Below are positions 1 through 64,000 of a stretch of 64,000 nucleotides of DNA, piece after piece; the first letter of the stretch is position 1, and every line of letters starts with the position of its first letter. Origin of the DNA: Flavobacterium sp. LC2016-13 (GTDB lineage Bacteria; Bacteroidota; Bacteroidia; Flavobacteriales; Flavobacteriaceae); the NCBI RefSeq assembly GCF_009707955.1, contig NZ_WMDQ01000018.1:1-64000 (forward strand), given 5' to 3'. The notes under the pieces were generated by a model that made no database searches, was not told the origin of the DNA, and saw only the letters and a program-made list of their open reading frames with translations. Made by a program: the position numbers and the translations under genes.

Positions 1-288
1 TTAGGTGGTCAATTTAAACCAAAATTAGATGGTCACTTTAAATTGAAAATAGGTGGTCAATATCACTGGTTTTTACATGTAGAGGCCAATCCTCAATTCA
101 AAACATTAAATGTTTATGATGTGAATTTCCAGCGAATTAATCACCGTGAAAGTAAAGAAGAGAAGAAATCTGAATCTGAGAATCAATCTGTTTCAAAAGA
201 GCAGAAAAATAAAGTTGATCCTGATTCCGATTCTTCTGATCCTGAAAACAAAAAGAATAATAAAAAAAGTAAATCGCATTCGATTTAA
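1..288 (+). CDS. Partial hydrophilic ORF at mobile-element end, unknown function
   Basis: The reading frame is open from the window edge to a stop at 286-288, so the true start is not visible; a TTG at 43 is the first possible internal start. The first 25 or so codons fall in the 24-nt terminal repeats. The last 60 residues are highly charged (Lys, Glu, Asp, Ser) and low complexity. It may be the C-terminal end of a mobile-element gene that an insertion sequence has truncated or fused. No family is recognised. The next gene begins 2 nt downstream, so the frame may be part of that operon. Confidence 0.3.
   Translation, partial: LGGQFKPKLDGHFKLKIGGQYHWFLHVEANPQFKTLNVYDVNFQRINHRESKEEKKSESENQSVSKEQKNKVDPDSDSSDPENKKNNKKSKSHSI
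4..75. repeat. Three 24-nt tandem repeats resembling an IS21-type end
   Basis: Three consecutive 24-nt units lie at 4-27, 28-51 and 52-75. Each begins G(G/A)TGGTCA and then diverges. Repeated GGTGGTCA blocks are typical of the multiple terminal repeats of IS21-family elements in Bacteroidota (recalled knowledge). The istA/istB genes would lie outside the window, so only the end is inferred here. Confidence 0.45.
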
Positions 289-290
289 TA

Positions 291-581
291 ATGGACAGTT
301 TAAAACCCCTATCTGATTTTTTTTTAGCTGTTGAAAAGGATTTTCGTATTAGTTCGACGCATATTGCCATTTATGCCGCACTGCTGAAATTCAGATCAGA
401 TATGGGGTTTATTAATCCCATTGCAGCATCTGCAGACGATATTAAACCGATTGCTAAACTTTCTTCATCAAAAGTATATCTAAGGTGTGTGGGTGAGCTT
501 AATGAGTACGGCTATCTGGTTTATATGCCAGTTAAGAAAAGAAAGCAGAAGAGCAAGATTTATTTTATAACCGATCAGTAA
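291..581 (+). CDS. Small winged-helix-like protein of the mobile element
   Basis: This is a 96-residue protein with no signal peptide or membrane segment. The pattern is a helical segment (HIAIYAALL), a middle part with alternating Ser/Lys, and a C-terminal beta-wing (GYLVYMPVKKRK), as expected of a small winged helix-turn-helix DNA-binding protein. It resembles the C-terminal two thirds of the product at 869-1189 in layout: helix with His-(I/L)-A, SSSKVY/SRSKIM, then a GY(L/I)(V/I)Y strand. The two are probably paralogues. It sits 26 bp before the excisionase-like gene, as expected for accessory regulation of an integrated element. No exact family is assigned. Confidence 0.5.
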   Translation: MDSLKPLSDFFLAVEKDFRISSTHIAIYAALLKFRSDMGFINPIAASADDIKPIAKLSSSKVYLRCVGELNEYGYLVYMPVKKRKQKSKIYFITDQ

Positions 582-607
582 GTAAAAATGAATTTAAAAA
601 TTAAGTT

Positions 608-885
608 ATGAGTGAAGCAGTAACCAAAGAAGATTTAATACAGTTTGGACTGGTCCTTCTTGATAAGATACAAACTGCATTTGTCAACGCAAATTTCGCT
701 GATAAAAATTCGATGGATCCTGGGTGGCTTAAAAGCAAGGCAGTGAGAAAACTGCTTGATATTTCTGCCGGATCTGTGCAGAATCTTAGAACACTGGCAA
801 AATCCGCTTTAAAAAAGTTCTGGGCTCTTATTATTATAAAAAACAAGATCTTCAAAAACTTTTTAGTGATGAATCGAACCCATGA
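608..885 (+). pseudogene. Excisionase-type helix-turn-helix protein, frameshifted
   Basis: Residues from 34 onward match the HTH_17 (MerR/excisionase-like) pattern of Bacteroidetes mobile elements: W-L-K-S-K-x-V-R-K-L-L-x-I-S, then S-V-Q-N-L-R. After the second helix the frame changes. Adding one A to the run at 799-802 restores the family ending (KIRFKKVLGSYYYKKQD) and a stop at 883-885, giving about 92 residues. As written, the frame runs on into the next gene and makes a false 193-residue fusion. Such proteins usually act with the integrase in excision or as a regulator. The missing base may be a real mutation, a slippage site or a sequencing error. Confidence 0.6.
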
Positions 886-1189
886 GCCCACTGAAGACCA
901 AGTGATGAATTACTTATCTATTTATATGGATGATTCAAGACTAAGCGTTTGGCATCTGGCCATTTTAATGGCAATTCTAAGTTTAGGATATAGGCAAGGG
1001 GAGGAGAAAACAATCAAAGTCAGCCGCAGTAAAATTATGGCGTTGTCCCATATAAATACAATACCTACATATCATAAATATTTTAAACAACTTCAAATAT
1101 TTGGATACATTATTTATCGGCCTTCCTATCATCCAGGTTATAAAAGTGAAATTGAACTAAATGAAAATAGGTTATCTCAAGAGTTATGA
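869..1189 (+). CDS. Winged-helix-like protein, paralogue of the 291-581 product
   Basis: The ATG at 869 overlaps the restored end of the upstream excisionase-like gene (stop 883-885), an arrangement consistent with translational coupling. The 106-residue product has the same order of elements as the 291-581 protein: SRLSVWHLAILMAIL helix, VSRSKIMAL, then an FGYIIYRPS strand. This suggests duplication within the element. No signal peptide or membrane segment is present. The stop lies inside the loop of a strong hairpin terminator. A role as DNA-binding accessory protein is inferred from fold pattern and context; no named family is recognised. Confidence 0.5.
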   Translation: MNRTHEPTEDQVMNYLSIYMDDSRLSVWHLAILMAILSLGYRQGEEKTIKVSRSKIMALSHINTIPTYHKYFKQLQIFGYIIYRPSYHPGYKSEIELNENRLSQEL

Positions 1190-1206
1190 GATAACCTATT
1201 TTTTTT
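1166..1206 (+). terminator. Rho-independent terminator
   Basis: Perfect 14-bp stem (1166-1179 with 1187-1200), 7-nt loop and a T-run continuing to 1206. It ends the small-gene operon and lies between it and the convergent integrase. Confidence 0.85.
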
Positions 1207-1236
1207 AGTATCTATTTAGAATTATCAGTTTATTAA

Positions 1237-2544
1237 TTAAGATGAAATGTTATATTTCTTTTTAATGGCTTGTATTTCTTTTTCCAATCTGTTTAGCACA
1301 GCTAAGTCTGCTTGTGACATTTTAACAGAGGTCTTATTAAGTCTCTTATTGAGAAGTGACATTTCCCGCCCAATGGTTTTTTGTTCAGTAATAGCATAAG
1401 CTTCCGTCTGTTTTACAGATGCATGACCTAATAGCTCCTTAACAACATTGATAGGGACATTATTGTTTAATGTAACGGTACTTCCGAAAGTCCGGCGTGC
1501 CATATGAGTATTGAGTGTAAAGGGAAAACCGCAGAGAATAGCAATTTCTTTCAAATATTCATTCATTTTCTGATTGGAAGAAACTGGTAAAACGGTGCCG
1601 CGCTGTAAACAAAGAGGATGGTCTTTGTATTTTTCAATTATTTTAAGTGCCGGTGGGAGAAGTGGGACATTCGTGGTGGAATTGGTTTTTTGTCTCTCGG
1701 ACATAATCCATAGGTTTCCATCAATGCCGTCTTTAATGTCGGTTTTCTTTAATTGATACGCGTCAATATATGCCATTCCAGTGTAACATTGGAATACAAA
1801 TACATCTCGAACAACATTAAGCCTATCTGTAGTGAAATAATGTCTTTCTAATTCATATAATTCTTGCGAAGTAAGGGGTTTTTTTACCAATTTTGTTTTT
1901 CGGCCTTTAAAGTTCTTAAAAGGGTCTTTTAAGATAACTTCCTTATCAATTGCCCGAATGACAATTTTTTTGAAATTGGCAATGTATTTAAGGGTTGTAT
2001 TGTTACTGCAATCTCTGACGGTTCTCAAGTAGAACTCGAAGTCTTTTATAAATTCGAGATTAAGATCCGTAAATTCAAGGTCTGTGGTTTTAAATTTGAA
2101 TTTTATGAAGGCCGTTAAATGATTTTTAGTAATAGTAAAACGGTCAAGTGTTCCTTTTGCATACCCTTTTCCCAAAAGTGCGGTCATTTCGTCATTGTGC
2201 TTTTGAAATTCTTCCAATACTTTTACTTTGGAAGTATTTTTTCCCAATACATATTCCATAACTTTTTTAGAAGTTACGGGTTTTCCGCTGTACATAATCT
2301 CTGTTTTGTATTCATTGACTTTTAAAATCAGCGAGTCCAAAAAGAAGTTAAGAGATCTGGCGTCTTCTTTATTGCCGATTGCCCTTTCGGCTTTGGGATC
2401 CCATCGATTGATATCCCATTTACGTTTGGTGGATGTTTCCGTGCGAATACCATCTATGATAATTCTGAGATAAACGTTTCTAATTTTACTTTCATCACGG
2501 GGAATTTTCAAAAAGAAAATCAGCCCAAAACTGCTCTCTAACAT
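1237..2544 (-). CDS. Tyrosine recombinase/integrase of a Bacteroidetes mobile element
   Basis: 435 residues with the three-part layout of Bacteroidetes transposon integrases: N-terminal arm-binding domain (about 1-95), SAM-like core-binding domain (about 105-210) and C-terminal catalytic domain. Catalytic signatures are HMARRTF (His, Arg), LLGHASVKQTEAY (His and nucleophile Tyr) and a beta-strand Lys near KTNSTTNVPL. Box I reads CYTGMAYID rather than TGLR, so the first Arg is replaced; this is common in the IntDOT-like group. A basic tail follows the catalytic domain. It lies at the edge of the element, transcribed toward it, so the attachment site is expected just right of 2544. Confidence 0.9.
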   Translation of the reverse strand: MLESSFGLIFFLKIPRDESKIRNVYLRIIIDGIRTETSTKRKWDINRWDPKAERAIGNKEDARSLNFFLDSLILKVNEYKTEIMYSGKPVTSKKVMEYVLGKNTSKVKVLEEFQKHNDEMTALLGKGYAKGTLDRFTITKNHLTAFIKFKFKTTDLEFTDLNLEFIKDFEFYLRTVRDCSNNTTLKYIANFKKIVIRAIDKEVILKDPFKNFKGRKTKLVKKPLTSQELYELERHYFTTDRLNVVRDVFVFQCYTGMAYIDAYQLKKTDIKDGIDGNLWIMSERQKTNSTTNVPLLPPALKIIEKYKDHPLCLQRGTVLPVSSNQKMNEYLKEIAILCGFPFTLNTHMARRTFGSTVTLNNNVPINVVKELLGHASVKQTEAYAITEQKTIGREMSLLNKRLNKTSVKMSQADLAVLNRLEKEIQAIKKKYNISS

Positions 2545-2729
2545 AATTCAATTTTTAGGTTAATAAATGTAGAATTATAGCGTCAAAAAAACAAGTCGTT
2601 AATCTCCTTAACATCTGTGTTTACAGTACTTAAGCAATTTTCTGGTGCACAATTGGTGAACGGTGGATTGTGCCCCGATTTTGCACCTTTGACTTTGGGC
2701 GTTTTTATAAAGATTGAAAAGTGCCTTAA

Positions 2730-2764
2730 AAACAAAAAACCTGCGAATCCTAGGATTTGCAGGT
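2730..2764 (-). terminator. Terminator-like hairpin in the junction
   Basis: Stem ACCTGCGAATCC (2739-2750) pairs with GGATTTGCAGGT (2753-2764) with one G:T pair. Read on the minus strand it is followed by a T-rich tract. No gene is seen just upstream of it on that strand. Confidence 0.5.
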
Positions 2765-3042
2765 CTTACCACGTTTTTTATGGGTTTTTGAAAAGATTGA
2801 AAAAGTGACCTTTTTACTTCTTTTACCCTTTTGGTGGGGAGAGCAGTATTGAAACCCACGAAGATCAATTTAACCTGTTAAAGATGTTAATATGGCTTTA
2901 CTTGGAATGATCCATCCTTTTTATTGCATCACTATGTTTCAGCGCTGATAGTGTATAATGACTGTAATAGTAAGATTTTAGAAGACATAAAAAATGTGAG
3001 ATACAGTTTCCTTTTTAATGATCAGGGATAATTTCTTTCTAG

Positions 3043-3075
3043 ATAAAAAAAACTTAGTTTATTCACAAACTAAGC
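3043..3075 (-). terminator. Terminator-like hairpin
   Basis: An 8-bp stem (CTTAGTTT with AAACTAAG) is followed on the minus strand by a run of eight T. It is a second hairpin beyond the terminator at 3243-3275 and has no obvious gene of its own. Confidence 0.45.
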
Positions 3076-3242
3076 CTGTCTAGTAAAGTTTAAAATGAGA
3101 TTGACTTTCAGAAAGGAAATATGTTGTTTTGTGAAATAAAATAATTACTTTGTACCATATTTGTATCATTGTTCTTTAATATATTGATATTCAGTGTATG
3201 TTATTTTTGAAGAAGTAAAATAATTCTTCTTTCACAATAATG

Positions 3243-3275
3243 AAAAACCGAGTCAGAAATGACTCGGTTTTTTTA
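3243..3275 (-). terminator. Bidirectional terminator after the CarboxypepD_reg-like protein
   Basis: AAACCGAGTCA and TGACTCGGTTT form a stem with a GAAA loop, flanked by A and T runs on both sides. It lies 27 bp beyond the stop of the minus-strand gene. Confidence 0.85.
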
Positions 3276-3301
3276 TGCTTTTAGAACTATTAAAATTACA
3301 T

Positions 3302-3949
3302 TTAATCATCTTCTGATTCTTTTATAATCATAAAGCCTTGCAATTCTATTTCATCCATTTTCATTTTAATAGAGAAATTTAATTTTTCGTTTAGAGTAAG
3401 TTCTAACCTTTTATAGCTTACATATGAAACAACTAAAATATTTCCTTTAACAGCTTCAATTGAAAAGCTTCCGTCAATATCAGTTTGAGTTCCAATTTTT
3501 GTTCCTTTAATCATCAAGTAAGCTCCAGGCAAAGGAATATTATTTTCATCAAGAACAATCCCTGAATATTTGTTCTTAGCAGTAGATTTAATGTTTATTG
3601 AATCATTAAGTCGGTTTTTATCAGTTTGTTCTATTCTTACGTTGCCTTGTGCTTTTGCAGTTTGATTTCCTAATCCTAAAAATGCAATTACAGATGCGGC
3701 TATAATCACCCAAATAGATTTTTTTTCTTTCGGAATCATTATATTTCTGTCTAATTGAGATATTCTGAATCGATCGCACAAATTCTCATTTTCGTTATAA
3801 GCCAAAATAATTTCTCTATTTGATGCTTTTGTAAAATCAATTACATTTTTTTGACAGCTGCTGCAAAATTTACCTTTTTCTGTTGGCGACATTTCAAGCC
3901 AGTTTTCATGACAGGGTTTTGGAATTGAGATTTTTATATTTTGCGTCAT
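3302..3949 (-). CDS. Membrane protein: Cys-rich N-terminus plus carboxypeptidase-regulatory-like domain
   Basis: 215 residues. The N-terminal 60 residues carry CHENW, FCSSCQK and VIDFTK, a cysteine pattern recurring in Bacteroidota membrane proteins and probably cytoplasmic. One transmembrane helix follows (about 79-97, VIIAASVIAFLGLG). The C-terminal half (about 125-200) has the beta-sandwich signature G-x-V-x-D-E-N-x-x-P-L-P-G-A, as in the N-terminal domain of TonB-dependent receptors (CarbopepD_reg_2). It stands alone, with its own terminator. The arrangement suggests transmission across the membrane, but no partner is adjacent and function is unknown. Confidence 0.65.
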   Translation of the reverse strand: MTQNIKISIPKPCHENWLEMSPTEKGKFCSSCQKNVIDFTKASNREIILAYNENENLCDRFRISQLDRNIMIPKEKKSIWVIIAASVIAFLGLGNQTAKAQGNVRIEQTDKNRLNDSINIKSTAKNKYSGIVLDENNIPLPGAYLMIKGTKIGTQTDIDGSFSIEAVKGNILVVSYVSYKRLELTLNEKLNFSIKMKMDEIELQGFMIIKESEDD

Positions 3950-4105
3950 TTTATTTTATGTTTTCAAATGAATTTTACAACAAATTGATTTTTATAAAAG
4001 TAATTATTATTTTGAATTACCTCATAATAGATTCCCATCAAAATGATAATTGTCATTTCCCATTCAGATTCTTTTTTGTAATATTACTATATAAATCATT
4101 TTTGA

Positions 4106-5176
4106 ATGAGAAAGATAAAATACAAGAAAGGGCGCAAGCTGCAACACATTACTCTGGAGTATACAGGAACGCATAAAGGGCATGAAACCGAAATGCAGCT
4201 TTTTGTCTATGACGATACAGATGTTGTTGAATATGATAAGTTTACAGTTCTGGCATTAAACTCTTGTTTTGATTACACAAAAAATAACTGGCTTAATATT
4301 CACGGATTAAATGACATCAATTTAATTAAAACAATTGGAGCACATTTTAAAGTTGATGATTTTTTATTGGCAGATATTTTAAATACAACCAAAAGAACAA
4401 AGTTAGAAGAACAAAAAGATGTTTTGTTTTTTAATATAAAATCACTTTTACCTTCAGAATACTCAGATAATATTAGCGTTGAACAAATCAGTTTTATTTT
4501 GAAAGACGGAATCTTAATTTCTTTTCAGGAAAAACGAAGCGATTTTTTTGCACACATTCGCGAACGTCTTCGCACACATGCAGGAATTGTACGCACTAAA
4601 AAAGTAGATTATCTGTTGTATTTATTGTTAGATGCTGTAATGGAGAATTTCTATATTACGATTGAAGATGAAGAAGATAAGATCGAAGAACTAATCAATT
4701 TGACCAAAAAAGGAGCTGATCCAATTATTTTAGAAAAAATTGAAAATCATCGTGATAATTTTAATTTTTTGAAACGTTCTATTGTACCGCTTCGTGATTC
4801 ATTGTATTATTTGAAGACGATTAAAGATGACGACGAAAACAGTTTGATTCAAAAAGAAACATTTAATTTCTTTATTAGGCTGCATCAAAAAAGTTTAGAG
4901 CTTTTAGAGCAAATCGAATCGGATATGAGCGCCTTAGAAAGTGCTTCAAACTTTTATTTTTCTGAGCAAAGCAGGAAAATGAACGAAATAATGAAAACAT
5001 TGACGATTATTTCGGCAGTATTTATTCCGCTTACATTTATTGTTGGAGTGTACGGAATGAATTTTGAAAATATGCCGGAACTTAAAACACAAAATGGCTA
5101 TTTTGTTGTTATGGGTATCATGTTTTTATTGGTAATAGCCCTAATTATTTATTTTAAAAAAAGACGTTGGTTTTAA
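4106..5176 (+). CDS. corA: CorA family magnesium/cobalt transporter
   Basis: 356 residues, usual length for CorA. It has a long soluble N-terminal domain with acidic and coiled helices (about 1-290), then two C-terminal transmembrane helices. The signature Y-G-M-N is at about 316-319 at the end of TM1, followed by the short periplasmic loop FENMPEL and TM2. A basic tail (KKRRWF) follows. Known role: homopentameric Mg2+ (and Co2+/Ni2+) uptake across the inner membrane. The ATG at 4106 is preferred because the protein then begins with basic residues before the conserved soluble domain. It is monocistronic, ahead of pta. Confidence 0.9.
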   Translation: MRKIKYKKGRKLQHITLEYTGTHKGHETEMQLFVYDDTDVVEYDKFTVLALNSCFDYTKNNWLNIHGLNDINLIKTIGAHFKVDDFLLADILNTTKRTKLEEQKDVLFFNIKSLLPSEYSDNISVEQISFILKDGILISFQEKRSDFFAHIRERLRTHAGIVRTKKVDYLLYLLLDAVMENFYITIEDEEDKIEELINLTKKGADPIILEKIENHRDNFNFLKRSIVPLRDSLYYLKTIKDDDENSLIQKETFNFFIRLHQKSLELLEQIESDMSALESASNFYFSEQSRKMNEIMKTLTIISAVFIPLTFIVGVYGMNFENMPELKTQNGYFVVMGIMFLLVIALIIYFKKRRWF

Positions 5177-5183
5177 CGTTTAT

Positions 5184-5217
5184 TTGAGTGGTAAAAAATT
5201 AGATTTGTATAAATTTG
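5184..5217 (+). promoter_or_regulatory. Flavobacterial promoter of pta
   Basis: A -33 TTG at 5184-5186 and an exact -7 TAnnTTTG box (TAAATTTG, 5210-5217) with a 23-nt spacer, within the flavobacterial range. It lies about 25 bp upstream of the pta start. Confidence 0.5.
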
Positions 5218-5242
5218 TTATTTAGAATAAATATAAATAATT

Positions 5243-7336
5243 ATGAGTAAAGCGATATATATAGCCACAAGCGATCAAAATAGCGGAAAATCGATTATTA
5301 CACTCGGTTTGATGAGTATTTTGATTGGAAAAACGGCTAAAGTTGGATATTTCAGACCAATAGTGGAGGATTTTGTCGATGGAGAATTAGACAACCATAT
5401 CGAGACTGTTCTTTCGCATTTTAATCTTGATATTAAGTTTGAAGAAGCATATGCCATTACAAAAAGCAAGCTGATAAAAAGAAAGAATAAAGGCAAAATC
5501 GGAGAAGTTTTAGATTTAATTATAGAAAAATATAAAAAACTCGAAGAACGTTTTGATTTTGTTTTAGTTGAAGGAACAAGTTTTACCGGAGAAGGAACTT
5601 CAATCGAATTAGATCTGAATGTTTTAATTGCCAAGAACCTCGGAATTCCTGCTGTAATTATTGGTTCAGGAGTTGGAAAAACACTGGAAGAATTAGTCGA
5701 CAGTTTATATTTGGTTTATGATTCATTTAAAGTAAAAGAAGTTGAAGTTTTAGCCGTTTTTGCCAATAAAGTTCAGCCTGAAAATATAGAATTGGTTACA
5801 AAAGGATTGCAAAAAAGTTTGCCCGAAAATGTTTTGATAAATACTATTCCGCTCATTTCAACATTGAATAATCCAACAATGCAGGAAATTGTCAATGAGC
5901 TTGATGCAAAAATTTTATTTGGAGAAACATATCTAAATAATGAAATTGGGCATTTTAGTGTAGGAGCAATGCAATTGCACAACTATTTGGTTCATTTACA
6001 TGATAATGCTTTAGTCATTACACCAGGAGATCGTTCAGATATTATTCTCGGCGCATTACAAGCCAATGAATCCGTTAATTATCCAACAATTTCAGGAATT
6101 ATCCTGACAGGAAATATTCTTCCGGAAGAAAGCATTTTAAAGCTAATTGAAGGACTTTCTGCTATTGTTCCGATTATAGCTGTTGATGGCGGAACGTATC
6201 ATATTACAAACAGAATTGGCGCGATAAAATCAAAAATTTACGCCAATAACACCCATAAAATCGAAACGTCAATCAATACTTTTGAAAAGTATGTTGAGGT
6301 TGAAGCATTATCTGAAAAGCTAATCACTTTCCAGGCCGAAGGTATGACGCCAAAAATGTTTCAATACAATATGGTAAAAAGAGCGAAACAACACCGTAAA
6401 CATATTGTACTTCCAGAAGGAAGTGATGAACGAATTATTATTGCTGCATCAAGATTATTAGCGATGGATGTAGTTGATATTTCGATTATTGGAGACAAAA
6501 AACAAATTGAAAGTAAAATAGCCGAATTAGGAATTTCATTCGATTTCTCAAAAGTAAATATTATCAATCCGATCGAATCTAAAAATTACGAAGATTATGC
6601 GAACACCTATTATGAGCTTCGAAAAGCCAAAAATGTAAGCATTACAATGGCGAGAGATTTAATGGAAGATGTTTCGTATTTTGGAACTATGATGGTGTAT
6701 AAAGGCCACGCAGACGGAATGGTTTCGGGAGCTGCACATACAACGCAGCACACCATTTTACCAGCTTTGCAATTCATCAAAACAAAACCAAATTCATCGG
6801 TAGTTTCATCAGTGTTTTTTATGTGCTTAGAAGACAGAGTTTCTGTTTTTGGAGATTGTGCAATTAATCCAAATCCTACGGCAGAACAATTGGCAGAAAT
6901 CGCAATTTCATCAGCAGATTCAAGTGCAGCTTTCGGAATCGAGCCAAAAATTGCCATGCTTTCATATTCGTCAGGTTCATCAGGAAAAGGTGATGAAGTA
7001 GAAAAAGTAAGAACAGCAACCGAAATTGTAAAACAAAAACGTCCGGATTTAAAAATCGAAGGTCCAATTCAGTACGACGCTGCAGTTGACCGCGCAGTTG
7101 GAAAAAGCAAAATGCCGGATTCTGAAGTCGCAGGACAGGCGAGTGTGCTTATTTTCCCTGATTTAAATACAGGAAACAATACTTATAAAGCCGTTCAGAG
7201 AGAAACCGGAGCTTTGGCCATTGGTCCGATGTTGCAAGGTTTAAACAAGCCCGTAAACGATTTAAGCCGTGGTTGCACCGTAGACGATATTATTAATACG
7301 GTAGTAATTACAGCGATTCAGGCGCAGGGACTTTGA
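5243..7336 (+). CDS. pta: Phosphate acetyltransferase, long multidomain form
   Basis: 697 residues, the long Pta form. The N-terminal part has a P-loop-like NTPase domain (SDQNSGKSI at the start), then a DRTGG domain (about 215-330), and the C-terminal PTA_PTB catalytic domain (about 370-697) with VLPEGSDERI, YSSGSSGKGDEV and GPIQYDAA. It interconverts acetyl-CoA and acetyl phosphate. ackA follows 236 bp downstream on the same strand, making the usual acetate node. A good promoter lies upstream. The gap before ackA contains short tandem AT repeats, so ackA may also have its own start of transcription. Confidence 0.95.
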   Translation: MSKAIYIATSDQNSGKSIITLGLMSILIGKTAKVGYFRPIVEDFVDGELDNHIETVLSHFNLDIKFEEAYAITKSKLIKRKNKGKIGEVLDLIIEKYKKLEERFDFVLVEGTSFTGEGTSIELDLNVLIAKNLGIPAVIIGSGVGKTLEELVDSLYLVYDSFKVKEVEVLAVFANKVQPENIELVTKGLQKSLPENVLINTIPLISTLNNPTMQEIVNELDAKILFGETYLNNEIGHFSVGAMQLHNYLVHLHDNALVITPGDRSDIILGALQANESVNYPTISGIILTGNILPEESILKLIEGLSAIVPIIAVDGGTYHITNRIGAIKSKIYANNTHKIETSINTFEKYVEVEALSEKLITFQAEGMTPKMFQYNMVKRAKQHRKHIVLPEGSDERIIIAASRLLAMDVVDISIIGDKKQIESKIAELGISFDFSKVNIINPIESKNYEDYANTYYELRKAKNVSITMARDLMEDVSYFGTMMVYKGHADGMVSGAAHTTQHTILPALQFIKTKPNSSVVSSVFFMCLEDRVSVFGDCAINPNPTAEQLAEIAISSADSSAAFGIEPKIAMLSYSSGSSGKGDEVEKVRTATEIVKQKRPDLKIEGPIQYDAAVDRAVGKSKMPDSEVAGQASVLIFPDLNTGNNTYKAVQRETGALAIGPMLQGLNKPVNDLSRGCTVDDIINTVVITAIQAQGL

Positions 7337-7345
7337 TTAATTATG

Positions 7346-7572
7346 AGTTATAAATTATAAATTATAAATTATAAATTATGAGTTTTATGCCATAACTGAC
7401 TAATTATACTTAAAAAGATCCTTTTTTTTTCCGCGTCTTGCTTTAGCAATCCGTTTTATCTGCGCCTAAAGTAACCCAATCCAATTGTAAATAACAGACA
7501 TTGTAAATCAATTAAAAATTTTAAAAAACTCAGCAACTTAGAAACTTAGTACCTTAGCAACTTTAAAAAAAA
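7346..7572. repeat. AT-rich tandem repeats between pta and ackA
   Basis: About four copies of a 7-nt unit TAAATTA lie at 7350-7379, flanked by ATTATGAG. A second block at about 7528-7565 repeats variants of CTTAGCAACTT/CTTAGAAACTT. Related TTATGAGTT text recurs at 50995-51020. These look like expandable intergenic spacers rather than genes. Confidence 0.5.
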
Positions 7573-8757
7573 ATGAAAATACTAATAATAAACTCAGGAA
7601 GTTCTTCAATTAAATATCAACTAATGGTTATGCCTGCAAATGAAGTAATTTGTACAGGTATGATCGATCGAATTGGTCTTGAAACTTCTAACGTTACATT
7701 CAAAACTTCATCAAATTCTATTGAAGAGATAATACCAATTGCAACACACAAAGTTGGTTTAGAAAAAGTAGCAGAAATGCTTTTAGATCCTGAAAAAGGA
7801 GTTATAAAATCAACTTCAGAAATTACAGCAGTTGGTCATCGTGTGGTTCACGGAGGAAGTTATTTTTCGGATACAACGATTATAAATGAAGAAGTTAAAG
7901 AAAAAATCAAAGAACTTTCAGAATTGGCTCCATTGCATAATCCTGCCCATTTGGTAGGAATAAATGTTGCAGAAGAAATTTTTTCTAATGCGAAACAAGT
8001 AGCCGTTTTTGATACTGCTTTTCACCAAACAATTCCAGTTGAAGCGTATAAATATGCAATACCAAATTATCTTTTAACTGAGAATAAAGTTCGTGTTTAT
8101 GGTTTTCACGGAACAAGCCACAAATATGTTTCAGAAAAAGCAATTGAGTTTTTAGAAAACAACTCCAAAATAATCACCATTCATTTAGGAAATGGCTGTA
8201 GTATGTCTGCCATTAAAGACGGAAAAAGTATTGATACAACAATGGGATTTTCGCCTTCAAATGGGTTAATAATGGGAACGCGTTCCGGAGATATTGACCA
8301 ATCGGTAATTTTTTATCTGATAAAAAATCTCGGTTATACGGCAGATGATGTAAATTCAATTTTATTGAAACAAAGCGGAATGTTGGGACTTACAGGCTAC
8401 AGTGATTTGCGCGATATCGAATCCGAGGCTGAAAAAGGAAACAAAGATTGTCAGTTAGCTTTATTAATGAATGCTTACAGAATCAGAAAAACAATTGGCT
8501 CTTATACAGCAGTTTTAAATGGTTTAGACGCCATTATTTTTACAGCAGGAATTGGAGAAAACTCTTCATACATGCGTAAATTAGTTTGTACGGATATGGA
8601 TTATTTTGGAATTGAAATTGAGGATGAAAAAAATCAAATTCGTTCAAAATCTATTCGTGAAATTAATACACCAAATTCAAAAGTAAAAGTTTTAGTTGTA
8701 CCAACAGATGAAGAATATGAAATTGCAAATCAGGTTTATCATCTGCTTGAAAATTAA
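7573..8757 (+). CDS. ackA: Acetate kinase
   Basis: 394 residues, standard length. ASKHA-fold motifs are present: NSGSSSIKYQL at the start (phosphate binding), HRVVHGG, VFDTAFHQT, GFHGTSHKYV, HLGNGCS and GTRSGDIDQ. It converts acetyl phosphate and ADP to acetate and ATP, so together with pta it gives overflow metabolism or acetate assimilation. The product is cytoplasmic. A strong terminator follows immediately, which ends the pta-ackA unit before the carbohydrate regulator. Confidence 0.96.
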   Translation: MKILIINSGSSSIKYQLMVMPANEVICTGMIDRIGLETSNVTFKTSSNSIEEIIPIATHKVGLEKVAEMLLDPEKGVIKSTSEITAVGHRVVHGGSYFSDTTIINEEVKEKIKELSELAPLHNPAHLVGINVAEEIFSNAKQVAVFDTAFHQTIPVEAYKYAIPNYLLTENKVRVYGFHGTSHKYVSEKAIEFLENNSKIITIHLGNGCSMSAIKDGKSIDTTMGFSPSNGLIMGTRSGDIDQSVIFYLIKNLGYTADDVNSILLKQSGMLGLTGYSDLRDIESEAEKGNKDCQLALLMNAYRIRKTIGSYTAVLNGLDAIIFTAGIGENSSYMRKLVCTDMDYFGIEIEDEKNQIRSKSIREINTPNSKVKVLVVPTDEEYEIANQVYHLLEN

Positions 8758-8774
8758 TTAATAACATAGTTTCT

Positions 8775-8806
8775 AAAAAAAGCTTCTCAGTCGAGAAGCT
8801 TTTTTT
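8775..8806 (+). terminator. Terminator after ackA
   Basis: AAAAAAAGCTTCTC and GAGAAGCTTTTTTT form a 14-bp A/T-flanked stem with an AGTC loop. Confidence 0.9.
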
Positions 8807-8832
8807 ACGCCTTCAAATTCAATATTTGTCAG

Positions 8833-8840
8833 TATCTTTG
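8833..8840 (+). promoter_or_regulatory. -7 promoter box of the carbohydrate-locus regulator
   Basis: Exact TAnnTTTG match (TATCTTTG). No clear -33 TTG at the usual spacing. Its position makes a start codon upstream of about 8845 unlikely for the regulator. Confidence 0.4.
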
Positions 8841-8858
8841 AATATAAATCCGAATATT

Positions 8859-11603
8859 TTGAAATCGACACTTCTAAAATTATTATTCTTCTTTTTCATA
8901 GCTTCTCAAATTCACGCACAAGAATTACTTCCCTTCGTAGAAAACTATAATAAATCAGATTATCAGGGCGATAATCAAATCTGGAATGCTGCTCAGGGAA
9001 ATGACAAAGCCATGTATTTTGCCAATAATCATTATTTATTGCGATACGATGGTGTTATTTGGGAAAAATATTCGTTGCCAAACAAAACCATAATTCGTTC
9101 GATTTTAATTGAAGGAGACCGAATTTATTCAGGTTCATACAAAGAATTTGGTTATTGGTACAGACAGAATGGTAAAATGAAATATGTGTCGATTACCAGA
9201 AATCTTCGACTGTTTGATGAAAAAGATAATGAAGAAATCTGGAAAATTTTCAGATACAACGGTTCTTTATATTTTCAGTCTTTTAATGATGTTTTTATTT
9301 ACGACGGAAAACATATTCAAAAAATCAAATTCCCGTTTTTAATATCTTATTGTTTTGTAGTAGATAAAAATCTTTACGTAGCTTCTGTAGATAAAGGCCT
9401 TTTCAGTATGAATGGCTCAAAAATTTCAAATCCAAAAGGATGGAATATCTTAAAAAATACTGTTGTTCATGCAATAGAAAAGTACAAAGAGATAACTTAT
9501 ATATTTACTCAAAAGAAAGGAATTTTTATTGTTGAAAAATCAGGTTTAAAACCTTGGAATAATCCATTAAACGAAACTTTAAAGGCAAACGGAATTAACG
9601 TAGCAAAGTTTATTAAAAATAACAAATTAGTTGTTGGGACAGGAAACAAAGGTGTATATATTTATGACTTTAATACACAGACATACAAAAATATAGATCG
9701 GAATAATGTTTTGATGAACAATTCGGTTTTGTGTATTGGTTTTGATAAAGAAGAAGATTTATGGCTTGGTCTGGATAACGGAATTGCTCACGTTGAAGTA
9801 AATTCCCCAATTTCATTCTTTTACGATAATTCAGGAATCTTAGGTTCTGTTTATTCTGTTGCCACAACAAACGATGGATATTTAATTGCTTCAAACCACG
9901 GAATTTTTGAATTTAATTCCGGGAATTTTAATATGCTGGCCAATACGCAAGGCCAAGGCTGGAATATTACTAAAATTGGCAGCAAATATATTATAGGTCA
10001 TAACGATGGTACTTTTTGTTATGAAAATGGCGCATTAACCAAAATTAATCATGTGAGCGGTGGCTGGAATTTGTCTAAAAGTATGATTAACGATACTTAT
10101 TTTCAATCTACCTACAGCGGAATTTTGGTTTATAATGATGCTTCAAAACTGACACAGAATATATTAATTAAGGATCTTTCGAAACCTATAAAATATGTAG
10201 CCCAGAATAAGAAGAATGAAATTTGGGCGGCCGATAATTATCGCGGATTGTATAGGGTTTTATTTGACGATAATTATAAGACCAATAAGATAGAAAATAT
10301 TACACAGCAAAGTAAAATTAAAAATGATTTTGGTGTTAAGATTTTTGAGTTTAGAGACGAAATACTTTTTCTGATTAATAACATTTGGTACACCTTTAAT
10401 TCTATTTCAAATAAATTAGAAGAAAATGAACTTTTCAATACTAATTTTAAAAACATTTCTGATGTTGTAGCTATCGATAAAGATCATTTTATAGTACTTC
10501 AGGAAAATATTTTATATCATATATATGCAAATGGTAACAAATTTGTCTGGAATATGATTCAGGAGAAATACTATAAAGGAAAATTGATTAATGAAAATTT
10601 AAGAATTTTTAGAAGTCAAAACCATTATTTATTGAATCTTGATGATGGTTTTATTTCCCTTCAATTAGAATATCAAAACAAACAAAATAAAGGCGTTAAG
10701 GTTGAAGCTTATAATAATGGAGAACTTCTGCCAAATGAAAGCAAAATAAAACATAATACAGAACTTCGAATTAACGTAATATCCGGAATTTACGGAGCTG
10801 GAAAACCAAATTTGTTTTATCAGATTAATAAAGCAAGAAATTATATTCCGATCTCAAACGGAGCCATAATTTTAAATAATTTAAGCAGTGGTTCACATTC
10901 AATAGTGATTTTTAAGCACGATGGTGCAAACTATGATAAAGTTGCAAGTTTTGATTTTAAAGTTGCCCAACCCTGGTATTTTTCATTTTGGATGATTTTA
11001 CTATACTTATTAGTAATAGGAGCAGTGTTATTTTTCTATTATAAATGGAATAAACTTCGTTATACACAAAAATTAAAATTACAGGCCGAAGAATTAAAAC
11101 ATCAAAGAGAAATTCTTGAAATGGAATTGAAAGCCGAAAATGAATTGAATATTCAGGAATATGAAAAGCATATTCTTGAACTTGAATTGCAAACCAAATC
11201 ATCTGAAGTTGCCGGAAAATCGTTGTCTATTGCCAAGCAAAGTGAAATGATTGATAATATCCAAAATATTCTTGATTCTGAAAAAGATTTTAATAAACTG
11301 AAAAGCGAAATTAAAAAGGCAATTAAGATAAATGAAGTAAATAAACACGAATGGGAGATTTTTGAAACCAATCTAAATCAAATTCATAATGAGTTTATTA
11401 TTAATCTTTCTAAGAAGTTTCAAAACCTTACACCAAAAGACATAAAACTGTGTGTTTATCTTAAAATGAACCTTTCTTCAAAGGAAATTGCACCTATGAT
11501 GAACATATCATTTAGAGGCGTAGAATTGCACAGATATCGTTTAAGAAAGAAATTAAATCTCTCTCAGGAAGAAAACCTGTCAAAATTTTTATTAAGTCTG
11601 TAA
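8859..11603 (+). CDS. Propeller/Y_Y_Y sensor-regulator with LuxR-type HTH
   Basis: About 914 residues from the chosen start. In order: signal peptide (to IASQIHAQ), periplasmic beta-propeller repeats, Y_Y_Y domain (last 100 residues before the membrane), one transmembrane helix (FWMILLYLLVIGAVLFF), a coiled coil rich in Glu/Lys, and a C-terminal LuxR-type HTH (LTPKDIKLCVYL, SSKEIAPMMNIS). There is no histidine kinase or receiver domain, so it is a one-component membrane regulator. It sits directly before susC and is the likely sensor of the locus. The TTG at 8859 is preferred: an earlier TTG (8826) lies upstream of the -7 box, and 8859 gives a compact signal peptide. Confidence 0.85.
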   Translation: MKSTLLKLLFFFFIASQIHAQELLPFVENYNKSDYQGDNQIWNAAQGNDKAMYFANNHYLLRYDGVIWEKYSLPNKTIIRSILIEGDRIYSGSYKEFGYWYRQNGKMKYVSITRNLRLFDEKDNEEIWKIFRYNGSLYFQSFNDVFIYDGKHIQKIKFPFLISYCFVVDKNLYVASVDKGLFSMNGSKISNPKGWNILKNTVVHAIEKYKEITYIFTQKKGIFIVEKSGLKPWNNPLNETLKANGINVAKFIKNNKLVVGTGNKGVYIYDFNTQTYKNIDRNNVLMNNSVLCIGFDKEEDLWLGLDNGIAHVEVNSPISFFYDNSGILGSVYSVATTNDGYLIASNHGIFEFNSGNFNMLANTQGQGWNITKIGSKYIIGHNDGTFCYENGALTKINHVSGGWNLSKSMINDTYFQSTYSGILVYNDASKLTQNILIKDLSKPIKYVAQNKKNEIWAADNYRGLYRVLFDDNYKTNKIENITQQSKIKNDFGVKIFEFRDEILFLINNIWYTFNSISNKLEENELFNTNFKNISDVVAIDKDHFIVLQENILYHIYANGNKFVWNMIQEKYYKGKLINENLRIFRSQNHYLLNLDDGFISLQLEYQNKQNKGVKVEAYNNGELLPNESKIKHNTELRINVISGIYGAGKPNLFYQINKARNYIPISNGAIILNNLSSGSHSIVIFKHDGANYDKVASFDFKVAQPWYFSFWMILLYLLVIGAVLFFYYKWNKLRYTQKLKLQAEELKHQREILEMELKAENELNIQEYEKHILELELQTKSSEVAGKSLSIAKQSEMIDNIQNILDSEKDFNKLKSEIKKAIKINEVNKHEWEIFETNLNQIHNEFIINLSKKFQNLTPKDIKLCVYLKMNLSSKEIAPMMNISFRGVELHRYRLRKKLNLSQEENLSKFLLSL

Positions 11604-11673
11604 GATTCGTATTTATTTTTTGCAGATTTTATATTTTTCCACATCATTTTTTATATAATTCTAATACATCATT

Positions 11674-11795
11674 ACTACATCATAACGTTATGTTAAGAAA
11701 TTATTATTAACATTTATAATACTGATTATCATTAGTATATGATATTGTTTTAACATAATGATGTAGCTATGTAGTAGTGCTGTTTGATGTACTAC
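11674..11795. promoter_or_regulatory. Inverted-repeat region upstream of susC, candidate operator
   Basis: CTACATCAT...TATGTTA (from 11675) recurs inverted as TAACATAATGATGTAG (11751-11766), differing by a 5-nt insertion. GTAGTAG (11771-11777) and GATGTACTAC (11786-11795) follow. This cluster of CTAC/GTAG motifs in the 244-bp gap is a plausible binding site for the adjacent LuxR-type regulator; it is untested. Confidence 0.4.
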
Positions 11796-11847
11796 AACGT
11801 TGTAATTGTTTAATTTGGCTCTACTAACTTAAACGATTACGAACTGT

Positions 11848-14800
11848 ATGAAAAATTTTATTTTTAGCTTTTTAGCGCTCTTATTGCTTCCAGCATATAT
11901 GTCTGGGCAAACGCAAGCAATTAAAGGAAAAGTAGTAGACAGTAGCGGAATGGGAGTTCCGGGAGCAGTTATAAGTGCTCCAAATTCCAGAACTACTGCT
12001 GATGCTGATTTCGACGGAAATTTTACGATAAATGCCAAAGAAGGTGAGATTATCAAAATCTCAATGCTGGGTTTTGATCCTGTTTCTGTGCCTGCAACTT
12101 CGGCTCCAATGACAATCACATTAAAAGAAGCAGGTGATACTGCATTAAAAGAAGTAGTTGTAATTGGTTACGGTACCAGAAAGAAAATTGATAATACTAC
12201 CGCAATTTCTTCATTAAAAGGAGAAGAGGTAGCGAAAACAAAAGTTTTAAATGCTTCTCAGGCTATTCAGGGTAAAGCTGCCGGGGTTCAGGTTACTTCA
12301 TCGGATGTACCGGGTAGTACACCTTCTGTAGTTATTAGAGGAGTTGGTACTGCATTAGGAGGAAGAACTCCTTTATATGTTGTTGATGGTATGCCAACAG
12401 AAAACATCAATAATATTAATACGAACGATATCGTTTCGTATGAAATTCTTAAAGATGCATCATCATTAGCTATTTATGGTACCAGAGGTGCAAATGGTGT
12501 AATTATGATTACTACGAAAAGTGGTAAAGGAAACAAAGTTACTGTAGAAGTTGAAAGCTTTGGTGGTGTTAGAACTCCATTAAAAAAAGTAAAAATGGCT
12601 AATAGTAATCAATTTGCTGCTTATTCAAATGCAGCTTTGGGAGCTAATACATTTGCTGCAAATCAGCCAGTTAATACAGATTGGTTTGATGAAATTACAA
12701 GAACAGGGAGTTATACTCAAAATAACGTTTCGGTTTCAGGATCGTCTGAAAATATTAAATACTTTTTTAGTGTAGGTAACTATGAAGAAAAAGGTATTTT
12801 AAATGGATTGGATTACGGTCGTACAACATTTAGAAATAATAATGAATATAAAATTTCTAAGAAAGTAACTTTAAGTCAAAACTTTAGTTTTAGCTCTGTA
12901 AAATCTTCTCCACAACCCCTTAGTGCATTTACAAATGCTTACAGACAATCTCCAATTGTACCTGTTTATTTTCCTGATGGTAAATACGGAGTTCCATTTG
13001 TAGCTAATGGTGTTGCCAGTGAAACAGGATCTGCTTTTAATACAGTAGAAAATCCGGTTTCTCAATTAAATTTTTATGATGAACAACAACGTAGTGTAAC
13101 GCTGCAAGGTGGTTTAAAATTAGATTATACAATTATCGACGGATTAAAATTCACATCTCAGTTTAACGGTGAATATTATAATTGGAAACAATACAATTAT
13201 GTTGATACTAAAGGGAAATGGTTAGCTGCTGATCCTACACGTGTTGCAAGTAATTATCCAACTTCAGGAAACATAAACGTATTAACAAAAGGTAGAGAAC
13301 AATATTTCAACTGGAACTTGTCTAATTATTTGACATACAATAAAGTATTTGCAGAAATTCATGATATTGAAGTAACTGCCGGTATTGAAACAAATGTAAA
13401 AGGACATAAAGAAAAATTAACAATTGACAGAAAAAATGTAACTCCTGATTCTAATTACTGGGCACCAGTAGGAGATCAGTATAATTTTGCTGCTGATATA
13501 CTTAAATATCAAGATGAAAATTATAATGAATTAAAATTAGCATCTTATTTTGCTCGTTTCCAATATAAGTTATTAGACAGATATTTACTTACAGGTACTG
13601 TTAGACGTGATGGATCTTCTAATTATGCTAATGATTATCGTTGGGGAACATTTCCTTCTTTTGGTTTAGGATGGATTGTGACTAAAGAAAAATTCTTGTC
13701 TGATATTAAAGGAGTTGATTTGATAAAACTTAGAGCTGGTTGGGGTAAATTGGGTAACCAAAATGTACCTCTTAATGCTCAGACTTTTTCATCAGGTTAC
13801 GGTTATTACTTCCCTGGATTAGATGCAAATGGAAATACAATTAATATTCAGGTAGATCCAACCTTGTCTTGGGAAATTGTAGAAGAAACAGGTGTAGGAT
13901 TAGATTTTGAACTGTTAAATAACAGATTAAAAGGATCTTTTGATGTCTATGATAAAGAAACTAAAAATACTATTTTATATACTAAACCTTTAATGACTTC
14001 AGGAATTGATCAACAAGCTGCAAGACACGTTGGTAAGGTTTCTAATAAAGGATATGAGATTTCTTTACGTTGGGATGATAAAATCAATGATAATTTAAGT
14101 TATTGGATTGGTGGAAATTATGCTTACAACAAAAATGAATTAGCAAAAATAACTGATTCGCAAATCGTACCAACAATTGGTGGAGGATTAGGAAATGGTC
14201 AGGATACTAAAATATTAGATTATTCTTCTGTGGGAAGACCATTAGGTAGTTTCTACTTATATGAATATGCAGGAGTAGATCCGGCAAATGGAAATATGCT
14301 ATATTATAATTCAACTGGTCAAAAAGTAACGCAAAATCTTTTAGACGGTAACAAGGATAAAAAATATTTTGGTTCTGTTTTACCAACTTCTACTTACGGT
14401 GTAACTTTAGGATTAGTTTACAAAAATGTTGATTTCTCTGTTGATGGTTACGGTACTGGTGGTGCTAAAGTTTATAATGGTAAAAAAGCACAACGTTTTT
14501 CTGGTGAAAACGTAGAAGCTTCTGTAGCAACAGATTTCTGGACACCAACAAATACAACAGCTACAAATCCAGCACCATTTAACCAAGTTCCTGTAGCTTC
14601 AACTTATTATATGGAATCTGGAGATTTCTTTAGAATTAATAATATTACTCTAGGTTATAAATTACCTCTTACAGAAGATCAATTTATTACCTCTTGCAGA
14701 ATTTACATTAATGCAATTAATCCATTTATCACTCAAAAATTCTCAGGTTTTACTCCTGAATTAAACGGTGACGGAGATCCAACAAAAAGTCAGGGTGTAG

Positions 14801-14859
14801 AGTTAGATGCTTATCCGGCATTAAGATCATTTGTAATTGGTGCTAATTTTAAATTTTAA
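11848..14859 (+). CDS. susC: SusC/RagA family TonB-linked outer-membrane receptor
   Basis: 1003 residues. After a signal peptide (to YMSGQ) comes a carboxypeptidase-regulatory-like domain (about 25-95), a TonB-box-like stretch (KEVVVIGYGT), the plug domain with LYVVDGMP and the SusC signature AIYGTRGANGVI, then a beta-barrel ending in aromatic FKF. It imports oligosaccharides across the outer membrane with the SusD partner, which starts 4 nt downstream. The long upstream gap with inverted repeats suggests a regulated operon promoter. Confidence 0.95.
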   Translation: MKNFIFSFLALLLLPAYMSGQTQAIKGKVVDSSGMGVPGAVISAPNSRTTADADFDGNFTINAKEGEIIKISMLGFDPVSVPATSAPMTITLKEAGDTALKEVVVIGYGTRKKIDNTTAISSLKGEEVAKTKVLNASQAIQGKAAGVQVTSSDVPGSTPSVVIRGVGTALGGRTPLYVVDGMPTENINNINTNDIVSYEILKDASSLAIYGTRGANGVIMITTKSGKGNKVTVEVESFGGVRTPLKKVKMANSNQFAAYSNAALGANTFAANQPVNTDWFDEITRTGSYTQNNVSVSGSSENIKYFFSVGNYEEKGILNGLDYGRTTFRNNNEYKISKKVTLSQNFSFSSVKSSPQPLSAFTNAYRQSPIVPVYFPDGKYGVPFVANGVASETGSAFNTVENPVSQLNFYDEQQRSVTLQGGLKLDYTIIDGLKFTSQFNGEYYNWKQYNYVDTKGKWLAADPTRVASNYPTSGNINVLTKGREQYFNWNLSNYLTYNKVFAEIHDIEVTAGIETNVKGHKEKLTIDRKNVTPDSNYWAPVGDQYNFAADILKYQDENYNELKLASYFARFQYKLLDRYLLTGTVRRDGSSNYANDYRWGTFPSFGLGWIVTKEKFLSDIKGVDLIKLRAGWGKLGNQNVPLNAQTFSSGYGYYFPGLDANGNTINIQVDPTLSWEIVEETGVGLDFELLNNRLKGSFDVYDKETKNTILYTKPLMTSGIDQQAARHVGKVSNKGYEISLRWDDKINDNLSYWIGGNYAYNKNELAKITDSQIVPTIGGGLGNGQDTKILDYSSVGRPLGSFYLYEYAGVDPANGNMLYYNSTGQKVTQNLLDGNKDKKYFGSVLPTSTYGVTLGLVYKNVDFSVDGYGTGGAKVYNGKKAQRFSGENVEASVATDFWTPTNTTATNPAPFNQVPVASTYYMESGDFFRINNITLGYKLPLTEDQFITSCRIYINAINPFITQKFSGFTPELNGDGDPTKSQGVELDAYPALRSFVIGANFKF

Positions 14860-14863
14860 AAAC

Positions 14864-16345
14864 ATGAAAAAAATATATATAACGATGTCGGTCTTCTCAG
14901 CCCTCATCTTTGCAGGTTGTTCGGATGATTATTTGGATGTTAAACCAAGCCAGTCTATTCCGGTAGAAGATTTAGAGCTATATAATAATGATATTGGTGC
15001 AAAATCATTTGTGACTTCTGTTTACAATGAATTTTTAAGTTGGGAAATGTCTTCTTTTGCTTGGAACGGAATGTCAAGTATTGCTTCTGATGATGCTGAT
15101 AAAGGTTCTATCCCTGGTGATACAGGTGCAGATAAAGATATTTTAGACGCACTTACTTATGAAGGATCAAATCCATCTGTAGAGACTATTTTTAAAGCAA
15201 ATTATGTTGGTATTAACAGAGCAAATCAAGCTATAGTAATAGTTCCGAAATTAGATAAAGCAAGCAGTGATTTAAGAACAAGATTGGTAGGAGAAGCTAA
15301 GTTTTTAAGAGCTTTTATGTACTTTACTTTAATTAAATGTTACGGAGGAGTTCCACTTATTGATCATGTACCAGTTCCTGGAGTTGAAGCAGATAGAATT
15401 ATGCAATTAACGCGTAAAACTCCTGCAGAAGTATACGCTTTTATTGAACAAGATTTGAATGAAGCAGCAGCTGCATTGCCAGATAAATCTGCTTATGGTC
15501 CTTCTGATGTTTCAAGAGCCTCAAAAGGAGCTGCATATGCATTATTAGCTAAAGTAAGTTTATACCAAAAGAAATGGCAACAAGTAGTAGATAATTGTAA
15601 TAAAGTTACAGGTTACTCTATTGTTGGAGATTATGCTTCGATGTATAAAGTTACCGGAGAATTTGGTCCTGAATCAATTTTTGAAATTAATTCAGTAGGT
15701 GCAGCTCCTGCATTAGGTATCGATAACTATTCTGTATCTCAAGGTATCCGTAGCAATGGAGGCTGGGGTTGGGGTTTCAATGCTCCGTCTCAAAGTTTAA
15801 TAAATGCTTATGAGCCAGGAGATGTCAGAAAGGCTGCAACAATTATTTTTCCAGGTTCAACATTATATGACGGACGTGTAGTTCCTGCGCTTACTCAAGA
15901 AGAAATAACAGCTGGTTTTCCTAAAGCAGCGAATTATAAAGCATATTCTTCTAATTATACAGATCAAGGCAAAGCTGATGCAAATATCAGATACCTAAGA
16001 TATGCTGAAGTTTTATTGATGAAAGCTGAAGCTCTTAATGAATTAGGTCAAACTGGTGATGCAATTCCTTTGTTAAATCAAATCAGAAATAGAGCAAATC
16101 TAGGAGTTACTCCTGCAGTATCTCAAGCTGACGTTAGAATTGCAATCTGGAAAGAAAGAAGAGTTGAACTTGCATTTGAGCACGACAGATTCTTTGACTT
16201 AGTAAGAACCGGACAAGCAAAAGCTGCTTTTACAATAGATGGTAAAACTTTTACTGAAGGCAAAAATGAAGTATTTCCTCTTCCGTCTTCATTTTTAAGA
16301 GAAGCTGGAGGATTATCGCAACAAAATCCTGTTTACTCAAATTAA
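14864..16345 (+). CDS. susD: SusD/RagB family glycan-binding lipoprotein
   Basis: About 493 residues from the ATG at 14864, four bases after the susC stop. The lipobox LIFAGC marks a surface lipoprotein. TPR-like helical features and the C-terminal family pattern (LRYAEVLLMKAEALNELG, then WKERRVELAFEHDRFFDLVRTG) are clear. It binds the glycan and acts as lid over SusC. An earlier in-frame start inside the susC end is possible but would spoil the signal peptide. A hairpin follows before the enzyme genes. Confidence 0.94.
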   Translation: MKKIYITMSVFSALIFAGCSDDYLDVKPSQSIPVEDLELYNNDIGAKSFVTSVYNEFLSWEMSSFAWNGMSSIASDDADKGSIPGDTGADKDILDALTYEGSNPSVETIFKANYVGINRANQAIVIVPKLDKASSDLRTRLVGEAKFLRAFMYFTLIKCYGGVPLIDHVPVPGVEADRIMQLTRKTPAEVYAFIEQDLNEAAAALPDKSAYGPSDVSRASKGAAYALLAKVSLYQKKWQQVVDNCNKVTGYSIVGDYASMYKVTGEFGPESIFEINSVGAAPALGIDNYSVSQGIRSNGGWGWGFNAPSQSLINAYEPGDVRKAATIIFPGSTLYDGRVVPALTQEEITAGFPKAANYKAYSSNYTDQGKADANIRYLRYAEVLLMKAEALNELGQTGDAIPLLNQIRNRANLGVTPAVSQADVRIAIWKERRVELAFEHDRFFDLVRTGQAKAAFTIDGKTFTEGKNEVFPLPSSFLREAGGLSQQNPVYSN

Positions 16346-16354
16346 AATCCTATA

Positions 16355-16388
16355 AATCACTTCCTTCAATATCATGAAGGAAGTGATT
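16355..16388 (+). terminator. Hairpin between susD and the enzyme genes
   Basis: A perfect 14-bp stem (16355-16368 with 16375-16388) with a 6-nt loop, followed by mixed A/T without a clean T-run. It may be a partial terminator or mRNA-stabilising hairpin that sets different levels of susCD and enzyme transcripts. Confidence 0.6.
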
Positions 16389-16417
16389 ATTATTTATTCA
16401 ATATTAAAACTTTTATA

Positions 16418-17791
16418 ATGGTTAGAATTTCAGTTTTGTTACTAGCTTTTACTTTTTTTAGTTGTGGCTCAAATGATAAATCAAAAGAAGAAAAGGGAGA
16501 AAATGCTACAACTGTTACAGTAACGGATGATCAACTTTTAGAGACTGTTCAAAAACAAACCTTTAAATATTTCTGGGATTATGCTGAACCAAATTCCGGA
16601 TTAGCTAGAGAACGTTACCATCCTGATGGAATTTATCCTGATAATGATGCAAATATTGTAACAACAGGCGGTTCAGGTTTTGGACTAATGGCGATTGTTT
16701 CAGGAATGTCTCAAGGATATGTTTCTAAAGAACAAGGGGTTGAAAGATTGAATAAAATTGCTGATTTTTTAGGCAAAGCCGATCGTTTTCACGGAGCATG
16801 GTCACATTGGATAGACGGAAATACCGGAAAAGTAAAACCTTTTGGAACCAAGGATAATGGTGGCGATTTAGTCGAAACTTCATTTTTGGTTGCAGGGATG
16901 ATTACTGTTCGCGAATATCTAAAAGAAGGTTCTGAAAAAGAAAAAGCTGTTGCTCAAAAATATGATGCACTTTGGAAAGGTGTAGAATGGAATTGGTATA
17001 CCAACAATAAAAATGTATTGTACTGGCACTGGTCGCCAACTTACGATTGGCAAATGAATTTTCCACTACAAGGATATAACGAATGTTTAATTACTTATGT
17101 AATGGCAGCATCTTCGCCAACACATACAATAGATCCAAAAGTTTATCACGAAGGTTGGGCGAGAAGCGGAGATATTGTTTCATCTGATAAAAAATATAAT
17201 ATTCCATTAGTTTTAAAACATAATGGTGCTGCAGAATTTGGCGGGCCTTTATTCTGGGCGCATTATTCTTATGTTGGTTTAGATCCAAATAAATTGAGCG
17301 ATAAATATGCTAATTATTGGGATTTGAATGTAAACCAGACAAAAATCAATTATGAATACTGCGTTGAAAATCCAAAGAAAGTAAAAGGTTATGGTCCTGA
17401 TTATTGGGGATTAACTGCATCATACTCAAGAAACCCTGACGGATCAATAGGATACAATGCACACATGCCAAGTAACGATCAGGAAGTTATTTCTCCAACA
17501 GCAGCCATTAGCTCAATTGTATATACACCAAAAGAATCTATGGCATTTATTAGAAACCTTTATGAAAATCATAAAGAACAAACTTGGGGAAATGCCGGTT
17601 TTTATGATGCATTAAGTTTAGGAAATAATAATTGGGTTGCAAAACGTTATTTGGCGATTGATCAGGGGCCGGAAGTCGTTATGATCGAAAATTACAGAAC
17701 CGGTTTATTATGGAAATTATTCATGAATGCACCAGAAGTAAAACAAGGATTAACAAAGCTTGGTTTCCATTCTGAAAAATACGGAATCTAA
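16418..17791 (+). CDS. GH144-like glucanase lipoprotein (glycoamylase-type fold)
   Basis: 457 residues with a lipobox (TFFSC, Cys at about 16). The rest matches the (alpha/alpha)6 barrel family once named Glycoamylase (PF10091), to which GH144 endo-beta-1,2-glucanases belong: KYFWDYAEPNSGLARER, the acidic motif DNGGDLVETSF, and GYNECLITYV. Known GH144 enzymes cut beta-1,2-glucan to sophorose-type oligosaccharides. The GH3 enzyme downstream would finish the job. Location is probably the outer membrane or periplasm. Specificity is inferred from family and context; other PF10091 activities are possible. Confidence 0.8.
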   Translation: MVRISVLLLAFTFFSCGSNDKSKEEKGENATTVTVTDDQLLETVQKQTFKYFWDYAEPNSGLARERYHPDGIYPDNDANIVTTGGSGFGLMAIVSGMSQGYVSKEQGVERLNKIADFLGKADRFHGAWSHWIDGNTGKVKPFGTKDNGGDLVETSFLVAGMITVREYLKEGSEKEKAVAQKYDALWKGVEWNWYTNNKNVLYWHWSPTYDWQMNFPLQGYNECLITYVMAASSPTHTIDPKVYHEGWARSGDIVSSDKKYNIPLVLKHNGAAEFGGPLFWAHYSYVGLDPNKLSDKYANYWDLNVNQTKINYEYCVENPKKVKGYGPDYWGLTASYSRNPDGSIGYNAHMPSNDQEVISPTAAISSIVYTPKESMAFIRNLYENHKEQTWGNAGFYDALSLGNNNWVAKRYLAIDQGPEVVMIENYRTGLLWKLFMNAPEVKQGLTKLGFHSEKYGI

Positions 17792-17792
17792 T

Positions 17793-18505
17793 ATGAAGTA
17801 TAAACTAATATTAATAGTTCTCTTATTTTCTGTATTTGGTTTTGCACAAAAGGATACAAATGGAAAATTAAAAACGGTTGTGATGGCTAATTATGAATTA
17901 GGCTATGTTTTGCACAAACCCGCCAATACAAAAGATAAAAAGCCATTAATAGTTTTTATTTCGGGTGATGGAGAAAAAGGAACAGACCTTGAAAAAGTAA
18001 AAATTCATGGGCCTTTAAAGTATTTAAAAACACATGAATTAGATGCTTATGTTGTTGCGCCACAATGCAAAGAAGATGAAAACTGGAATATAGAATCCAT
18101 TTATGAATTGATCTTGAAAATTCAAAAAGAAAATAAAATAGATCCGGACAGAATATATGTTACAGGTTTAAGTTCAGGAGGTTGGGCAGCATGGAATTTA
18201 GCACTTTCATATCCTGATAAATTTGCAGCAATTGTACCAATATCTGGTTTTGTTGATTTAATTGAGTTAGAAGGCGCTTGTAAAATTGCCCAAATTCCAA
18301 CCAGGATTTTCACGGATTACTAGATGATGTGGTAAAAGTAGATTACGCAATAAGCATCTACAAAGAATTAAAAAAATGCAATGCTTCAGATGTCAAACTA
18401 ACCATTTTTGATGATGCTGGTCACGACAGTTGGACAAGAGTTTATGACAATCCGGACATTTATGAATGGATGTTAAAACAGATTAAAAAGAATACAAACA
18501 AATAA
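17793..18505 (+). pseudogene. Secreted alpha/beta-hydrolase (esterase), frameshifted
   Basis: The start at 17793 follows the glucanase stop by 1 nt. The product begins with a signal peptide (to FGFAQ), then shows an esterase/dienelactone-hydrolase-like fold with nucleophile motif GLSSGGWAAW. The frame stops at 18321-18323. Adding one T to the run at 18307-18310 restores HGLLDDVV (acid) and DDAGHDSW (His) and a stop at 18503-18505, giving 237 residues. As written the Ser is separated from the Asp and His, so it should be inactive. It could remove acyl groups from the glycan if intact. Confidence 0.75.
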
Positions 18506-18515
18506 AAACAATAGA

Positions 18516-20816
18516 ATGAAAAACAAATTAGTCTTACTTTTTTTAGGATGTGCTGTTTTGGGTTATGCCCAGAAAAAGAACACTAAGAATGCAGTAACAA
18601 TTAAGCCAAAATCAGAGTTTGTAGCTGAGTTAATTTCTAAAATGACTTTAGATGAAAAATTAGGACAGCTAAATTTACCAACTTCTGGCGATATTACTAC
18701 AGGACAAGCTAATAGTTCGAATGTTGCAAAAAATATTGCCGAAGGTAAAGTAGGTGGATTATTCAATATAAAATCAGTACAAAAAATTAAAGAAGTACAA
18801 AAGATCGCTGTTGAAAAAAGCCGCTTAAAAATTCCGTTGCTTTTTGGTATGGATGTTATTCACGGTTACGAAACAACATTCCCAATTCCGTTAGGATTAT
18901 CTTGTACATGGGATATGAACCTGATCGAAAGAAGTGCTCAGATTGCTGCTCAGGAAGCAAGTGCTGACGGAATTAACTGGACGTTTTCACCAATGGTAGA
19001 TATATCTCGTGATCCGCGTTGGGGAAGAGTTTCTGAAGGTTCAGGAGAAGATCCGTACTTAGGAAGTCAGATTGCAAAAGCAATGGTAAACGGATATCAA
19101 CAACATGATCTTTCTAAAAATAACTCAATTTTGGCTTGCGTAAAACACTTCGCTTTATACGGTGCTCCAGAAGGAGGACGTGATTATAATACTGTTGATA
19201 TGAGCCATATCAGAATGTTCAACGATTACTTTCCCCCATACAAAGCAGCCGTTGATGCAGGTGTAGGTTCAGCGATGGCTTCTTTCAATGAAATTGACGG
19301 AATTCCTGCAACCGGAAATAAATGGTTAATGACAGATGTATTAAGAAAACAATGGGGTTTTAAAGGTTTTGTTGTAACAGATTTTACAGGAATTCCTGAA
19401 ATGATCGAACACGGAATGGGTAATTTGCAAGATGTATCTGCATTATCATTAAACGCCGGTGTTGAAATGGATATGGTTGGAGAAGGTTTCCTGACAACTT
19501 TAAAAAAATCTTTAGATGAAAACAGAGTAACCATTGCTCAAATTGATAATGCTGTTAAACTTATTTTAGAAGCAAAATACGATTTAGGATTGTTTCAGGA
19601 TCCATATAAATATTGCAACGAAAACAGAGCAAAAACAGAAATTTTTACTGCAAGCAGCAGAAAAGAAGCGCGCCAGATTGCAGCACAATCATTGGTTTTA
19701 TTGAAAAATCAAAATCAGGCATTACCGCTTAAAAAATCAGGAACTATTGCTCTTATCGGACCATTGGCAGATGCTAAAGAAAATATGCCGGGAACATGGA
19801 GCGTAGCTACAAAAATGGAAAATGCAGTTTCACTTTTAGCAGGAATTAAAGAAGTTGCAGGAGCATCGACGAAAGTTTTATATGCAAAAGGAAGCAACTT
19901 AGATTACGATGAAGATTTCGAAACGAAAGCAACAATGTTTGGTAAAACCTTGCACCGTGATGCCCGTTCGAAAGAAGAATTATTGGCAGAAGCTTTAAAA
20001 GTAGCAAATCAGTCAGATGTAATTGTGGCGGCTTTAGGAGAATCTGCAGAAATGAGTGGAGAATCTAGCAGCAGAACTAATTTAGAAATTCCACAAGCGC
20101 AAAAAGATTTATTAAATGCATTATTAAAAACCGGAAAACCAGTTGTTTTAGTTTTATTTGACGGACGCCCATTAGTTTTAACAGATGAAGAAAAATCAGT
20201 TCCGGCAATCTTAAATGTTTGGTTTGCAGGTACAGAAGCAGGTTATGCTATAGCTGATGTTTTATTTGGAGATGTTAATCCATCAGGAAAATTGACAACA
20301 ACTTTTCCAAGAAGCGTTGGTCAATTGCCAATTTATTACGCACATAAAAACACGGGAAGACCACTTTCTAATACAGAAGGGAAATTCGAAAAATTCAGAT
20401 CAAATTATATTGATGAAAGAAACGAGCCATTATTTCCATTTGGATTTGGTTTAAGTTATACCACTTTTGAGTATTCAAACGTGAAAATTTCATCTGATAA
20501 AATGAACTTTAGCGGAAACTTAAAAGTAACTGTTGATGTTGCCAATACAGGAAATTATGACGGAAAAGAAACCGTTCAGTTATACATCAGAGATTTAGTT
20601 GGTTCAGTAACAAGACCCGTTAGAGAACTGAAAAACTTCCAAAAAATAACACTTAAAAAAGGTGAAAAACAAACGGTGACTTTTAATATCACAGTTGAAG
20701 ATTTAAAATTTTATAATTCTGATTTACAATTCGTAGCAGAACCTGGACAGTTTGATGTTTTCGTTGGAGGAAATTCAAATGCCGATAAGAAAGTTAGTTT
20801 TGAGTTAACTAAATAA
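18516..20816 (+). CDS. bglX: GH3 beta-glucosidase
   Basis: 766 residues, BglX-like length. Signal peptide (to GYAQ), GH3 N-terminal TIM barrel with FGMDVIHG, SPMVDISRDPRWGR, KHF (about 210-212) and the nucleophile Asp at about 289 in GFVVTD, then the GH3 C-terminal domain with an acid/base candidate in GESAEMSGESSSR, and a fibronectin-III-like tail. It releases glucose from non-reducing ends in the periplasm. It starts 10 bp after the restored esterase stop, and a strong terminator follows it, so susC to bglX can be one operon. Confidence 0.93.
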   Translation: MKNKLVLLFLGCAVLGYAQKKNTKNAVTIKPKSEFVAELISKMTLDEKLGQLNLPTSGDITTGQANSSNVAKNIAEGKVGGLFNIKSVQKIKEVQKIAVEKSRLKIPLLFGMDVIHGYETTFPIPLGLSCTWDMNLIERSAQIAAQEASADGINWTFSPMVDISRDPRWGRVSEGSGEDPYLGSQIAKAMVNGYQQHDLSKNNSILACVKHFALYGAPEGGRDYNTVDMSHIRMFNDYFPPYKAAVDAGVGSAMASFNEIDGIPATGNKWLMTDVLRKQWGFKGFVVTDFTGIPEMIEHGMGNLQDVSALSLNAGVEMDMVGEGFLTTLKKSLDENRVTIAQIDNAVKLILEAKYDLGLFQDPYKYCNENRAKTEIFTASSRKEARQIAAQSLVLLKNQNQALPLKKSGTIALIGPLADAKENMPGTWSVATKMENAVSLLAGIKEVAGASTKVLYAKGSNLDYDEDFETKATMFGKTLHRDARSKEELLAEALKVANQSDVIVAALGESAEMSGESSSRTNLEIPQAQKDLLNALLKTGKPVVLVLFDGRPLVLTDEEKSVPAILNVWFAGTEAGYAIADVLFGDVNPSGKLTTTFPRSVGQLPIYYAHKNTGRPLSNTEGKFEKFRSNYIDERNEPLFPFGFGLSYTTFEYSNVKISSDKMNFSGNLKVTVDVANTGNYDGKETVQLYIRDLVGSVTRPVRELKNFQKITLKKGEKQTVTFNITVEDLKFYNSDLQFVAEPGQFDVFVGGNSNADKKVSFELTK

Positions 20817-20836
20817 TTGGTTTGTTAATTAGTAAT

Positions 20837-20870
20837 GCCCTTCGTACTGGTTATACGAAGGGCTTTTTTA
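20837..20870 (+). terminator. Terminator after the GH3 gene
   Basis: GCCCTTCGTA (20837-20846) pairs with TACGAAGGGC (20854-20863), followed by six T. Confidence 0.92.
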
Positions 20871-20936
20871 TAACCAATGAATTTTGAAATATACTTCTTT
20901 AAGAAGTATAAAATGATAATATATAAATTTTAAGAA

Positions 20937-22856
20937 ATGAAGAAACTATCCGCAATATCGCTTTTGCTGCTTATCATTGGATTTAATATCAAGATAACAG
21001 CTCAAAATACTGTTCCTGGAAAAACGGAATGGTTTGATCCAAATAAGGCAGCTACAACTTATTGTAATCCAATTAATATTGGCTATAACTATACGACATT
21101 TAATCATAACGGAATTCCTGAATCGCGCCGTTCAAGTGCAGATCCTGTAATTATTACTTTTAAAGGTGAATATTACTTATTTGCAACCAATCAGGCTGGT
21201 TTCTTTTGGAGTAAAGATATGTCTGACTGGAAATTTGTTTACGGAAGTTTTCAAAGAAAACCTGCCGATGACGATCAATGTGCGCCAGCTGCATGGGTTG
21301 TCAATGACACTTTATTTTACGTGGGTTCTACCTGGCAAAAAGATCATCCGGTTTGGAAAACTGCTGATCCAAAATCAGGAAAATGGTTGAGACATGTTGA
21401 TAAAGCAATGTTGCCAACATGGGATCCTGCTATTTTTCAGGATGATGATAAAAAAGTATATATGTACTACGGTTCAAGCGGAAAATTACCGCTTGTAGGT
21501 GTTGAAGTAGATTATAAAACCTGGTTGCCAAAAGGAGATCAGGCAGATTACGCAAAATTATATGCAGCAACAGAAGTTGAAGATATTCAAAAACCTTATG
21601 GTCAGGCAAAAGCTGTTGTTGGATTGGATCCTTCTGCACACGGTTGGGAACGTTTCGGACCAAATAATGATATGGAGCCTGCGCCTTGGGGTAATTTTAT
21701 AGAAGGTGCATGGATGACAAAACATAATGGTAAATATTATATGCAATATGGCGCTCCTGCCACTGAATTTAAAGGTTACGCCAATGGAGTGCACGTAGGG
21801 GATAATCCGTTAGGGCCTTTTACATATCAAAAACACAATCCGATGTCATACAAACCAGGCGGATTTGTAATTGGAGCAGGACACGGAAATACTTTTGCGG
21901 ATAATTATGGTAATTACTGGAATACCGGAACTTGTAAAATCTCGATAAAAGATCGTTTTGAACGTCGTATCGATATGTTTCCTGCAGGTTTTGATAAAGA
22001 TGATGTTATGTATTCAAATACATCTTATGGTGATTTTCCGACAAAACTTCCAACAGAACTTCGTAATCATGAAAACGGAGCTTCATCAGGATGGATGTTA
22101 CTTTCGTATAAAAAACCGGTAACCGTTTCTTCTTCTGAAGATTGTATGGAAGTTGAGACGCACAGAGTAGATAATGGCGGAAAAAAAGTATACGAGAAAT
22201 TCTGTTATGGCGCTTCAAATTTAACCGATGAAAATATCCAAAGTTATTGGTCAGCAAAAACCAGCAATCCCGGAGAATGGCTGCAGCTTGATTTGGAAAG
22301 AAAAATGCAAATAAACGCTTTGCAAATAAATTATGCCGATCATAAAGCGACACAATATAATAAAGCGATGGATATTTATTATCAGTATAAAATCTTCATG
22401 TCTGATGATGCTATAAACTGGACTTTGGTTATTGATAAATCTCAAAATGATAAAGATGTTCCTCACGATTATGTAGAATTAACAAAGCCAATTGACGCTC
22501 GCTACATAAAAATGGAAAACATCCATAATGCTTCAGGTTTATTTGCCGTATCTGATTTCAGAGTTTTCGGAAACGGATTATTAGCAAAACCAAAACCTGT
22601 TACTGATTTTAAAGTGAAGAGAAATGCAGCAGATTCACGTAACGCAATGATTTCATGGAAAAAGCAAGCTGATGCAATAGGTTACAACATTTATTACGGA
22701 ATTGCCCCTGATAAATTATACAACACTATTATGGTTTATGATGATGGTACGTATGATTTTAGAGGTTTAGACAAAGGAACAAAGTATTATTTTACAATCG
22801 AAGCGTTTAATGAAAATGGTATTGGAACAAAAAACAAGATTAACGAAGTAAAGTAA
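20937..22856 (+). CDS. GH43-type beta-propeller protein with discoidin-like and FN3 domains
   Basis: 639 residues. Signal peptide (to KITAQ); a five-bladed propeller of the GH43/62-type fold (about 35-400: SSADPVIITFKGEYYLF, TWDPAIFQDD, GNFIEGAWMTKHNGKYYM with the candidate catalytic acids); an F5/8 discoidin-like domain (about 420-545, EWLQLDLERKMQI); and an FN3 domain (to the end, YYFTIEAFNENG). Family members cut arabinose or xylose side chains; the substrate here is unknown. It lies after the terminator of the GH3 gene, with a 120-bp gap, so it may have its own promoter. Confidence 0.78.
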   Translation: MKKLSAISLLLLIIGFNIKITAQNTVPGKTEWFDPNKAATTYCNPINIGYNYTTFNHNGIPESRRSSADPVIITFKGEYYLFATNQAGFFWSKDMSDWKFVYGSFQRKPADDDQCAPAAWVVNDTLFYVGSTWQKDHPVWKTADPKSGKWLRHVDKAMLPTWDPAIFQDDDKKVYMYYGSSGKLPLVGVEVDYKTWLPKGDQADYAKLYAATEVEDIQKPYGQAKAVVGLDPSAHGWERFGPNNDMEPAPWGNFIEGAWMTKHNGKYYMQYGAPATEFKGYANGVHVGDNPLGPFTYQKHNPMSYKPGGFVIGAGHGNTFADNYGNYWNTGTCKISIKDRFERRIDMFPAGFDKDDVMYSNTSYGDFPTKLPTELRNHENGASSGWMLLSYKKPVTVSSSEDCMEVETHRVDNGGKKVYEKFCYGASNLTDENIQSYWSAKTSNPGEWLQLDLERKMQINALQINYADHKATQYNKAMDIYYQYKIFMSDDAINWTLVIDKSQNDKDVPHDYVELTKPIDARYIKMENIHNASGLFAVSDFRVFGNGLLAKPKPVTDFKVKRNAADSRNAMISWKKQADAIGYNIYYGIAPDKLYNTIMVYDDGTYDFRGLDKGTKYYFTIEAFNENGIGTKNKINEVK

Positions 22857-22975
22857 TTTTGTTTTATTTTTTAGAAAATGGGTTAATAAAATCACTATGA
22901 TTTGCAAAAGAATTTTGTTCCTTTGCTTAGCTAATTAACAAAGTGAATTAATTAACCCAAAAATGCGAATAACCT

Positions 22976-24364
22976 ATGAAAAAAACGATTCTTTTAACTG
23001 TTTTAGTTTTAAACGGATTGACATCTTTTGCGCAGTCAAATGATGAAAAAAACATTAAATTATTTTATAAAAAAGCTTTAACAGAGTCTAAATGTTACAC
23101 TTGGTTAGAGTATTTGTCTAATGATATCGGAGCTCGTTTATCAGGATCTCAAAATGCCCAACTAGCTGTAAATTATACAAAATCACAATTAGAAGGTTTA
23201 GGACTTGATAAAGTGTATTTGCAGGAAGTTATGGTTCCGCATTGGGTTCGTGGTGAAAAAGAAACTGCTTACATCCTTAACGGTAAAGTAAAAGCTGTAG
23301 TGCCAATTTGTGCTTTAGGAGGTTCTGTTGCAACACCAAAAACAGGATTAACAGCAGAAGTAATCGAAGTACAGGGAATTAAAGAACTTGCTGAACTTGG
23401 AGATAAAGTAAAAGGAAAAATTGTGTTTTTTAACAGACCGATGAACCCTGAAAACATTGAAACATTTATTTCATACGGGGCTTGTGTAGATCAAAGATTT
23501 GCAGGTGCAAAAGAAGCCGCAAAACTTGGTGCCGTAGGAACAATTGTTCGTTCTATGAACTTGCGTTTAGATGATTTTCCACATACAGGAGCTCAAAGTT
23601 ATGGCGATTTGCCAAAGGAACAATATATTCCAACAGCAGCAATTAGTACAAACGGAGCAGAATTATTAAGTGCAACTTTAAAAAGTAATCCGGCTTTAAA
23701 ATTTTATTTCAAACAATCGTGCGAAACATTACCAGACGTATTGTCTTATAATGTAATCGGAGAATTAACAGGAACTGTAACGCCAGAAAATATTATGGTT
23801 GTAGGTGGTCACCTTGATTCTTGGGATTTAGCTGATGGTTCTCAAGATGATGGAGCAGGAGTTGTACAAAGTATGGAAGTAATCCGTATTCTTAAAGACT
23901 TAAACTACAAGCCAAAAAATACAATTCGTGTCGTATTATTTATGAACGAAGAAAACGGTGGAAAAGGTGGAGCTAAATATGAAGAAGTTTCAAAACAAAA
24001 AAACGAGAATCATATTTTTGCTTTAGAAAGTGATTCAGGAGGATTTAGCCCAAGAGGATTCTCTATTCAGGCTGATGATACAAACTTCAAAAAAATACAA
24101 GGGTTTAAAGACTTTTTTGAGCCATATTTAGTGCACAGTTTTACAATTGGACATGCAGGATCAGATATTGACCATTTAACGTCTAAAACGATTGTAAAAG
24201 CTGGTTTAAAACCAGATTCTCAACGTTATTTTGATTATCACCACGCAGCAAATGATAAATTTGATGCAGTTAATAAAAGAGAGTTAGAACTTGGAGCAGC
24301 GACAATGACAAGTTTAGTTTATTTATTAGACCAAACGGGAATTGTTTTACCGACTTCAAACTAA
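22976..24364 (+). CDS. Secreted M28 family zinc aminopeptidase with PA domain
   Basis: 462 residues with a signal peptide (to TSFAQ). A PA-like insert (about 115-215) precedes the catalytic fold. The zinc ligand set is visible: GGHLDSWD (His), SQDDGAG (bridging Asp), MNEENGG (Glu pair), ESDSGG (Asp) and YHHAANDKFD (His). Such enzymes are periplasmic or secreted dipeptidases/aminopeptidases. It shares the strand of the carbohydrate locus but has no glycan link, and a hairpin ends it at about 24420, so it is probably an independent unit. Confidence 0.9.
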   Translation: MKKTILLTVLVLNGLTSFAQSNDEKNIKLFYKKALTESKCYTWLEYLSNDIGARLSGSQNAQLAVNYTKSQLEGLGLDKVYLQEVMVPHWVRGEKETAYILNGKVKAVVPICALGGSVATPKTGLTAEVIEVQGIKELAELGDKVKGKIVFFNRPMNPENIETFISYGACVDQRFAGAKEAAKLGAVGTIVRSMNLRLDDFPHTGAQSYGDLPKEQYIPTAAISTNGAELLSATLKSNPALKFYFKQSCETLPDVLSYNVIGELTGTVTPENIMVVGGHLDSWDLADGSQDDGAGVVQSMEVIRILKDLNYKPKNTIRVVLFMNEENGGKGGAKYEEVSKQKNENHIFALESDSGGFSPRGFSIQADDTNFKKIQGFKDFFEPYLVHSFTIGHAGSDIDHLTSKTIVKAGLKPDSQRYFDYHHAANDKFDAVNKRELELGAATMTSLVYLLDQTGIVLPTSN

Positions 24365-24386
24365 TTTCTTTTAATAAGATTTCTAA

Positions 24387-24421
24387 AAGCTACAAGTGTT
24401 GAACTTGTAGCTTTTTTTATG
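24387..24421 (+). terminator. Terminator between convergent genes
   Basis: AAAGCTACAAGT and ACTTGTAGCTTT form a 12-bp stem followed by a T-run. It sits between the M28 peptidase and the convergent Coq4-like gene. Confidence 0.88.
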
Positions 24422-24424
24422 CTT

Positions 24425-24892
24425 TTAATTTTCATGATTTTGTATTTTAAAAGTATTTCGAATAGTAGAAACCGGCATTAATAACATCTTTGAAAAATCC
24501 AGATAATGAAAAGGAAGTGCCAGTTTTCCTCTTTCGTATTCTCTAAAAAAATAATTGATTTTATTGGGATAAAAAACGATACCTGATAATGTTACTAAAA
24601 AGAGATATAAACTTCTTTTTCCATTCCCTAAAAGATAATACTGCATTCCAATTTCTTCTAAAACAGAAGTTCCTGTATTTGTCAAAACATGAATAATATC
24701 GTGATCTTCCAGTTTTGGCTGAATATCAAAATGATTTTTATAAAGAAAATTTCCTAAACCCAATCCTAAACTGCCTTCCGGATAATCAAGTAATTTTAGT
24801 TTATCAATTTGCCACGGTTTATTTTTCTTAAAATATTTTTGATATGGCGCTCGAGACAACTCATACATTTTTTCGATAATAGTGTCTTTCAT
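24425..24892 (-). CDS. Coq4-like protein
   Basis: 155 residues, no signal peptide. The motif H-D-x-x-H-x11-E is present (HDIIHVL, then Glu at the LEEIG), the metal-binding signature of the Coq4 family. Coq4 organises ubiquinone biosynthesis in other organisms; flavobacteria generally use menaquinone, so the role here is not ubiquinone synthesis as such. The C-terminal half is hydrophobic with FYPNKINYFFREYERG. It is monocistronic and convergent with the M28 peptidase. Family assignment is from the motif and general look, not from a search. Confidence 0.6.
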   Translation of the reverse strand: MKDTIIEKMYELSRAPYQKYFKKNKPWQIDKLKLLDYPEGSLGLGLGNFLYKNHFDIQPKLEDHDIIHVLTNTGTSVLEEIGMQYYLLGNGKRSLYLFLVTLSGIVFYPNKINYFFREYERGKLALPFHYLDFSKMLLMPVSTIRNTFKIQNHEN

Positions 24893-24941
24893 ATTTGGTT
24901 TTAGTTTTTAAAAGCTCTTTGAAATTCAAAGTAAAATAATA

Positions 24942-24975
24942 ATAAAAAAAGCTAATCAGGTTTTAAATTAGCTTT
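24942..24975 (-). terminator. Terminator of the YiiX-like gene
   Basis: AAAGCTAAT (24948-24956) pairs with ATTAGCTTT (24967-24975); on the minus strand a T-run follows. Confidence 0.75.
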
Positions 24976-25013
24976 AAGATTTTTCTATTTATTATAAATC
25001 ATTTTAGAAATTA

Positions 25014-25700
25014 TTAATAAGTATCCATTACGGTTTTTAGTAAATCAGAGTCGACAAGGTTAGAAGGGGCAACCACTTTTTCGTCAAGCGGAATATCATT
25101 TCCATATCGCTCTTTAAGTATTTTTTGTACTCTTTCATCACTTAAATTAAAGTCTTTCAATTGTTTTAGCTTACATAATTCAATATCAGCTGCATTTTTA
25201 TAGATTTTCCAGATTAATTCAGAACAATAGATTCTGTTATCCGTCCATTCAAAATAAGCATCGTATTCTTTTCCATCAAACTGCTGGCTGTAATTTTGCA
25301 TCTTTTGCACGATGACAGGAGTTAAAACCTGATCAGCATTCTTTAATCTTTTTACAACATATTTATTGTCTTTGCCATGCTGAATCCATTCATCAAACGG
25401 AGTTAGTTTTACAGGCTGAACAGCTTCAAAAACAAACCATTTTCCGTCTATATTGTAGATAATACCACAATGTGAAAATTTTGAATTCGTAGCAATTCTC
25501 ACTGCTTCACATTGAGGAGATTGTGAGGTTTGAAAAATAATGTCACCATCTTTAAGTTTACTTTGTATAGTACTTTCTGTCTTTCCTGCCTTTGTTTTCG
25601 AAAACGGATTATTAGGAAAAACAGACATTGCTACAAATAACGCAAGACCAAAACTTAGCACAAACGTAATTCCAAGAAACAGATATTTTTGTTTTTTCAT
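25014..25700 (-). CDS. YiiX-type permuted NlpC/P60 amidase-like membrane protein
   Basis: 228 residues from the ATG at 25700. This start places a basic N-terminus and one membrane helix (YLFLGITFVLSFGLALFVAM) first; a start 25 codons upstream would add a basic segment of no clear use. The catalytic pair of the permuted papain-like family is seen as FSHCGIIY (His) and RIYCSELIW (Cys). Family members are YiiX/YebB peptidases or lipid amidases. The product is probably anchored in the inner membrane, facing the periplasm. Monocistronic, flanked by terminators. Confidence 0.75.
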   Translation of the reverse strand: MKKQKYLFLGITFVLSFGLALFVAMSVFPNNPFSKTKAGKTESTIQSKLKDGDIIFQTSQSPQCEAVRIATNSKFSHCGIIYNIDGKWFVFEAVQPVKLTPFDEWIQHGKDNKYVVKRLKNADQVLTPVIVQKMQNYSQQFDGKEYDAYFEWTDNRIYCSELIWKIYKNAADIELCKLKQLKDFNLSDERVQKILKERYGNDIPLDEKVVAPSNLVDSDLLKTVMDTY

Positions 25701-25810
25701 CTTTGTATTTTTGAACGCTAAAAGTACATTATTACACTTTAGGCTGATTGTCTTTTTTAAATATTTTAACACCACCTAAAAGAACTTTGAATCGCAAAGT
25801 AAAACATAAA

Positions 25811-25850
25811 AAAAATAGCTGCCAAATAAATGACAGCTATTTTTTAAAAT
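25811..25850 (-). terminator. Terminator of the kdsA-omp operon
   Basis: AAAAATAGCTG (25811-25821) pairs with CAGCTATTTTT (25835-25845), A/T runs on both sides. Confidence 0.75.
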
Positions 25851-25865
25851 ATTTTTTAAGAAATA

Positions 25866-26768
25866 TTAAAGTCTGAAAATTCCACCAACAGCAATAATTC
25901 TCTGAACGAATGTAAAATGTTGCGAAGCTTTATCATCATTACTTTGTGTAGTTCTGATATCCGGCATATTGATATAACCTGTTTTTAGCTCACCTTGTAC
26001 ATAAAAATATTTGAAAAAGGTAAAGTTAATTCCAGCTTTTGCAGATACTCCGTAACCCGAAACGTGAAAATCATCATGACGTTCCATTCCTAATACAGTT
26101 GCATTTGTTTTTGGATATAAAACTCCGGCGCCTAAACCTTCAGTTAAGTTAATTTGAACTTTATCTGTATTTGTTATTCCCAAATACTTTGAAATATCAT
26201 CATGTCTGGAAACCTCTGTATTAATGTAATTCAAACCATCTGTATGTTCGTACATTAAAAAAGCAGTACCATTTTGAATTTCACCTTTCTCAAAACCACC
26301 TTCCTGAGCACCACCTTGAGACATATCTACAGGTGTATTATTATAAACTCCGTTGTAAATAGATCCAGGTTGATCAGCAGGTAAATTAATATTACCAGTA
26401 ACATTAGCTATTTGAGCCTGACTCATTACATATTTCATGTGGTCCCAACCAATAGAAACACTGTAGTGGTCGCTAAAAAAATATCCCATTCTAAAATTAG
26501 TCTGAGGAATTGTCATGTTAGCAGGATTCACGTAATCAACATGCCATCCTTTTGGTTTATCGTGAGCCACCATATTATCAACCGTAAAGTTGTAATCTTT
26601 ACCTCTGAAATTCACATCAGACTGACTGTAACTATCTCTGTTTCCTCCCCAGGAAATGAAAAATTTACCTTTTTTATGTGCTGTATATCTTTCTACTGTA
26701 ATTTCTTCCTGTGCAAATGTGTTCATAGAAAAACACACCAAAAAGAAAAATAAAATTTTTGTTTTCAA
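25866..26768 (-). CDS. Putative outer-membrane beta-barrel protein
   Basis: 300 residues with a signal peptide (to NTFAQ). Alternating aromatic/polar strands recur, for example KFFISWGGNRD, TNFRMGYFFSDHYSVSIGWD, GVSAKAGINFTFFKYFYVQGELK, and the chain ends in a hydrophobic/basic FRL, as in outer-membrane barrels. It lies 18 bp after kdsA on the same strand, so co-transcription is likely. No family name is recognised. A lipopolysaccharide-related role is only suggested by the kdsA neighbour. Confidence 0.6.
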   Translation of the reverse strand: MKTKILFFFLVCFSMNTFAQEEITVERYTAHKKGKFFISWGGNRDSYSQSDVNFRGKDYNFTVDNMVAHDKPKGWHVDYVNPANMTIPQTNFRMGYFFSDHYSVSIGWDHMKYVMSQAQIANVTGNINLPADQPGSIYNGVYNNTPVDMSQGGAQEGGFEKGEIQNGTAFLMYEHTDGLNYINTEVSRHDDISKYLGITNTDKVQINLTEGLGAGVLYPKTNATVLGMERHDDFHVSGYGVSAKAGINFTFFKYFYVQGELKTGYINMPDIRTTQSNDDKASQHFTFVQRIIAVGGIFRL

Positions 26769-26786
26769 TGAAATAATGTTAGAAAT

Positions 26787-27605
26787 TTAAAATGAGTTAA
26801 CTGTTTTTCTAATGGCAACCAACTTGGTCATTAAACCTTCAAAATAGTCTAAATGCAACATATTGGCACCATCGCTTTTCGCATTTGCAGGATCAAAGTG
26901 AGTTTCGATAAAAATACCGTCAACACCCACAGCAATACCCGCTTTGGCAACAGTTTCAATCATATCAGGTCTTCCTCCCGTAACACCGGCAGTTTGATTA
27001 GGTTGTTGTAATGAATGCGTAACATCCAAAACAGTAGAAGCATATTGTTGCATAGTAGGAATTCCTCTAAAGTCAACAATCATGTCCTGGTAACCAAACA
27101 TAGTACCACGGTCTGTAACCATAACATTCTCATTTTGGCAATCTAACACCTTTTGTACAGCGTGTTTCATGCTTTCCGGACTCATAAATTGTCCTTTTTT
27201 CAAGTTTACTACTTTTCCAGTGTTTGCAGCCGCCACAACAAGATCAGTCTGACGTACTAAGAAAGCCGGAATTTGCAAAACATCTACATATTGCGCAGCC
27301 ATATCAGCATCTTCATTAGTATGAATATCTGTTACAGTTGGAACGTGAAATGTTTCTGAAACTTTTCTTAAAATTTTTAATGCTTTTTCATCACCAATTC
27401 CGGAAAAACTATCAATTCTAGAACGGTTTGCTTTTTTAAATGATCCTTTAAATACATAAGGGATTTGAAGTTTGTCGGTAATACCAACTAATTTTTCAGC
27501 AATTCTGAGAGCCATTTCTTCTCCTTCAATAGCGCAAGGTCCCGCCAATAAAAAGAAATTACCACTATCAGTATGCTTAATTTGAGGAATATGTTGTATG
27601 TTCAT
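26787..27605 (-). CDS. kdsA: 3-deoxy-8-phosphooctulonate synthase
   Basis: 272 residues, usual length. DAHP-synthase-type barrel motifs: LAGPCAIEGEE near the N-terminus, KGSFKKANRSR, TDIHTNEDA, KKGQFMSPESM, TDRGTMFGY and GGRPDMIETVA. It condenses arabinose 5-phosphate with phosphoenolpyruvate to Kdo-8-phosphate for lipid A/core synthesis; cytoplasmic. A TACCTTTG -7 box lies about 21 bp upstream, and an outer-membrane protein gene follows in the same operon. Confidence 0.96.
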   Translation of the reverse strand: MNIQHIPQIKHTDSGNFFLLAGPCAIEGEEMALRIAEKLVGITDKLQIPYVFKGSFKKANRSRIDSFSGIGDEKALKILRKVSETFHVPTVTDIHTNEDADMAAQYVDVLQIPAFLVRQTDLVVAAANTGKVVNLKKGQFMSPESMKHAVQKVLDCQNENVMVTDRGTMFGYQDMIVDFRGIPTMQQYASTVLDVTHSLQQPNQTAGVTGGRPDMIETVAKAGIAVGVDGIFIETHFDPANAKSDGANMLHLDYFEGLMTKLVAIRKTVNSF

Positions 27606-27625
27606 AATATGATTTTTTGACAGTG

Positions 27626-27633
27626 CAAAGGTA
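27626..27633 (-). promoter_or_regulatory. -7 promoter box of kdsA
   Basis: TACCTTTG on the minus strand is an exact TAnnTTTG match, at a typical distance from the kdsA start. No clear -33 TTG. Confidence 0.45.
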
Positions 27634-27659
27634 GTTATGATTTATGAATAGCACATGAA

Positions 27660-28022
27660 GATTTAAGTTTTTTTTAAGAAGCTGATCCTGCTATCCGCTT
27701 TAATCTTTTTCTCCAAAACCTTTTTTTCTTAGCCTTTGCAGGAGCTTCCGTTGGTCGCTCTGCAAAAACCAGAAAAAATAGGCTTTCTCAAAAAAGGATT
27801 TCCGCTTTTATCAGGGCTAAAGCCGTAGTGGAATTATAAGATTTCATAAGAAATTTATTTACAATCATAGATGTTTAATTTTGAACAATATTAAAACATA
27901 GTAATAAACTATTAAATGACAATTATCATATCATAATATATATTGTCTTTTGAGACTTCAGCTGAAACTGTAATGAATTTAGGATTTAATACGCAATATT
28001 TGCTCAAAACAGCTTCTTAAAA
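27660..28022. repeat. Intergenic region with repeat-like sequence
   Basis: The 417-bp gap 27606-28022 has no gene. About 27670-27840 looks like a dispersed flavobacterial intergenic repeat: CCGCTTTAATC and CCGCTTTTATC occur at its two ends, and an imperfect inverted pair of CCTTTTTTTCTTAGCC and GGCTTTCTCAAAAAAGG lies inside. No second copy was recognised in this window, so dispersed status is from memory. Confidence 0.35.
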
Positions 28023-28811
28023 TTAAACCTTTAAGTTAAATTCTGTTTCCAAAATATTTTCCAATTGATTTTCTTCAAAAGAAACAATTTCTGTAATTCC
28101 GTTTGTGACTGTTTTTATGGAATTTTTAAATAATATTTTTTTACCCAGAGGATTTTGTAAAACAACAATTAAGTTTTGTGTAAAAACAGAATCGGGATGT
28201 GAGTAATTATAATGATTGGCAGGTTTAAAATCGATCCATCGCTGAGGATTCAAATCAAAAGAATATAGATTAGACCATTCTTTTCCAATTTGCATTTGCA
28301 GTAAATATTCATCTTCTTCCGTTTTTATCAAAGTAAAAGTCTCAAAATCCTGTTTGACTTCAGTTCCAATTTTACTCAGCTTTAAAGGTTCTCTAATACT
28401 GTTGCCTCCAAACCCTAAATCGATTAAATATTCTTCATTTTCGATTGTAGCAATTATTGCCAGATGTGTTTTTGCATTAGGAATAGGATTAACCAAAGGA
28501 CGAACTGCAATATAATAATGTGGAATACCAATTTCCTGAAGCATTAGCGAAAATATACCATTAATTTGATAGCAATATCCACCACGATTTTTATCGACAA
28601 TTTGGTTTACAATATCATCCCCAATAAGTGATATTGTTTTTCCTGCCTGAACATCAATATTTTCAAAAGGCACATTAAATATCTGGCTTTGCATTAATTT
28701 TTTTATTCCATCTAAATTCAATTTAATTTCTCCTTGAAAATTGATTCTTTTTAAATATTGCTGTAAATCGAAACTTGAAGCTTCAATTTTATAATTTTTT
28801 GATTGTTTCAT
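28023..28811 (-). CDS. nat: Arylamine N-acetyltransferase
   Basis: 262 residues, usual NAT length. The catalytic triad motifs are visible: RGGYCYQIN (Cys), KTHLAII (His) and LIDLGFGG (Asp). The usual Glu after the Cys motif is replaced by Gln. NATs transfer acetyl from acetyl-CoA to arylamines or hydrazines; the physiological substrate in flavobacteria is not known. Cytoplasmic, no signal peptide. It has its own transcript region with a 171-bp gap to the next gene downstream and the repeat region on the other side. Confidence 0.9.
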   Translation of the reverse strand: MKQSKNYKIEASSFDLQQYLKRINFQGEIKLNLDGIKKLMQSQIFNVPFENIDVQAGKTISLIGDDIVNQIVDKNRGGYCYQINGIFSLMLQEIGIPHYYIAVRPLVNPIPNAKTHLAIIATIENEEYLIDLGFGGNSIREPLKLSKIGTEVKQDFETFTLIKTEEDEYLLQMQIGKEWSNLYSFDLNPQRWIDFKPANHYNYSHPDSVFTQNLIVVLQNPLGKKILFKNSIKTVTNGITEIVSFEENQLENILETEFNLKV

Positions 28812-28982
28812 TATATTAAATTTTATTCGTTTCTGTGCGAAACATCAGATTTACAGGCATATAAATAATTAAGCCTATTTGTAAAGTTACAAATTCGCCA
28901 AGTTTGAATTCGATTTTTTCTCTTCTTTTAAAGAAATTTTATGACTGTAAGCGCTAAAGAATAATTTGATAAAAGTTTATGG

Positions 28983-29444
28983 TCAAACTAGATCGATCTG
29001 ATTTTTCTTGATTTTTTTATAATAAATACCAAACAAAATCAATCCAAGAAAAAATAAAATATTTCCTAAAATTCGAATAAAAACTACAGTCTGAATTTGA
29101 AACATAAAAGTTTCAGACTTTGAAGAGTGAAAGTACAGTAATTGATAAAGATTGATTTTAGAAAATATAATTCCTGGAACGGTAAGTAAGAAATGAATTA
29201 TAATTTTTTTAAAATTTATTTCATTTGTAATTTTAGAAAGTTTCCAATAGAAAAAACAGATAATCATTAGCAATATAAACTTAATAACTGCAGGAAGCAA
29301 GGGATAATAATAAAGGGTATTATGGCGACCAGGAGTGAATACTGAAAAGAAATCAGAATTTAAAATGAGAGGTAAATATAAATATGGAAACGTAAAAGCA
29401 GTTAAAAATGCAAAAATTATAAAAGCTGTTTTTGTTTTAATCAT
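28983..29444 (-). CDS. Small multi-pass membrane protein, unknown
   Basis: 153 residues with about four hydrophobic helices (TAFIIFAFLTAFTFPYLYLP; FILLMIICFFYW; IIHFLLTVPGIIFS; ILGNILFFLGLILFGIYY) and a Lys-rich C-terminus. No family recognised. It lies 22 bp after the 106-residue membrane protein and is the last gene of a three-gene run starting with a lipoprotein, so it is probably co-transcribed with them. Confidence 0.6.
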   Translation of the reverse strand: MIKTKTAFIIFAFLTAFTFPYLYLPLILNSDFFSVFTPGRHNTLYYYPLLPAVIKFILLMIICFFYWKLSKITNEINFKKIIIHFLLTVPGIIFSKINLYQLLYFHSSKSETFMFQIQTVVFIRILGNILFFLGLILFGIYYKKIKKNQIDLV

Positions 29445-29466
29445 GATATTTTAAATATTTCCTCAA

Positions 29467-29787
29467 TTATTTTTTTCTATATCTATTTACAAAATACTGA
29501 ATGATAATTAAAACAATTAGAACAACGATCAAAAATGCTAAACTTACTAAAGCAGCTAATAAAGGCATTCCGCATTTAGTCTCGTTCGGATGTTCTTCAA
29601 AATGTTTTGAAAAATTATAATTTGCTATATAAAAATAAATAATAGAAAAGATTATTTGTGCAGCAAAACTAATTAAAGATATAGTTCCAAACTTCATGGA
29701 AGTAGTTTTATAAATAGCCTTTCTACCGTATACAAATTGAAATAATATCGGTAAAATAATTACAATTAAATAGAGAATTCCAAGCAT
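29467..29787 (-). CDS. Small membrane protein, unknown
   Basis: 106 residues with about three hydrophobic segments (LIVIILPILFQFVYG; TISLISFAAQIIFSIIYFYI; ALVSLAFLIVVLIVLIII) and a basic C-terminal tail. No family recognised. Gene spacing is 28 bp from the upstream lipoprotein gene and 22 bp to the downstream membrane protein gene, which supports one small operon of envelope proteins. Confidence 0.55.
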   Translation of the reverse strand: MLGILYLIVIILPILFQFVYGRKAIYKTTSMKFGTISLISFAAQIIFSIIYFYIANYNFSKHFEEHPNETKCGMPLLAALVSLAFLIVVLIVLIIIQYFVNRYRKK

Positions 29788-29815
29788 TAGTAAAATGTTT
29801 TTTTAGCGACTAAAA

Positions 29816-30268
29816 TTACTCCCTCTTTAAACTCAAACCAAGCGGAACCATCAAAATTCCTTTTTCGTAAATGTTCAAATAAAGCTTAACAGGCTTTTTT
29901 TGTCCGTCCCATTTAAGTTCATAAACATTCAGAAATCCGGCTCCCATATCGCTTCTTTTGGTTGGAAAAGGGCAGCAGGTTTCTAATCTTATATAAGTAA
30001 TTTTTTCACCATTTGGACCAGCTAATGCATTTAGGAAACGAGTTTCGTTTAAAGCTTCATCTCTTGTATTTCGGTAAAAAATATTGATAGGATAATCAGG
30101 ATCGTAGCCGTATTTTTTGTCTGTACTGAAAAGAGTAATAACAAAAGTATTGTCTTTTTTCAAAACTAAATCAGGCGCATTATCATCTACATTTTTCAAA
30201 GTAGATTTTGTGCTTATACAAGAAGTTGCAGTAATTAGTAAAACGATAAATAAAGCTAATTTTTTCAT
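29816..30268 (-). CDS. Small lipoprotein, unknown
   Basis: 150 residues with lipobox TATSC and a mature part starting with a Lys/Thr-rich linker. Features: KKYGYDPDYPINIFYRNT, ETCCPFPTKRSDMGAG and a C-terminal beta-rich end (GILMVPLGL). A related small flavobacterial lipoprotein group is, from memory, sometimes labelled a Kdo aldolase in databases; nothing in this sequence supports that activity. First gene of the three-gene envelope run. Confidence 0.6.
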   Translation of the reverse strand: MKKLALFIVLLITATSCISTKSTLKNVDDNAPDLVLKKDNTFVITLFSTDKKYGYDPDYPINIFYRNTRDEALNETRFLNALAGPNGEKITYIRLETCCPFPTKRSDMGAGFLNVYELKWDGQKKPVKLYLNIYEKGILMVPLGLSLKRE

Positions 30269-30388
30269 GGTTATTGGTATTAGTCGTACAAATATAAAAG
30301 CAAAATTGCTTTTACCACAGATTAAAAGAATTAAATTAATTTAAATTTTAAGCTGTGTTAATCTTTAAAATCTCTAACGAAAATTAAA

Positions 30389-31075
30389 TTAGCTCGTAAC
30401 CAATTTAGTCTTTGAATTCAATTTTAACACACCAACTACAATCAGATATTGTGCCACAAGATAGGTAAGCATAATAATAAGTGCACTTTTTTGGATTGGC
30501 ATATAAAACTTATTGATTGCCAGAATGCTATCTGAAATAACAAATGCAATTGCACCAATAAATACCAATTTGCTTCCCGATTTTTTCCAAACTAAAAAAC
30601 CATTAAACGCAAGCAAAAGCATAATCGAAATAACGGTTGCGTAAACCGTTACAGGTATTTTTAAATCGCCTAAACTTGGCGACAAAACAGAAAGTATTCC
30701 AAATAAATAAATCATAATAACAAGGCTTCCTATAGCAAAAAGAGATTTATTTGTTTTGGTTTCGGTCTTAATTTGTTTGCTAAAAACGATGCAATACATA
30801 ATATGCGAAATCAGAAACGAAACTAATCCGAGAATAAAATAAATTTCGGCAATGTCAGCAAAAAGTAAAATAACATCGCCAATCCAGGAAAATAATAAAG
30901 CAGTTAAAAGCGTATTTCTAAGAGGAAACCGCTCATGAAGATAAACAACAAATCCTAATACAGGAATTAAAATAGGTTTTAGATATAAATCTAAATTCTC
31001 ATGCCCTAAATATAAAATAAGCAAATAAAAGAGGCTGATGACAAAATAAAGTTTAATAAATAAAGTATGTTTCAT
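30389..31075 (-). CDS. YhhN family membrane protein (lysoplasmalogenase-like)
   Basis: 228 residues with about eight membrane helices. Family motifs are present: KPILIPVLG, FSWIGDVILLF, FLISHIMYC, GAIAFVISDSILAINKF and TYLVAQYLI, with the paired acidic residues (GD, SD) of the YhhN/TMEM86 fold. Characterised TMEM86 and some YhhN proteins hydrolyse the vinyl-ether bond of lysoplasmalogens. It starts 5 nt after the fatty-acid-hydroxylase-type gene, giving a tight two-gene operon. Substrate here is inferred. Confidence 0.85.
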   Translation of the reverse strand: MKHTLFIKLYFVISLFYLLILYLGHENLDLYLKPILIPVLGFVVYLHERFPLRNTLLTALLFSWIGDVILLFADIAEIYFILGLVSFLISHIMYCIVFSKQIKTETKTNKSLFAIGSLVIMIYLFGILSVLSPSLGDLKIPVTVYATVISIMLLLAFNGFLVWKKSGSKLVFIGAIAFVISDSILAINKFYMPIQKSALIIMLTYLVAQYLIVVGVLKLNSKTKLVTS

Positions 31076-31080
31076 GGGGG

Positions 31081-32352
31081 TTAAGAATTGATTAGCAGAC
31101 TGGGGGTAGTTTTAAAGTCGATAGTAACGAAATAAATTGAAGTTAAAAATGATAAGCTCAAATAGCTTAAAATGATATAATTAGATACAGATAAAACCTG
31201 ATTTAAACCAAACCAGTCACCATAATAAGATATAATCGCAATGGCAATAATTAAACGAAATCCTTCCCAAAAAACGGCATATTTGCTTTTGTCCATCAAT
31301 TCAGAATAACTGTAAATCGTTATTAAAATAAAAAAGCCATAAAGAAAGATATTTGGCAAACCAATTTTAGCAACATTATCAAATAAATAAGTCACAAACA
31401 AAAGTGTAATCAACATTTGAGTTACAGACCAATAAATAAGTTTTTGAGAGTTTTGCGTGCCATATTTTTCAAAATTAAAAACATTTTCAATTTTGTTTAC
31501 AGGATATTTTTCTTCAAAATTTTCTGGGCGCCAGCCTGTTGGTTTAAACCAAATAGTCAATTTATCTTTCCAGTTTTCAGCACGCCACGCATCAGAAATT
31601 AATAAACTTAAATGCTGAAAATTAATCTTAATCGGATTCCAGGTATTTGCCGGTCTCGTAATACCAAAAACAGGAGGAACATCATCTAATTCGGCTTGAA
31701 AAGTACCGAAAAGTTTATCCCAAAAAATAAATATTTGCGAATGATTTTTATCTAAATATTCGGGATTAATGGCGTGATGCACACGATGATGTGATGGAGT
31801 AACCAAAATATTTTCGACAAAACCCATTTTTTTAATGTGTTTTGTATGATACCAAAACTGAAGGAATAAATGCAGAGGCAAAGTAATGGCAATTACTGTG
31901 GCAGGAACACCCAATAATGCTGCAGGAATCAATAAAAAAGTAAACAGATTAACCAAACTTGCCACAGGTTGTCGCAATGCACAAGCCAGATTAAACTCTT
32001 CGCTGCTGTGGTGAATCGCATGTTTGTTCCAAAGAAAATTAATTTGATGCGCTAATCTATGGCTCCAATATCCGTAAAAATCGATGACAAAAAAGCCAAT
32101 ACAATACGAAAGAACATTGGCTTCGAGATGAAAAAAAGCAATTTTAGAAACCAGCCATTCGTACGAAATAAAAGTCAGACTTAATCCTAAAACATCCTTC
32201 ACAGAATTGGTAATTCCGGAGCTAATGCTTGAAACGCTATCTATAAGAGGTGCAGTGTCTTCTTTTTTATAGATGCCGTATATTTTCTCAATTATAATTA
32301 AAATTAAAAAAACAGGCGTAGCGATAATTAATATCTTTCCATATTCTTCCAT
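31081..32352 (-). CDS. Fatty-acid-hydroxylase/sterol-desaturase superfamily, alkylglycerol-monooxygenase-like
   Basis: 423 residues, multi-pass. The diiron His boxes are HRLAH (HX3H), HAIHHS (HX2HH) and HHRVHH (HX2HH), followed by NHSQIFIFWDKLFGTF, a pattern shared with alkylglycerol monooxygenase (TMEM195/AGMO), which cleaves O-alkyl ethers. A long C-terminal part has several more membrane helices. The start codon lies 2 bp from the terminator hairpin of clpS, and the loop of that hairpin holds its only visible -7 box. YhhN follows 5 nt downstream, suggesting an ether-lipid cleavage pair; the substrate is inferred. Confidence 0.8.
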   Translation of the reverse strand: MEEYGKILIIATPVFLILIIIEKIYGIYKKEDTAPLIDSVSSISSGITNSVKDVLGLSLTFISYEWLVSKIAFFHLEANVLSYCIGFFVIDFYGYWSHRLAHQINFLWNKHAIHHSSEEFNLACALRQPVASLVNLFTFLLIPAALLGVPATVIAITLPLHLFLQFWYHTKHIKKMGFVENILVTPSHHRVHHAINPEYLDKNHSQIFIFWDKLFGTFQAELDDVPPVFGITRPANTWNPIKINFQHLSLLISDAWRAENWKDKLTIWFKPTGWRPENFEEKYPVNKIENVFNFEKYGTQNSQKLIYWSVTQMLITLLFVTYLFDNVAKIGLPNIFLYGFFILITIYSYSELMDKSKYAVFWEGFRLIIAIAIISYYGDWFGLNQVLSVSNYIILSYLSLSFLTSIYFVTIDFKTTPSLLINS

Positions 32353-32354
32353 AA

Positions 32355-32403
32355 AAAAAACGTTATAAATTATTCAAATATAGAATAATTTATAACGTTT
32401 TTT
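32355..32403 (-). terminator. Terminator after clpS, with -7 box in its loop
   Basis: A perfect 21-bp stem (32355-32375 with 32383-32403) with a 7-nt loop and a T-run on the minus strand. The loop region reads TATATTTG on the minus strand (32375-32382), an exact -7 box for the next gene. Confidence 0.85.
32375..32382 (-). promoter_or_regulatory. -7 box in the terminator loop, candidate promoter of the ether-lipid-type operon
   Basis: TATATTTG matches TAnnTTTG. It lies 22 bp from the start codon of the hydroxylase-type gene. No -33 TTG at standard spacing. Confidence 0.4.
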
Positions 32404-32416
32404 ACATTATTGATAA

Positions 32417-32692
32417 TTAAACAATTTCGGCGCTTAGTCCAGCTTCCAAAAGTTGTGTACATTGAGGTTTAAGTTTGTCCATTGGCCCTGTTTTTACAGT
32501 GCATTTTCCGTTGTAATGTACAATTAAGGAACATTGTTCTGCTTGTTCAGGTGTGTGGCTACAAACACGCATTAAAGTATCAATTACGTGATCAAAAGTG
32601 TTTACATCGTCGTTATAAACAATGATTTCGTTATTGAAACTTGTCGCTTCCTTTTCGCGAACTCTTTCTCTTACTTTTTCTTTAGTACTCAT
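32417..32692 (-). CDS. clpS: ATP-dependent Clp protease adaptor ClpS
   Basis: 91 residues from the ATG at 32692; an upstream start would add a poorly conserved basic segment. The ClpS core is clear: IIVYNDDVNTFDHVI, LMRVCSHTPEQAEQCSL and IVHYNGKCTVKTG. ClpS passes N-degron substrates to ClpAP/ClpCP. Cytoplasmic. It follows prmA (128 bp) on the same strand and ends in a strong terminator, so the two may be co-transcribed. Confidence 0.95.
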   Translation of the reverse strand: MSTKEKVRERVREKEATSFNNEIIVYNDDVNTFDHVIDTLMRVCSHTPEQAEQCSLIVHYNGKCTVKTGPMDKLKPQCTQLLEAGLSAEIV

Positions 32693-32820
32693 TTTTTTAA
32701 GTTTTTGTACTGTTGTAATTACTAATTTTTTTGCCACAGATTTTACACGAATTAATTAATTTTTTAAAATAAATCGTTGTAAATCTGCTGTCTTCTTTAA
32801 TATTTTTGATAGTTAGCTAT

Positions 32821-33654
32821 CTAATTTACGTATTTTAATGAAACCCAGTTGTTTCTTTGAAACTTTTTAACATATGTTAATCCTTTTTCTGTGCATGAAG
32901 CATCAATAAACGGAATATCTTCTTCATAAAAACCACTAAAAAGTATAATTCCTTTTGGGTTCAAACAATCTACATAACTTTGCATATCGTTCAATAAAAT
33001 GTTACGGTTGATATTAGCAATAATCAAATCGTAGTTTTTACCGGCCAATAATGCAGCGTCGCCTTCATAAACGGTAATATATTTACAATTATTGCGTTCA
33101 GCATTTTCGATCGAATTTAAATAACACCAGTTATCAATATCAATTGCATCAATTGGCTGAGCGCCTTTCATTTCAGCTAAAATTGCTAAAATTGCTGTTC
33201 CGCAACCCATATCTAATGTTTTTAAACCCTCAACATCCATTTCTAATAAATGCTGAATCATCATGTGCGTTGTTTCGTGATGACCCGTTCCAAAACTCAT
33301 TTTTGGTTCAATAATAATATCAAATTCGGCATCTGTTTTTTCGTGAAAAGGAGCGCGAACGTGGCATTTTCCATCAACATCAATCGCTTCAAAATTCTTT
33401 TCCCATTCTTCGTTCCAGTTTACCTGATCGATTTCTTCAACAGTATATTCAATTTTAAATTCTTCAGATTGTAAAATATAAATGTCATCCAGAATGTTTT
33501 CATCCCATAAATCTTTCTTCACAAAAGCCGAAATCCCGTTTTCTGTTTCCGTAAAAGTCTCAAACGCTTTTTCGCCTAATTCTGCAATTAAAATTTCTGA
33601 TCCCGGTTCTTTCGGCTCAATCGTAAAATGATATCCTAAATATATATTCGACAT
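32821..33654 (-). CDS. prmA: Ribosomal protein L11 methyltransferase
   Basis: 277 residues, usual length for PrmA in this phylum. N-terminal recognition domain (about 1-100) and a Rossmann methyltransferase domain with TLDMGCGTAILAILA (SAM binding), DAIDIDNWC, and NINRNILL. It trimethylates L11 at the ribosome. A -7 box TACCTTTG lies 15 bp upstream. The neighbour tpiA lies further upstream on the same strand but two plus-strand genes separate them. Confidence 0.93.
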   Translation of the reverse strand: MSNIYLGYHFTIEPKEPGSEILIAELGEKAFETFTETENGISAFVKKDLWDENILDDIYILQSEEFKIEYTVEEIDQVNWNEEWEKNFEAIDVDGKCHVRAPFHEKTDAEFDIIIEPKMSFGTGHHETTHMMIQHLLEMDVEGLKTLDMGCGTAILAILAEMKGAQPIDAIDIDNWCYLNSIENAERNNCKYITVYEGDAALLAGKNYDLIIANINRNILLNDMQSYVDCLNPKGIILFSGFYEEDIPFIDASCTEKGLTYVKKFQRNNWVSLKYVN

Positions 33655-33668
33655 AAATAATTTTTTTG

Positions 33669-33676
33669 CAAAGGTA
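33669..33676 (-). promoter_or_regulatory. -7 promoter box of prmA
   Basis: TACCTTTG on the minus strand, exact TAnnTTTG match, 15 bp before the start codon. Confidence 0.45.
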
Positions 33677-33764
33677 ACAATCGAAAGTAGAAGTTGTTTA
33701 TAAATAAATCATATTCTCACGAAGATTAGTGTTAATTTTGATTGAAAATTGAACGGTTTTAAAT

Positions 33765-34901
33765 ATGAAGAATATCATTTTTATTTTGCTTTTTGTAGTG
33801 TTAACTTCAGGAAGTTGTGAGAACGAACACGAAGTTGTACGATCATTTTGTTATTGGAAAACCGATTTAAATTTTGAGAAAGCAGAGGATTCTTTGATAA
33901 AGAATTTGAATCTAAAGCATATGTACGTTCGCTTTTTTGATATCGATTGGAATCCGTATGCGAAGGAACCTTTGCCGGTTGCAACCATTCATGATATAAG
34001 ATTAAACGAGAGCAACCCTGAAATAACGCCAAGTATTTTTATAACTAACGAAGTTGTTTTGCAAGCTAATACCAAGCAATTGGATAGTTTGGCAGCCAGA
34101 ATTGCACGACGCATTCAGATAATTGGCACAAGCATAAATGAGAATAAAGCTGATAAAATTGCCAATCGAATTGTTTATCCAGAGGATTATTATAAAAATG
34201 AAAACTTTAAACGTTTGAATTACGATTCTATAAAATCGATAGAGTTGGCTAAATTGAAAGTTGATTTTAAAGAAATTCTAATAGATTGTGATTGGACAGA
34301 AAAATCTAAAAAGAATTATTTCTATTTATTAGAACAAATCAAACAGAAATTTCCAACAGCAAAAGTTTCAGCCACAATACGACTTTGGCAATATAAATAT
34401 GCCGAAAAAGCAGGAACTCCGCCAGTTGATAAAGGTTTATTAATGTGTTATAATCTGACTAAGCCTGACGATTCGAAAACCAAAAATTCTATTGGAACCA
34501 GCGAAGATTTGGCGCAATATATTACACACGATAATTACAAATTAAAACTTGATATTGCTTTGCCTCTTTATAGTTGGGCAGTTGTTTTTAGAGGAAATCA
34601 GTTTAAGGGAATTTTATCGGATTATGACCAATTGAGAAATGATACGATTAAATTGAAGAAAATATCTGATTCAAAATATGTTTTGCAAGATGATATTTTG
34701 GTTGGACAAAAGTATTTGCGAAACGGAGATGAAATTAGAATCGAGAAAATTTCTGAAGATGAACTCAAGAAAATGATTTCGATCGTAAAAAGTAAAATTA
34801 AGATTGACAATGAAACCAAAGTGACCTTTTTCTCTTTTGATAAAAAATACATCAATGATTATGGAACCCAAAATATATCCAACTATTATGAAAATTTTTA
34901 G
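33765..34901 (+). CDS. Putative lipoprotein of unknown function
   Basis: 378 residues with lipobox LTSGSC. No family recognised. The middle (about 165-290) alternates hydrophobic strands and helices in a way that suggests a TIM-barrel-like fold: EILIDCDW, ATIRLWQYK, KGLLMCYNLT, and KLDIALPLYSWAVV. The sequence has many Lys/Asp and no obvious repeats. The next gene overlaps its end by 14 bp, so the two are probably translated together. Both break the minus-strand run of housekeeping genes. Confidence 0.65.
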   Translation: MKNIIFILLFVVLTSGSCENEHEVVRSFCYWKTDLNFEKAEDSLIKNLNLKHMYVRFFDIDWNPYAKEPLPVATIHDIRLNESNPEITPSIFITNEVVLQANTKQLDSLAARIARRIQIIGTSINENKADKIANRIVYPEDYYKNENFKRLNYDSIKSIELAKLKVDFKEILIDCDWTEKSKKNYFYLLEQIKQKFPTAKVSATIRLWQYKYAEKAGTPPVDKGLLMCYNLTKPDDSKTKNSIGTSEDLAQYITHDNYKLKLDIALPLYSWAVVFRGNQFKGILSDYDQLRNDTIKLKKISDSKYVLQDDILVGQKYLRNGDEIRIEKISEDELKKMISIVKSKIKIDNETKVTFFSFDKKYINDYGTQNISNYYENF

Positions 34902-37215
34902 TAGTTTACTTTTAATATTAAGCTTTCAGGTTTCTTTTGCCTGTGGTTGGGGCGTTTCGCCTGAAGCAAGTCGTTTAGTTTTATTTAGAGCGCAACGAGA
35001 TGGTTTCTTTAAACTCACTCCGTTTTATTATTCTGCAGATTATTACTATTCTACAAATTATTATTATTCGACATATACGGTTTCCGGCGTAGATCAGGAA
35101 TTAAATTGTTTAGAATGGAAGAAAAAATTAGGTAATACAATTGATCCAAAAGATGTTCATGTTATTTTATACGAAACAGATTCAGAACAATTTGAAACGG
35201 TATTCGAAACCAAATCATTAAATAAAGTATTCAAAAAAAATACTTTTATAGAAGCTTTATTATTACCTAAAAATAAAGCTTTCTTAAACTATATTTTATT
35301 CGCTAAAAAACTGGAATACAATAGTAATACAGATATAAAATGGGAATCCTGGGATAAAGTTGGTTATGATAGCCAGGATCATAAACAGGCAGATTTAGAA
35401 GATTTTGAAAAGAAAATTAAATCAGCCAAAGATGCTTTCCTGAAACAACGATACGCCTTTTTAATTTTGAGATACAGTTTTTACGCTCAGGATAAAGCGG
35501 AAGTAATTCGTTTGTATGATACTTATTTTGCCGAAAACAAAAACACAATTTTAGAGCCTTGGGCTTTGTATTATAAAGCTTTGTGTATTGATGACTTGGT
35601 TTTGCAAAATTATTTATTGAGTAAAGTTTTTGCTGCTTGCGAAGAAAAATCCTTTGCCGTTTTACAACATTATAATTGGAAATTAACGGAAGGAACATTG
35701 GCTTTGGCTCAAAATGATGAAGAAAGAAGTATAATCCTTTCTATTGAAAGTTTCCGAAATCCTGCGCCGGACTTAAAAACGATAGAAGAAGTCTATAAAC
35801 TAAGTCCGAATAGCATTAATTTGAGTTTTTTGATTGGAAGAGAAATCAACAAACTTGAAGATTGGATTTTTACACCGCAATATAGCAATCACGGAAGTCC
35901 GTCTGTCGTGTTTGAAGGTACTGATTGGTATGGCGATTACGCAAATGCAATAGAAGAAAATCGCAAAAAAGACATTCTGCAATTACGAGAATTAGAATAT
36001 TTTCTAATTTCTATTCGCGAACAAACTTCCGGAGAACAAAAAGATTACATTACTTCCGCAATTGCACAGCTTTGTTTTATGGATGATCAAATCGATTTGG
36101 GTAAAAAATATACCGATATGATTTCTGATAAAGCCAATGCATCGATACAAATGCAGAAAAATATTCAGTTGGCGTTGGTTTCTTTAAAACAAGATGATAT
36201 GAAAGATGAGGAAGTTCAAAATCAGCTTTTTAAATATTTTGATTCAGTCGAAAATCTGGTGGAAAACGATAATGGATTATTTAAAAATTTATACAGTTTA
36301 TATAGAATCGCCAGCGCAGATTTCTTTAAAAAAGGCGATCAGGTTACTGCAGGATTATTAATGATGAAATCAGACCAAAAAAACGAAGGCGAATATTCTG
36401 TTTATAATAACCCTAATTTCTATAGTTCTATTGGTTATTTCGACCGAAACGCAACTGTTGAAGATGTTGATCGTTTGATAGCTTTACAGCAAAAAGAAGA
36501 TAAAACGCCTTTTGAAAAATATATTTGTTCCGGAACAATGGCGCCAGATATAAATTATTACAAAGATTTGAAAGGAACAATTGCTTTTAGAAACAATAAT
36601 TTAGAATTGGCTTATGAAACTTTTTCAAGCATGCCAAAAGATTTCTGGAAGAAAAATTATGCCTTTACAGATTATTTAAACGAAAATCCTTTTACGCCGA
36701 AAATCCTTCAAAAAGATAAAGAACGCAAATTCGATTATCGTTTTAATAAAGCAGAATTTATTGCAAAATTGATTGAACTAAAAAAGCAAAATACGGCATC
36801 GAGCAACTTACAATTGGCGCACGCCTATTTTAATGTTTCATATTTAGGAAATTCCTGGATGATGGTCGCATACGACTGGACATCAGGAGAATCTTATACT
36901 GATTACGTTTACGGAGATAATTCTGAAAACGAAAAAAAATATCAAAAAGGGAATTATTACAATCTAACGATGGCCAAAATATATTATGAAAAAGCACTAA
37001 AAATGTCTAAAAATAATAACGAAAAAGCCTTAGCCAGTTTAATGATTTTTGAATGTAATTATTATAATCATTACGCGAATGTAGTTTCAACAGAAGAAGA
37101 AGAAAAAAATCCGTTTAAGGCAGGGAAGGAGCTGGTTAATTTTTATTCGGTTTATAAAACCACGCCAACATTTAAAAAGTACAATTGCCCGCTATTACAA
37201 GCGTTTATAAACTAA
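34888..37215 (+). CDS. Large secreted protein of unknown function
   Basis: 775 residues from the ATG at 34888, which overlaps the upstream gene by 14 bp and starts a good signal peptide (MKIFSSLLLILSFQVSFAC). If this Cys is a lipobox it is weak. A Tyr-rich patch follows (YYSADYYYST, NYYYSTY). The rest is mostly helical with TPR-like character: pairs of helices such as EPWALYYKALCIDDL, YYEKALKMSKNNNEKAL. Family is not recognised. Translation coupling with the upstream lipoprotein suggests the two work as a pair. Confidence 0.65.
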   Translation: MKIFSSLLLILSFQVSFACGWGVSPEASRLVLFRAQRDGFFKLTPFYYSADYYYSTNYYYSTYTVSGVDQELNCLEWKKKLGNTIDPKDVHVILYETDSEQFETVFETKSLNKVFKKNTFIEALLLPKNKAFLNYILFAKKLEYNSNTDIKWESWDKVGYDSQDHKQADLEDFEKKIKSAKDAFLKQRYAFLILRYSFYAQDKAEVIRLYDTYFAENKNTILEPWALYYKALCIDDLVLQNYLLSKVFAACEEKSFAVLQHYNWKLTEGTLALAQNDEERSIILSIESFRNPAPDLKTIEEVYKLSPNSINLSFLIGREINKLEDWIFTPQYSNHGSPSVVFEGTDWYGDYANAIEENRKKDILQLRELEYFLISIREQTSGEQKDYITSAIAQLCFMDDQIDLGKKYTDMISDKANASIQMQKNIQLALVSLKQDDMKDEEVQNQLFKYFDSVENLVENDNGLFKNLYSLYRIASADFFKKGDQVTAGLLMMKSDQKNEGEYSVYNNPNFYSSIGYFDRNATVEDVDRLIALQQKEDKTPFEKYICSGTMAPDINYYKDLKGTIAFRNNNLELAYETFSSMPKDFWKKNYAFTDYLNENPFTPKILQKDKERKFDYRFNKAEFIAKLIELKKQNTASSNLQLAHAYFNVSYLGNSWMMVAYDWTSGESYTDYVYGDNSENEKKYQKGNYYNLTMAKIYYEKALKMSKNNNEKALASLMIFECNYYNHYANVVSTEEEEKNPFKAGKELVNFYSVYKTTPTFKKYNCPLLQAFIN

Positions 37216-37224
37216 ATTTTTTCC

Positions 37225-37300
37225 ACCATATAAGTTATATAAGTTCATTTAAAGTTTTTACCTAAAGTCAAACTTAAATTTCTTATATAACTTATATGGT
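37225..37300. repeat. 19-bp perfect inverted repeat
   Basis: ACCATATAAGTTATATAAG (37225-37243) is exactly inverted at 37282-37300, with a 38-nt middle that is itself partly self-complementary. It lies between convergent genes and lacks a long T-run. Confidence 0.75.
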
Positions 37301-37316
37301 TTAAAAAAGTACAAAA

Positions 37317-37347
37317 AAAAAGCGTTCGGCTTACGAACGCTTTTATT
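37317..37347 (-). terminator. Terminator of tpiA
   Basis: AAAGCGTTCG and CGAACGCTTT pair with a 5-nt loop, and an A-run/T-run flanks both sides, so it can act bidirectionally. Confidence 0.85.
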
Positions 37348-37396
37348 ATTTAGTAGATTTTAAAATCTTTTAATCTTAAATCTTTTAATCTATTTT

Positions 37397-38149
37397 TTAG
37401 ATCGCAGTAACAATTGCTAAAAAGTCATCTGCTTTTAAAGCAGCACCACCAATCAAACCACCATCTACGTCTGGTTTAGAGAAGATTTCTTTTGCGTTGT
37501 CCGGTTTAACAGAACCACCGTATAAAATAGAAACTTCGTCAGCGATATCAGCTCCAAAAGCTTTACGAACAACTTCTCTAATAAATTCGTGCATTTCCTG
37601 TGCTTGTTCCGGTGAAGCAGTTTCTCCTGTTCCAATAGCCCAAACTGGCTCGTATGCTAAAACAACTTTAGACCAAGATTCTTTAGCGATATGGAATAAT
37701 CCGTCACGCAATTGATTTTCAACAATATTGAAATGATTTCCTGATTGACGATCTTTTAATTCTTCTCCAAAACAAAAAATTACAGTCAATTCATGTTTCA
37801 AGGCAGTATCAACTTTGCTTGCGATTAAAGCATCTGTTTCATGAAAAATAGCTCTACGCTCAGAGTGACCAAGAATTACGGTGTTTACACCAATGCTAGT
37901 TAACATATCAGCAGAAATTTCTCCTGTAAAAGCTCCGCCTTCAGCCTGATGAACGTTTTGTGCAGAAACTCCAATCGTTGTATTTTTTACTTTAGCAACT
38001 GCTGCCTGTAAATTTACAAATGTTGGAGCAACAATTACCTGAGCAGTAGTTTGTGCTGGTATTTTAGTAATTAATTCGCTTAATAATTCTTCAGTTTGTG
38101 CTGCGTTTTTATGCATTTTCCAGTTTCCTGCAACAATCTTTTTTCTCAT
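37397..38149 (-). CDS. tpiA: Triose-phosphate isomerase
   Basis: 250 residues, the standard length. All catalytic elements are present: GNWKMHK (Lys), LGHSERR (His), AYEPVWAIGTG (Glu) and YGGSVKPDN phosphate loop. It interconverts glyceraldehyde 3-phosphate and dihydroxyacetone phosphate; cytoplasmic dimer. It is preceded by the TlpA-like lipoprotein gene (95 bp) on the same strand, which may share a transcript. Confidence 0.97.
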   Translation of the reverse strand: MRKKIVAGNWKMHKNAAQTEELLSELITKIPAQTTAQVIVAPTFVNLQAAVAKVKNTTIGVSAQNVHQAEGGAFTGEISADMLTSIGVNTVILGHSERRAIFHETDALIASKVDTALKHELTVIFCFGEELKDRQSGNHFNIVENQLRDGLFHIAKESWSKVVLAYEPVWAIGTGETASPEQAQEMHEFIREVVRKAFGADIADEVSILYGGSVKPDNAKEIFSKPDVDGGLIGGAALKADDFLAIVTAI

Positions 38150-38244
38150 TTTTGTAGTTTTTTATTTTTTGCTTTTAATTTGTTTTTTGTTGAAATTTCA
38201 ATTGAACTAAAGTAAAATTAAAATTGATTTTTGAAATTGAAATC

Positions 38245-38739
38245 TTATTTCAATCCTTGTAAAGTTTCATTGATTTTATCAAAGTCTGTTTCAATTGCAC
38301 GGTACAATACGATTTTTCCTTTTTTATCGATAACAATGTATCTCGGAATCCAATCTAAATCAATTGCTTTTCCAAAAACACCTTTCATACCGTCGTTCAT
38401 CATAAAATGATCGCCTTTTAATTCGTGTTTTTCAATTCCGATTTTCCATTTATCAGCCGTTTTATCAGCAGAAAGGAATAAGTATGAAGCTTCAGGATGA
38501 TTTGCTTGCAGTTCTTTTAATTTTGGCATTGCTTTTACACAATCACCACACCACGAAGCCCAAACTTCTATAACCAAAGTTTTTCCTTTGTATTTTTTTA
38601 AAATGTTCTTGAATGAAGTCTGACCTCCATCAACTGTAAGTAATTTTTCAGATAAGGCTTCTTTTGAAAAACTTGTTTTTTGTGCCTGAGTACATGAAAA
38701 AGTAATAAATGCAATAACAACGAGAGCTATTTGTTTCAT
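38245..38739 (-). CDS. TlpA-like thioredoxin-fold lipoprotein
   Basis: 164 residues from the ATG at 38739; the lipobox ITFSC then falls in place. The thioredoxin-like domain has the active site WASWCGDCVKAMP and a cis-Pro region (DLDWIPRYIVID). It probably reduces disulfides in the periplasm. An earlier in-frame start would hide the lipoprotein signal. It lies between tpiA and the alpha/beta-hydrolase gene, on the same strand. Confidence 0.85.
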   Translation of the reverse strand: MKQIALVVIAFITFSCTQAQKTSFSKEALSEKLLTVDGGQTSFKNILKKYKGKTLVIEVWASWCGDCVKAMPKLKELQANHPEASYLFLSADKTADKWKIGIEKHELKGDHFMMNDGMKGVFGKAIDLDWIPRYIVIDKKGKIVLYRAIETDFDKINETLQGLK

Positions 38740-39143
38740 ATTATAATTATAGTTTTTAAAATAGTATGAAATGCTTTTCTGGAAATGGATCTGCAAATTC
38801 AAATCAGGGCGATTTCATATATTAAGGTTCCCAACAAAGTTAAACAAACAAATTGAAAGCCAAATGGGGATTAACAAAATTTGAAGACTCGTTTATTTTA
38901 TCACAAAACTTGAAAATTCGGTTAAAAAAAGAGTTTAGAAATCGTAATAGTTGGCAGTGAAAACTCCATTTTTAGGCAATTTTTTAAAAATTTATTTTCG
39001 AAAGAATAAAAAAAGAAACTATTTTTTGTGAAGAAGAAGATTTTGAAAGCAAAAAAACGTCAGATTTGAATAAAAAAGGCTTCAATAATTATTCTAAAAT
39101 TAGAATTTTATTGAAACCTATTTTTAAATGTCATATTAGATTT
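38740..39143. other. 404-bp gap with one terminator
   Basis: No gene is seen. The only structure is the minus-strand terminator at 39072-39119. The rest is A/T-rich leader DNA of the TlpA-like gene. Confidence 0.5.
39072..39119 (-). terminator. Terminator of the secreted alpha/beta-hydrolase gene
   Basis: GGTTTCAATAAAATTCTA on the minus strand pairs, with small mismatches, with TAGAATAATTATTGAAGCC, followed by a T-run. Confidence 0.75.
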
Positions 39144-39812
39144 TTAATTCAAATCATAATTACCATTCGCCCATTTTTTAGCAGGAACAATCCATTCGTC
39201 TAAAGCTTTATATAAAAAGCCATGTTTAAGATTGGTGTTTAATTCAATTTGTTTGAAATGATTTATTTTAAGTTTCGAAGTTTCTTTTCTTTTGGTAGCA
39301 TCAACACCATAAATATCTGATTTTTCATAAATGGTCAAAATATTTCCGCAGAAATTAATATCCCGGATTTCCTGAATATCAACATCTCTAAAACATCCAA
39401 TAAAAACAAAATTCACATCAGGATTTGCTAAAAAAGTCGAAACATATTGTGCTATGTAACCGCCTTTTGAAGTTCCGATTACAGTAATTTTATTTGGAGG
39501 AACTCCTTTTTTGAGCTGTTTTTTAATTTGCTTTACTATTTTTTCAGCGTAGTCGTATGCATTTGTGTTTTTCTTTCTGATTTCGCTAAACACAATAAAA
39601 TTATCTTTTCTAAATGAAGCCAATATTTCATTGTATTCTGCCTTTCCATATTCAGGATGAGCAACGCTTAAATCGTTTTCCTCGATAAATTTGTTATGCA
39701 GGAAAAAAATATATTTTTGATCTTTGTTTGATGTTTTTTCCTGACTAAATACTGTGAAAGTGCAAAGTACAGATAGTAAAAAGGCGAAAACGAATTTTGA
39801 TAATTGATTCAT
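39144..39812 (-). CDS. Secreted alpha/beta-hydrolase, unknown substrate
   Basis: 222 residues with a signal peptide (to TVFSQ). The alpha/beta-hydrolase core is KYIFFLHNKFIE (oxyanion region), VIGTSKGGYIAQ (nucleophile Ser in G-T-S-K-G), an acidic candidate in TIYEKSD and KHGFLY (His). Small size and lack of a lid suggest an esterase. Own terminator downstream. Upstream lies the DoxX-type gene's terminator, so it is a single-gene unit. Confidence 0.7.
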   Translation of the reverse strand: MNQLSKFVFAFLLSVLCTFTVFSQEKTSNKDQKYIFFLHNKFIEENDLSVAHPEYGKAEYNEILASFRKDNFIVFSEIRKKNTNAYDYAEKIVKQIKKQLKKGVPPNKITVIGTSKGGYIAQYVSTFLANPDVNFVFIGCFRDVDIQEIRDINFCGNILTIYEKSDIYGVDATKRKETSKLKINHFKQIELNTNLKHGFLYKALDEWIVPAKKWANGNYDLN

Positions 39813-39921
39813 AAATTACTTTGTTTTTTTAAATGTTTTTAACAAATGTAAAAAAGAAAATGAGTTGATTTAATATTTTTCTTACTTAATGTATTTCTAA
39901 ATTCTTTAGTATTTTATATTA

Positions 39922-39960
39922 AAAAAACGCCAATAAATCTAATAGAATATTGGCGTTTTT
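39922..39960 (-). terminator. Terminator of the DoxX/thioredoxin-fold gene
   Basis: AAAAACGCCAATA (39923-39935) pairs exactly with TATTGGCGTTTTT (39948-39960). Confidence 0.88.
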
Positions 39961-39976
39961 ATGTTTTTATTTTTAA

Positions 39977-41098
39977 TTAAAGACCATAAGCAACATCAGA
40001 TAATTTCAAATCATCAATATCGTTATAATGTACTTTTTGCACTACAGTTCCTTTGTGTAAAACTACAATACTTGGATTTGCTCTTTCTACAGTTTTCAAT
40101 GCTGTTGCATCGCAAAAATAGAAGTCAACATTTAAACCGTATTGTTTTTTAGCTTTTGCAATTTCCTCAGCTCCAGAAGCCGTCATTCCAATAACTTTAT
40201 ATCCTTTTGCTTTTGCTTCAACATTTAATTTTTCTAATTTTTTCATTCCGTCAGGATTAGACAAAGCCAAATCGTAAGTAACAAAAATCAATAATTTTGG
40301 TTCTTTCAACAATTCTTCTTTATAATCAGAATCGTCTTTTGTCATTGTAAAATCATGAATTGGCGGAGTGTATCCTTCAGTAATCACTTTATCTTTTCGG
40401 TCAACAAAAGTTGCGCCTGTTGGAATATTTGCTAAATCTTTCTCTGTAAATTCTTTATCAACTCCGTTTACTTTATAGATAAAAATCATTTCTACAACAG
40501 ATTTTGGAGCGCCTTCCGGAATTTCCATTCCTTTCTCAATGTTTGTTCCCACTTTGTACGGACGGAAATCTTTAATCGGATTATGATTTAAAACCCAAAC
40601 GGCCATAATAATACACAAAACAACACTTGCAAAAGTGATGATATTGGTAATAACATTTGAAAATAAAGGTTTTACCAATTTTTTATTGATGAATAAAATC
40701 AGGATAAAGAAAAGTAAAACGATATCTTTTGTGAATGATTGCCAAGGCGTTAAGTGTAAAGCATCTCCAAAACATCCACAATCTTTAACAACATCAAAAT
40801 AAGCAGAGTAGAAGGTAAGGAACGTGAAGAAAACAATCAAAAGCAACAAAGCCCAAATCGTTAATTTTGATTTGTAACCCACCAAAAGCATTACGCCCAA
40901 AACTACTTCAAGAATCACTAAAAAGATCGCTAAACCTAAAGCCAATGGCTCTAAAAACGGCATGTTAAAAACCGGTTCGCTAAAATATTCGGCCAATTTA
41001 TATGAAAATCCAACAGGATCATTCAGTTTAATTAATCCGGAAATGATAAATAATACACCGACAAATAATCGGGAAAATTGGGTAATGATGTTTTTCAT
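39977..41098 (-). CDS. DoxX/MauE-type membrane protein fused to a thioredoxin-like fold
   Basis: 373 residues. The first 170 form a DoxX/MauE-like four-helix membrane domain (ISGLIKLNDPVGF, then a Cys pair C107/C109 in KDCGCFGD). A further helix and an extracytoplasmic part follow, with a thioredoxin-like fold at the end (LLIFVTYDLALSNPDG, NPSIVVLHKGTVV). The expected CxxC is absent (LALS at that spot). It matches a Bacteroidota family also known as BT_3928. A redox role via the membrane Cys pair is plausible but unproven. DUF1599 lies upstream on the same strand. Confidence 0.75.
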   Translation of the reverse strand: MKNIITQFSRLFVGVLFIISGLIKLNDPVGFSYKLAEYFSEPVFNMPFLEPLALGLAIFLVILEVVLGVMLLVGYKSKLTIWALLLLIVFFTFLTFYSAYFDVVKDCGCFGDALHLTPWQSFTKDIVLLFFILILFINKKLVKPLFSNVITNIITFASVVLCIIMAVWVLNHNPIKDFRPYKVGTNIEKGMEIPEGAPKSVVEMIFIYKVNGVDKEFTEKDLANIPTGATFVDRKDKVITEGYTPPIHDFTMTKDDSDYKEELLKEPKLLIFVTYDLALSNPDGMKKLEKLNVEAKAKGYKVIGMTASGAEEIAKAKKQYGLNVDFYFCDATALKTVERANPSIVVLHKGTVVQKVHYNDIDDLKLSDVAYGL

Positions 41099-41198
41099 GG
41101 GAATTTTGACTAAGATTTTTTGAAATAGTTTAGAATATTAAATGTGCTTTTTTAAAGTAATTCCTCTGTTATATAATTATCCTGCGTTATGATTAAGA

Positions 41199-41978
41199 TT
41201 AAAAATTTTCATTAAAATAACTTTTATGGTTGACATTATTTTTAGAAGTTCTCGTAGGGGAACCGAATGTTATTATTACAGCAAAAACAATAAATATAAA
41301 TGCCCAATATTTCACTTTTATCAAAAATAAGCTATCACTGGTTTTAAAGCTTACCTCTTTTCCTGTTTCTTGATCAATTACGGTTTCTGCAACTTTATCA
41401 TTCCTTATTTTTCCAAAAATAAAGCAAAAAAGTGCTGTAATATAAAAAGGGGCAGCCACAATATGTTTCGAAGTTGGAAAAAGTAATGTCAAGCTTATAA
41501 AAGTAAATAAAAAAGCTAGAATTATTAAATATCCTTTTCCGGACCATATTATTATAAAATATCGTTTATACTTACTATTTTCAAAAACTTTAATAGTAAC
41601 AAATATTAAACTAACAAAGAAAAAAACGAGCGCAGCATTTTGAATAATTAGATATAAGTCACCATCAACCTGATTTATCGATTTGCTTAAAAGTATAGTA
41701 GCACAAAAAATAAAAGGTATTGCCCAGTATTGCATTTTTATCAAAAACAAACTATGACTTCTTTTAAGATTGACTTCCTTTCCTGTTTCTTTATGTAAAT
41801 ACGGGTTCAAGGCCTTATTGTTCCACTTTCTTCCAAAAATATAGCAAAAAAGCCCTGTAATATAGAAAGGAGTGGCAATAGACATCATACCATATTCTGG
41901 GAGAATATACCAAAAACAAATTATTGTTATTATAAAAACAAGAATTATTAAGTATCCTTTATTATTTCCTATTTTCAT
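41199..41978 (-). CDS. Membrane protein with internal duplication, unknown
   Basis: 259 residues with two homologous halves: GYLIILVFIITIICFW...ITGLFCYIFG...ETGKEVNLK...SLFLIKMQYWA in the first, and GYLIILAFLFTFISLT...ITALFCFIFG...ETGKEVSFK...SLFLIKVKYWA in the second. Each half has about four hydrophobic segments with a soluble loop. No family is recognised. It lies between the DoxX-type gene and DUF1599 on the same strand; the neighbours may be conserved, this gene looks inserted. Confidence 0.65.
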   Translation of the reverse strand: MKIGNNKGYLIILVFIITIICFWYILPEYGMMSIATPFYITGLFCYIFGRKWNNKALNPYLHKETGKEVNLKRSHSLFLIKMQYWAIPFIFCATILLSKSINQVDGDLYLIIQNAALVFFFVSLIFVTIKVFENSKYKRYFIIIWSGKGYLIILAFLFTFISLTLLFPTSKHIVAAPFYITALFCFIFGKIRNDKVAETVIDQETGKEVSFKTSDSLFLIKVKYWAFIFIVFAVIITFGSPTRTSKNNVNHKSYFNENF

Positions 41979-42088
41979 AATAATTTTTTAGGTTTTTAGT
42001 TGCTTTTAAATGTTACTTACATTTATTTTAAAGTCAAAGACAATATTAAATATTATAAGTTTAAAGATATTCTTAGATGGTTTAGCGA

Positions 42089-42628
42089 TTATTTTATCGG
42101 ATTTAAAATCAAGGCAAAAACAGAATAATTAATCATATCCTGATAATTGGCGTCAATACCTTCAGAAACTATAGTTTGACCTTTGTTATCTTCAATTTGT
42201 TTAACGCGAAGCAGCTTTTGCAAAATCAAATCTGTCAAAGAACTAACACGCATATCGCGCCACGCTTCTCCGTAATCGTGATTTTTGGCTTCCATTAAAT
42301 CTTTGGTTAGCTTAACTTTGGCGTCATACAATTGAGTTGCTTTTTCGACATCCAGATCCGGTTGGTCAACAACGCCCAATTCTAACTGAATTAGGGCCAT
42401 TATAGAATAATTGATAATGCCGATGAATTCTCCTTTTTCATCTTCATCAACTTTACGAATTTCGTTTTCTTGTAAACTTCTGATTCTTTGAGCTTTTATA
42501 AAAATTTGATCGGTAAGAGAAGGCAATCTCAAAATACGCCATGCACTGCCATAATCTTTCATTTTATTGATAAATAAGGTTCTGCAAACCGTAATTACAT
42601 TATCAAATTCTAAGGAAGTATTCTTCAT
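42089..42628 (-). CDS. DUF1599 family protein, internally duplicated
   Basis: 179 residues, cytoplasmic. Two copies of the DUF1599 pattern are seen: KDYGSAWRILRLPSLTDQI...RIRSLQE...NYSIMALIQ and HDYGEAWRDMRVSSLTDLI...RVKQIED...NYSVFALI. DUF1599 has been linked to nucleotide-modification systems in some contexts, but in flavobacteria it is a common chromosomal gene next to folP. Function is unknown. It is divergent from folP across a 218-bp repeat-bearing gap. Confidence 0.8.
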   Translation of the reverse strand: MKNTSLEFDNVITVCRTLFINKMKDYGSAWRILRLPSLTDQIFIKAQRIRSLQENEIRKVDEDEKGEFIGIINYSIMALIQLELGVVDQPDLDVEKATQLYDAKVKLTKDLMEAKNHDYGEAWRDMRVSSLTDLILQKLLRVKQIEDNKGQTIVSEGIDANYQDMINYSVFALILNPIK

Positions 42629-42681
42629 TTATTGCTGTATATTTGCTTAAATTTCTTCAAAAATAAGGATAAAATTAAAGA

Positions 42682-42832
42682 GTTTCAAGTTTCAGGTTTT
42701 CTTTGTTTGAAGTTTTTTCTAAACAAAATGTTAATGCCAACAACTGGAAGCCAAAAATTATAAAATTGTTTCAGGTTTCAAGTTGGAAGTAGATTGCGTA
42801 AGTTCCAGAACTTGAAACCTGAAACTTGAAAC
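42682..42832. repeat. 18-bp perfect inverted repeat upstream of folP
   Basis: GTTTCAAGTTTCAGGTTT (42682-42699) is exactly inverted at 42815-42832. A further copy of TTTCAGGTTTCAAGTT lies between (about 42770-42786). The divergent gap between DUF1599 and folP is mostly made of this repeat. Confidence 0.75.
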
Positions 42833-42846
42833 AAAAAAATAAACAA

Positions 42847-43671
42847 ATGCTAATTAACTGCAAAGGCGAACTTATAGATTTATCCATTCCAAAAGTAATG
42901 GGAATCTTGAATGTTACGCCAAATTCTTTCTTTGACGGAGGGAAATATAAAAATGAAGATGAGATCATTTCTCAGGTAGATAAAATGCTGTCTGAAGGCG
43001 CAACGTTTATAGACATTGGTGCATATTCAAGTAAACCAAGTGCCGAATTTGTTTCTGAACAGGAAGAAATCGAAAGAATTGTTCCGGTTATCGAATTGAT
43101 TTTAAAGCATTTTCCGGAAACATTATTATCAATTGACACATTTAGAGCCGAAGTTGCAAAAGCTAGTATAGAAAGCGGTGCAGCGATTATAAATGATATT
43201 GCTGCAGGAAAACTTGACGATAAAATGTTCGATATTATTGCGCATTATAATGTTCCGTATATTATGATGCACATGCGCGGAAATCCGCAAACGATGCAAA
43301 GCCTGACTCAATATGATGATATTGTAAAAGAGATATTGTTTTATTTTTCTGAAAAAGTAAAACGAGCAAGAAGCTTGGGAATTAATGATTTAATCTTAGA
43401 TCCTGGTTTTGGATTTGCAAAAACAACGGATCAAAATTATGAAGTTTTACAAAAAATGGAACTTTTTAATCTTTTAGAATTGCCTGTTTTAGCGGGTGTT
43501 TCCAGAAAATCGATGATTTATAAAACCCTGAATATTACTCCACAAGAAGCTTTAAATGCAACAACGGTTCTAAACACCATTGCATTGACAAAAGGCGCAA
43601 AAATCCTTCGTGTTCATGATGTAAAAGAGGCTGTGGAATGTGTTGCTTTGTTTAATAAAATGAATTTATAA
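42847..43671 (+). CDS. folP: Dihydropteroate synthase
   Basis: 274 residues from the ATG at 42847; a TTG 7 codons upstream lies in the inverted repeat and is not preferred. DHPS motifs: VMGILNVTPNSFFDGG, DIGAYSSKP, DPGFGFAKT and GVSRKSMIY. It joins p-aminobenzoate to the pterin pyrophosphate in folate synthesis and is the target of sulfonamides. Cytoplasmic. A REP-like repeat follows before the next gene. Confidence 0.95.
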   Translation: MLINCKGELIDLSIPKVMGILNVTPNSFFDGGKYKNEDEIISQVDKMLSEGATFIDIGAYSSKPSAEFVSEQEEIERIVPVIELILKHFPETLLSIDTFRAEVAKASIESGAAIINDIAAGKLDDKMFDIIAHYNVPYIMMHMRGNPQTMQSLTQYDDIVKEILFYFSEKVKRARSLGINDLILDPGFGFAKTTDQNYEVLQKMELFNLLELPVLAGVSRKSMIYKTLNITPQEALNATTVLNTIALTKGAKILRVHDVKEAVECVALFNKMNL

Positions 43672-43692
43672 TATAAGAAAATCGTTTAGTTT

Positions 43693-43790
43693 GTCATTTC
43701 GACGAAGGAGAAATCACACTCGTAATTCCTCAAAGAAAGTCGTCAATCTTTGTCGAGCTTCTAGTGTGATTCCTCGTTCCTCGGAATGAC
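43693..43790. repeat. REP-like imperfect inverted repeat
   Basis: The 30-nt arms at 43693-43722 and 43761-43790 match at 25 of 30 positions when one is reversed; both hold GTCATT..CGA and AATCACACT. It lies between folP and the next gene. A closely similar motif is, from memory, scattered in many flavobacterial genomes. Confidence 0.75.
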
Positions 43791-43819
43791 ACACTTTGTG
43801 TTTTAAAAATAAATATAAT

Positions 43820-44449
43820 ATGAAATACTTAACTCTAATTATCGCTTTCCTTCTTTTTTCCTGCGCTACCAAAGAAGATGTTTTACTTCCAAAATCAAAT
43901 ACTTCAATTATAAAAGACGTGCAGGATCATTCGCCAATTTACATCTTTTTTAGAACTGAAGGGAAAGATACTATTGCTGATGTGAACAGAAAAAACAGCA
44001 TAATTTCAACCAATTGGATTTTTAATATTGATAAACGTTTGCCTTTAAGATTGGTAATTCCGGAAGTGATTAAACTTCAGGAAAAGAAACGCGGAGAGAA
44101 AGCTCATAAAAACGAAAATGCCGAAAACTATTATTCGTACGCAGATTCTCTTGGAAAAAATTTAGCTTTTATGCCTTTCACGAAAGTATTTTATGCAATA
44201 GGAAAACCAGCAACAGGCGATTTGGTAATTTCTTTTAAGAAAGCAAGTAATATTGTTTTGGTAAATAATGAAGAAGTTAAAAAAGAAGAAGTATTAGAAC
44301 ACATTGGCAGAATAGCCTTTTTTGTAAAACCAAAAGTCTATTTGTTATTCGACAAAAATATGAGTTATCAGGAATACATTGAAACTAAAATTGAATTCAG
44401 AAAACTAGATTCTTACAACGACGAAATTCCAAAAGAATTCATTTTTTAG
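43820..44449 (+). CDS. Lipoprotein of unknown function
   Basis: 209 residues from the ATG at 43820, which sets the lipobox FLLFSC in place; an upstream start would add only a few residues. No family is certain. The last part, YLLFDKNMSYQEYIETKIEFRKL, is a little like the periplasmic end of ExbD-type proteins (a strand, then a helix), but the transmembrane part is missing. It is preceded by a REP-like repeat and followed by the convergent rlmH. Confidence 0.6.
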   Translation: MKYLTLIIAFLLFSCATKEDVLLPKSNTSIIKDVQDHSPIYIFFRTEGKDTIADVNRKNSIISTNWIFNIDKRLPLRLVIPEVIKLQEKKRGEKAHKNENAENYYSYADSLGKNLAFMPFTKVFYAIGKPATGDLVISFKKASNIVLVNNEEVKKEEVLEHIGRIAFFVKPKVYLLFDKNMSYQEYIETKIEFRKLDSYNDEIPKEFIF

Positions 44450-44514
44450 ATATTTCCGATTCAACAATTACCAAATAAACGATTTCAACAAATAAGCAGT
44501 TAAACGATTAGACC

Positions 44515-44988
44515 TTATTGATGATGATAAGGTTCATTGCGTAAAATTGTAAATCCGCGGTACAATTGTTCGATAAAAAATAACCGAACCATTTGATGCG
44601 AAAATGTCATTAATGAAAGCGAAATTTTTCCCTGCGCTTTACTATAAACAGTATCAGAGAATCCGTATGGGCCGCCAATTACGAAAACGAGAGTTTTGAT
44701 TCCTGAATTCATTTTCTTTTGCAATTCTTCAGAAAAACCAACGCTTGAAAAGTTTTTTCCGTTTTCATCCAATAAAATTAACTGATCGGTTGGCGTTAAT
44801 TTTGATAGAATTAATTCTCCTTCTTTCTCTTTTTGCTGACTTTCAGATAAATTCTTTACGTTTTTGATATCGGGAATAATCTCTAAATCAAATTTGATAT
44901 AAAACGACAAACGTTTGGTGTAATCGTCAATCAAAGTTTGAAGCGATTTATTATCTGTTTTGCCTATTGCGATAAGTTTGATGTTCAT
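44515..44988 (-). CDS. rlmH: 23S rRNA (pseudouridine1915-N3)-methyltransferase RlmH
   Basis: 157 residues, the usual length of a SPOUT methyltransferase of this family. The conserved core is present: VFVIGGPYGFSDTVY, LSLMTFSHQMVRLFFIEQLYRGFTI and a C-terminal NEPYHH, typical of RlmH. It methylates a pseudouridine in helix 69 of 23S rRNA. The upstream ABM-domain gene ends 2 nt before it, so the two form an operon. Confidence 0.96.
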   Translation of the reverse strand: MNIKLIAIGKTDNKSLQTLIDDYTKRLSFYIKFDLEIIPDIKNVKNLSESQQKEKEGELILSKLTPTDQLILLDENGKNFSSVGFSEELQKKMNSGIKTLVFVIGGPYGFSDTVYSKAQGKISLSLMTFSHQMVRLFFIEQLYRGFTILRNEPYHHQ

Positions 44989-44990
44989 GT

Positions 44991-45293
44991 TTATTTTTTA
45001 TTTTCAAAAACGATTTCAAAATGCTCTACAACAGGAAACGGTTCGTAATAATGATGTAGAATCTTTTTCCATTCTAAATAGGCGCTAGAATTTCTAAAAC
45101 CTTCTGTATGATCTTCCAGCGTATTCCAATCGACTAATAAAAGATATTTATTTTCGACTTCAAGACATTTCTCTAAACGATGTCCTAAATAACCTTCAAT
45201 TGAAGAAATATATTGACTTGCTTTTGCAAAATCAGCTTCAAATTCAGTCGCTAAATTTGGTTTTACATAAAGAAAAGCTACTTCCAGAATCAT
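44991..45293 (-). CDS. Antibiotic-biosynthesis-monooxygenase (ABM) domain protein
   Basis: 100 residues, cytoplasmic. The pattern of a dimeric alpha/beta ABM fold is present: FLYVKPNLATEFEADF, SSIEGYLGHRLEKC, YLLLVDWNTLEDHTEGF and a final strand FEIVFE. Such proteins are small oxygenases or of unknown function. It lies 2 nt upstream of rlmH. A long inverted repeat lies upstream. Confidence 0.75.
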   Translation of the reverse strand: MILEVAFLYVKPNLATEFEADFAKASQYISSIEGYLGHRLEKCLEVENKYLLLVDWNTLEDHTEGFRNSSAYLEWKKILHHYYEPFPVVEHFEIVFENKK

Positions 45294-45308
45294 ATTTACA
45301 ATAGTTTT

Positions 45309-45375
45309 ATCTGCTGAATCTGCTAAATCTGCGAGAAAAAATTATAGTCTCGCAGATTTAGCAGATTCAGCAGAT
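45309..45375. repeat. 28-bp perfect inverted repeat with T-tract
   Basis: The arms 45309-45336 and 45348-45375 are exact inverted copies around an 11-nt loop; the sequence is a phrase of AATCTGC and CTGCTAAATC motifs. A run of eight T follows on the plus strand. It can form a strong hairpin and may act as terminator, but the flanking genes are both on the minus strand. Confidence 0.85.
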
Positions 45376-45449
45376 TTTTTTTAATATTTTAGCCTAAAAA
45401 TCGGCGTTAATCAGCTTGAATCTGTTTAAAATCTGCGTGAAATTTGAAT

Positions 45450-46865
45450 TTAGTTTTTAGAAAATTTATCTTCAAAAGCCTTAAATCGGTTATCTAAATC
45501 TTTGATTAATTCTTTTTTAACGGCTGCATCCTGAATAAAACTATAATTGATACTATTGTAAACATATTGCTTTATAGTTGCATATGAAACATCAGGATAT
45601 CTTTTAGCTAATAAAACATATTGCTCTGTCATATTGGTTCTCAAAATTCCGGCGTCGTCTGTACTAATTACAATTGGTACATTAAATTCTTTGTAAAGTG
45701 TAAACGGATGTCTGTTTTCTTTTACCTTCAAAATGAATTCGTTGCTCACTAAATTTATCTCAATCGGAATATTGTTTTTAGACATATATTTCAATAAATC
45801 GTATGAGTTTGCTTCGTAAGCAATATCAACTCCGTGACCAATTCTGTTTGCACCAGCAATATAAATAGCGTCGTTAATATGCCAGGTTAAATCTTCCGGC
45901 TGAACCAAACCTAACGTTAATTCACCAGCATGCAGCGTATATTTTACATCAGGAAATTTAGAGTGACAATATTTAAACATCACCATGTGCAACCAATAAT
46001 CTTTCATTGAATTTTCGCCATGTTCCGGAGAAACGATGTTTACGCCGGCAACCAACTTACTGTCATTTGCCGATATAAAAGCAATCGTAAGATTTTTGAA
46101 TAAATCAACCGGATCCATAAAACGAAGTACAAAATTTTGATAACGCATCGTAAAACGTTCATCGTCAATTTTTAAGTCTTTGTGAAGTTTTGCTATGAAA
46201 TTGTTATTGAAATCTGCAGCGTATTTTTTAGCATCTTTTTGCTGAATCGATTTATACAATTCATCTAAAAGTTTTAAAACTGCTTTTTCATCTTTTTGAG
46301 CAGAAGCCTGACGAAGTTTAGTATTAAAATCAGTTAAATCGGCAACATTCATATCGCACGGAATCGTTGATAATTGTGTTTCGATATAACTTACATTTTC
46401 AGAAAGTGCGCGTTTTTTTAATTCAAGCATTCCTTCCGCAAAATGACCTTTTATGGTAGGTTCAAATTTCATAAAAGAGTCAAAAAACTGATCGTCAGAA
46501 GGTACAGAACCATTATAATCTTTAATTGACCAGGTTTGCATTACTTGTTGCTCGTAAAAAGATAGTTTTCCATCGTTTTTAAGAGAAGAGAAAGTTTGCC
46601 AATTGCCTTTTGCAGGTTTTGTTTTAGAAACTGCCATAGTCTCTAAATTCAAATAAAAATCTTCTGCAATCGCTCTTTCCAAAAGCGGTTCTGCATAAAC
46701 TGATCCTGAAAAATGGTGGTGTAAATCGCCGCCTTTTGGCATTTGTTGAAAAAAAGCTGTTAAGAGAGCTTCATTGTTTCTGATTTTTTCTAAATAACTT
46801 TCAGCTGTTTGAGAAAAGCCGATTTGTGCTATAAAAATACAGAAAAGCGTAATTATCCTTGTCAT
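45450..46865 (-). CDS. Secreted adenosine-deaminase-like metallohydrolase
   Basis: 471 residues, longer than the cytosolic ADA and beginning with a signal peptide (to IGFSQ), like the secreted ADGF type. The zinc/catalytic motifs are GGDLHHHFSGS (His-x-His), TLHAGE (catalytic Glu), NRIGHG (His) and ISTDDAG (Asp). It would deaminate adenosine to inosine outside the cytoplasm. It is monocistronic with a -7 box about 21 bp before the start, and a repeat-bearing gap lies upstream. Confidence 0.88.
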   Translation of the reverse strand: MTRIITLFCIFIAQIGFSQTAESYLEKIRNNEALLTAFFQQMPKGGDLHHHFSGSVYAEPLLERAIAEDFYLNLETMAVSKTKPAKGNWQTFSSLKNDGKLSFYEQQVMQTWSIKDYNGSVPSDDQFFDSFMKFEPTIKGHFAEGMLELKKRALSENVSYIETQLSTIPCDMNVADLTDFNTKLRQASAQKDEKAVLKLLDELYKSIQQKDAKKYAADFNNNFIAKLHKDLKIDDERFTMRYQNFVLRFMDPVDLFKNLTIAFISANDSKLVAGVNIVSPEHGENSMKDYWLHMVMFKYCHSKFPDVKYTLHAGELTLGLVQPEDLTWHINDAIYIAGANRIGHGVDIAYEANSYDLLKYMSKNNIPIEINLVSNEFILKVKENRHPFTLYKEFNVPIVISTDDAGILRTNMTEQYVLLAKRYPDVSYATIKQYVYNSINYSFIQDAAVKKELIKDLDNRFKAFEDKFSKN

Positions 46866-46886
46866 ACTCTAAGTTTAAATTACATG

Positions 46887-46894
46887 CAAATATA
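46887..46894 (-). promoter_or_regulatory. -7 promoter box of the adenosine-deaminase-like gene
   Basis: TATATTTG on the minus strand, exact TAnnTTTG match, about 21 bp before the start codon. Confidence 0.4.
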
Positions 46895-46929
46895 AGCGTT
46901 TTTGAGGAGATTTGAAAATTTTTGTTTTT

Positions 46930-47092
46930 GAAGGGACAAAGGTTCAGAGAGACAAAGGAGCAAAGGGACATAGTTTTAAAGAAATGATTATTATAAAAAT
47001 ACAAAAGACACACAACAGTGTGTCTCAGTATTAAAATTATTAGGTATTATGAGAAACCTCTGAACCTCTGTTCCTTTGTAACTGTGAACCTC
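46930..47092. repeat. Purine-rich direct and inverted repeats
   Basis: At 46930-46973 GGGACAAAGG, GACAAAGGAG and CAAAGGGACA repeat in tandem. AGGTTCAGAG (46940-46949) recurs inverted at 47058-47067. This fills most of the gap between the ADA-like gene and the GNAT gene. Confidence 0.6.
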
Positions 47093-47372
47093 AAGAAAGC
47101 ACATCACGAATTTCCTCAACCTTATCAAAAACACTTTTTGCAAAAGGGCAAAGGGGGATAATTTTTACATTATTGGCTCTGGCATAATCAACTGCAGCTA
47201 ATACGAGTTTTTTACCAACACCTTTTCCGTTAAAATCTGGACTTACTTCAGTATGATCGATAATAAATTTTGAATCTCCAGCCCAGGTATAAGTCATTTT
47301 TCCAGCTTCTTTTCCGTCTTCTACAGCTTCAAAATAACCTCTTTTTGTGTCGTTTATTTGTTGAATTTCCAT
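47091..47372 (-). CDS. GNAT-like N-acetyltransferase, small YjdJ-type
   Basis: 93 residues, cytoplasmic. The short GNAT type is clear: DSKFIIDHTEVSPDFNGKGVGKKLV (acetyl-CoA-binding loop), VDYARANNVKIIPLCPFAK. Members of this type are thought to acetylate small molecules or peptides; substrate unknown. It is the last gene of a pirin-OsmC-GNAT run (4 nt after the OsmC stop), so it is probably co-transcribed with them. Confidence 0.88.
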   Translation of the reverse strand: MEIQQINDTKRGYFEAVEDGKEAGKMTYTWAGDSKFIIDHTEVSPDFNGKGVGKKLVLAAVDYARANNVKIIPLCPFAKSVFDKVEEIRDVLS

Positions 47373-47376
47373 GATA

Positions 47377-47772
47377 TTATATTAATGTAGTTTTAATTTC
47401 TATTGAATGTGTAAGTGTTTTATGAATTGGGCAACTATTGGCAATAGTTTCTAAACGTTGTCTTTGTGTTTCGTCTACTTCTCCAATTACTTCGATTTTT
47501 CTTGTGAATACCGAAACACTTCGCTCAGAATCTCTTTCAAAATCAATTTTGACATTTATTTCTGAAACTTCCCATTGTTTACGATTGATGTACATTCTCA
47601 ACGTAATTACGGTACAGGAAGCCAATGAGGCCGCCAAAAGTTCTGTTGGATTTAGACCTAAATTCTTGCCGCCAATTTCCTGAGGTTCATCAGAAATTAA
47701 AATATTTCCGCTGGCTGATTGTATTTCCGTTCGATACAAACGCGTATCAATTTGTGCTGATATAGTATCCAT
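47377..47772 (-). CDS. OsmC family protein
   Basis: 131 residues with the OsmC/Ohr fold. The two Cys motifs are visible: AASLASCTVITL and ANSCPIHKTL, placed as in peroxide-reducing members. A typical middle part, INVKIDFERDSE, is also present. It may detoxify organic peroxides. It sits 2 nt after the pirin gene and 4 nt before the GNAT gene on the same strand. Confidence 0.9.
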   Translation of the reverse strand: MDTISAQIDTRLYRTEIQSASGNILISDEPQEIGGKNLGLNPTELLAASLASCTVITLRMYINRKQWEVSEINVKIDFERDSERSVSVFTRKIEVIGEVDETQRQRLETIANSCPIHKTLTHSIEIKTTLI

Positions 47773-47774
47773 AA

Positions 47775-48656
47775 TTATTTTATTTTAGGTTCTGGTAAAG
47801 GCACAAATTCTGTTTCGCCCGGAACTTTCGGGAAAGTTTGTTCTGTCCAGTCTTTTTTAGCTTTTTCGAGTAGTTCTTTATCTGAAGAAACAAAATTCCA
47901 AAAAATAAAATGTTCTTCAGGAAACGGTGTCCCTCCAAAGATATAAACTGTTGAATTTTCGGCTAATTCAAACTCACATAAAGTGCTGTCGTTTGTAATT
48001 AAAATTTGTTTTGGGTCGTAAACATGTTCACCGCTTTTGATGCTTCCTTCTAAAATATACAATCCGCTTTCGCCAAATAAATGATGTCCGATATTAATTT
48101 TTTTAGCTTCGGTACTTTTGATTTCAATAAAATATAACGGACTATAAACAGGAACTGGCGATTTTTTGCCAAAAGCTTCTCCGGCAATTAATTTGTATGA
48201 AACTCCATCTTCTTCCCAAGCCGGAATATCGTCAGCTTCAACATGCGTAAAATTCGGGTCCATTTGTTCCAATTCTTTTGGCAATGCTACCCAAATCTGC
48301 AAACCATGAAGCATTTTGTCTGAATGTCTTAAATATTCAGGCGTTCTTTCAGAATGTACAATTCCTTTTCCGGCTGTCATCCAGTTTACGGCACCTGGTT
48401 TTATTTCTAATTCAGTTCCTAAACTATCGCGGTGCATAATGCTTCCTTCAAACAAAAAAGTCAAAGTCGAAAGTCCGATATGCGGATGCGGCGGAACATC
48501 CATATTTTCGTGATCACTTAAATGTGCAGGTCCCATATGATCGATAAATACAAATGGCCCAACGGCTCTTTTTTCACGGAAAGGCAATAAACGGCCTACC
48601 ATAAAATTGCCAATATTGGCAGCACGTTCTTCAATAATTAAACTAATATTTGACAT
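47775..48656 (-). CDS. Pirin family protein
   Basis: 293 residues, a bicupin. The N-terminal metal site is GPFVFIDHMGPAHL and PHPHIGLSTLTFLFEGSIMHRDSLG, the C-terminal cupin includes LFGESGLYILEGSIK and the ending FPKVPGE. Some pirins are quercetin dioxygenases; others have a regulatory role. First gene of a three-gene operon with OsmC and GNAT, which fits a stress-response role. A -7 box lies about 24 bp upstream. Confidence 0.94.
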   Translation of the reverse strand: MSNISLIIEERAANIGNFMVGRLLPFREKRAVGPFVFIDHMGPAHLSDHENMDVPPHPHIGLSTLTFLFEGSIMHRDSLGTELEIKPGAVNWMTAGKGIVHSERTPEYLRHSDKMLHGLQIWVALPKELEQMDPNFTHVEADDIPAWEEDGVSYKLIAGEAFGKKSPVPVYSPLYFIEIKSTEAKKINIGHHLFGESGLYILEGSIKSGEHVYDPKQILITNDSTLCEFELAENSTVYIFGGTPFPEEHFIFWNFVSSDKELLEKAKKDWTEQTFPKVPGETEFVPLPEPKIK

Positions 48657-48679
48657 GGTATTTTGATTTGATTTGAAAA

Positions 48680-48687
48680 CAAAATTA
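48680..48687 (-). promoter_or_regulatory. -7 promoter box of the pirin operon
   Basis: TAATTTTG on the minus strand, exact TAnnTTTG match, about 24 bp before the start codon. Confidence 0.4.
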
Positions 48688-48761
48688 CAGTTGTGATAGA
48701 AATCTGTAACTTAATTTAGATTAAGAAAATGTTTTTATGGATAATGTGGTATAAAAATAAG

Positions 48762-48836
48762 AAATAAAAATAGAACACGAATTGCACAGATTGTCACAAA
48801 TCAATCCGTGTCAATCTGTGCAATTTGTCTTTATTT
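48762..48836. repeat. Inverted repeat between pirin and AlkD-like genes
   Basis: AATTGCACAGATTG (48780-48793) is exactly inverted at 48812-48825, with A/T-rich flanks also pairing (AAATAAA, TTTATTT). It lies just after the AlkD-like gene on its strand and may be its terminator. Confidence 0.65.
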
Positions 48837-49937
48837 TTAATTGATCAGTTCAAATTCTAAAGTTTCACTTTCAGTTCCGTTAATAATAATCGACAATTGA
48901 TGAATTCCGGTATGAAAAACACGAGTCGTAATTATTTTGAAAGATTGATTTCTGTCAACTTTTATTAATTGATTAGGCAGATAGTTTTTCTCGCTGATTT
49001 TAAAGACTTTTTTTGCTAAATGTCCTTTTGCTTTTTTATAATGAACCGCATATTCTAAACGAATCGTTTTTGGTTCTTCGTTTTTATTATTTAAGTGAAA
49101 TTGAAACTTTAAATAATCTCCAATTTTTACAATTGGTGTTTTAATTTCAAAAGACGAAAGTTCAATATTTGTGCTTTCTAAACCATAATGACTTAAAATT
49201 TCAGGATGACCTTGTTTTAATAAAGTTCGGCAGCCATGTTTAATAATTGCGCCTGTTTCTTTACTGTGACCTTTCCATTTATTGGCAATATCTAAAACGA
49301 TTTGCGGATTATCTTTTGCAATATCATTTAAGTTATTTGCAACGCTTCTGCGGACATATTCTGAAGGGTCATTTTTTAAATTTTCTAAAATTGGAAGAAT
49401 AGAAGCAGGGTCTTTTTTCAAAAACGGAATCGCCATCGCCCACGGTAATCTTGGTCGGCTTCCTTCGCTGGCTAATCTTCGAACATGATGATTTTCGTGC
49501 AAAGACCATTTTGTCATTTCACTGATCATTTGTTCTTTATATTTTAAAATAAAAGGACGAACGGCAAATTCGCAACTTATAAATTGCGTTATAGAAACAA
49601 AGGATTTCGCCGAAGTTTTAAAATCATCTAAACCGTAAACTTCGATATAATCGGCAAAAAATATGAAAGCGAGATTTCCTTCCGTGAATTTATTTTTCTT
49701 TAGATTTTTAATGATTTTATCAATTAAAACAACAGTTTCAGAAAAGTTTTCAGGCATAAATTGATGAAACACAATTGTCGTGTGTTTCATCCGCTCTTTC
49801 CATTCTTTTTGGGCAAAATCTCCTTCATAAATGGCCTCGATAAATTTTTGTTTATTGAATGAAGGATGCACTTCGGCGACAGCCTGACTAAATTTTTCGT
49901 AAAAAGAAACCGAGTAAATATCTTTAATTAATCCCAT
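48837..49937 (-). CDS. DNA alkylation repair (AlkD-like) HEAT-repeat protein
   Basis: 366 residues from the ATG at 49937; an earlier start 8 codons upstream is also possible. Residues 1-235 are helical repeats of the AlkD type (HHVRRLASEGSRPRLPWAM, DPSEYVRRSVANNLNDIAKDNP). The C-terminal 120 residues are beta-rich and not typical of short AlkD enzymes (GDYLKFQFHLNNKN, VFHTGIHQLSIIING). AlkD removes alkylated bases; activity here is inferred. Single gene. Confidence 0.85.
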   Translation of the reverse strand: MGLIKDIYSVSFYEKFSQAVAEVHPSFNKQKFIEAIYEGDFAQKEWKERMKHTTIVFHQFMPENFSETVVLIDKIIKNLKKNKFTEGNLAFIFFADYIEVYGLDDFKTSAKSFVSITQFISCEFAVRPFILKYKEQMISEMTKWSLHENHHVRRLASEGSRPRLPWAMAIPFLKKDPASILPILENLKNDPSEYVRRSVANNLNDIAKDNPQIVLDIANKWKGHSKETGAIIKHGCRTLLKQGHPEILSHYGLESTNIELSSFEIKTPIVKIGDYLKFQFHLNNKNEEPKTIRLEYAVHYKKAKGHLAKKVFKISEKNYLPNQLIKVDRNQSFKIITTRVFHTGIHQLSIIINGTESETLEFELIN

Positions 49938-50130
49938 AAATTTTGTTTGATTGAACCTCAAAGATATTTAATGTTATTTAATTTTTTAAATCATTAGGAG
50001 ATTAAGTTTAGTTACTATTTTAATCTTACTTTTTTTACAATATCTACTATTTTTTAATTCTTAAAATCAAAGCGAAACTTTCAAATCCACAAAATAAGTT
50101 CTACTTTAGCATCTTATAAAATTTAGAAAA

Positions 50131-50988
50131 ATGATTAGCGAAGTACAATTTCAAACCGAATTACAATTATTAATCAGTAATGCAATTCGAGAAGATGTAG
50201 GCACGGGAGATTATAGTTCATTAGCGTGTATTCCTGATACTGCGCACGGTCAGGCCAAATTATTAGTAAAAGATCAGGGAATTATTGCAGGTGTTGCGCT
50301 TGCAAAAATGATTTTTGAACATGTAGATCCAAAATTAAAAGTAAAAACTTTTATTGAAGACGGAACACATGTAGAATATGGTGAGGTTGTTTTTGAAGTT
50401 TCAGGAAGTTCTCAATCTATTCTAAAGGCAGAAAGAGTGGTTTTAAACACCATGCAACGTATGTCTGCTATTGCAACAAAAACGAGTCAATATGTGCAGC
50501 TTCTGGAAGGAACCGGCGCAAAAATTTTAGATACACGTAAAACGACTCCAAATTTCAGAGCTGCAGAAAAATGGGCTGTAAAAATAGGAGGAGGAGAAAA
50601 CCACCGATTTGCACTTTATGATATGGTGATGTTAAAAGACAATCATATTGATTTTGCTGGTGGAATTACACTTGCGATAAAAAAGACAAAAGACTATCTG
50701 AAAGCTAATAATTTAGATTTAAAAATTATTGTTGAAGCAAGAAATCTGGATGAAATCCGTGAGATTTTGCAAAGTGATGGCGTTCACAGAATTTTGATCG
50801 ACAATTTTAATTATGAAGATACCAAAACCGCTGTAGCTTTAATTGGATCAAAATGTCAAACCGAATCTTCAGGAAATATCAACGAAAAAACCATTCGTGA
50901 GTATGCTTTATGCGGTGTAAATTATATTTCTTCGGGCGCATTAACACATTCTGTTTATAACATGGATTTGAGTCTGAAAGCGTTTTAA
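50131..50988 (+). CDS. nadC: Nicotinate-nucleotide pyrophosphorylase (quinolinate phosphoribosyltransferase)
   Basis: 285 residues, usual length. QPRTase motifs: LDTRKTTPNFR, KWAVKIGGGENHRFALYDMVMLKDNHI, IIVEARNLDEI, RILIDNF and a final VNYISSGALTHS. It makes nicotinate mononucleotide from quinolinate, de novo NAD synthesis. Cytoplasmic. It starts a plus-strand run with yihY, DUF2147, metallo-beta-lactamase and priA, after a 144-bp gap with short repeats. Confidence 0.96.
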   Translation: MISEVQFQTELQLLISNAIREDVGTGDYSSLACIPDTAHGQAKLLVKDQGIIAGVALAKMIFEHVDPKLKVKTFIEDGTHVEYGEVVFEVSGSSQSILKAERVVLNTMQRMSAIATKTSQYVQLLEGTGAKILDTRKTTPNFRAAEKWAVKIGGGENHRFALYDMVMLKDNHIDFAGGITLAIKKTKDYLKANNLDLKIIVEARNLDEIREILQSDGVHRILIDNFNYEDTKTAVALIGSKCQTESSGNINEKTIREYALCGVNYISSGALTHSVYNMDLSLKAF

Positions 50989-50994
50989 AAAGTT

Positions 50995-51132
50995 ATGAGT
51001 TTTGAGTTATAAGTTATGAGTTGGTCTTTGAAAATCATTAAAGGTTTTATCAAAAGATATAATATCAGAGAATCTAAAAAGTCTAAATACCAAAATCTAA
51101 AATCTCAACTCTTAAATCTAAAATTATAAAAT
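50995..51132. repeat. Short AT-rich repeats between nadC and yihY
   Basis: GTTATGAGTT occurs twice with GAGTTATAAG between them (50995-51022), and AATCTAAAA-type units repeat at about 51070-51125. Similar text is at 7346-7380, so the same kind of filler appears in two gaps. Confidence 0.45.
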
Positions 51133-52053
51133 ATGTCTCAAGAGATAGAAGATCGGATTGAAAAAATTCCGTTATTACGTTCTGTAGTTCGGCTTTTAAA
51201 GAAAATAAAATTTCCTTCTTTAGAAGGTTTTTCGCTATACGATTTGCTGGAAATGTATACTTTAGGAATCATTGAGGGAGCTTTTTCGTATCATGCGAGC
51301 GCTGTTTCATTTAGCTTTTTTATGGCTTTATTTCCGTTTACACTTTTTATTCTAAACTTAATTCCCTTTATTCCTATTGAAGGTTTTCAGGCCGATTTTC
51401 TTCAGTTTGTGCAACAAGGAGTTCCTCCAAATACATACGATGCAATAAGTAAAATTATCAGCGATATTTTAAATAATAGTCATTCCGGTTTGTTGTCTTC
51501 GGGATTTTTGCTTTCTATTTTTTTGATGGCAAATGGTATTAACGGAATCTTAAGCGGTTTTGAATCTTCTAAACATGTTTTCGATAAACGAGGTTTTTTT
51601 AGTCAATATTTAGTGGCTTTGGCAATATCACTTGTTATGACTATCATATTGTTTGTAACGGTTGCAACAATTGTAGTTTTTGAGGTATTTATTCAAAAAA
51701 CAATTATTCAGGATGTACTAAGCGACAGCATTCCGCTCATTATTTTAGGGCGTTATTTGTTTGTTATCGTGATGATTTTAGTAACGTCTTCAATATTATT
51801 GCGTTACGGTACAAAACAGTACAATAAAGTGCCTTTTATTAGCATTGGATCTGTTTTTACAACGATCCTAATTGTTATATCTTCGTTCTTTTTTGGGATT
51901 TGGGTTATAAAATTTTCAAAATACAATGAACTTTATGGTTCAATTGGCACATTATTAATTCTAATGTTTTATATTTGGATAAACTGTATGATTCTGCTTT
52001 TAGGGTTCGAATTGAATGCTACTGTCAGAAAATTAAAACAAAAAAACAAATAA
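51133..52053 (+). CDS. yihY: YihY/BrkB family inner-membrane protein
   Basis: 306 residues with about six membrane helices: SAVSFSFFMALFPFTLFILNL, then GLLSSGFLLSIFLMANGING and, at the end, LLILMFYIWINCMILLLGFELN. The YihY/BrkB signature pattern is visible. The old name ribonuclease BN is wrong for the family; the actual role is unknown. It lies 4 nt before DUF2147 and probably in one transcript with the next genes. Confidence 0.92.
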   Translation: MSQEIEDRIEKIPLLRSVVRLLKKIKFPSLEGFSLYDLLEMYTLGIIEGAFSYHASAVSFSFFMALFPFTLFILNLIPFIPIEGFQADFLQFVQQGVPPNTYDAISKIISDILNNSHSGLLSSGFLLSIFLMANGINGILSGFESSKHVFDKRGFFSQYLVALAISLVMTIILFVTVATIVVFEVFIQKTIIQDVLSDSIPLIILGRYLFVIVMILVTSSILLRYGTKQYNKVPFISIGSVFTTILIVISSFFFGIWVIKFSKYNELYGSIGTLLILMFYIWINCMILLLGFELNATVRKLKQKNK

Positions 52054-52057
52054 AAAT

Positions 52058-52489
52058 ATGAAAAATTGGATGTTAAGCATTGGTTTCTTTTTTCTAACAG
52101 TTGGTACTATTCATAGCCAAAGTGTTGTTGGAAAGTGGAAAACAATTGATGATGAAACGGGAGAAGCAAAATCAGTCGTAGAGATTTACGAAAAATCAGG
52201 AAAAATTTATGGTAAGGTTGTAGAAATACTTCGAGATAGTCATAAAAAAGATGTTTGTACTAAGTGCGAAGGTGCAGAAAAAAATAAACCTATTTTAGGA
52301 ATGGTTATTATTAACGGTCTTAAAAAAGATGGTGATGAATACAGCGGAGGAACAATTTTGGATCCTACAAATGGTAAAAAATACAAATGTTATATTACAT
52401 TAGATTCTGCTGATAAACTAAAACTTCGCGGTTATGTTGGAATTTCCATAATGGGAAGAACACAATACTGGACAAGAGCAAAAAACTAA
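52058..52489 (+). CDS. DUF2147 family secreted protein
   Basis: 143 residues with a signal peptide (to GTIHSQ). The DUF2147 pattern is complete: VVGKWKTIDDETGEAKSVVEIYEK, GKVVEIL, CTKCEGAEKNKPILGM (a Cys pair), GGTILDPTNGKKYKC and LRGYVGISIMGRTQYW. Structure-known members have a lipocalin-like barrel; function is unknown. Spacing is 4 nt from yihY and 18 nt to the metallo-beta-lactamase. Confidence 0.93.
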   Translation: MKNWMLSIGFFFLTVGTIHSQSVVGKWKTIDDETGEAKSVVEIYEKSGKIYGKVVEILRDSHKKDVCTKCEGAEKNKPILGMVIINGLKKDGDEYSGGTILDPTNGKKYKCYITLDSADKLKLRGYVGISIMGRTQYWTRAKN

Positions 52490-52507
52490 TTTTTTGATAA
52501 AATAAAC

Positions 52508-53251
52508 ATGCGAAGATTAGCATCGATAATTTTATTTTTGGTCATACTATCTCATAGTTTTGGACAATCTAAGAATTCGCCATTACAAATAAGTCATCTT
52601 ACAGGTGACTTTTATGTTTATAAAACGTTTCATGATTATAATGGAACCCAAATTTCTGCCAATGCCATGTATCTGGTTACAGATAAAGGTGTTGTATTGT
52701 TTGATGCGCCTTGGGATGAAACACAATTTCAGCCTCTTTTAGATACTATTAAAGCAAAATATCATAAAGATGTTATCATGTGTTTTGCAACGCATTCGCA
52801 TGATGACAGAGCAGGAGGTTTTGAGTTTTATAAATCAAAAGGAATAAAAACGTACAGCATAAAACTAACAGATCAAATTCTTAAAAAAGAAGGAAAAGGA
52901 AGGGCAGCATTTGTAATTCCAAATGACACGACTTTTAATGTTGGCAAGCATAAATTTCAGGTTTATTATCCGGGAAAAGGACACGCGTCAGACAATATTA
53001 TTGTTTGGTTTGATAAAGAAAAAGTGCTTTATGGAGCTTGTTTTATAAAAAGTGCAAGTGCAACAGATTTAGGATATCTGGCTGATTCTGATGTAAAAGA
53101 ATGGAAGAAATCGATTAAAAAAGTACAAGTCAAATTTAAAAATCCGGTTTATATAATTCCTGGCCATGAAGATTGGACAAATACAGAATCTCTGAATCAT
53201 ACCTTGAAATTGGTCGAAGATTATTTGAATAAACCTTCAGAAAAAAAGTAA
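52508..53251 (+). CDS. bla: Class B1 metallo-beta-lactamase
   Basis: 247 residues with a signal peptide (to HSFGQ). All B1 zinc ligands are seen: THSHDDRAGG (H116, H118, D120), GKGHASDN (H196), YGACFIKS (C221) and PGHEDW (H263). It would hydrolyse carbapenems and other beta-lactams. Flavobacterium and relatives carry intrinsic enzymes of this class (for example JOHN-1, IND). It lies in a housekeeping run between DUF2147 and priA with short gaps and no mobile element, so it looks like a chromosomal intrinsic gene. Confidence 0.92.
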   Translation: MRRLASIILFLVILSHSFGQSKNSPLQISHLTGDFYVYKTFHDYNGTQISANAMYLVTDKGVVLFDAPWDETQFQPLLDTIKAKYHKDVIMCFATHSHDDRAGGFEFYKSKGIKTYSIKLTDQILKKEGKGRAAFVIPNDTTFNVGKHKFQVYYPGKGHASDNIIVWFDKEKVLYGACFIKSASATDLGYLADSDVKEWKKSIKKVQVKFKNPVYIIPGHEDWTNTESLNHTLKLVEDYLNKPSEKK

Positions 53252-53277
53252 TTTTGTAAATCATATAAAATAATTAC

Positions 53278-55728
53278 ATGTTTTTTGTCGAAGTCGTTCT
53301 ACCTCTTTCTTTAGCTAAAACCTTTACTTATCGAGTTTCTGAGGCTGAATTCCATTTCATTAAAAAAGGAATGCGGGTGGCTGTACCTTTTGGTAAAAGT
53401 AAAATATATACAGCACTTGTAATAGATACACACGAGAATGCTCCGACATTATATGAAGCCAAGGAAATTCACCAAATTCTTGACGAAAAACCTATTGCAA
53501 CCGAAATTCAGATCAAACACTGGCTTTGGGTAGCAAATTATTATATGTGTGGTATTGGCGATGTTTATCGCGGTGCTTTTCCAACCGGATTATTGTTAGA
53601 AAGTGAAACTATTATTTCATATAAACCAGACACAGTTGTCAATGATTCTGAGCTTTCTGATGATGAATTTTTAATTTATGAAGCGCTGCACCATCAGAGT
53701 TCACTTAAGGTTGGTGAAATTGCTTCTATTTTAAATAAAAAGAACATTTTGCCAATTCTTCAAAAATTAATGGCAAAAGACATTATCGTTTTAGAAGAAG
53801 AAATAAAAGAAAGTTACAAGCCAAAACTGGTTCGATATGTGAAATTACATTCAAAATACGAAACAGATCAGGGTTTGAATGATTTGCTCGAAGTGCTTAA
53901 AAATGCCAATAAACAAAAAGAAATAGTTCTGGCTTATTTTCAAATAATTGCATCTGAAAAGAAACCTTTAACGGTTAAAAAATTGATTGAAGTTTCAAAT
54001 TCTACTTCGACTGTGGTTAAAACTTTAATCGATAAGGAAATTTTTGAAGAATATTATTTGCAGCAAGATCGTGTTTCTTTTAACGGAGAAGCGACTGACA
54101 AACAATTGCAATTAAGCGACGCTCAACAAACTGCTTTTGCATCTATTAAAGAAAGTTTTTTGGAAAAAGAAGTTTGCCTGCTTCACGGTGTCACATCAAG
54201 CGGAAAGACGGAAATTTATATTAAATTAATTGAAGAATATCTGCTGACGGGAAGACAGGTTTTGTATCTGCTTCCGGAAATTGCGCTTACAACACAATTA
54301 GTTTCAAGACTGCGACTTCATTTTGGAGATAAAGTAGCTGTTTTTCATTCTAAATACAGCAATAACGAAAGAGTAGAAGTTTGGAGACAAACCCTTGAAA
54401 ATGCTGATAAAGCACAAATCGTAATAGGAGCGAGGTCGGCTTTGTTTTTGCCGTTTGCTAATTTGGGTTTGCTGATTGTTGATGAAGAACATGAACAAAC
54501 TTTTAAGCAGACAGATCCCGCACCACGCTATCATGCCAGAGATGCAGCAATTGTTTTAGCTAATTTTCATAGTGCAAAAGTACTTTTGGGATCTGCAACG
54601 CCAAGTATAGAAACCTATTTTAATACACAATCTGAAAAATACGGTTTGGTGACCATTACAGAACGTTATAATAATGTTCGAATGCCTGAAATTGTTTTGG
54701 TCGATTTGAAAGACAAGCATTTCAGAAAAAGAATGACGGGACATTTTAGTGATCTTTTAATAGAAGAAATTGCAGAAGCGTTGTCTTTGGGTGAACAAGT
54801 GATTTTATTTCAAAACAGAAGAGGATATTCGCCTATTATAGAATGTATGACTTGTGGGCATGTACCACATTGTCAGCAATGCGATGTAAGTTTGACATTT
54901 CACAAACATAAAAATCAATTGCGTTGCCATTATTGTGGTTATTCAATTGCAAAACCTACGCATTGTCATAGTTGTTCGAGTATTGATCTTACTACAAAAG
55001 GATTTGGTACAGAACAAATTGAACAGGAATTATTATCCCTTTTTCCGAAAGCTAAAACGGCAAGAATGGATCAGGATACAACACGCGGAAAATTTGGTTT
55101 TGAGAAAATAATTGATTCTTTTAAAAATCGCGAAATAGATATATTGGTAGGAACGCAAATGCTTGCCAAAGGTTTAGATTTTGATAATGTTAGTCTGGTT
55201 GGAATTATGAATGCTGATAATATGCTGCACCATCCGGATTTTAGGGCTTTTGAACGCAGTTATCAGATGATGACCCAAGTGGCAGGAAGAGCAGGAAGGT
55301 CTGAAAAGCAAGGGAAAGTTGTGATTCAAACGTATAACCCAAATCATAATACAATTCAGCAAGTTACAAACCATAATTATATAGGTATGTATAAAGAGCA
55401 ATTGTATGACAGACAGATTTATAAATATCCGCCTTATTTCAGGATTATAAAACTGACTTTAAAGCATCGTGATTTTGACAAACTGAAAGAAGGATCAATG
55501 TGGCTGTATCAGGTTTTGAGCCAAAATTTGAATATGCCTGTTTTAGGTCCGGAAGAACCGGCTATAAGCAGAATCAGGAATGAATATATAAGGACGATTT
55601 TGATTAAGATTCCGCAAAATCTGCCATTAGGAAACACAAAAAAAACTATTCAGAAAATGCTGAATAGTTTTGAAGCGGTTGCTCAATACAGAGCCATAAA
55701 AGTTATTGCTAACGTCGATTTTTATTAA
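53278..55728 (+). CDS. priA: Primosomal protein N' (replication restart helicase)
   Basis: 816 residues, standard PriA length. N-terminal 3'-DNA-binding domain (about 1-105), a helicase core with Walker A VTSSGKTEIY, Walker B VDEEHEQ and motif VI-type VAGRAGR, and the zinc-binding insert with four Cys pairs (CMTCGHVPHCQQC, CHYCGYSIAKPTHCHSC). It reloads the replisome at stalled forks. Last gene of the nadC-priA run; its stop abuts the convergent LytTR gene. Confidence 0.97.
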   Translation: MFFVEVVLPLSLAKTFTYRVSEAEFHFIKKGMRVAVPFGKSKIYTALVIDTHENAPTLYEAKEIHQILDEKPIATEIQIKHWLWVANYYMCGIGDVYRGAFPTGLLLESETIISYKPDTVVNDSELSDDEFLIYEALHHQSSLKVGEIASILNKKNILPILQKLMAKDIIVLEEEIKESYKPKLVRYVKLHSKYETDQGLNDLLEVLKNANKQKEIVLAYFQIIASEKKPLTVKKLIEVSNSTSTVVKTLIDKEIFEEYYLQQDRVSFNGEATDKQLQLSDAQQTAFASIKESFLEKEVCLLHGVTSSGKTEIYIKLIEEYLLTGRQVLYLLPEIALTTQLVSRLRLHFGDKVAVFHSKYSNNERVEVWRQTLENADKAQIVIGARSALFLPFANLGLLIVDEEHEQTFKQTDPAPRYHARDAAIVLANFHSAKVLLGSATPSIETYFNTQSEKYGLVTITERYNNVRMPEIVLVDLKDKHFRKRMTGHFSDLLIEEIAEALSLGEQVILFQNRRGYSPIIECMTCGHVPHCQQCDVSLTFHKHKNQLRCHYCGYSIAKPTHCHSCSSIDLTTKGFGTEQIEQELLSLFPKAKTARMDQDTTRGKFGFEKIIDSFKNREIDILVGTQMLAKGLDFDNVSLVGIMNADNMLHHPDFRAFERSYQMMTQVAGRAGRSEKQGKVVIQTYNPNHNTIQQVTNHNYIGMYKEQLYDRQIYKYPPYFRIIKLTLKHRDFDKLKEGSMWLYQVLSQNLNMPVLGPEEPAISRIRNEYIRTILIKIPQNLPLGNTKKTIQKMLNSFEAVAQYRAIKVIANVDFY

Positions 55729-56427
55729 TTATGACGAAGTTGATAATGCTTTTACTAAATCCTCTTTTTTGTTTCGGCTTAAAGGGATTTTAGTAATTCC
55801 AATTTCGGCAAACTTACTATTAAAGCGTTCAACTTTGTCTATATTAATAATATAGGACTTGTGTACGCGAATAAATTTATCTTTTGATAAATCATTTTCA
55901 AAAGATTTCATTGTCGAAAGTACCAGGTTGCTATCATCTTCAGTTACCACTCTTACATAATCTCCAAAAGCTTCAATCCATTTGATTTTAGCAGTAAAAA
56001 TTTTAAGTTTTTTAAGGTTACTTTTGATGAAAATATGTTCGCCTTCTTCTTCCTTAACCTCTTTTTTAAGCAAGTGCATATCGATAGCTCTTTTTACAGA
56101 AGCATTAAAGCGATCTACAGCAATAGGCTTTTGAAGATAATCGGTAGCATCATAGTCAAATGCTTTTAAAGCATATTCTGCTTTAGAAGTGATAAATATA
56201 ATTTGCGGTTTAGATTTTAATCCGTCAAGGAAATCAAAACCATTTATGACAGGCATTTCTATATCAAGAAATATTAAATCAATATTATTTAAAGAGATAC
56301 AACTTTTAGCTTCAATTGCGTTTGAAAAGTCACCTATTAAATGCAAACCTGGGTGATTATTTACTAATTTAGCAATAATTGTCCTCTGTATAGAACTATC
56401 ATCTACAACAACACAATTTAGTTTCAT
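55729..56427 (-). CDS. LytTR-type response regulator
   Basis: 232 residues. A receiver domain (about 1-120) has the phospho-acceptor Asp at about 55 (FLDIEMPV), the acidic pair near the start (VDDSS), and a Lys in LQKPI. The C-terminal LytTR DNA-binding domain (about 130-230) has KWIEAFGDYVRVVT and FIRVHKSYIINIDKVE. No kinase gene is adjacent; the usual LytS/histidine-kinase partner must be elsewhere. It is divergent from rpsF, and its stop meets the priA stop with no spacing. Confidence 0.93.
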   Translation of the reverse strand: MKLNCVVVDDSSIQRTIIAKLVNNHPGLHLIGDFSNAIEAKSCISLNNIDLIFLDIEMPVINGFDFLDGLKSKPQIIFITSKAEYALKAFDYDATDYLQKPIAVDRFNASVKRAIDMHLLKKEVKEEEGEHIFIKSNLKKLKIFTAKIKWIEAFGDYVRVVTEDDSNLVLSTMKSFENDLSKDKFIRVHKSYIINIDKVERFNSKFAEIGITKIPLSRNKKEDLVKALSTSS

Positions 56428-56543
56428 AAGATTTAAATTTAGAATAAATTCAGGATAGCAATAGTAAATATATTATTATTTTAGTAAAAAAACTAAAATT
56501 GAGCTTATTTTTTTACGGTATGACGAATAAACGCAAAAAAGTG

Positions 56544-56573
56544 TTGTTTATTTAAATTAAATGGTTACTTTTG
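56544..56573 (+). promoter_or_regulatory. Promoter of rpsF-rpsR-rplI
   Basis: -33 TTG (56544-56546), 19-nt spacer, and an exact -7 TACTTTTG (56566-56573). This is a textbook flavobacterial promoter, 31 bp before the rpsF start. Confidence 0.7.
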
Positions 56574-56604
56574 CACCCAATTTTAACAAATAAATATTGT
56601 ATTT

Positions 56605-56946
56605 ATGAATCATTATGAAACTGTTTTCATTTTAAATCCCGTTTTATCTGAAGTTCAGGTGAAGGAAACAGTAACGAAATTTGAAGAATTTCTTACTAGT
56701 AGAGGAGCTGAAATGGTATCAAAAGAGGATTGGGGTCTGAAAAAAATGGCTTACGAAATCCAAAACAAAAAAAGTGGTTTTTATCACCTATTTGAATACA
56801 AAGTGGCTGGAGAAGTTCTAATCGCTTTTGAAACTGAATTTAGACGTGACGAAAGAGTTATGCGTTTCTTAACTGTAAGTTTAGACAAGCATGCTATTTC
56901 ATGGGCGGAGAGAAGAAGAGCAAAATTAAAATCTACTAAAGCTTAA
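56605..56946 (+). CDS. rpsF: 30S ribosomal protein S6
   Basis: 113 residues. The S6 fold is clear: [15 protein letters not shown] at the start, [27 protein letters not shown], and a final [19 protein letters not shown]. It binds S18 in the 30S platform. It is the first gene of the S6-S18-L9 operon, with 5 bp to rpsR and a strong promoter upstream. Confidence 0.98.
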
Positions 56947-56951
56947 TTATT

Positions 56952-57248
56952 ATGTCTACAATAGAGCAATCTGCAAAAGGAAAAAAAGACGGAGATATCA
57001 GATATTTAACGCCTTTAAACATTGAAACTAACAAAACTAAAAAGTACTGTCGTTTCAAAAAATCAGGAATCAAATATATTGATTATAAAGATGCTGATTT
57101 CTTATTGAAATTCGTTAATGAGCAAGGAAAAATTCTTCCTCGTCGTTTAACTGGAACTTCATTAAAATACCAAAGAAAAGTTTCTGTAGCTGTAAAAAGA
57201 GCTCGTCACTTAGCTTTAATGCCATACGTGGCCGATTTATTAAAATAA
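56952..57248 (+). CDS. rpsR: 30S ribosomal protein S18
   Basis: 98 residues. The S18 core is clear: [41 protein letters not shown] and the basic [14 protein letters not shown] end. The N-terminus is longer than in E. coli, as usual in Bacteroidota. It binds S6 in the 30S platform. Spacing is 5 bp after rpsF and 66 bp before rplI. Confidence 0.98.
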
Positions 57249-57314
57249 TTAAAAACTCTAGTCGCTGGTTTCTGTTGAATCAGAACCTAACTTCTAAAAT
57301 ATAAGGACAACAAC

Positions 57315-57755
57315 ATGGAACTTATTTTAAAACAAGACGTACAAAACTTAGGATTTAAAGATGATGTAGTATCTGTAAAACCTGGTTACGGTCGTAACTT
57401 TTTAATTCCTCAAGGTTTTGCTGCATTAGCAACTCCTTCTGCTAAAAAAGTTTTAGCTGAAAACCTAAAACAAAGAGCACATAAAGAGGCTAAAGTTGTT
57501 GCTGATGCTAAAGCATTAGCTGAAACTTTAAAAGCTCTTGAAATTAAACTTACTGCAAAAGCTGGTGGAGAGAAACTTTTTGGTTCTATCACAAACATCG
57601 ACATTGCTGAAGCTTTAGAGAAATCTGGTAATGCTATTGATAGAAAATTCATCACTAGTGGTATCGTTAAGCGTACTGGTAAATATGCTGCAAGCATTCG
57701 TTTACACAGAGATGTTATCGTTGAATTACCATACGAGATTATCGCTGAAAAATAA
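57315..57755 (+). CDS. rplI: 50S ribosomal protein L9
   Basis: 146 residues. The L9 pattern is complete: MELILKQDVQNLGFKDDVVSVKPGYGRNFLIPQ for the N-domain, a long central helix, and the C-domain with GEKLFGSITNIDIAEAL. It binds 23S rRNA near the L1 stalk. Third gene of the S6-S18-L9 operon, with a terminator right after. Confidence 0.98.
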   Translation: MELILKQDVQNLGFKDDVVSVKPGYGRNFLIPQGFAALATPSAKKVLAENLKQRAHKEAKVVADAKALAETLKALEIKLTAKAGGEKLFGSITNIDIAEALEKSGNAIDRKFITSGIVKRTGKYAASIRLHRDVIVELPYEIIAEK

Positions 57756-57785
57756 CATTTTGTTAACTTCTTGTTAATAAAATAT

Positions 57786-57815
57786 AAAAATCACTCTTAG
57801 GAGTGATTTTTTTTT
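57786..57815 (+). terminator. Terminator of the S6-S18-L9 operon
   Basis: AAAAATCACTC and GAGTGATTTTT pair with a TTAG loop and a T-run of nine or more. Confidence 0.92.
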
Positions 57816-57855
57816 GCCTAATTTTGAGGGAATTAACTCACTCAAAACCAGGAAA

Positions 57856-60800
57856 ATGAAAAAAATCTTTGCATTAATGTTATGTGTGTTGGGTCTCGCT
57901 GTGGCTACGGGACAAACCACAACCTCGAGTATTAAGGGTATTGTAAAAAGTTCAACTAATGAACTATTACCCGGAGCTGGAATTCTGGCAGTTCATACTC
58001 CAACCGGAACTAAATATTCAGCCATTTCCAATGAAGATGGAAGGTTTAATATTTTGAATATGAGAATTGGCGGTCCGTACAAAATTACAGTGACTTTTGT
58101 TGGTTTTCAGAATCAGGAATATACCGACGTATATCTTGATCTGGGAAAACCATTTAATCTGGATGTTCAATTAACTGATGCAAGTCAGACTCTTGAGGAA
58201 GTTAAGGTAACAGCCAAAGATAAAGTTTTTAAAAGTGGAAAAACCGGCGCAGAGACTACTATTGGAAGGAGAGAATTAACTGCTCTGCCTACAATTTCAA
58301 GATCTGCTGAAGATTTTACGCGTTTAGAGCCAACTGCAAGTGGTGGTTCTTTTGGAGGAAGAAATGATCAGTATAATAATTACTCACTAAACGGAGCAGT
58401 ATTTAATAATCCGTTTGGGTTAGATGCTGCAACTCCCGGAGGACAAACTGGTGCTCAGCCAATTTCATTAGATGCTATCGAACAAATTCAGGTTGCAACT
58501 GCACCTTATGATGTTACGTTATCGGGCTTTACCGGAGCTTCTGTAAATGCCGTTACAAAATCTGGTACTAATGAAATTCATGGAACTGCTTATGCATTTT
58601 ACAGGAATCAGGATTTAACGGGTGACAAAATTAAAGGAGAAAAAATATTTGTACCTTCTTTAGAGCAAACTCAGGCTGGTTTTAGTTTGGGAGCTCCAAT
58701 TATAAAGGATAAGTTGTTTATTTTTGGAAATTTCGAAATTGATAAAAGAAGTGATTTAGGATCTAATTTCGTCGCCAATAATAACGATGGGGTTACCGGA
58801 ATTAATGAATCGAGAGTATTAGAATCTGATTTGATTGCGGTTTCTAATGCTTTGGCAAATTTAGGATATAATACAGGTGCTTATCAAGGTTTTAAACATG
58901 AATCTAATTCAAGTAAAGGAATTATAAAAGTAGATTGGAATATTACGGATAATCATAAATTAGCTGTTATTTACAACTTTCTTGATGCTTCAAAAGATAA
59001 ACCTGCTCACCCAACGGCTTTAGGTTTTAGAGGTCCAAACGCTTCGATTTTGCAATTTCAAAATTCGGGATATCAAATTAACAACAAACTAAGTTCGTTT
59101 TTAGTAGAATTGAATTCGAAATTTAGCGAATCGGTTTCGAATAAATTACAGGCTGGTTATACTCATTTTGATGATTACAGAGTTCCGTTTTCTACTCCGG
59201 CTCCCGTAATTAATATTCAGGACGGAGCAGGCTCTAACTATATTATTGCAGGACACGAACCGTTTTCTATTAATAATACGTTAGATCAAAAAGTAATTCA
59301 AATTACTGATAACTTAACTTATACACTTGGTAAGCACGCTTTTACTTTTGGAGGCTCTTTCGAAAAATTTGCGTTTAAAAACTCTTTCAACTTAGCTGGT
59401 TATGATAATTTCGGAAATCCAAATGGTTATGCCGGAACTTTTTTTACGCCCTATTTCACAGTACAAGATTTTTTAAATGATGCTGCTCAGCCTTATGCAA
59501 CTAGTATTATTGCTCAAAATCTTCAATATGCTCAGGATGTGAATGCTTCAAAAAGTCAATTTGCAGTTGGAAGCGACGGCGGATGGAAACTGGCAGAACT
59601 AAACGTAGGGCAATTGGCTTTTTATGCGCAGGATGATATTAGCGTAAGCGATAACTTTAAATTATCTTTAGGCTTAAGAATTGATAAACCATTGTATTTT
59701 AATACTGCAGATTTGATTCAGAAATATATTGATACAGATAATGGTGGTGCAGGCAGGAATAATAGTATTCTTTATTATAACCCGCAAACTGGCCAGGAAG
59801 TCCCATTAATTTCTACAGATTTACCAAGCGACAGAATTCTTTGGTCACCAAGAATAGGTTTTAACTGGGATGTAAAAGGCGATGCAACTTCGCAACTTCG
59901 TGGAGGATCTGGAATTTTTACGGGAAGAATTCCTTTTGTTTGGTTAGGAAATCAGGTAAGTGGTGCAGATGATAGCTTTTTTCAAATTATGGATCCGGAT
60001 TATAAATGGCCGCAAGTTTGGAGAACCAGTTTAGGATATGACCACAGATTTGAAAGTAATTATATTGTTACGTTAGATTTTTCATTAAACAAAGATATTA
60101 ATGCTGTGCATGTTCAGAACTGGGGATTAAAACCTCCAACGGGAACATTGGCAGGTGTAGACAACAGATTAATTTATACTGCTGCTGACCACGGAGCAAA
60201 CAATGCTTATGTAATGACAAATTCAGATAAGGGAAGTGCTTTTAATGCGACGGTTAAATTGCAAAAAAACTTTGAAAATGGTTTGTATGCCAGTATTGCT
60301 TATAATTATTTAAAATCAAAAGATGTTAACTCTATTGAGGCTGAGATTACGGGTGATGCTTTTTCTTTTAATCCGGCATTAGGAAATGTAAATAACGATG
60401 TACTTTCGAATTCTAAATATGGTGATAATCATCGTTTTATTGGAGTTGCTTCTAAAAAATGGAAATATGGAAAAGACAAGTGGGCAACTACAGTTTCGAC
60501 ATTTTTAGAATATGCTCAGGGAGGACGTTTTAATTATACTTACGGAGGTGATATTAATGGAGATGGTTCTACAGTAAATGATTTAATTTATATACCTACA
60601 ACGGCAGAAATTGGACAAATGACTTTTAGCGGGCCCGGACAAGCGGAAGCTTTTGATAAATTCATATCTCAGGATAAATATATGAAAGACAGAAGAGGGC
60701 AGTATGCTGAACGTTATGGAGCAATATCTCCGTGGAGAGGCAGATGTGATCTGAAATTAATGCAGGATTATAATTTTAAATATTCGTCGGCATCTGAAAA

Positions 60801-61026
60801 AACAAACACGATTCAGTTTAGTATCGATATTTTGAACTTTGGGAATTTATTAAATTCCGATTGGGGCGTTGTACAGGTTCCAACGAGCGTTCAGCCAATT
60901 GGAGTTACAGTTGTCGGAAACACGCCAACATATACTTTTAATAATACTCAAACTAAAACTTTTAGTTATGACGCCAGTTTAGCATCGAGATGGCAAGCTC
61001 AATTTGGTATCAGATACATTTTTTAG
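57856..61026 (+). CDS. Oar-like TonB-dependent outer-membrane receptor
   Basis: 1056 residues from the ATG at 57856, which sets a good signal peptide (to AVATGQ); an upstream in-frame start falls within the terminator region. After a carboxypeptidase-regulatory-like domain (about 25-115) and a plug domain (SRSAEDFTRLEPTASGGSF, LDAIEQIQVATAPYDVTLSGF) is a beta-barrel ending in the aromatic FGIRYIF. It is of the Oar/OmpA-labelled TonB group with no SusD partner next to it. Substrate unknown. It lies 41 bp after the terminator of the rplI operon and ends in its own terminator. Confidence 0.88.
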   Translation: MKKIFALMLCVLGLAVATGQTTTSSIKGIVKSSTNELLPGAGILAVHTPTGTKYSAISNEDGRFNILNMRIGGPYKITVTFVGFQNQEYTDVYLDLGKPFNLDVQLTDASQTLEEVKVTAKDKVFKSGKTGAETTIGRRELTALPTISRSAEDFTRLEPTASGGSFGGRNDQYNNYSLNGAVFNNPFGLDAATPGGQTGAQPISLDAIEQIQVATAPYDVTLSGFTGASVNAVTKSGTNEIHGTAYAFYRNQDLTGDKIKGEKIFVPSLEQTQAGFSLGAPIIKDKLFIFGNFEIDKRSDLGSNFVANNNDGVTGINESRVLESDLIAVSNALANLGYNTGAYQGFKHESNSSKGIIKVDWNITDNHKLAVIYNFLDASKDKPAHPTALGFRGPNASILQFQNSGYQINNKLSSFLVELNSKFSESVSNKLQAGYTHFDDYRVPFSTPAPVINIQDGAGSNYIIAGHEPFSINNTLDQKVIQITDNLTYTLGKHAFTFGGSFEKFAFKNSFNLAGYDNFGNPNGYAGTFFTPYFTVQDFLNDAAQPYATSIIAQNLQYAQDVNASKSQFAVGSDGGWKLAELNVGQLAFYAQDDISVSDNFKLSLGLRIDKPLYFNTADLIQKYIDTDNGGAGRNNSILYYNPQTGQEVPLISTDLPSDRILWSPRIGFNWDVKGDATSQLRGGSGIFTGRIPFVWLGNQVSGADDSFFQIMDPDYKWPQVWRTSLGYDHRFESNYIVTLDFSLNKDINAVHVQNWGLKPPTGTLAGVDNRLIYTAADHGANNAYVMTNSDKGSAFNATVKLQKNFENGLYASIAYNYLKSKDVNSIEAEITGDAFSFNPALGNVNNDVLSNSKYGDNHRFIGVASKKWKYGKDKWATTVSTFLEYAQGGRFNYTYGGDINGDGSTVNDLIYIPTTAEIGQMTFSGPGQAEAFDKFISQDKYMKDRRGQYAERYGAISPWRGRCDLKLMQDYNFKYSSASEKTNTIQFSIDILNFGNLLNSDWGVVQVPTSVQPIGVTVVGNTPTYTFNNTQTKTFSYDASLASRWQAQFGIRYIF

Positions 61027-61050
61027 TAAAGTAAAAAAAGTTGTAAATTT

Positions 61051-61076
61051 GCCCTCGCATTTGCGAGGGCTTTTTT
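61051..61076 (+). terminator. Terminator of the Oar-like receptor gene
   Basis: GCCCTCGCA and TGCGAGGGC pair with a 2-nt loop, followed by six T. Confidence 0.92.
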
Positions 61077-61142
61077 ATGTATTATATTGAAGCCTTAAAA
61101 TTATAGAAGCTCTTTTTAGGGCATTTAAATACAAAAAAATAA

Positions 61143-61616
61143 ATGAAATACGCAAGACTAACAAAAGAGCAATTTGATGAGTTACACGCAGAATTTGCTA
61201 ACTTTTTAGCATCACAGGCAATTGATAAAGCAGAGTGGGATACTCTTAAAGTAAATAAACCGGAAGTTGCTGAACAGGAACTTGATGTTTTTTCAGATTT
61301 GATCTGGGAAGGCGTTTTGTCCAGAGCTGAGTTTTTGGAACACTTTTCTAAAAATCACATTTTTTTGTTTCAGTGTTTTGAAAGTCATGTGCAATCAATA
61401 GTGTTGAAGTCATTAGTACCTGAAACTGATTTTTTGACTAAGGAAGGTTTGCAATGGCTTAGTGATAATATGTTTACGGAAACTATTGAAATGAAAGTTG
61501 GAAAGAAAGTTTTTACGGAAGACAGGAACGCATCTATCTTTGAATTGATTCAACAGGGAGCTTTTTTAAGCGATGGACAATTATTTACACAGATTAATAC
61601 GATTATAGAATCGTAA
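61143..61616 (+). CDS. Small conserved cytoplasmic protein (DUF6495-like), unknown
   Basis: 157 residues, acidic, no signal peptide or membrane segment. The sequence has a helical look with RLTKEQFDELHAEFANFLAS at the start and LIWEGVLSRAEFLEHF in the middle. It is remembered as a conserved flavobacterial family (probably DUF6495) of unknown role; the exact number was not checked. Single gene, with terminators on both sides. Confidence 0.65.
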   Translation: MKYARLTKEQFDELHAEFANFLASQAIDKAEWDTLKVNKPEVAEQELDVFSDLIWEGVLSRAEFLEHFSKNHIFLFQCFESHVQSIVLKSLVPETDFLTKEGLQWLSDNMFTETIEMKVGKKVFTEDRNASIFELIQQGAFLSDGQLFTQINTIIES

Positions 61617-61636
61617 TTTTCTTCTCATAAAAGATT

Positions 61637-61677
61637 AAAAGGTAAACAGTTGATGTTAAATTGTTTACCTTTTTTTA
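61637..61677 (+). terminator. Terminator of the DUF6495-like gene
   Basis: AAAGGTAAACA and TGTTTACCTTT pair around a loop, followed by a T-run. Confidence 0.88.
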
Positions 61678-62190
61678 TTTTTTTAACTTTTGTTTAGACT
61701 TTAATGCTTTTATTACCCCGTATTTTTACGCTTTTTTTTCGAATAGTTTAATAAATCGATACAGAGTGTTATTTATGTAAGGTTTACTTTTCAAATATTT
61801 TTTTAGCACTGTATTTCAGGTGTTTATAAATCATAAAAAGTAATCTTTTTCTTTCTTTTTTCATTTTCACAAAAAAAACTTAATTTTTTTGTGATTTTAT
61901 TAACGGTTGAATTTCTTCTGTTAAGTCTTTATTTTATTGATATTTTGAATGAATTGCATTTTAAGCGATTTTATTAAATTTAAAAAAATAAGAATTTTAT
62001 ACTTGTTTTATATTTTGGTTTTTCTTAATTTTAGTAAAAGAAAGGTTAAACAAAATGTTTTTTACTTTTTCTAACGAGAGATAATTTAAAAGCATATTTT
62101 AAATTGTTTAATAAAAAGAAACTGATTACCGTTTTGCATTTCTAAGATTATATAAAAGCCGATTTTTTTAATAACTTAATTCATTCACTT
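61678..62190. other. Gene-free AT-rich region
   Basis: About 510 bp, very rich in T on the plus strand. No gene, RNA or clear repeat was seen. Confidence 0.5.
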
Positions 62191-62403
62191 ATGGAATTGA
62201 AATTTACTCTCTTTATCAAGTTTGCATTAGGTACTTTTTTCATTTTAGCTTTATTTATTACTTTCTGGGATAAATTTAAATTTACCTCAAAATCCCATTT
62301 TAATTCAATAGCAAATTTGTTTTATAAATTTAAACATTCAGGCAGCTTTTTATTTCCAAACCCCAGTTGGCGTTTTAGAAATGAAAAGCATTCGTGTGTT
62401 TGA
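62191..62403 (+). CDS. Possible small membrane protein
   Basis: 70 residues with one strong membrane helix (FIKFALGTFFILALFITFW) followed by a basic, aromatic tail (FKFTSK, SWRFRNEKHSC). The ATG is in a plausible place with A/T-rich leader DNA. No family is recognised. It lies in a stretch with no other gene before the large surface protein, and could be a short real gene or a chance ORF. Confidence 0.35.
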   Translation: MELKFTLFIKFALGTFFILALFITFWDKFKFTSKSHFNSIANLFYKFKHSGSFLFPNPSWRFRNEKHSCV

Positions 62404-62564
62404 TTTTTAATAAATTGTTTTTTATTAAAAATTCATGATTCAATTTTTTGGAGGTAATTCCAAATACACAAAATTATAGATTGACTAATCAACTTTTTAT
62501 AACATTGAATCATCCTTTATATTAAAATCCCCCCTTACATTATCTAAACAATAAATTTTCTTTT

Positions 62565-62705
62565 ATGAAAATTATTAATGGAACAAATCACTCCGTTTGG
62601 AAGATTGATTCAGGTCAATATTTCCCAAAAGTTTCGACGCATCTTTTATTCAAAGGGGATAAAAAATGCTCTGTAGTATATTTTTATATACTTAATACAA
62701 CATGA
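62565..62705 (+). CDS. Possible 46-residue peptide
   Basis: ATG at 62565, stop at 62703-62705. The product has a middle Ser/Lys-rich part and a hydrophobic end (SVVYFYILNTT). Nothing similar is recognised. It lies between the small membrane ORF and the large surface protein; it may be a chance ORF. Confidence 0.2.
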   Translation: MKIINGTNHSVWKIDSGQYFPKVSTHLLFKGDKKCSVVYFYILNTT

Positions 62706-62855
62706 TTTTTTTAATAAAATCTAATTTGAACTCTTAGTAGATAAGATTTTAAATTTCGGTTTAACTAATTGATTATTAACGTTTTTTATAATTGCCTAAG
62801 CATACGTGCTTATTGCAACAGGTGTTTTATTGTCCATTTTCTAATCTTCCAAATT

Positions 62856-64000
62856 ATGAAAAAATTCTTTACTTTTTGTGATCTCATCTTTCAGAAGAGA
62901 TTGTTAGGACTATTTTTTTTAATGCTTTTATGTACTAATTCATTTGCGCAAACTTTTTGTAGACCCGTTTCTCAAACTAATTCGCAAGGTGGATTAATAT
63001 GTGTTGGCTTAAATGTAGATAGTCCTGCCAGCGCATACGATAATGACGCAGGCTTAACTACTTTCGCAACTCTGACAAATGCTGTTGGAGTTGGGTGTTT
63101 CGTCGAAGAAACACTAACCCTGAATCAGACGGCAAAGGCCGGAGATCAGATTGTACTCTATATAGGTACAGGTAATGGTTTATTAGATGTAAGTTTATTA
63201 TCTAATGCAACTATTCAGACTAAATTTTCCGGAGCAAATGTAGGTCCAAGAGTAGCTATAAACAGCCCACTTTTGAATCTAAATTTATTATCAGGAAATG
63301 CAGTTGCTGCCGTGTCCTATACCTTAACAGGAGATACGAATCAGGTACAGGTTCAGGTTGGTGGTCTTTTGAGCCTTCTTGTGAATTTACAAATTTATGA
63401 TGTTCGTTTACAATTTGCAAATCCAACAGTAACAGGCGGTTTAACCCAAACTGTTTGTGCAGGAAATGCAACTACACTTACAGCTACACCAGTTGCAGGA
63501 ACTACAGTTGCATGGTATAGCTCTCCTACATCTACAACACCTTTAGCAACCACGAACAGTTATACAACCCCTGTTTTAACAGCAAATACTACTTATTATA
63601 TAGGAGTAACAAGAGCTGCAGGTTGTGAAGGTAATGAAAGACTTCCGGTTGTTATTAATGTATCAAATCCTGTTGCTCCGGTAATAAGTACTTCTGGTAC
63701 AGCAATATGTTCTACAGGTGCTACACAACAAACTACTTTATCAGTAATTAACCCGATACCGGGAACTACTTATAATTGGTATAATGTAAATACAGGAGGC
63801 ATAGCTTTAGCTTCCGGAACTACTTATTCTCCAACAGTGCCTTTAGGAACTACAAGTTTTTATGTTGAGGCTGCAATAGGAAGTTGTTTAGCTCCGGCAA
63901 GAACGCAGGTAAATGTAATTTCAAATCCAGTTCCGGCTTTGCCAACGGTTTTAACACAAAGTGTAACGATACAATCCGGTCAAAATGCGACATTAAGTGC
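62856..64000 (+). CDS. 5' part of a large secreted repeat protein (T9SS-type surface protein)
   Basis: An open frame from the ATG at 62856 to the window end, 381 codons with no stop. It begins with a long N-terminus (MKKFFTFCDLIFQKRLLG), then a signal peptide ending NSFAQ. After an N-terminal domain of about 150 residues come Ig-like units with repeated VCAGNATTLTA, AWYSSP, TTYYIGVT, then ICSTGATQQTTL, YNWYN, TSFYVEA. These are typical of large flavobacterial adhesins exported by the type IX system. The C-terminal sorting domain would be beyond the window. Confidence 0.75.
   Translation, partial: MKKFFTFCDLIFQKRLLGLFFLMLLCTNSFAQTFCRPVSQTNSQGGLICVGLNVDSPASAYDNDAGLTTFATLTNAVGVGCFVEETLTLNQTAKAGDQIVLYIGTGNGLLDVSLLSNATIQTKFSGANVGPRVAINSPLLNLNLLSGNAVAAVSYTLTGDTNQVQVQVGGLLSLLVNLQIYDVRLQFANPTVTGGLTQTVCAGNATTLTATPVAGTTVAWYSSPTSTTPLATTNSYTTPVLTANTTYYIGVTRAAGCEGNERLPVVINVSNPVAPVISTSGTAICSTGATQQTTLSVINPIPGTTYNWYNVNTGGIALASGTTYSPTVPLGTTSFYVEAAIGSCLAPARTQVNVISNPVPALPTVLTQSVTIQSGQNATLS

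Follow-up and report, generated by a model that had tools for sequence, protein, structure and literature searches.

The window analyzed here, which is the whole stretch of 64,000 nucleotides under study, comes from a Flavobacterium genome of 5.9 Mb (G000). Two genes of its minus strand lie 5 nt apart, counted in ORF coordinates from the stop codon of the first to the start codon of the second. The upstream gene (31081-32352, minus strand) encodes an alkylglycerol monooxygenase (AGMO)-like di-iron hydroxylase of 423 amino acids from the FA_hydroxylase family (PF04116), and the downstream gene (30389-31075, minus strand) encodes a membrane protein of 228 amino acids from the YhhN/TMEM86 family (PF07947), a putative lysoplasmalogenase. 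Both ORFs, and the 5-nt spacing between them, were found on the minus strand exactly where the initial annotation of this DNA had placed them. Read along that strand, the gene order is prmA (PF06325), clpS (PF02617), hydroxylase, YhhN, and then an ORF starting at 30268, for which no Pfam match was obtained. A patchily present stretch separates the pair from a DAHP-synthase-family gene (PF00793) and contains a gene of the arylamine N-acetyltransferase family (PF00797; 28023-28811, minus strand).

The host genome encodes four further FA_hydroxylases beside the hydroxylase of the pair. Its second YhhN match is weak (22 bits, below the cut-off; contig C2, L208:7200-7895) and overlaps the end of an NAD-dependent DNA ligase gene; relatives of this match, themselves weak, recur in several Flavobacterium genomes.

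A candidate promoter within the probable clpS terminator

Between clpS and the hydroxylase gene lies a 21-bp hairpin with a 7-nt loop (32355-32403, minus strand), which shows compensatory changes and which we read as the terminator of clpS. The hairpin was aligned across 37 of 81 loci (33 of them distinct), which included the window and were picked for variety, with loci lacking the box described below left out. In this alignment, 95.9% of the pair cells are standard and both sides change in 10 of the 21 pairs. Four of five measures beat all 500 shuffles and the fifth beats 499, and all of them beat slid versions of the alignment.

The hairpin loop, together with its closing base, carries TATATTTG (32375-32382, minus strand), which fits the flavobacterial -7 box, TAnnTTTG, described as lying at -12 to -5 and accompanied by a median leader of 24 nt (PMC9723704, in excerpt). 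The box is present at 78 of the 81 loci, the exceptions being L117, L174, and L176. The sequence TATATTTG is not rare, occurring nine times in the window where 8.1 occurrences are expected, and it is the conservation of the box, rather than its rarity, that is evidence for a -7-like element. A scan for sigma-70-type promoters, which was not made for this phylum, gave no excess. From the position of the box, transcription is predicted to start at about 32370, 18 nt ahead of the hydroxylase start codon, and the pair seems to have a promoter of its own, set into the clpS terminator. The region behind clpS was also inspected in genomes that lack one or both genes. A T-rich hairpin of another kind was seen by eye in many of the 35 hydroxylase-less genomes in which clpS was located; one genome without the pair (G127) has kept a similar stem, with a different loop and the box gone, and one that has YhhN only (G155) has kept the -7-like box. 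Across loci L097 to L176 and the window, the hairpin arms turn over while the box in the loop stays. A further copy of TATATTTG (30289-30296, minus strand) precedes the following ORF (start 30268) by about as much as the first copy precedes the hydroxylase, and it lies beside a hairpin behind YhhN.

Family membership and key residues of the two proteins

The family names given in the initial annotation were right. The hydroxylase belongs to the superfamily described by PF04116, scoring 94.3 bits where the Pfam gathering score is 31, and YhhN belongs to PF07947, with 148.5 bits against a gathering score of 25.6. The hydroxylase also has a weak match to the AGMO C-terminal domain (AGMP_C, PF24858), which at 16.5 bits (E value, 0.0088) stays below the cut-off of 28.3; paired hydroxylases from a second family, described below, score 21.4 and 20.7 bits against the same cut-off. 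The residues reported as essential in human AGMO are nine histidines together with Q162, D233, N235, Y236, W243, and D244 (PMC7911779, in excerpt). Fourteen of these 15 residues are present in the window protein, namely all nine histidines and five of the six others; the sixth, Tyr236, is replaced by His204. With respect to the human protein, the first six positions share one offset and the other nine are shifted by two residues. Because position 236 is a histidine, we filed the protein as AGMO-like and not as AGMO. In other genera, this position is Leu in 28 and Met in 1 of 29 hydroxylase loci.

Four hydroxylase positions that were counted again are invariant in 80 of 80 loci (the best 80 of 344 matches), and among 24 loci of the genus the sole deviant at the re-counted positions is L091, the interrupted copy of genome G167. 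Gln162 is kept in all of the best 80 of 344 loci and in each of the 29 hydroxylase loci from other genera. In paralogues, the equivalent position is Ile or Leu in seven of seven rows, two of which represent one gene of the host genome, and Gln162 thus marks the AGMO-like class. Likeness to animal AGMO (TMEM195; EC 1.14.16.5) extends to the FA_hydroxylase family, the histidines, most of the further essential residues, and a weak AGMP_C match. The window protein differs from it in the histidine at Tyr236, in the sub-cut-off score for AGMP_C, in a host genome without a detected tetrahydrobiopterin (BH4)-recycling dehydratase, and in having relatives that include a short form of about 300 amino acids. 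Tetrahydrobiopterin as the cofactor of the hydroxylase is in doubt, because the BH4-recycling pterin-4a-carbinolamine dehydratase (PF01329) was not found in the host genome and, across 61 Flavobacterium genomes, is not positively linked to the hydroxylase, being present in 9 of the 25 genomes that have the hydroxylase and in 17 of the 36 that do not.

The sole NCBIfam match of the hydroxylase is the OlsE ornithine lipid hydroxylase equivalog (NF052566), with which it shares the FA_hydroxylase family and an alignment over 145 residues, but the score of 59 bits lies far under the cut-off of 475, and an identification as OlsE was rejected. A structure model of the hydroxylase was discarded as too poor (mean pLDDT, 50.8). 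No solved structure related by sequence to either protein was found at the limits used.

For TMEM86A and TMEM86B, eight residues have been proposed as catalytic (K43, G81, D82, H104, G182, S189, D190, and Y213 of TMEM86A), and mutation of these affected activity, with the exception of G81 of TMEM86A (PMC11994398, in excerpt). All eight are present in the window YhhN as K33, G66, D67, H91, G174, S181, D182, and Y205, and the eight positions are invariant in 80 of 80 loci (the best 80 of 344). The hydropathy profile shows eight segments, as many as the membrane helices expected of the family. The YhhN proteins of Legionella pneumophila and Mycobacterium tuberculosis have been reported as lysoplasmalogenases, with an activity that requires a free sn-2 hydroxyl (PMC9052158, in excerpt). 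The window YhhN, a putative enzyme, shares with these two and with human TMEM86A/B the PF07947 domain, the eight membrane segments, and the eight proposed catalytic residues; it differs from them in that its gene sits behind an AGMO-like gene. A structure model of YhhN (pLDDT, 88.0) gave no Foldseek match in the PDB at an E value of 0.001 or lower. A second look with VIA returned tied matches to seven-helix proteins at Z scores of about 9 to 12, comprising a designed GPCR-like fold, GPCRs, rhodopsins, and the alkaline ceramidase ACER3 (6g7o; Z, 11.0; rmsd, 3.8; 172 aligned). This likeness of the model may reflect only a common helical-bundle arrangement, and for that reason no function was drawn from the fold match.

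Adjacency and co-occurrence of the two genes

In a sample of 61 Flavobacterium genomes, orthologues of both genes were set apart by gaps in the scores (at least 392 bits for the hydroxylase, next score 150; at least 153 bits for the matching YhhN, next score 36). The hydroxylase is found in 25 of the 61 genomes, in one of them (G167) as an interrupted gene, and the matching YhhN in 26; one genome (G155) has YhhN alone and 35 have neither gene. YhhN lies directly downstream, on the same strand, in all 25 hydroxylase-bearing genomes (Fisher P value of the association, 3e-16, with kinship ignored). Among further loci, pairing holds throughout the best 80 of 344, and all of these have prmA and clpS upstream of the pair; one locus that carries the pair (L128) is titled F. 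johnsoniae, a species used in the laboratory. In genomes without the pair, the genes normally found downstream of it often come next after clpS; in G127 the next gene follows directly. On a PrmA/ClpS tree of the genus, the pair changed state at least seven times, four of these changes being forced by well-supported branches. As the two genes touch, a single deletion removes both, and their joint gain and loss within the genus was therefore dropped as functional evidence. YhhN has also outlived its neighbor. It is kept behind clpS in G155, where the hydroxylase is lost; it is still open in G167, where the hydroxylase is interrupted by a stop; and it is intact in G372 (L493), a genome outside the 61-genome sample, where it follows a hydroxylase remnant with about 63 alignable residues. 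YhhN hence need not depend on the hydroxylase.

Outside the genus, we turned to a family sample of 149 genomes from 148 genera. A hydroxylase of the long form is present in 41 of these genomes (at least 375 bits; next score, 190), and YhhN in 65 at an E value of 0.001 or lower and in 54 at 1e-10 or lower, the latter referred to as strong YhhN. In none of the 26 genomes of other genera that have both genes are the two adjacent; among the matches listed, they lie on separate contigs or with some 15 kb or more between them, G143 being the closest. Likewise, YhhN was not found within 1.5 kb of the gene at any of 29 hydroxylase loci from other genera, nor a hydroxylase near any of 29 YhhN loci. In a phylum sample of 296 genomes, 54 have YhhN, and the loci of the best 30 matches, the window's own among them, were inspected. 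Among the 29 loci other than the window's, the hydroxylase lies directly upstream of YhhN in 10 of 11 from Flavobacterium, two of these 11 genomes (G177 and G197) having already been in the genus sample, and in 3 of 18 others. All three (G285, G340, and G325) come from a single second family within the same class and have the same gene order; a fourth YhhN genome of that family (G209) is unpaired. Their hydroxylases have an ALRQ motif and a His at position 236 and are 34%, 32%, and 34% identical to that of the window, respectively, and the paired genes overlap as called, by 11 nt in L483 and L496. The hydroxylase tree rejects a grouping of these three with Flavobacterium (AU P value, 1e-45) and places them in a separate lineage, so that the pair was not simply passed across families. 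The YhhN tree, with AU P values of 0.215 and 0.167, favors neither a pair formed twice nor an old operon split elsewhere. Similar proteins occur in 205 plasmid records, none of which covers 80% of the query.

AGMO-like and YhhN genes tend to occur together in the family even when they are unlinked. For the long form, a test fixed in advance by the earlier finding, strong YhhN is present in 25 of 41 genomes with the hydroxylase and in 29 of 108 without it (Fisher P value, 2e-4). Among YhhN genomes lacking the long form, the majority gave a middle-scoring match, and a short AGMO-like class of about 300 amino acids was spotted in this way after the data had been seen. It occurs in 29 of the 149 genomes, of which only G096 also has the long form, and its border follows a score gap in a search with one such protein (at least 290 versus at most 234 bits). 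Of 20 fetched loci, 19 are truly of the class, with Gln162 in 19 of 19 and a His at position 236 in 18 of 19. Loci of the short class (L423-L441 and L443-L471) show the ALRQ motif and a strong tie to YhhN. When either form is counted, strong YhhN is present in 49 of 69 genomes with an AGMO-like enzyme, 20 of the 69 being without it, and in 5 of 80 genomes without such an enzyme (P value, 2e-17); at an E value of 0.001 or lower, the counts are 51 of 69 versus 14 of 80. A third, related class was hand-picked as a control and has YhhN in 14 of 50 genomes with it versus 40 of 99 without (P value, 0.15). P values of the combined test are optimistic, because the short class was recognized afterwards and the control class was picked by hand. 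Some family genomes are incomplete; among the five exceptions, G003 is 80% and G015 84% complete.

To compare dependent with independent change of the two genes, we used a PrmA/ClpS tree that covers 135 genomes, the window genome being masked and 14 family genomes that have no usable PrmA being absent. The likelihood ratio was 63.9 for both forms together, 22.4 for the long form (27.5 with YhhN taken at 1e-3 instead of 1e-10), and 18.2 for the short form, on a tree that is built from two short proteins, has many weak branches, and is used in tests of a kind that can overstate few events. In 136 simulations without dependence, the 95% point was 8.3 and the maximum 14.1, values that are perhaps slightly low, as the dependent model was given a single start on the simulated data and three on the real data. 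The control class reached 11.5 (nominal P value, 0.02) without a positive raw association, and independent-pairs tests found few resolved changes. The pairing pointed out in the initial annotation is borne out by every hydroxylase-bearing Flavobacterium genome of the sample, by its recurrence in another family, and by unlinked co-occurrence, but adjacency outside the genus is rare; pairing is restricted, yet not random.

Proposed function of the pair

AGMO cleaves the alkyl ethers of alkylglycerols and lyso-alkyl phospholipids, and TMEM86B the vinyl ether of lysoplasmalogens (PMC9131029, in excerpt). The literature consulted in excerpt (PMC11994398, PMC7911779, and PMC9131029) agrees with the initial annotation that the animal relatives of the two proteins cleave alkyl and vinyl ethers. 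As the likeliest of the readings considered, we tentatively propose that the pair forms a single transcription unit whose products break the ether bonds of lyso lipids, most likely derived from eukaryotes or anaerobes. The AGMO-like enzyme would hydroxylate O-alkyl glycerols or lyso-alkyl phospholipids at the ether carbon, and the hemiacetal so formed would collapse, releasing a fatty aldehyde together with glycerol or its phospho-base. From lysoplasmalogens, YhhN would release a fatty aldehyde and the corresponding head group by hydrolyzing the vinyl ether, so that the two enzymes would jointly clear both kinds of ether bond from lyso lipids. An aldehyde dehydrogenase or a phospholipase would be expected to accompany a pathway of this kind. 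The substrates would probably be taken up, since aerobic bacteria are said, in the excerpted text of PMC9052158, to be without plasmalogens and since no PEDS1-like gene was found: the CarF/PEDS1 family (PF10520) has matches in 0 of 61 genus genomes, a count that is no proof of absence, as the control was silent too.

In favor of this ether-lipid unit are the 14 of 15 AGMO and 8 of 8 TMEM86 residues, the adjacency, the co-occurrence of unlinked genes, the recurrence of the pair in another family, and the lysoplasmalogenase activity of YhhN proteins elsewhere. Counted against it are the changed Tyr236, the failure to find PF01329 in the host genome, the lack of a strong YhhN in 20 of the 69 genomes that have an AGMO-like enzyme, the 0 of 26 adjacent pairs elsewhere in the family, the retention of YhhN in G155, G167, and G372, whose hydroxylase is lost, broken, and reduced to a remnant, respectively, and the control genomes of Escherichia coli and Corynebacterium glutamicum, which match the YhhN profile and not PF04116.

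FA_hydroxylase proteins act on many different lipid substrates. The hydroxylase could accordingly act on a native lipid, such as an aminolipid, the kind of substrate that OlsE uses, with YhhN acting on that lipid or on a modified one, in a membrane remodelling unrelated to ether lipids. OlsE as the sole NCBIfam match, the substitution of Tyr236, the dehydratase not found in the host genome, and the lack of PF10520 matches in the genus, with its silent control, all fit such a role. We nevertheless regard it as rather unlikely, given that the OlsE score is so far under its cut-off, that the Gln162 of AGMO is kept in the best 80 of 344 loci and is Ile or Leu in all seven paralogue rows, and that the YhhN family has lysoplasmalogenase activity where tested. 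Improbable to a greater degree is that YhhN is a stand-alone detoxifier of lysolipids and the hydroxylase unrelated to it, the adjacency in Flavobacterium stemming from one event and being kept by a stable locus. The persistence of YhhN in the three genomes without an intact hydroxylase, the single conserved prmA-clpS frame around the pair, the lack of adjacency in other genera of the family, and the existence of bacteria with YhhN and without PF04116 are in line with this explanation, but the co-occurrence of unlinked genes over the family and the adjacency in a second family, there with another hydroxylase lineage, argue against it. It is very improbable that the AGMO-like enzymes of Bacteroidota work without tetrahydrobiopterin and leave the cleavage unfinished, desaturating or otherwise activating the alkyl ether so that YhhN hydrolyzes the resulting vinyl ether and the two proteins act in succession within a single oxygen-dependent bacterial route of ether-lipid breakdown. 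The substitution of Tyr236, the dehydratase that was not found, and the occurrence of strong YhhN in this family mostly where an AGMO-like enzyme exists would agree with such a route; the survival of YhhN after the hydroxylase in three genomes speaks against it.

Read as an ether-lipid unit, the pair points toward a bacterial pathway that has yet to be described and that can be tested. Both enzyme families are known, and it is their combination that is new and statistically supported, with a function that we infer; no published description of the pair, or of a bacterial link between AGMO and YhhN, was found in the open-access literature. The excerpted text of PMC9052158 raises as a puzzle the presence of a lysoplasmalogenase in bacteria without plasmalogen synthesis, and the tie of YhhN to the hydroxylase, through an operon in each of two families and through co-occurrence across one family, supplies a concrete partner for that puzzle. 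If the ether-lipid proposal is true, the animal enzymes of ether-lipid breakdown would have a bacterial counterpart in the pair, which might also supply an AGMO-type protein that is easier to work with.

Elsewhere in the family, YhhN has recurrent neighbors of other kinds, among them a sigma-70-type factor, an NDH2-like dehydrogenase, and a TonB-receptor-like gene, which look like ordinary synteny. In the stretches that were read from other genera, divergent YhhN copies also stand in tandem, seven of them in L414 (G138), four in L415 (G096), and two in L413 (G143).
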